The notes under the pieces were generated by a model. That model was not told where the DNA came from. It worked only from the letters and a program-made list of their open reading frames with translations, and made no database searches. A stretch of 13,925 nucleotides of DNA from Elusimicrobiota bacterium. Its GTDB lineage: Bacteria; CAYTYR01; UBA6262; DAOVJB01. The DNA lies in contig DAOVJB010000013.1 in assembly GCA_030673425.1 (NCBI GenBank), positions 1-13,925 on the forward strand, in the 5' to 3' direction. The position numbers and the translations under genes were made by a program. Within the stretch, counting starts at the first letter, position 1, and the number at the start of each line of letters is the position of its first letter. Positions 1-13,925 of this stretch are shown here, piece after piece.

Positions 1-771
1 AGTGGAATACTAATATGGAAGTATAATTCAGTCTGGCCCAGTCTTATCTGGCAACTTTATGATTGGTACTTAGAGCCAAACGCCGGGTATTATTCAACAA
101 AGATAGCCTCTGAACCTTTACATATTCAATGGTGTCCTGACGATGACACGGTTTATGTTATAAATAATAAACATCAAGCATTTAAGGGTTTAAAGTCTAA
201 AGTGTCAGTTTATAATCTTGATATGGAAAAGAAATTTTCTAAATCAGTTAAGGTTAGCGTAGAAGAAGATAGTGTAACAAAGGTGTTGAAAATCGATTGG
301 CCGGATAAACTTAGCAAAGTTCATTTTATTAAAGTTGAATTAAGAGATAAATCAAATAAACTCATCTCACAGAATTTTTATTGGCGAACGACCACTGGGT
401 TAAGTCTCGATGATTTATATACGAGTTATTCATATGAACCTGTTTCATATAAAGATCTAAAAAAGCTCCCTGAAGTTGAACTTCTAACATCAGGAAATGT
501 TAAATCTAAAGGTAATAATTACATTATCACGGCTACAATTAAGAACCCAACTAAGGATTTAGCTTTCTTTATCAGGTTAAAGGTAACAAGAGATGTTTCA
601 GGGGAAAGAGTATTGCCATTTTTTGCCAATGATAATTATTTTTCGCTTTTACCTAAAGAAGAAAGAGAGATTACAATTGAATTTTATAAAGAAGACCTAA
701 ATGGTGAGCAACCTGAATTATTTATTAGTGGCTGGAATGTGATATCTCAGGAAGTTGCGCTACAGAAATAA
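1..771 (+). CDS. GH2 exo-beta-glycosidase, C-terminal part (beta-mannosidase / exo-beta-D-glucosaminidase type)
   Basis: The frame is open from base 1 to the TAA at 769-771, so 256 residues of a 5'-truncated protein are visible; the GTG at 202 is internal. The first residues (WKYNSVWPSLIWQLYDWYLE, then YYSTKIASEPLHIQW) match the end of the catalytic barrel and the linker of GH2 enzymes of the exo-beta-D-glucosaminidase / beta-mannosidase branch, where a W-PS-W-L-D-YL-P pattern followed by A-EPLH-Q is typical. The rest reads as the Ig-like C-terminal domains of that family, including AFFIRLKVTRD, VLPFFANDNYFSLLP and a terminal SGWN. GH2 members of this type remove terminal beta-mannosyl or glucosaminyl residues. 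The catalytic glutamates lie upstream of the window, so substrate cannot be fixed. The GH113-like gene starts 46 bases later and may share its transcript. Homology is from recognised family patterns, not a search. Confidence 0.8.
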   Translation, partial: SGILIWKYNSVWPSLIWQLYDWYLEPNAGYYSTKIASEPLHIQWCPDDDTVYVINNKHQAFKGLKSKVSVYNLDMEKKFSKSVKVSVEEDSVTKVLKIDWPDKLSKVHFIKVELRDKSNKLISQNFYWRTTTGLSLDDLYTSYSYEPVSYKDLKKLPEVELLTSGNVKSKGNNYIITATIKNPTKDLAFFIRLKVTRDVSGERVLPFFANDNYFSLLPKEEREITIEFYKEDLNGEQPELFISGWNVISQEVALQK

Positions 772-817
772 AAAAATAGTGTTTTATATAAATTTAGGAT
801 AGGAATAAGGATAAACA

Positions 818-2143
818 ATGAAAAAAATTATTGGTGTGGTGATATTATTATATTTATGTTGTTCTGTTTCTTTAGGTTTGGCCCAGGAGCCTAAATCACC
901 GGGGAAAATAGAAGACCTTGTGGTTTCTAATCTCGGTGAGGGAGATGCTCTGTTTTTAACCTGGGATATAGAAATGTCAGTTCAGGATGTATCTGAATAT
1001 AATATATATAGAAGCGCTAGAAGCGGAGAAAAAGGAGAATTAATTGCTCAAACTTCAGCAAACAATTACAGGGATATAAATTTAGCAAGCGGTACCACCT
1101 ATTATTATCAAGTCAGCGGTGTTGATAGATCAAATAAAGAGGTTATATCATCCAATCAAGCCTCTGGTTTTCCCTTTGAAAAGGGATATAAGGTATTTCC
1201 TATCCAGGGGATGATTTATGTTACTTTTTGGCCCAATCAATTTAATACTAAAGATTCAGTAGAATCACTAAAAAGATTACAAAAGACAGGCGCAAATTTT
1301 GTAGCAATACTTTTTAATTGGTATATGGCTAATCAATATGACTCTGAGGTTTATTTTCATCCTCAAAAAACACCTCCTTATGAGGAAATATTATATGCGG
1401 TTAACATGATCCATCGATTGGGAATGAAAGTGATACTTCAACCTCAGGTTGATTGTATGGATAACGTGTGGCGAGGCAAAATACATCCTAAATCTAAAGA
1501 TGACTGGTTTGATAGCTATAATAATATGATAATGATTTACGCCAGGATGGCTCAGGAAAATGGTGTGGAGATGTTAGCTGTGGGACGTGAATTTGGTTCC
1601 CTTTCAGGAAAGGCTAATTTTAAAAGATGGAAGGAAATTATAGAAAACATCAGAAATGTTTATAAAGGACCACTTACGTATGCTGCTAATTGGGATGAAT
1701 ATCACCGAGTAAGCTTTTGGCCTTTATTAGACTATATAGGTGTTAATGCCTATTTTCCGCTCTCTAGCCATAAGTGTCCTACCAGAGAAGAACTATCCCA
1801 AATCTGGAAAGGAGCACCTGGGCATGCTGATATATTTACTCGATTGAAGAATTTCAGTTCCAAATTGAAAAAGCCACTTTTTTTCACGGGGATTGGTTAT
1901 CGAAGTATAGATTATGCAGCTAGCAAGCCTTTTTACTGGCTGACTCCTGGTAGGGTATATAATGGCCAAGCCCAGGCTAATTGTTATGCAGCTTTAATTG
2001 ATGTTTTTAAGGGTCAAGATTGGTTTAAGGGTGTGTGTTGGTGGAGGTGGTGGCCAGAGTCCAAAGCAGGGGGAGAAGGTGATAAAGATTATACTCCTCA
2101 AAACAAACCTGCTGAGGCTCTATTAACCGAGCTATATAAGTAG
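818..2143 (+). CDS. Secreted FnIII-GH113-like protein with substituted nucleophile (probable pseudoenzyme)
   Basis: This 441-residue protein has a signal peptide (about 1-22), one FnIII domain (about 27-122) and a GH113-like TIM barrel (about 126-441). GH113 enzymes are retaining endo-beta-1,4-mannanases. Family-like segments visible here are WRGKI, WFDSYNN, the acid/base segment VGREF (Glu258), YAANWDEY and LDYIGVNAYFPL. In the two larger paralogues downstream the nucleophile segment reads FTEIGYRS. Here it reads FTGIGYRS, so Glu is replaced by Gly358 (codon GGG, 1889-1891, one A-to-G change from GAG). The acid/base neighbourhood is also altered (GREF against ATEL and GCEL). The protein ends right after the barrel and lacks the PKD and sorting domains of its paralogues. 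A TAAGGA Shine-Dalgarno (806-811) sits 6 bases before the ATG. No riboswitch precedes it; it may be cotranscribed with the GH2 gene. It may be catalytically dead, glycan-binding, or use another nucleophile. Confidence 0.82.
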   Translation: MKKIIGVVILLYLCCSVSLGLAQEPKSPGKIEDLVVSNLGEGDALFLTWDIEMSVQDVSEYNIYRSARSGEKGELIAQTSANNYRDINLASGTTYYYQVSGVDRSNKEVISSNQASGFPFEKGYKVFPIQGMIYVTFWPNQFNTKDSVESLKRLQKTGANFVAILFNWYMANQYDSEVYFHPQKTPPYEEILYAVNMIHRLGMKVILQPQVDCMDNVWRGKIHPKSKDDWFDSYNNMIMIYARMAQENGVEMLAVGREFGSLSGKANFKRWKEIIENIRNVYKGPLTYAANWDEYHRVSFWPLLDYIGVNAYFPLSSHKCPTREELSQIWKGAPGHADIFTRLKNFSSKLKKPLFFTGIGYRSIDYAASKPFYWLTPGRVYNGQAQANCYAALIDVFKGQDWFKGVCWWRWWPESKAGGEGDKDYTPQNKPAEALLTELYK

Positions 2144-2164
2144 GATAAATTTTTAAATCACCCC

Positions 2165-2193
2165 TTGACAAACAGTAAAATCAGTGCTATACT
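2165..2193 (+). promoter_or_regulatory. sigma70-type promoter P1 with extended -10
   Basis: TTGACA (2165-2170) and TATACT (2188-2193) are separated by 17 bases, with TG one base upstream of the -10. Transcription would start near 2200, just before the riboswitch aptamer. The spacer is nearly identical to that of the promoter at 6168. Confidence 0.8.
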
Positions 2194-2210
2194 TATTATA
2201 AGAGTAACTT

Positions 2211-2294
2211 ACAATTCCGAAAAGGCAAATTCGTTGTGAGACGGAGGCGCAAAGCTACGGGTCTTAAGAAGAGATAGCCGGGCGTACCGATAAC
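2211..2294 (+). promoter_or_regulatory. cyclic-di-GMP-I (GEMM-I) riboswitch aptamer, copy 1 (divergent)
   Basis: Core blocks of the GEMM-I class are present in order: GGCAAA (2224-2229), GCGCAAAGCTACGG (2247-2260), ATAGCCGGG (2274-2282) and ACCGA (2286-2290). Between the first two is a stem, 2230-2235 with 2240-2245, capped by GUGA, a GNRA tetraloop. Its sequence is quite different from the GAAA-capped stems of copies 2 and 3, but the structure is kept. GNRA docking into the neighbouring helix is a known feature of this class. The second helix is less regular than in copies 2 and 3. The element lies between a promoter and an intrinsic terminator in the leader of the first large GH113 gene. 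Confidence 0.8.
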
Positions 2295-2318
2295 AAGATA
2301 AAAATTAAGATGGCCGAG

Positions 2319-2366
2319 TTGCCGAGAATACAAATAATTATTCTCGTTATACTCGGCAATTTTTTT
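2319..2366 (+). terminator. Intrinsic terminator of riboswitch 1 expression platform
   Basis: TTGCCGAG (2319-2326) pairs perfectly with CTCGGCAA (2352-2359), followed by seven T (2360-2366). An alternative register uses GCCGAGT (2313-2319), because GCCGAG occurs twice. The left arm could instead pair with the aptamer: 2316-2323 with 2224-2232, 8 bp with one bulged A. That would be an antiterminator, though this is weaker than in copies 2 and 3. The U tract ends about 30 bases before the start codon. Confidence 0.75.
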
Positions 2367-2395
2367 ATGAAATAGATGAAATTTCAGGAGGGAGA

Positions 2396-5116
2396 ATGGT
2401 AATGATTAGAAAAAAGATTTATTCAGCGTTAATATTGAGTTTGTGTGTTCTTTTATTTACAGGTAGTCATGCTGTTGCAGATACCGGGACGGCAATTCCC
2501 AATGCACTGAGTGGCGGGGATTATTCTGAGAGTTATCTTGAAGATGTAAAATTTGATGATGCCACCGGTAACGCCAATTTCAGTAAAACTAATGGCGACG
2601 GCTGGTATGATGTAGATAAACTTGACCAGATATATATAGAGAGTTTTGATATAAGTGGACTTTCAGGAGTACCTATAGGTGTAACCTTAGAAATACAATA
2701 TTCAGTAGAATCGGGCTATAGTGGACCCTATCCAATAAAATGGGCATTAGATGGGGGAACATTAGCTTCTACAGGAATTATTCCAGTAGATGGTGAAATA
2801 AATGTAATTAAAACTTTTGATTTGTTTACTCAGGGCGTAGATACACTGGCAGAAATATCTACTCTGGATATACAATTTAAGAACGAAGATGCTAAGGGTC
2901 CAGACGCGGTAGCCTTTGATTATGTTCATGTTAATATTCAAACATCAGGTGGAGGGGATACTACTCCGCCAGCTCCACCAAGTGATGTTTCGGTTACTGA
3001 CCCGGCTGTTGGCGGGCAGCTCGATTTATCATGGACCAATCCGGTAGATTCTGATTTTGACCATATCCATATTTATCGGTCCAATACTGCAGGGATTATT
3101 GGATCGTTAGTACATGATAATGTTGTAGGAATGAGTCTTAGTGATACAGGTTTAACCAACGGGCAGACTTATTACTATACTTTAAGAAGTGTAGATACAT
3201 CAAGTAACGAATCAACCAATACTGATCAATATAATGGTACTCCTACTGATGTTGTTCCACCTGCTCAGGTAACTGGATTAACAGTAACTGATCCTGGTAC
3301 TGATGGTCAGTTAGACCTTAGCTGGACTGCTAATGGCGAATTAGACCTTGCAGGATATAGGATATACCGTTCTAATATTAGTGGAGAAACGGGCTCTTTG
3401 ATTGATTCTGTTTCGGTTAATAGCTATACTGATACAGGACTTACTAACGGGACAACTTATTATTACCAGGTTAGTGCTTATGATGATTCGCTTAATGAGG
3501 GGGCATTGTCAATTCAGGAAACAGGTATTCCCACTAATGCTCCAGTACAAAATTTTAGTATCAAGGGAGTTGAGTATGTATCTTGGTGGAATGGCCAATA
3601 TTCCTCTTCAGATTCTGATATCTCTCTTGATAATATAAAAAATACCAATGCTAATAATGTAGGATTATTGGTAACCTGGTATATGGACACCGGTACCTCA
3701 AACACTATTTATAGTGATGCTGATAAGACACCAACCGATGCAGATGTGGTAAATGCAATAGGTGATATTCACAGCAGGGGGATGGAGGTAATGCTTAAAC
3801 CCCATGTTGATTCTAAAGACGGCACATGGAGAGGAGAGATTGCTCCTTCAGATATAACTGCCTGGTTTAATAGTTATAACAATTTTATTACACATTATGC
3901 ACAGATTGCCCAGGATAACGGTGTGGAATATTTATGTATAGCTACAGAATTGAAGAGTTTATCCGGAACTACTTATGAATCTAGTTGGAATACAATTATA
4001 GATAATATTGAAGTTATCTATACCGATTCTTTAACTTATGCATCTAACTGGGATGAATATACAAATGTATCTTTCTGGAACAGATTGGATTACGGAGGAT
4101 TAGATGCTTACTTCCCATTAAGCGAGGCTCAAAATCCTTCTGTAACGGAGTTGATAGATGGGTGGAGTAATTATAGTGGAACTTGGGGAACTCACAACTG
4201 GGTAGCTGAGATTGAAGCATGGCAGGCTATCATAAATAAACCCATAATCTTTACAGAGATAGGATATAGAAGCATTGATTATGCGGCTAAAGAGCCATGG
4301 GCATGGGGGACATCTGCTACGTATAACGGTCAACTGCAGGCGAATTGTTACCAAGCTGCTATTGAAGTATTTAAGGAAAAAACATGGTTTACTGGTATGT
4401 ACTGGTGGGATTGGTTAACTAATCCTAATGCAGGAGGAGAAGGAAATACTGATTTTATGCCGCAGAATAAACCAGCGGAAGCTACTTTGACTGCTCTTTA
4501 TGGAGGAGGAGAAATTAATAATCCACCTAATATACCCACTCAGCCTTCAGGAGCTACTTTGGGTAATGCTGGAACATCTTATAGTTATTCAACCTCAACT
4601 ACTGATCCTGACGGGAATCAGGTAAGCTATGTTTTTGACTGGGGAGATGGAACTACCACCACTACCGGATATGTTGATTCCGGAGTTGTGGTTAGTGCGT
4701 CTCATACATGGAGTAAACAAGGAGTATATACTATAGTAGTAAAGGCTATAGATGTCAAAGGAGCAGAATCAGATTACAGTGAAGGATTAAAACTGAGAAT
4801 GGCACGTCCAAGTAATGCTTTATTTGAAGAAGAAGTTTATCAAGATCTTAGTCAGATGCGAGTATATCCAAATCCATGGAAATCTACCAGTGGCAGTGGT
4901 GGAATAACATTTGATCAACTTTCTGAAGATGTGGATATAGCAATTTATAATATAGCCGGGGAGTTAATCTATGAGGAAAAAGATAACTCAGATGGTTCAA
5001 TAATATGGAAGCTTAAAAATAATAGAGGTGATTCCATAGCCAGTGGTATATATATCTATTTGCTTAAGGATGAAAACGGAAGTAAAAAATCAGGGAAGTT
5101 AGCAGTAATAAAATAA
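2396..5116 (+). CDS. Secreted multidomain GH113 mannanase-like enzyme with T9SS-type C-terminal domain (module 1)
   Basis: This 906-residue exoenzyme has a signal peptide (about 1-29), an N-terminal beta-rich domain of unknown type (about 30-182), two FnIII domains (about 190-283 and 286-382), a GH113-like catalytic barrel (about 389-702), a PKD-like domain (about 708-800, with FDWGDG) and a C-terminal sorting-like domain (about 820-906). The barrel keeps both catalytic glutamates of a retaining mannanase: Glu518 in ATELKSL (acid/base) and Glu621 in FTEIGYRS (nucleophile). It also has HVDSKDGTWRGEI and YASNWDEY. The last domain opens with VYPNPW and ends GKLAVIK, the pattern of the T9SS type A sorting / FlgD-Ig-like domain. 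A PorV-like gene follows 61 bases later, consistent with T9SS export. AGGAGG at 2386-2391 serves either the ATG at 2396 or the one at 2402. Expression is expected to be under the upstream c-di-GMP riboswitch. Mannan as substrate is inferred from the family. Confidence 0.88.
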   Translation: MVMIRKKIYSALILSLCVLLFTGSHAVADTGTAIPNALSGGDYSESYLEDVKFDDATGNANFSKTNGDGWYDVDKLDQIYIESFDISGLSGVPIGVTLEIQYSVESGYSGPYPIKWALDGGTLASTGIIPVDGEINVIKTFDLFTQGVDTLAEISTLDIQFKNEDAKGPDAVAFDYVHVNIQTSGGGDTTPPAPPSDVSVTDPAVGGQLDLSWTNPVDSDFDHIHIYRSNTAGIIGSLVHDNVVGMSLSDTGLTNGQTYYYTLRSVDTSSNESTNTDQYNGTPTDVVPPAQVTGLTVTDPGTDGQLDLSWTANGELDLAGYRIYRSNISGETGSLIDSVSVNSYTDTGLTNGTTYYYQVSAYDDSLNEGALSIQETGIPTNAPVQNFSIKGVEYVSWWNGQYSSSDSDISLDNIKNTNANNVGLLVTWYMDTGTSNTIYSDADKTPTDADVVNAIGDIHSRGMEVMLKPHVDSKDGTWRGEIAPSDITAWFNSYNNFITHYAQIAQDNGVEYLCIATELKSLSGTTYESSWNTIIDNIEVIYTDSLTYASNWDEYTNVSFWNRLDYGGLDAYFPLSEAQNPSVTELIDGWSNYSGTWGTHNWVAEIEAWQAIINKPIIFTEIGYRSIDYAAKEPWAWGTSATYNGQLQANCYQAAIEVFKEKTWFTGMYWWDWLTNPNAGGEGNTDFMPQNKPAEATLTALYGGGEINNPPNIPTQPSGATLGNAGTSYSYSTSTTDPDGNQVSYVFDWGDGTTTTTGYVDSGVVVSASHTWSKQGVYTIVVKAIDVKGAESDYSEGLKLRMARPSNALFEEEVYQDLSQMRVYPNPWKSTSGSGGITFDQLSEDVDIAIYNIAGELIYEEKDNSDGSIIWKLKNNRGDSIASGIYIYLLKDENGSKKSGKLAVIK

Positions 5117-5177
5117 TAATTATTGAAGAAATGTGAAAAATGGAGTATAATAAAAATAGATGAGGAGTGTGAATTAT

Positions 5178-6140
5178 ATGAAAAATAAACAAAACCTAAT
5201 GACAATCCTGGTATCAAGCTTAATCTTCTGTAGCATCTGTTTTCTGGGAGCAGGTGTTTCTCATGCTGAAGAAAGCGGTGCGGCATTTCTTAAGATAGGC
5301 GTTGGAGCCCGTCCGATAGGTATGGGAAGTGCATTCGTAGCAGTGGCTGACGATGCTACAGCCGTATTCTGGAATCCGGCAGGGTTATCTCAGTTAAAGA
5401 CTCAGCAGATAAACGCTATGCATACGGAATGGATTTCAGATATTAATTATGATTATATTGGTTATGTCAACCCCATAGGTAAAAATGCAATAGGAATAAG
5501 TGTCGTTTATCTATCCACAGGAGATATAGAGAAAAGGGGAGCCAGTGGTGAGGATTTAGGGAATTTTACAGCTTATGACGCTTGTGCTACGATATCGTAT
5601 GCTCGCCAATTAAGTTCCATAGTAGGCTTGGGTATAAATTTAAAGGTAATCCAGCAGAAGATAGAAAATGAGACAGCAAATGGTATAGCAATAGATATAG
5701 GGCAGATGTATAAATTACCTGTAACGGGCATAAGTTTAGGGATAGCCGTTCAGAATATAGGACCCAAAATGAAGTTCATAGAAGAGGAATACTCATTACC
5801 TTTAACCGTTTCAATAGGAACAGCTTACAGGATACTCGGGTTATTGAATCTTGGGTTGGATGTAAAACATCAGGTAATAGACGACAGAACAAGTATAAGT
5901 TTCGGCATGGAATACCTGCCGGTAAGTGTTTTAACCTTGCGTGCCGGATATTTAATGGGTTTATTGAAATTAGAGAAAGAAACAGGACAGGTGGCCGGTG
6001 TGTATACTGATTTTAAGGAATTAACAGGGGTAGGTGCAGGGTTAGGATTCAATTTAGGGATTACAGCTGTTGATTATGCCTTTGTTCCTTACGGTGATTT
6101 AGGGAATACCCACAGAATTTCGTTATTGGTTAAATTTTAA
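5178..6140 (+). CDS. PorV/PorQ-family outer-membrane beta-barrel protein (module 1)
   Basis: The N-terminus of this 320-residue protein is a signal peptide with likely cleavage after SHA (residue 30). The mature start, AAFLKIGVGARPIGMGSAF followed by VAVADDATAVFWNPAGLS, is the hallmark of the PorV/PorQ family. The body alternates short beta-strand-like segments and ends in a terminal Phe (LLVKF), as outer-membrane barrels do. In T9SS, PorV binds the C-terminal domain of cargo and carries it to the PorU sortase attachment complex. Here the gene lies directly behind a cargo-like gene carrying such a domain and shares its transcript, with no promoter or terminator seen between them. I chose ATG 5178 because TGAGGAG (5161-5167) lies about 10 bases upstream. 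An in-frame ATG at 5160 would place that Shine-Dalgarno inside the gene. Other barrel functions, such as an FadL-like porin, cannot be excluded. Confidence 0.85.
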   Translation: MKNKQNLMTILVSSLIFCSICFLGAGVSHAEESGAAFLKIGVGARPIGMGSAFVAVADDATAVFWNPAGLSQLKTQQINAMHTEWISDINYDYIGYVNPIGKNAIGISVVYLSTGDIEKRGASGEDLGNFTAYDACATISYARQLSSIVGLGINLKVIQQKIENETANGIAIDIGQMYKLPVTGISLGIAVQNIGPKMKFIEEEYSLPLTVSIGTAYRILGLLNLGLDVKHQVIDDRTSISFGMEYLPVSVLTLRAGYLMGLLKLEKETGQVAGVYTDFKELTGVGAGLGFNLGITAVDYAFVPYGDLGNTHRISLLVKF

Positions 6141-6167
6141 TAAATTTTGTTTTTTTTGATGGACCCC

Positions 6168-6196
6168 TTGACAAACAGCAAAATCAGTGCTATACT
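6168..6196 (+). promoter_or_regulatory. sigma70-type promoter P2 with extended -10
   Basis: TTGACA (6168-6173) and TATACT (6191-6196) are 17 bases apart, with TG before the -10. From 6164 to 6196 it differs from promoter P1 (2161-2193) at a single base, spacer included. Transcription would start near 6203, about 40 bases before the aptamer. Confidence 0.82.
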
Positions 6197-6240
6197 CACT
6201 TATGGTGAAGATGAAAGGTATTGTTGAAAATTAAATAGAC

Positions 6241-6325
6241 TTGATCCGATAAAGGCAAACCATTCCGAAAGGGTGGGACGCAAAGCTACGGGGCTAAAGA
6301 TAGCCAGCCGGGTTGCCGAAGATTA
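6241..6325 (+). promoter_or_regulatory. cyclic-di-GMP-I (GEMM-I) riboswitch aptamer, copy 2
   Basis: This is a near-textbook GEMM-I element. GGCAAA (6254-6259) is followed by a hairpin (6260-6276) capped by a GAAA tetraloop (6267-6270), then GACGCAAAGCTACGGGGC, a short GGCTA/TAGCC helix with AAGA loop, and CCGGGTTGCCGA (6308-6319). It lies between promoter P2 and an intrinsic terminator in the leader of the second large GH113 gene. GATAGCC (6299-6305), in the 3' half of the aptamer, can pair with GGCTGTC (6361-6367) in the terminator's left arm, so aptamer folding and antitermination should exclude one another. Confidence 0.92.
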
Positions 6326-6356
6326 AAAGAGTAATAATTATTGCTCATCCATGCTT

Positions 6357-6396
6357 GCCGGGCTGTCGGAGGAAAGATAGCGCGGCTTTTCATTTT
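6357..6396 (+). terminator. Intrinsic terminator of riboswitch 2 expression platform
   Basis: GCCGGGCTGTC (6357-6367) pairs with GATAGCGCGGC (6376-6386), 11 positions with one G-G mismatch and one G-U pair, over an 8-base loop. TTTTCATTTT follows. The start codon lies 24 bases further on, so this hairpin decides whether the gene is transcribed. Confidence 0.82.
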
Positions 6397-6420
6397 GCAA
6401 CTAAAGCAGGGGTGGGCAAG

Positions 6421-8931
6421 ATGATTAAGAACAAAATTGCTACAACAATTATTTTTATGATGTTTTTCCCGGTGTTCGTAAGAGCGGCACAGGATTCAAG
6501 TGCGGTTTTCAAGAATTTATGTAATTTTGAAGACGGGATAACACAGAGCTGGGTAAATGATACCAGTGACTATTTTGGCGATAACCTGGGAATTCCCTCA
6601 ATTTCCTCTCTTTATGCTAATGACGGCAACAATTCTCTTGCTTTTCCCCTTGATTTAGATTCAAAAGATTCCCGGTATAATTATATTCATGATGCTGCAT
6701 ATGTAACTCCTGAGAATAGAAATTTCTCCAGTTATTCAGATTTAAGGCTCTATGTTTATCTGCCTCTTGATGCAGGCATTACTTCTTCAAAACCTCTTTA
6801 TAGCACTCTTTATATAAAAACTGGTTCAAGCTGGGCGTGGTTTGAGAGCGAGACGTTCAATAAGCTTGCTTTAGGAGAATGGACTGAGGTCAGTCTGGAC
6901 TTATCCAGTGCAAAAGACTCAGGGGGAACAATAGGTGAGGTTAGAGATTTAGATAATGTCAAAGAATTAGGAATTCATATTTTTGGTGCTTCTGATAGTA
7001 GTGGCACCACTTTTTTATATATTGATTCTGTACAGGCAGGAACTCTTGAACACGTTGATGTTCCACATCAGGTGAGGGGATTGAAAGTCACAAGTCCCGG
7101 GGTAGGAAGCAGACTTAATATAACCTGGGATAAAAATAATGATCCGGACTTGGCCGGGTATTATGTATACAGGAACATCAGTTACGGTGATATCGGAATA
7201 TTGGTGGGTGACAGGAGTACAAACAATTACATTGATAAGAATGTAACAGATGAGGTTACTTATTATTACCAGGTTAGTGCTTACGATATTTATGGTAATG
7301 AAGGGGATTTATCGCTGCAGGTTTCTAATACTTCCACAACAGATGAAAATAATATATTTGTTATGGAAGGAATGAGTTATGCCGCGTGGTGGAATAATAG
7401 TTATGAGTCAAGTAATTCTGATAACTCCATTTCAGAATTGAGTAATACAGGAGCGAATTTTGTGGCTTTAATTGTGACTCAATATATAGATTCAGGAAGT
7501 TCCAATATTATTTATGCGGATTCTAATAAAACACCTACTGATGATTCAGTCATTCGTGCTATCAATGCAATTCACAGTTCAGGGATGAACGTGATGCTCA
7601 AGCCGCATGTAGATTGTAAAGACGGGACGTTCAGGGGTGAGATTGCGCCTGGCAATAAAACAGAATGGTTTAGCAGCTATAATGATTTTATTGGCCACTA
7701 TGCACAATTAGCTGAGGATAACGGGGTGGAATTGTTAAGTTTAGGCTGCGAGTTAAAAAGTCTCTCAGGTGAATATTACCTTGATGATTGGACCCATGTA
7801 ATTTCTAATGTTGAAAATATATACAGCGGGAGTCTGACTTATGCGGCTAATTGGAATGAATATAAAAGCGTGAGTTTCTGGAGCTATTTGGATTATGCAG
7901 GAATAGACGCATATTTTCCTTTAAGTGATGAACAGAATCCTTCAGTTGAAGAGTTAATTAACGGATGGTCTGGGTACGAAGGTATTTACGGGATACATAA
8001 CTGGGTAGCGGAGATTGAAAACTGGCAGGCACAGATTGAAAAGCCTTTAATTTTTACTGAGATCGGTTACAGAAGTATGGATTATACTGCCAGGGCCCCA
8101 TGGTCATGGCAGGATACCGCCGGTTCCTATAACGAAACTCTTCAAGCCTCCTGTTATGAGGCCGCGATGAGTACTTTTAAGGATAAGGACTGGTTCATCG
8201 GGATGTTCTGGTGGTGTTGGTTAACCGACCCTTATTCAGGCGGGACAGGAGATACGGATTATACTCCTCAGAATAAAACAGCTCAGGAAGTGCTTACTGA
8301 CTGGTATACCAGACAGAAAAGTCCGAACAGTGCTCCGCAGCAGCCGGATGAACTTTCAGGACCGTATTGCGGAATTACCGGTACTTATTACAGATATTCA
8401 GCTAAGGCTGTTGATCCTGACGGAGATAGGATTAAATATGTCTTTGACTGGGGAGATGGGATGAGTGAGGATACTGACTATGTTGATTCAGGAACAGAAA
8501 TAGGGCTTGTTCACAGATGGGACGAAGAAGGTAAGTTTAATGTGAGAGTTAAAGTGATAGATGATGGAGAAACCTCCTCAGGTTGGAGTGAGGTTCTTGA
8601 GGTTAAAATAACAGAGTTTTCTCCTACTAATCCTGAAGAGCAGATACCAGTCGATTTCTCCAATGCAAACATTTATCCCAATCCATGGAAGATAAACAAT
8701 GCTTCCGGGGCCAGCGGTATAAAGTTTGATAATCTTACTAAAAACGCTGATTTAGCAATCTACAATATTGTCGGAGAATTAATATACAAAAAAGAAAATA
8801 TAGAAGAAGATTCCACCACCTGGGAATTAAGGAATAGTAATGGGGAATCAGTAGTCAGCGGCGTCTATGTATATTTACTCCTCGACGATAAAGGTAATAA
8901 AAAGATTGGTAAGGTAGCGGTGATAAAATAA
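6421..8931 (+). CDS. Secreted multidomain GH113 mannanase-like enzyme with CBM-like N-terminus and T9SS-type C-terminal domain (module 2)
   Basis: This 836-residue exoenzyme has a signal peptide (about 1-22), a beta-sandwich domain (about 30-205), one FnIII domain (about 212-305), a GH113-like barrel (about 312-630), a PKD-like domain (about 640-732, with FDWGDG) and a C-terminal sorting-like domain (about 748-836). The N-terminal domain opens NFEDG and contains FSSYSDLRLYVYLP, WAWFESE and GEWTEVSLDLSS, the look of a carbohydrate-binding module, perhaps a mannan binder of CBM27 type; this is unverified. Catalytic glutamates are Glu444 (GCELKSL) and Glu547 (FTEIGYRS). The last domain runs from IYPNPW to GKVAVIK. 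The barrel closely resembles the module 1 enzyme, but this gene has one FnIII instead of two and an unrelated-looking N-terminal domain. AGGGGTG (6408-6414) is 6 bases before ATG 6421. Upstream in-frame starts would begin inside the riboswitch. No PorV gene follows; it presumably shares one of the two neighbours. Confidence 0.88.
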   Translation: MIKNKIATTIIFMMFFPVFVRAAQDSSAVFKNLCNFEDGITQSWVNDTSDYFGDNLGIPSISSLYANDGNNSLAFPLDLDSKDSRYNYIHDAAYVTPENRNFSSYSDLRLYVYLPLDAGITSSKPLYSTLYIKTGSSWAWFESETFNKLALGEWTEVSLDLSSAKDSGGTIGEVRDLDNVKELGIHIFGASDSSGTTFLYIDSVQAGTLEHVDVPHQVRGLKVTSPGVGSRLNITWDKNNDPDLAGYYVYRNISYGDIGILVGDRSTNNYIDKNVTDEVTYYYQVSAYDIYGNEGDLSLQVSNTSTTDENNIFVMEGMSYAAWWNNSYESSNSDNSISELSNTGANFVALIVTQYIDSGSSNIIYADSNKTPTDDSVIRAINAIHSSGMNVMLKPHVDCKDGTFRGEIAPGNKTEWFSSYNDFIGHYAQLAEDNGVELLSLGCELKSLSGEYYLDDWTHVISNVENIYSGSLTYAANWNEYKSVSFWSYLDYAGIDAYFPLSDEQNPSVEELINGWSGYEGIYGIHNWVAEIENWQAQIEKPLIFTEIGYRSMDYTARAPWSWQDTAGSYNETLQASCYEAAMSTFKDKDWFIGMFWWCWLTDPYSGGTGDTDYTPQNKTAQEVLTDWYTRQKSPNSAPQQPDELSGPYCGITGTYYRYSAKAVDPDGDRIKYVFDWGDGMSEDTDYVDSGTEIGLVHRWDEEGKFNVRVKVIDDGETSSGWSEVLEVKITEFSPTNPEEQIPVDFSNANIYPNPWKINNASGASGIKFDNLTKNADLAIYNIVGELIYKKENIEEDSTTWELRNSNGESVVSGVYVYLLLDDKGNKKIGKVAVIK

Positions 8932-8977
8932 TAAAAAAGGGCTTAAAATATCGTCTATAAAAAAGTTTCCAGAGCCC

Positions 8978-9005
8978 TTGACAAGTCGTCAAATCGTGCT
9001 ATACT
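8978..9005 (+). promoter_or_regulatory. sigma70-type promoter P3 with extended -10
   Basis: TTGACA (8978-8983) and TATACT (9000-9005) are 16 bases apart, again with TG one base before the -10. It resembles P1 and P2 but its spacer has diverged. It begins 46 bases after the preceding stop codon, with no convincing terminator between them. Confidence 0.75.
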
Positions 9006-9050
9006 TATAGTGGATAAGGAAAGAACCGAGTTTTTTGAAAATCAAATAGT

Positions 9051-9137
9051 TTCGATCCGATAAAGGCAAACCACACCGAAAGGGTGGGACGCAAAGCTAC
9101 GGGGCTAAAGATAGCCAGCCGGGTTACCGAAGATTGG
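9051..9137 (+). promoter_or_regulatory. cyclic-di-GMP-I (GEMM-I) riboswitch aptamer, copy 3
   Basis: It is almost identical to copy 2 from the CGATCCGATAAAGGCAAACC-like 5' side onward. It has a hairpin with GAAA tetraloop (9071-9087), then GACGCAAAGCTACGGGGC, the GGCTA/TAGCC helix and CCGGGTTACCGA. A T-to-C change in the first stem turns the G-U pair of copy 2 into G-C, which fits selection on structure. GATAGC (9110-9115) can pair with GCTGTC (9172-9177) of the terminator's left arm. The element controls the subtilase-PorV transcript. Confidence 0.92.
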
Positions 9138-9166
9138 AGAAAGATGTTTATTGTTCATCCATGCTA

Positions 9167-9206
9167 GCCGAGCTGTCGGAAATAAGATAGCTCGGCTTTT
9201 CATTTT
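9167..9206 (+). terminator. Intrinsic terminator of riboswitch 3 expression platform
   Basis: GCCGAGCTGTC (9167-9177) pairs with GATAGCTCGGC (9186-9196) over all 11 positions, including one G-U pair, with an 8-base loop, followed by TTTTCATTTT. Where copy 2 has a G-G mismatch this copy has A-U, so the helix is intact here. It ends 24 bases before the start codon. Confidence 0.85.
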
Positions 9207-9230
9207 GCAGAGATAGCAGGGGTGAGCAAA

Positions 9231-11846
9231 ATGACAGCACTAAAAAACATCTTAATAATAAGTATATTAATAAATGGACTAACCATTGTCTATCCTCTCA
9301 ACACGGAGGGGATAGAGGGGCGCATAGGGGTTCATTCTTCCGTCTTCCCAGCCAGTGATGGTCAGGGTCTGCATCGTGGAACAAATTCGGATGACGAGCA
9401 GGAACGGTGGAATGAACCTCGTTTTGTTTCAGGGGAGTTGCTGATAAAATTTAAGAACGAACCTCTGGGCAATAGGCCTTTCAATATGCCTCCTATTAAA
9501 AGATTAAATGACCGTTTCGGTATGGTAAAAATAGAGAAAATCTTCCCGTCAGCTAATTTACCGCCTGATATTTCTTATCAAAGGTCACCTGTTGGTTATC
9601 AGATATCCGCAAATGAACTTTCACGCTGGTATAAAGTAATCCTTCCTGATGGTGTTGATATCAGCAGTTTGATAGAGGAATATCAAAACAATCCTGAAAT
9701 AGAGTTTGTTGAACCAAATTATATGTATAAGATTGCGGCTGTTCCCAATGATAGTTATCACAATTCTGAGGGAACATGGGGACAGTCTTACCAGGATTTA
9801 TGGGGTTTGTATAAGATTTATGCAGAGGACGGCTGGGATATTGAGACAGGTTCTGATGAGGTTGTTGTAGCAGTAGTCGATACCGGACTTGATTCCGGTC
9901 ACCAGGATATAGTGAGTAATCTCTGGGTTAATGAGGATGAAATCCCCGGCAATTATATAGATGACGACGGGAACGGATATGTTGATGATATTAATGGCTG
10001 GAACTTTGTAGGGGTGTCCGGAAACCTTAAGGACGGGCATGGTCACGGGACACATGTTGCAGGGATAATTGCCGCTACCGGCAATAACGGTATTGGAATT
10101 AGCGGTCTATCCTGGAACTCCAGGGTTATGGCATTAAAAAGCCTCAATGATGATGGATATGGAATTACAGGAGATTTAGCCAAGGGCATAAGATATGCTG
10201 TTGATAACGGTGCCAGGGTAATTAATATGAGCTGGGGAGGAAGAGCAGTATCGCAATTGATTACCGATGCCCTGGATTATGCTTACGGCAAGGGATGTGT
10301 TCTGATAATTGCTGCCGGTAATTCTAACTCGGATGCTAGTGAATTTTTCCCGGCTAACTATAATAACGCAATAACTGTAGCTGCGACTGACTCACTAGAT
10401 GTGAAAGCTTCCTTCTCTAATTATGGGAGTGTAGTTGATGTTTGTGCTCCGGGAGTTGATATACTGAGTCTGCGAGCCGAAGATACAGATATGTACAAAG
10501 ATAACGCACATACAGTAGGTTATTATTATTACAGAGCCAGTGGAACGAGTATGGCCACGCCTTATGTTAGCGGTCTTGCTGCACTTATCCTTTCAAGAAA
10601 TCCGGACTTCTCCCATGATGAGGTAACCCTGGCGATAATTTATTCAACCGATGACTTAGGAATTGAGGGTAAGGATATTGATTATGGTCATGGGAGAATA
10701 AATGTGTATAAAGCATTAGAGACTGCTGATGGTAACCTCCCTGCAGTCGGGAAGATTGGCGCAGTTGATACTCCTGCTGACAGCGGGCATAGTATAACAC
10801 TTTTCTGGAATAACAGCGGCATTACTGATGAGGTTAAAGGATATAGAATATATTACAGCAGGCAGCCTTTTAAGAGTATTAATGATGAAGATGTTAGTTA
10901 TTTTGACGCTTCTCCAAATGAGCGTAATGATGTTACTTCCTGTGTCGTTACAGGTTTAGGTGATGAAAATTATCCTTATTATTTTGCGGTTATTGCCAAT
11001 ATGTTTGATATCCAGCCTCCTACGGGAGAAAGGACCAGAACATCCAGTTCTTCTTCTAATTATATCTCCACCATCCAGGCAGTTTATCCGGTAGATAATG
11101 TTGTGGATACCACCGTGAGCGATGATGTCATTATTGCCGGAGGAGATCCATACACAAAGGTTGTCATACCACAGGGGACTAATAACGGGAAGATATTAGA
11201 TATTACGCTTCCTGAGAGAGACGACCTCTATCTTACTACAGGAAGTTCCAAGAGTAATGAAAAAAGTGATGGTTTAAATTATTTGGATCCTGAAGCATTA
11301 GAGATGACTACAAGAGAGTTTAAGTCTTCCGAAGCGATAGAAGGAAAAGTAAGAATTGTTATTTCGTATCCTTCCGAAGCTCCTGCTTCATATGAAGATG
11401 ACCTGAGGATATATAAATTGGATGAGTTCTCAGGTGAATGGGAAATACTGCCGGGTATACAGAGTGTAAATACGACCCAGGGAATAGTAACAGCTGAAGC
11501 TGAAGGGTCAGATTGGTATAGAGGCACTACGTATAGATTGTTTGTGTCACTCTATTCCTCGGAAAATCTCAACGAGGCCATAGTATATCCTAATCCTTAC
11601 AAACCAAACAGTGGACTGGGGCATACCAATATTATTTTTGATAATTTAACCGAGAATGCAAAAATCAGAGTATTTAACATAGCAGGTGAATTGGTGAGAA
11701 CAATGACCGAAGATGATACTGATGGAAGGTATGAATGGAATGCTACGAATGACGGTAACGAAAGATTGGCAAGCGGCGTTTACATTTATCTTATAACCGA
11801 TAATAGCGGGCATAAGAAAACAGGTAAACTTGCCGTTATAAGATAA
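9231..11846 (+). CDS. Secreted subtilisin-like serine protease (S8) with T9SS-type C-terminal domain (module 3)
   Basis: This 871-residue protein has a signal peptide (about 1-25), an inhibitor-like propeptide (about 64-168, from RFVSGELLIKFK to EFVEPNY), a subtilase catalytic domain (about 185-500), an FnIII-like domain (about 505-605), a further beta-rich region (about 610-775) and a C-terminal sorting-like domain (about 780-871, VYPNPY to GKLAVIR). The catalytic triad is complete: Asp217 in AVVDTGLD, His272 in GHGTHVAG and Ser440 in GTSMATP, with Asn364 in AAGNS as oxyanion residue. It is expected to be an active endopeptidase exported as a zymogen and displayed or released at the surface. 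AGGGGTG (9218-9224) lies 6 bases before ATG 9231; a GTG at 9222 falls inside this Shine-Dalgarno and is less likely. A PorV-like gene follows 50 bases later. The propeptide and C-terminal domains indicate secretion rather than a cytoplasmic role. Confidence 0.92.
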   Translation: MTALKNILIISILINGLTIVYPLNTEGIEGRIGVHSSVFPASDGQGLHRGTNSDDEQERWNEPRFVSGELLIKFKNEPLGNRPFNMPPIKRLNDRFGMVKIEKIFPSANLPPDISYQRSPVGYQISANELSRWYKVILPDGVDISSLIEEYQNNPEIEFVEPNYMYKIAAVPNDSYHNSEGTWGQSYQDLWGLYKIYAEDGWDIETGSDEVVVAVVDTGLDSGHQDIVSNLWVNEDEIPGNYIDDDGNGYVDDINGWNFVGVSGNLKDGHGHGTHVAGIIAATGNNGIGISGLSWNSRVMALKSLNDDGYGITGDLAKGIRYAVDNGARVINMSWGGRAVSQLITDALDYAYGKGCVLIIAAGNSNSDASEFFPANYNNAITVAATDSLDVKASFSNYGSVVDVCAPGVDILSLRAEDTDMYKDNAHTVGYYYYRASGTSMATPYVSGLAALILSRNPDFSHDEVTLAIIYSTDDLGIEGKDIDYGHGRINVYKALETADGNLPAVGKIGAVDTPADSGHSITLFWNNSGITDEVKGYRIYYSRQPFKSINDEDVSYFDASPNERNDVTSCVVTGLGDENYPYYFAVIANMFDIQPPTGERTRTSSSSSNYISTIQAVYPVDNVVDTTVSDDVIIAGGDPYTKVVIPQGTNNGKILDITLPERDDLYLTTGSSKSNEKSDGLNYLDPEALEMTTREFKSSEAIEGKVRIVISYPSEAPASYEDDLRIYKLDEFSGEWEILPGIQSVNTTQGIVTAEAEGSDWYRGTTYRLFVSLYSSENLNEAIVYPNPYKPNSGLGHTNIIFDNLTENAKIRVFNIAGELVRTMTEDDTDGRYEWNATNDGNERLASGVYIYLITDNSGHKKTGKLAVIR

Positions 11847-11896
11847 GCATAGTGTAAGGTGTGAGGCTCAAGAGGAAAAGAAAAGGAGAGATAGAA

Positions 11897-12862
11897 ATGA
11901 AAGTTATCACTCCGGGAATCAGAAAACAAGTTAAGGCAAATAAGAAAGGGTATAGGTTTTTAAGTATTATATTACTCCTTTTTGCTTTACACTTTACACT
12001 TCCTGCTGTTTTTGCTGCTGGTATAGGAACTACTGGAGCCCAGTTCCTCAAGATAGGGGTTGGTGCCCGTCCAGTAGGGATGGGAAGTAGTTTTGTTGCC
12101 GTGGCTGATGATGTAAATACCGCCTATTGGAATCCGAGCGGGTTCAGCCAGATTAAAGGAACTGAGCTTACCACGATGTATTTGAGCTGGTTTGAAGGGA
12201 TTGATTACGGATATGTAGGATATGCTCAATCCTGTGGGGAGGGGATAGGATTCGGGGGAGCTTTGACATATTTAACTACAGGGGATATTCCGCAGACCAA
12301 TCTTGTAGGAGATAACACGGGAGCTTATAGCGGAGAGGATATTGCATTTATTCTATCCGGGGCCAAGGCTATCAATGAAAAGATTTCATTAGGAAGCAAT
12401 ATAAAGATAATACAGGAGAAAATTGAATCAGAGGTTGCCAACGGATATGCTTTTGATATAGGAGGATTATATAAGATTAACCAGGATACAAAATTAGGTG
12501 TAGTTGTTCAAAATATTGGTTCAAAAATAAAGTTTGTTTCTGAATCGGATGCTTTGCCGTTGAATTGGAAGATAGGGGCATCCCATAAACTGTTAAATAA
12601 TAGTCTAATTTTAGCTTTAGATATAAATTTCCCGATAGATAACAATGTAACCGAACACATAGGAGCTGAATATTTAATAGGAGATGCGATTGCTTTAAGG
12701 TTAGGATATAAAACAGATACAGTTTCATATTTAGGTGGTGAATCAGGCCTGTCCGGTGGTATAGGAGTTGAATTTGCCGGGTGGTATAGCATAGATTACG
12801 CATGGGTGCCTTACGGGGATTTAGGCCAGACTCACAGGTTTTCTCTGTTGATGAGATTCTGA
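11897..12862 (+). CDS. PorV/PorQ-family outer-membrane beta-barrel protein (module 3)
   Basis: This 321-residue protein has a long basic N-terminus, a hydrophobic signal segment (about 22-40, cleavage after VFA) and a mature start with AQFLKIGVGARPVGMGSSF and VAVADDVNTAYWNPSG, the PorV/PorQ family pattern. It resembles the module 1 copy along its length, down to YGDLGQTHRFSLLMRF with a terminal Phe, but is clearly diverged. The likely role is that of T9SS PorV: holding the C-terminal domain of secreted cargo at the outer membrane, here probably that of the subtilase encoded just upstream on the same transcript. AGGAGAG (11884-11890) is 6 bases before ATG 11897; a GTG at 11861 would start upstream of that Shine-Dalgarno and is rejected. 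Two PorV-like genes within 7 kb suggest cargo-specific shuttles or simple duplication. Confidence 0.85.
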   Translation: MKVITPGIRKQVKANKKGYRFLSIILLLFALHFTLPAVFAAGIGTTGAQFLKIGVGARPVGMGSSFVAVADDVNTAYWNPSGFSQIKGTELTTMYLSWFEGIDYGYVGYAQSCGEGIGFGGALTYLTTGDIPQTNLVGDNTGAYSGEDIAFILSGAKAINEKISLGSNIKIIQEKIESEVANGYAFDIGGLYKINQDTKLGVVVQNIGSKIKFVSESDALPLNWKIGASHKLLNNSLILALDINFPIDNNVTEHIGAEYLIGDAIALRLGYKTDTVSYLGGESGLSGGIGVEFAGWYSIDYAWVPYGDLGQTHRFSLLMRF

Positions 12863-12886
12863 TCTTTCTAAACAATATGTTATAAA

Positions 12887-13047
12887 AAATGTCCGCCCGA
12901 AGTGGGTAAGGCCAAAGATGGCCAGAGCAATATCTTAGCAAGGCCATAGTTAGTGGAGGATGTCCTCCAGGAGAAATTGAGGACTACCCCTGCTCCTCGA
13001 CTACTGTTGGTAGTGTAAAGATATGATTCTGCCTCAGGCGGGCATTT
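12887..13047 (+). ncRNA. Candidate structured RNA (long rod, class unassigned)
   Basis: The 431-base gap after the second PorV gene begins with a strongly self-complementary element. An outer stem pairs 12887-12897 with 13037-13047 (11 bp, one G-U). Inside are a GGCC/GGCC hairpin (12910-12923), ATATCTT (12930-12936) with AAGATAT (13018-13024), 12951-12960 with 12994-13003 (9 of 10 pairs), and a tip stem GTCCTC (12962-12967) with GAGGAC (12979-12984). CTAC/GTAG (13001-13013) could form a small 3'-side hairpin instead. A U-rich TTTCTTTTT follows the outer stem. The closing stem, inner bulge and terminal stem recall 6S RNA, but I see no diagnostic sequence. It lacks SRP, RNase P and tmRNA signatures. 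It could be a 3' UTR structure of the PorV mRNA. Confidence 0.45.
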
Positions 13048-13056
13048 CTTTTTAAG

Positions 13057-13088
13057 CCTCCGGGATTTAATCCCGGGGGTTTTATTTT
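13057..13088 (+). terminator. Strong intrinsic terminator ending module 3
   Basis: CCTCCGGGAT (13057-13066) pairs with ATCCCGGGGG (13070-13079), 10 bp with one G-U and a 3-base loop, followed by TTTTATTTT (13080-13088). It closes the subtilase-PorV-structured RNA transcript. Confidence 0.88.
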
Positions 13089-13203
13089 AAGGATAATAGA
13101 TGATAAAACAGTAATATTTAGATCCAACAGACCTGATTATGTAATTTCGTCTTATAGTATAATAAATATTATAATAAAGAAAAATCTCCCGACCAAAATT
13201 TTC

Positions 13204-13233
13204 TTGACACAAACACATTAAAAGAAGTATAGT
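13204..13233 (+). promoter_or_regulatory. sigma70-type promoter of the TPR lipoprotein gene
   Basis: TTGACA (13204-13209) and TATAGT (13228-13233) are 18 bases apart, giving a leader of about 55 bases. No riboswitch is seen here, unlike promoters P1-P3. The stretch from 13089 to 13203 is AT-rich and I see nothing else in it. Confidence 0.65.
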
Positions 13234-13293
13234 AAAAAAAGAGGGATAAATACATTATTTATATATTGTATAAATTAAAAAGTAAGGAAAAAT

Positions 13294-13890
13294 ATGAAAA
13301 GATTACAAAGAATATCTGGTTCTATAGTTTCTGTGATTAAAATTTGGAGTTATTTTTTGCTTTTCGGTTTGATTCTGCTGGTTGCAGGTTGTGCCGGACA
13401 TAGGTTACCGGTTGTTTCTACCCCAGTGAGTGATGTGTCTCAAAATGCTTATGTACAGGGTATGGGATTTGTAGATAATTCTCAATATGATGAAGCTTTG
13501 AAATCTTTTGAGGGTGTTCTTGACTTGGATCCTACGTTTGAGCCGGCATATGCAGGGATATGCTTGGCATATACGGGCAAGGGTGATTACAAGTTAGCCG
13601 AGGAAAACGTAAATAGAGCATTAAGTCTGAACAAACGTAATCCCGCACCTTATGTAGCTTATGGGAGGATGCTTGTTGCCCAAAGAGAGTTTAAGAAGGC
13701 TTTGAAAAAATTTAATAAAGCTATAAAAATAGACCCTTTATGTGCCGAAGCATTCTATTATAAAGGAGAGATATACGAGAAATGGGGAAAATATAGGGAA
13801 GCGCGCATATCGTATAAAAATGCTTTAGCTGTTGACAGCAATTATTCTAAGGCAAGTGTGGCATGGGAAAAATTGCAAGGAGTCGAGTAA
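13294..13890 (+). CDS. TPR-repeat lipoprotein
   Basis: This 198-residue protein has a basic N-terminus, a hydrophobic segment (about 17-32) and a lipobox LVAGC with Cys33, indicating a lipid-anchored envelope protein. From about residue 48 to the end it consists of about four tetratricopeptide repeats, with phrases such as QYDEALKSFEGVLDLDP, EFKKALKKFNKAIKIDP and KYREARISYKNALAVD. TPR lipoproteins act as protein-interaction scaffolds in outer-membrane complexes (for example in pilus assembly, T9SS or envelope biogenesis), but nothing here identifies the partner. The start is ATG 13294, with a TAAGGA-type Shine-Dalgarno just upstream. It has its own promoter and is separated from module 3 by a strong terminator, so it is probably a separate unit. 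A possible next gene starts 8 bases after its stop. Confidence 0.85.
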   Translation: MKRLQRISGSIVSVIKIWSYFLLFGLILLVAGCAGHRLPVVSTPVSDVSQNAYVQGMGFVDNSQYDEALKSFEGVLDLDPTFEPAYAGICLAYTGKGDYKLAEENVNRALSLNKRNPAPYVAYGRMLVAQREFKKALKKFNKAIKIDPLCAEAFYYKGEIYEKWGKYREARISYKNALAVDSNYSKASVAWEKLQGVE

Positions 13891-13898
13891 AATTAAAA

Positions 13899-13925
13899 AT
13901 GGAAGAAAACTCAATGTTAGAAAAT
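13899..13925 (+). CDS. Possible start of a following gene (truncated)
   Basis: An ATG 8 bases after the TPR gene stop opens a frame (MEENSMLEN) that runs off the end of the window. AAGGAG at 13877-13882 is 16 bases away, too far for a good Shine-Dalgarno; the second in-frame ATG at 13914 is further still. Too little is visible to assign a product. Confidence 0.3.

Follow-up and report, generated by a model that had tools for sequence, protein, structure and literature searches.

Probable c-di-GMP-I riboswitch leaders on three adjoining operons for CTD exoenzymes and PorV-family proteins in an uncultured Elusimicrobia-like bacterium

In C. difficile, zmpI/PPEP-1 is under a class I c-di-GMP OFF riboswitch and the surface proteins CD2831 and CD3246 are under class II ON riboswitches (PMC6366702), and every functional class I c-di-GMP riboswitch of this species is an OFF switch (PMC6200980). 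The genes of the type of secretion system known as T9SS are confined to the FCB phyla according to a paper from 2024 (PMC11285876). Our literature search found no paper on riboswitch control of PorV or of T9SS-type cargo with a C-terminal sorting domain (CTD), in agreement with the first-pass annotation of the DNA studied here, which knew of no described system of this layout.

The window, i.e., the whole stretch of 13,925 nucleotides that was analysed, covers positions 1-13,925 of the forward strand of contig DAOVJB010000013.1 (Elusimicrobiota bacterium, GCA_030673425.1). This uncultured, Elusimicrobia-like bacterium has here three adjoining secreted-enzyme operons, all on the forward strand. 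The leader at 2165-2396 precedes genes for a GH113-CTD enzyme and a PorV-family protein, the leader at 6168-6421 a second GH113-CTD gene, and the leader at 8978-9222 genes for a subtilase-CTD enzyme and a further PorV-family protein. Each leader consists of a promoter, a c-di-GMP-I aptamer and an intrinsic terminator, a composition already proposed in the first pass and borne out by all three components. We consider it likely that the three are genuine c-di-GMP-I riboswitches, which would act by transcription termination on operons of CTD exoenzymes and PorV-family carriers. The RNA part of this reading, a c-di-GMP-sensing switch on all three operons, is well supported; the ON or OFF direction of the switches is a prediction.

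The promoters at 2165-2193 and 6168-6196 (TTGACA-N17-TATACT) and at 8978-9005 (TTGACA-N16-TATACT) each have 11/12 consensus matches and an extended -10. A scan of the window gave no other 11/12 match with a TG in front of the -10, and the promoters 5' of the aptamers are its three best. Rfam cmscan placed all three aptamers above the gathering score within the c-di-GMP-I clan (E 1e-12 to 1e-14), and the GEMM assignment of each leader is significant. Aptamer 1 (2215-2327) carries an insertion in the P3 loop and scores 60.2 bits with RF03167 (E 2.2e-12) and 60.7 bits with RF01051; aptamer 2 (6245-6321) reaches 66.6 bits (E 3.3e-14; RF01051, 71.1 bits) and aptamer 3 (9056-9132) 64.2 bits (E 1.6e-13; RF01051, 71.0 bits). 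The best Rfam label of all three is the -GGC variant, which we do not take as a ligand variant because position 47 is A. The three ligand positions read G-A-C (G20, A47 and C92, in what we take to be the numbering of the Vc2 structure) in every window aptamer, as in canonical c-di-GMP-I, and we infer c-di-GMP to be the bound ligand. In the class alignment, 13 of 20 pairs in P2 and P3 are altered on both sides by compensatory changes; the covariation score is 0.425, while shuffles give 0.152 and slid partners 0.03-0.17. RNAalifold on the MAFFT alignment recovered P2 only, and the structure given by Rfam was therefore mapped manually.

Each of the three leaders folds into a strong hairpin at its 3' end. 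The 5' arm (2313-2319) of terminator 1 (2313-2366; helix GCCGAGU:ACUCGGC, p 0.99) is itself the 3' strand of aptamer 1, so that aptamer and terminator are mutually exclusive. As they share one strand, leader 1 is predicted to be built as an ON switch, and c-di-GMP should turn on GH113-PorV. Leaders 2 and 3 have separate terminators. Terminator 2 (6357-6396) folds, yet was missed by a simple terminator scan, probably because of a mismatch; terminator 3 (9166-9206), of 12 bp plus a U tract, was recovered both by folding and by the simple scan. TGTCGGA (6364-6370) of terminator 2 can pair as an antiterminator with TCCGATA (6245-6251) of the aptamer 2 5' strand (p 0.98 in nascent RNA; weak by itself against shuffles, 0.11), and TCGGA (9176-9180) of terminator 3 is complementary to TCCGA (9056-9060) of the aptamer 3 5' strand. 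Because the antiterminator uses the 5' strand of P1, leaders 2 and 3 are predicted OFF, and c-di-GMP should probably turn off the GH113 paralogue and the subtilase-PorV operon. The unlike designs, ON in leader 1 and probably OFF in leaders 2 and 3, had escaped the first-pass annotation.

The enzymes and PorV-family proteins named in that annotation all score above cut-off. The first operon encodes a GH113 enzyme of the beta-mannanase family (2396-5116; 188.5 bits) with fn3, PKD and C-terminal sorting domains (TIGR04183, 36.1 bits), followed by a PorV/PorQ-family outer-membrane protein (5160-6140; NF033709, 208.5 bits, cut-off 90) whose profile matches the PorV of the SprA-PorV structure 6h3i. 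The second encodes a GH113 paralogue (6421-8931; 199.5 bits) with a mannanase GBD, a PKD and a sorting domain (TIGR04183, 25.4 bits). The third encodes an S8 subtilase (9222-11846; Peptidase_S8, 196.8 bits) with a sorting domain (TIGR04183, 33.7 bits) and a PorV/PorQ-family protein (11897-12862; NF033709, 204.5 bits). Both PorV genes pass this family cut-off and stay below that of the stricter PorV equivalog NF033710. The two GH113-CTD proteins share 53% identity over 630 aa and are putative mannan degraders by family match (188.5-199.5 bits). The C-terminal domains of the three enzymes, previously described as nearly the same, are 47-52% identical, i.e., homologous.

A family-by-family search of the genome found nine c-di-GMP-I aptamers. 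Those elsewhere in the genome lie 5' of an operon of PorV/PorP-OmpA and GH113 genes, of a gene for a large surface protein, of an HD-GYP and PilZ pair, and of an MshEN gene. As the HD-GYP + PilZ and MshEN genes also have aptamers, the switch is not dedicated to T9SS-type cargo as had been suggested. A tenth GEMM match (contig C172, 31 bits) does not reach the threshold, falls within an open reading frame and was taken as false. The genome encodes a diguanylate cyclase, a GGDEF protein whose GGEEF motif is intact, and behind an aptamer an HD-domain protein with an HD-GYP-like motif, and by these motifs appears able to make and degrade c-di-GMP. There are 12 PorV-family genes and 10 TIGR04183 matches. 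A Sov/SprA translocon is present on contig C123 (TIGR04189, 222.5 bits, cut-off 200), in a gene cut by the contig end, and likewise matches the solved SprA structure; both diguanylate cyclase and a T9SS core component, on which the first-pass annotation had staked its reading, are hence encoded. A C25 PorU had no match in five genomes, nor in any control genome, and a direct search was discarded in which the PorU model matched through its C-terminal region only; GldM/PorM, searched without a proper positive control, likewise had no match in five genomes. Because neither was found, we weaken "T9SS" to "T9SS-like" for what the sequences suggest of the export system, and regard the export route as uncertain.

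The arrangement recurs in relatives. In all four relatives of the class (G001-G004) the orthologous subtilase operon has aptamers in tandem, and G001, G002 and G004 also have a single aptamer on a CTD + PorV operon; the link of aptamers to PorV or CTD genes also occurs in five other genomes. The window subtilase shares 44% identity with the subtilase that follows GEMM aptamers in G001, and the PorV at 11897-12862 shares 39-40% with its counterparts from this operon in relatives. Of 73 aptamers, 22 have a PorV or CTD gene on their own strand in the 3 kb downstream and 0 have one there on the opposite strand; upstream, the counts are 6 on the same strand and 3 on the other, in a set of genomes that are partly related and five of which were picked because of a match. 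The link between c-di-GMP and secreted CTD cargo with PorV occurs more than once in the genome and is kept in relatives. The earlier proposal of a direct link to the secreted degradome is supported in this respect, but not as a dedicated switch, and only for a T9SS-like system. The recurrence in related lineages suggests that c-di-GMP may directly set the exported proteins.

The predicted split in polarity has a serious though somewhat doubtful competitor, in which all three switches have one polarity, be it ON or OFF, and the prediction of secondary structure has created the split. A uniform polarity would conform to the functional class I switches of C. difficile, all OFF (PMC6200980), and the window antiterminators, of 5-7 bp, are not significant by themselves, scoring like 10-11% of shuffles. 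In full-length RNA, terminators 2 and 3 moreover win over the antiterminator by 6.0 and 10.6 kcal/mol (ddG), with P1 enforced or not, so that switching in leaders 2 and 3 would have to be kinetic. However, the terminator 5' arm coincides with the aptamer 3' strand in leader 1 and in some ten further leaders of the class, whereas the terminators of leaders 2 and 3 and of the eight tandem copies stand apart from the aptamer. In the homologous subtilase-operon leaders of the four relatives, the antiterminator is kept and longer (7-10 bp; shuffle fraction at most 0.006), with a pair changed from U-A to G-C between the first tandem copy and the second.

That the aptamers bind another ligand, e.g., 3',3'-cGAMP, is very improbable: c-AMP-GMP-binding variants exist within the class (PMC7266159) and some PorV/CTD-operon aptamers of relatives have A, the cGAMP-type letter, or C at position 20, but all three window aptamers have the canonical residues given above. 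It is also unlikely, if less so, that the CTDs and PorV-like proteins form no secretion system, the former being a generic FlgD-like Ig fold and the latter FadL-like porins. The CTD weakly matches FlgD_ig, PorV weakly matches a FadL-type model, and the missing PorU and GldM matches would fit; against this, TIGR04183 and NF033709 exceed curated cut-offs, a CTD gene is directly followed by PorV in many operons, and the same genome has an SprA equivalog above cut-off. We infer that the enzymes are actually secreted, by a route of SprA/PorV type.

In the mechanism that we propose, GGDEF and HD-GYP enzymes would set the level of c-di-GMP, its binding to the aptamer would decide between terminator and antiterminator, and the export, via an SprA/PorV-type route, of protease and mannan-degrading enzymes would change, GH113-PorV being turned on through leader 1 and the GH113 paralogue and subtilase-PorV operon more likely off through leaders 2 and 3. 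We tentatively extend this, as a possibility that may well prove wrong, to several uncultured Elusimicrobia-like lineages outside the phyla with recognised T9SS. There, c-di-GMP riboswitches would be a main regulator of a reduced SprA/PorV route of secretion; as paralogous cargo would be under ON and OFF platforms, one signal would swap the exported enzyme set. If true, the choice of degradative enzymes for secretion, and of the outer-membrane carriers that go with them, would be tied directly to a second messenger, with no regulatory protein in between, in bacteria not yet cultivable, which would extend the known targets of c-di-GMP riboswitches and offer a handle on the regulation of T9SS-like cargo outside Bacteroidota. 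The opposite polarity predicted on the paralogous GH113 enzymes is testable in vitro with synthetic DNA.

With the T9SS of Bacteroidota (P. gingivalis, F. johnsoniae) the system has in common the TIGR04183 CTDs, the PorV family and the SprA/Sov translocon, and differs in that C25 PorU and GldM/PorM were not detected in the five genomes. The C. difficile genes share with it c-di-GMP riboswitches of opposite polarity, which there set other surface proteins against a secreted protease (PMC6366702), but two classes of riboswitch are involved there and the surface is a sortase-type Gram-positive one, whereas here one class would use two platform designs, with a gene for an outer-membrane carrier placed in the operon itself. 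Aptamer structure, ligand residues, terminator-based platforms and tandem copies are those of c-di-GMP-I (GEMM-I, RF01051/RF03167); the targets described for it are genes of motility, pili, adhesins and the like, while the leaders described here precede T9SS-type CTD cargo and PorV.

The first-pass annotation had claimed three c-di-GMP-I leaders, and Rfam matches above threshold of the c-di-GMP-I clan bear this out for all of them, at 2215-2327 (RF01051, 60.7 bits), 6245-6321 (71.1 bits) and 9056-9132 (71.0 bits). The only three promoter matches in the window with 11/12 bases and an extended -10 each lie directly upstream of an aptamer. The first aptamer precedes a GH113 gene, whose product also carries fn3 and PKD domains and ends in a C-terminal sorting domain (CTD, TIGR04183), and a PorV-family gene. 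The second is followed by a paralogue of this GH113 gene that has a mannanase binding domain and a C-terminus of this kind, the third by an S8 subtilase gene with a CTD and then a second PorV-family gene. Compared with the first protein's CTD, identity is 52% for the CTD of the second protein and 47% for that of the third. Because the end of a mannosidase/glucosaminidase-type gene and a GH113 gene without sorting domain (1-2143) precede leader 1, the locus looks, from its gene content, like a beta-mannan degradation cluster.

The window RNA is a member of the known class c-di-GMP-I. In an alignment of 21 aptamers of the class covariation is strong, with both sides changing in 13 of 20 pairs and a score of 0.425 (shuffles, 0.152; slid partners, at most 0.165). 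Ligand positions 20, 47 and 92, which we number per the Vc2 structure, are G, A and C in all three window aptamers, which matches canonical c-di-GMP-I. The Rfam label '-GGC' mirrors overall similarity and was rejected as indicating a ligand-site variant, the window aptamers reading G-A-C. In the four nearest relatives among the genomes compared, all from the same class (G001-G004), the subtilase operon is preceded by tandem aptamers, and the first of each pair has C rather than G at position 20 (L045:8522-8613(-), L047:9249-9341(-), L050:4466-4560(-), L054:1708-1802(+)); a ligand variant and a degenerate sensor are candidate readings. PorV/CTD-operon aptamers from other lineages carry A20 (L102:9747-9825, L178:265-346, L203:6807-6888(-), L188:125-244), which is reportedly linked to cGAMP sensing in Geobacter.

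RNA folding suggests two designs. Leader 1 is predicted to be ON with c-di-GMP because the aptamer 3' strand is also the terminator 5' arm (2313-2319), so that a ligand-stabilised aptamer would block the terminator. This design recurs in most of the genome's other leaders and in the leaders of relatives that have a single aptamer copy. In leaders 2 (6168-6421) and 3 (8978-9222) and all eight tandem copies the terminator is separate, some 25-50 bases downstream. In nascent RNA ending before the terminator 3' arm, the 5' strand of the outer aptamer helix P1 (UCCGA) pairs with UCGGA on the terminator 5' side in 10 of 10 such leaders (mean probability 0.90-0.98), and forcing P1, our stand-in for ligand binding, costs 6-14 kcal/mol; with P1 forced in full-length RNA, terminator probability is 0.65-1.0. 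The alternative helix has 8 bp in first tandem copies (AUAUCCGA:UCGGAUAU) and 7-10 bp in second copies (GAUCCGA:UCGGAUC and longer), with a U-A to G-C exchange between them, and exceeds shuffles (fraction 0.006 or less); the window helix, of 5-7 bp, is not significant alone (about 0.1). Since the P1 5' strand competes with the terminator in nascent RNA, and forced P1 lets the terminator form, ligand holding P1 would favour termination, and the modelling moderately favours reading the separate-terminator leaders as OFF switches.

The window makes up all of contig C21 (13,925 bases) of a draft genome (1.32 Mb, 199 contigs, 88% complete) whose lineage is taken to be Elusimicrobia-like and may belong to the GTDB phylum UBA6262. 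This genome contains nine good aptamers, three of them in the window. Of the others, one stands before a gene for a PorV/PorP-OmpA fusion accompanied by a GH113 gene, one before the gene for a surface protein of >1,283 aa, and two are cut off by contig ends. The proposed dedication of the switch to T9SS-type cargo does not hold, because aptamers also precede genes for an HD-GYP-type and a PilZ protein (aptamer L012:4636-4746; genes L012:2416-4598, -) and an MshEN-domain gene (L016:3-585, -), MshEN being a known c-di-GMP-binding domain. The HD-GYP/PilZ terminator overlaps its aptamer, a possible feedback on c-di-GMP itself. Thus c-di-GMP metabolism, and possibly pili, would also be under the predicted switch. 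In relatives, too, there are similar MshEN-like genes, located immediately upstream of aptamers (L046, L048, L051, L053).

The orthologous subtilase gene (44% identity in G001) follows two tandem aptamer-terminator units in all four relatives, with PorV behind it except in G004, whose contig ends before that point. A single aptamer precedes a CTD and PorV operon in G001, G002 and G004; the corresponding G003 contig ends early. Scanning PorV-bearing loci of named genomes added five further genomes with aptamers at PorV or CTD operons, each genome holding 6-20 aptamers. Among the matches listed for ten genomes, PorV or CTD lies within 3 kb downstream of 22 of 73 aptamers on the same strand and of none on the opposite strand (upstream, six and three), or 15 of 65 without the three window and five genome-selecting sites; these counts are only indicative, because several sites are orthologous and not independent and features are limited to the matches listed.

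The secretion route appears T9SS-like. A Sov/SprA homologue on contig C123 (222.5 bits, over the equivalog cut-off; truncated at the contig edge) matches the solved SprA structure, the PorV profile matches PorV from the SprA-PorV structure, and the genome holds 12 PorV-family and 10 TIGR04183 matches. The SprA, PorV and CTD parts of the T9SS-type claim are supported; the wording stops at T9SS-like because neither C25 peptidase nor GldM gave a match in five genomes and the PorU match is confined to the model's C-terminal region, all in searches lacking good positive controls. Two response-regulator-GAF-GGDEF proteins were observed (L065:2130-3557 with GGEEF; L066:1954-3387 (-) with degenerate QGGCF). 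In the G-D-x-x-L stretch both proteins carry N in place of the D that is usual in canonical cyclases, a change that might affect base choice.

SprA/Sov homologues thus placed occur in an Elusimicrobia-like lineage (L064:97-4583, L067:1444-6594). This lineage is absent from the T9SS-bearing phyla listed in a 2024 paper that restricts T9SS genes to FCB phyla (PMC11285876). In the literature searched, which covers few subscription papers, neither T9SS-type cargo nor PorV is described as being under riboswitch control; given this coverage, this is weak evidence that such control, by a known riboswitch class, is new. One signal might swap the GH113 paralogues, since these are 53% identical (630 aa) behind predicted ON and OFF leaders. 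The predicted opposite polarity has a parallel in C. difficile, where the secreted protease ZmpI/PPEP-1 is under an OFF switch, and the adhesins that it targets are under ON switches (PMC6366702).
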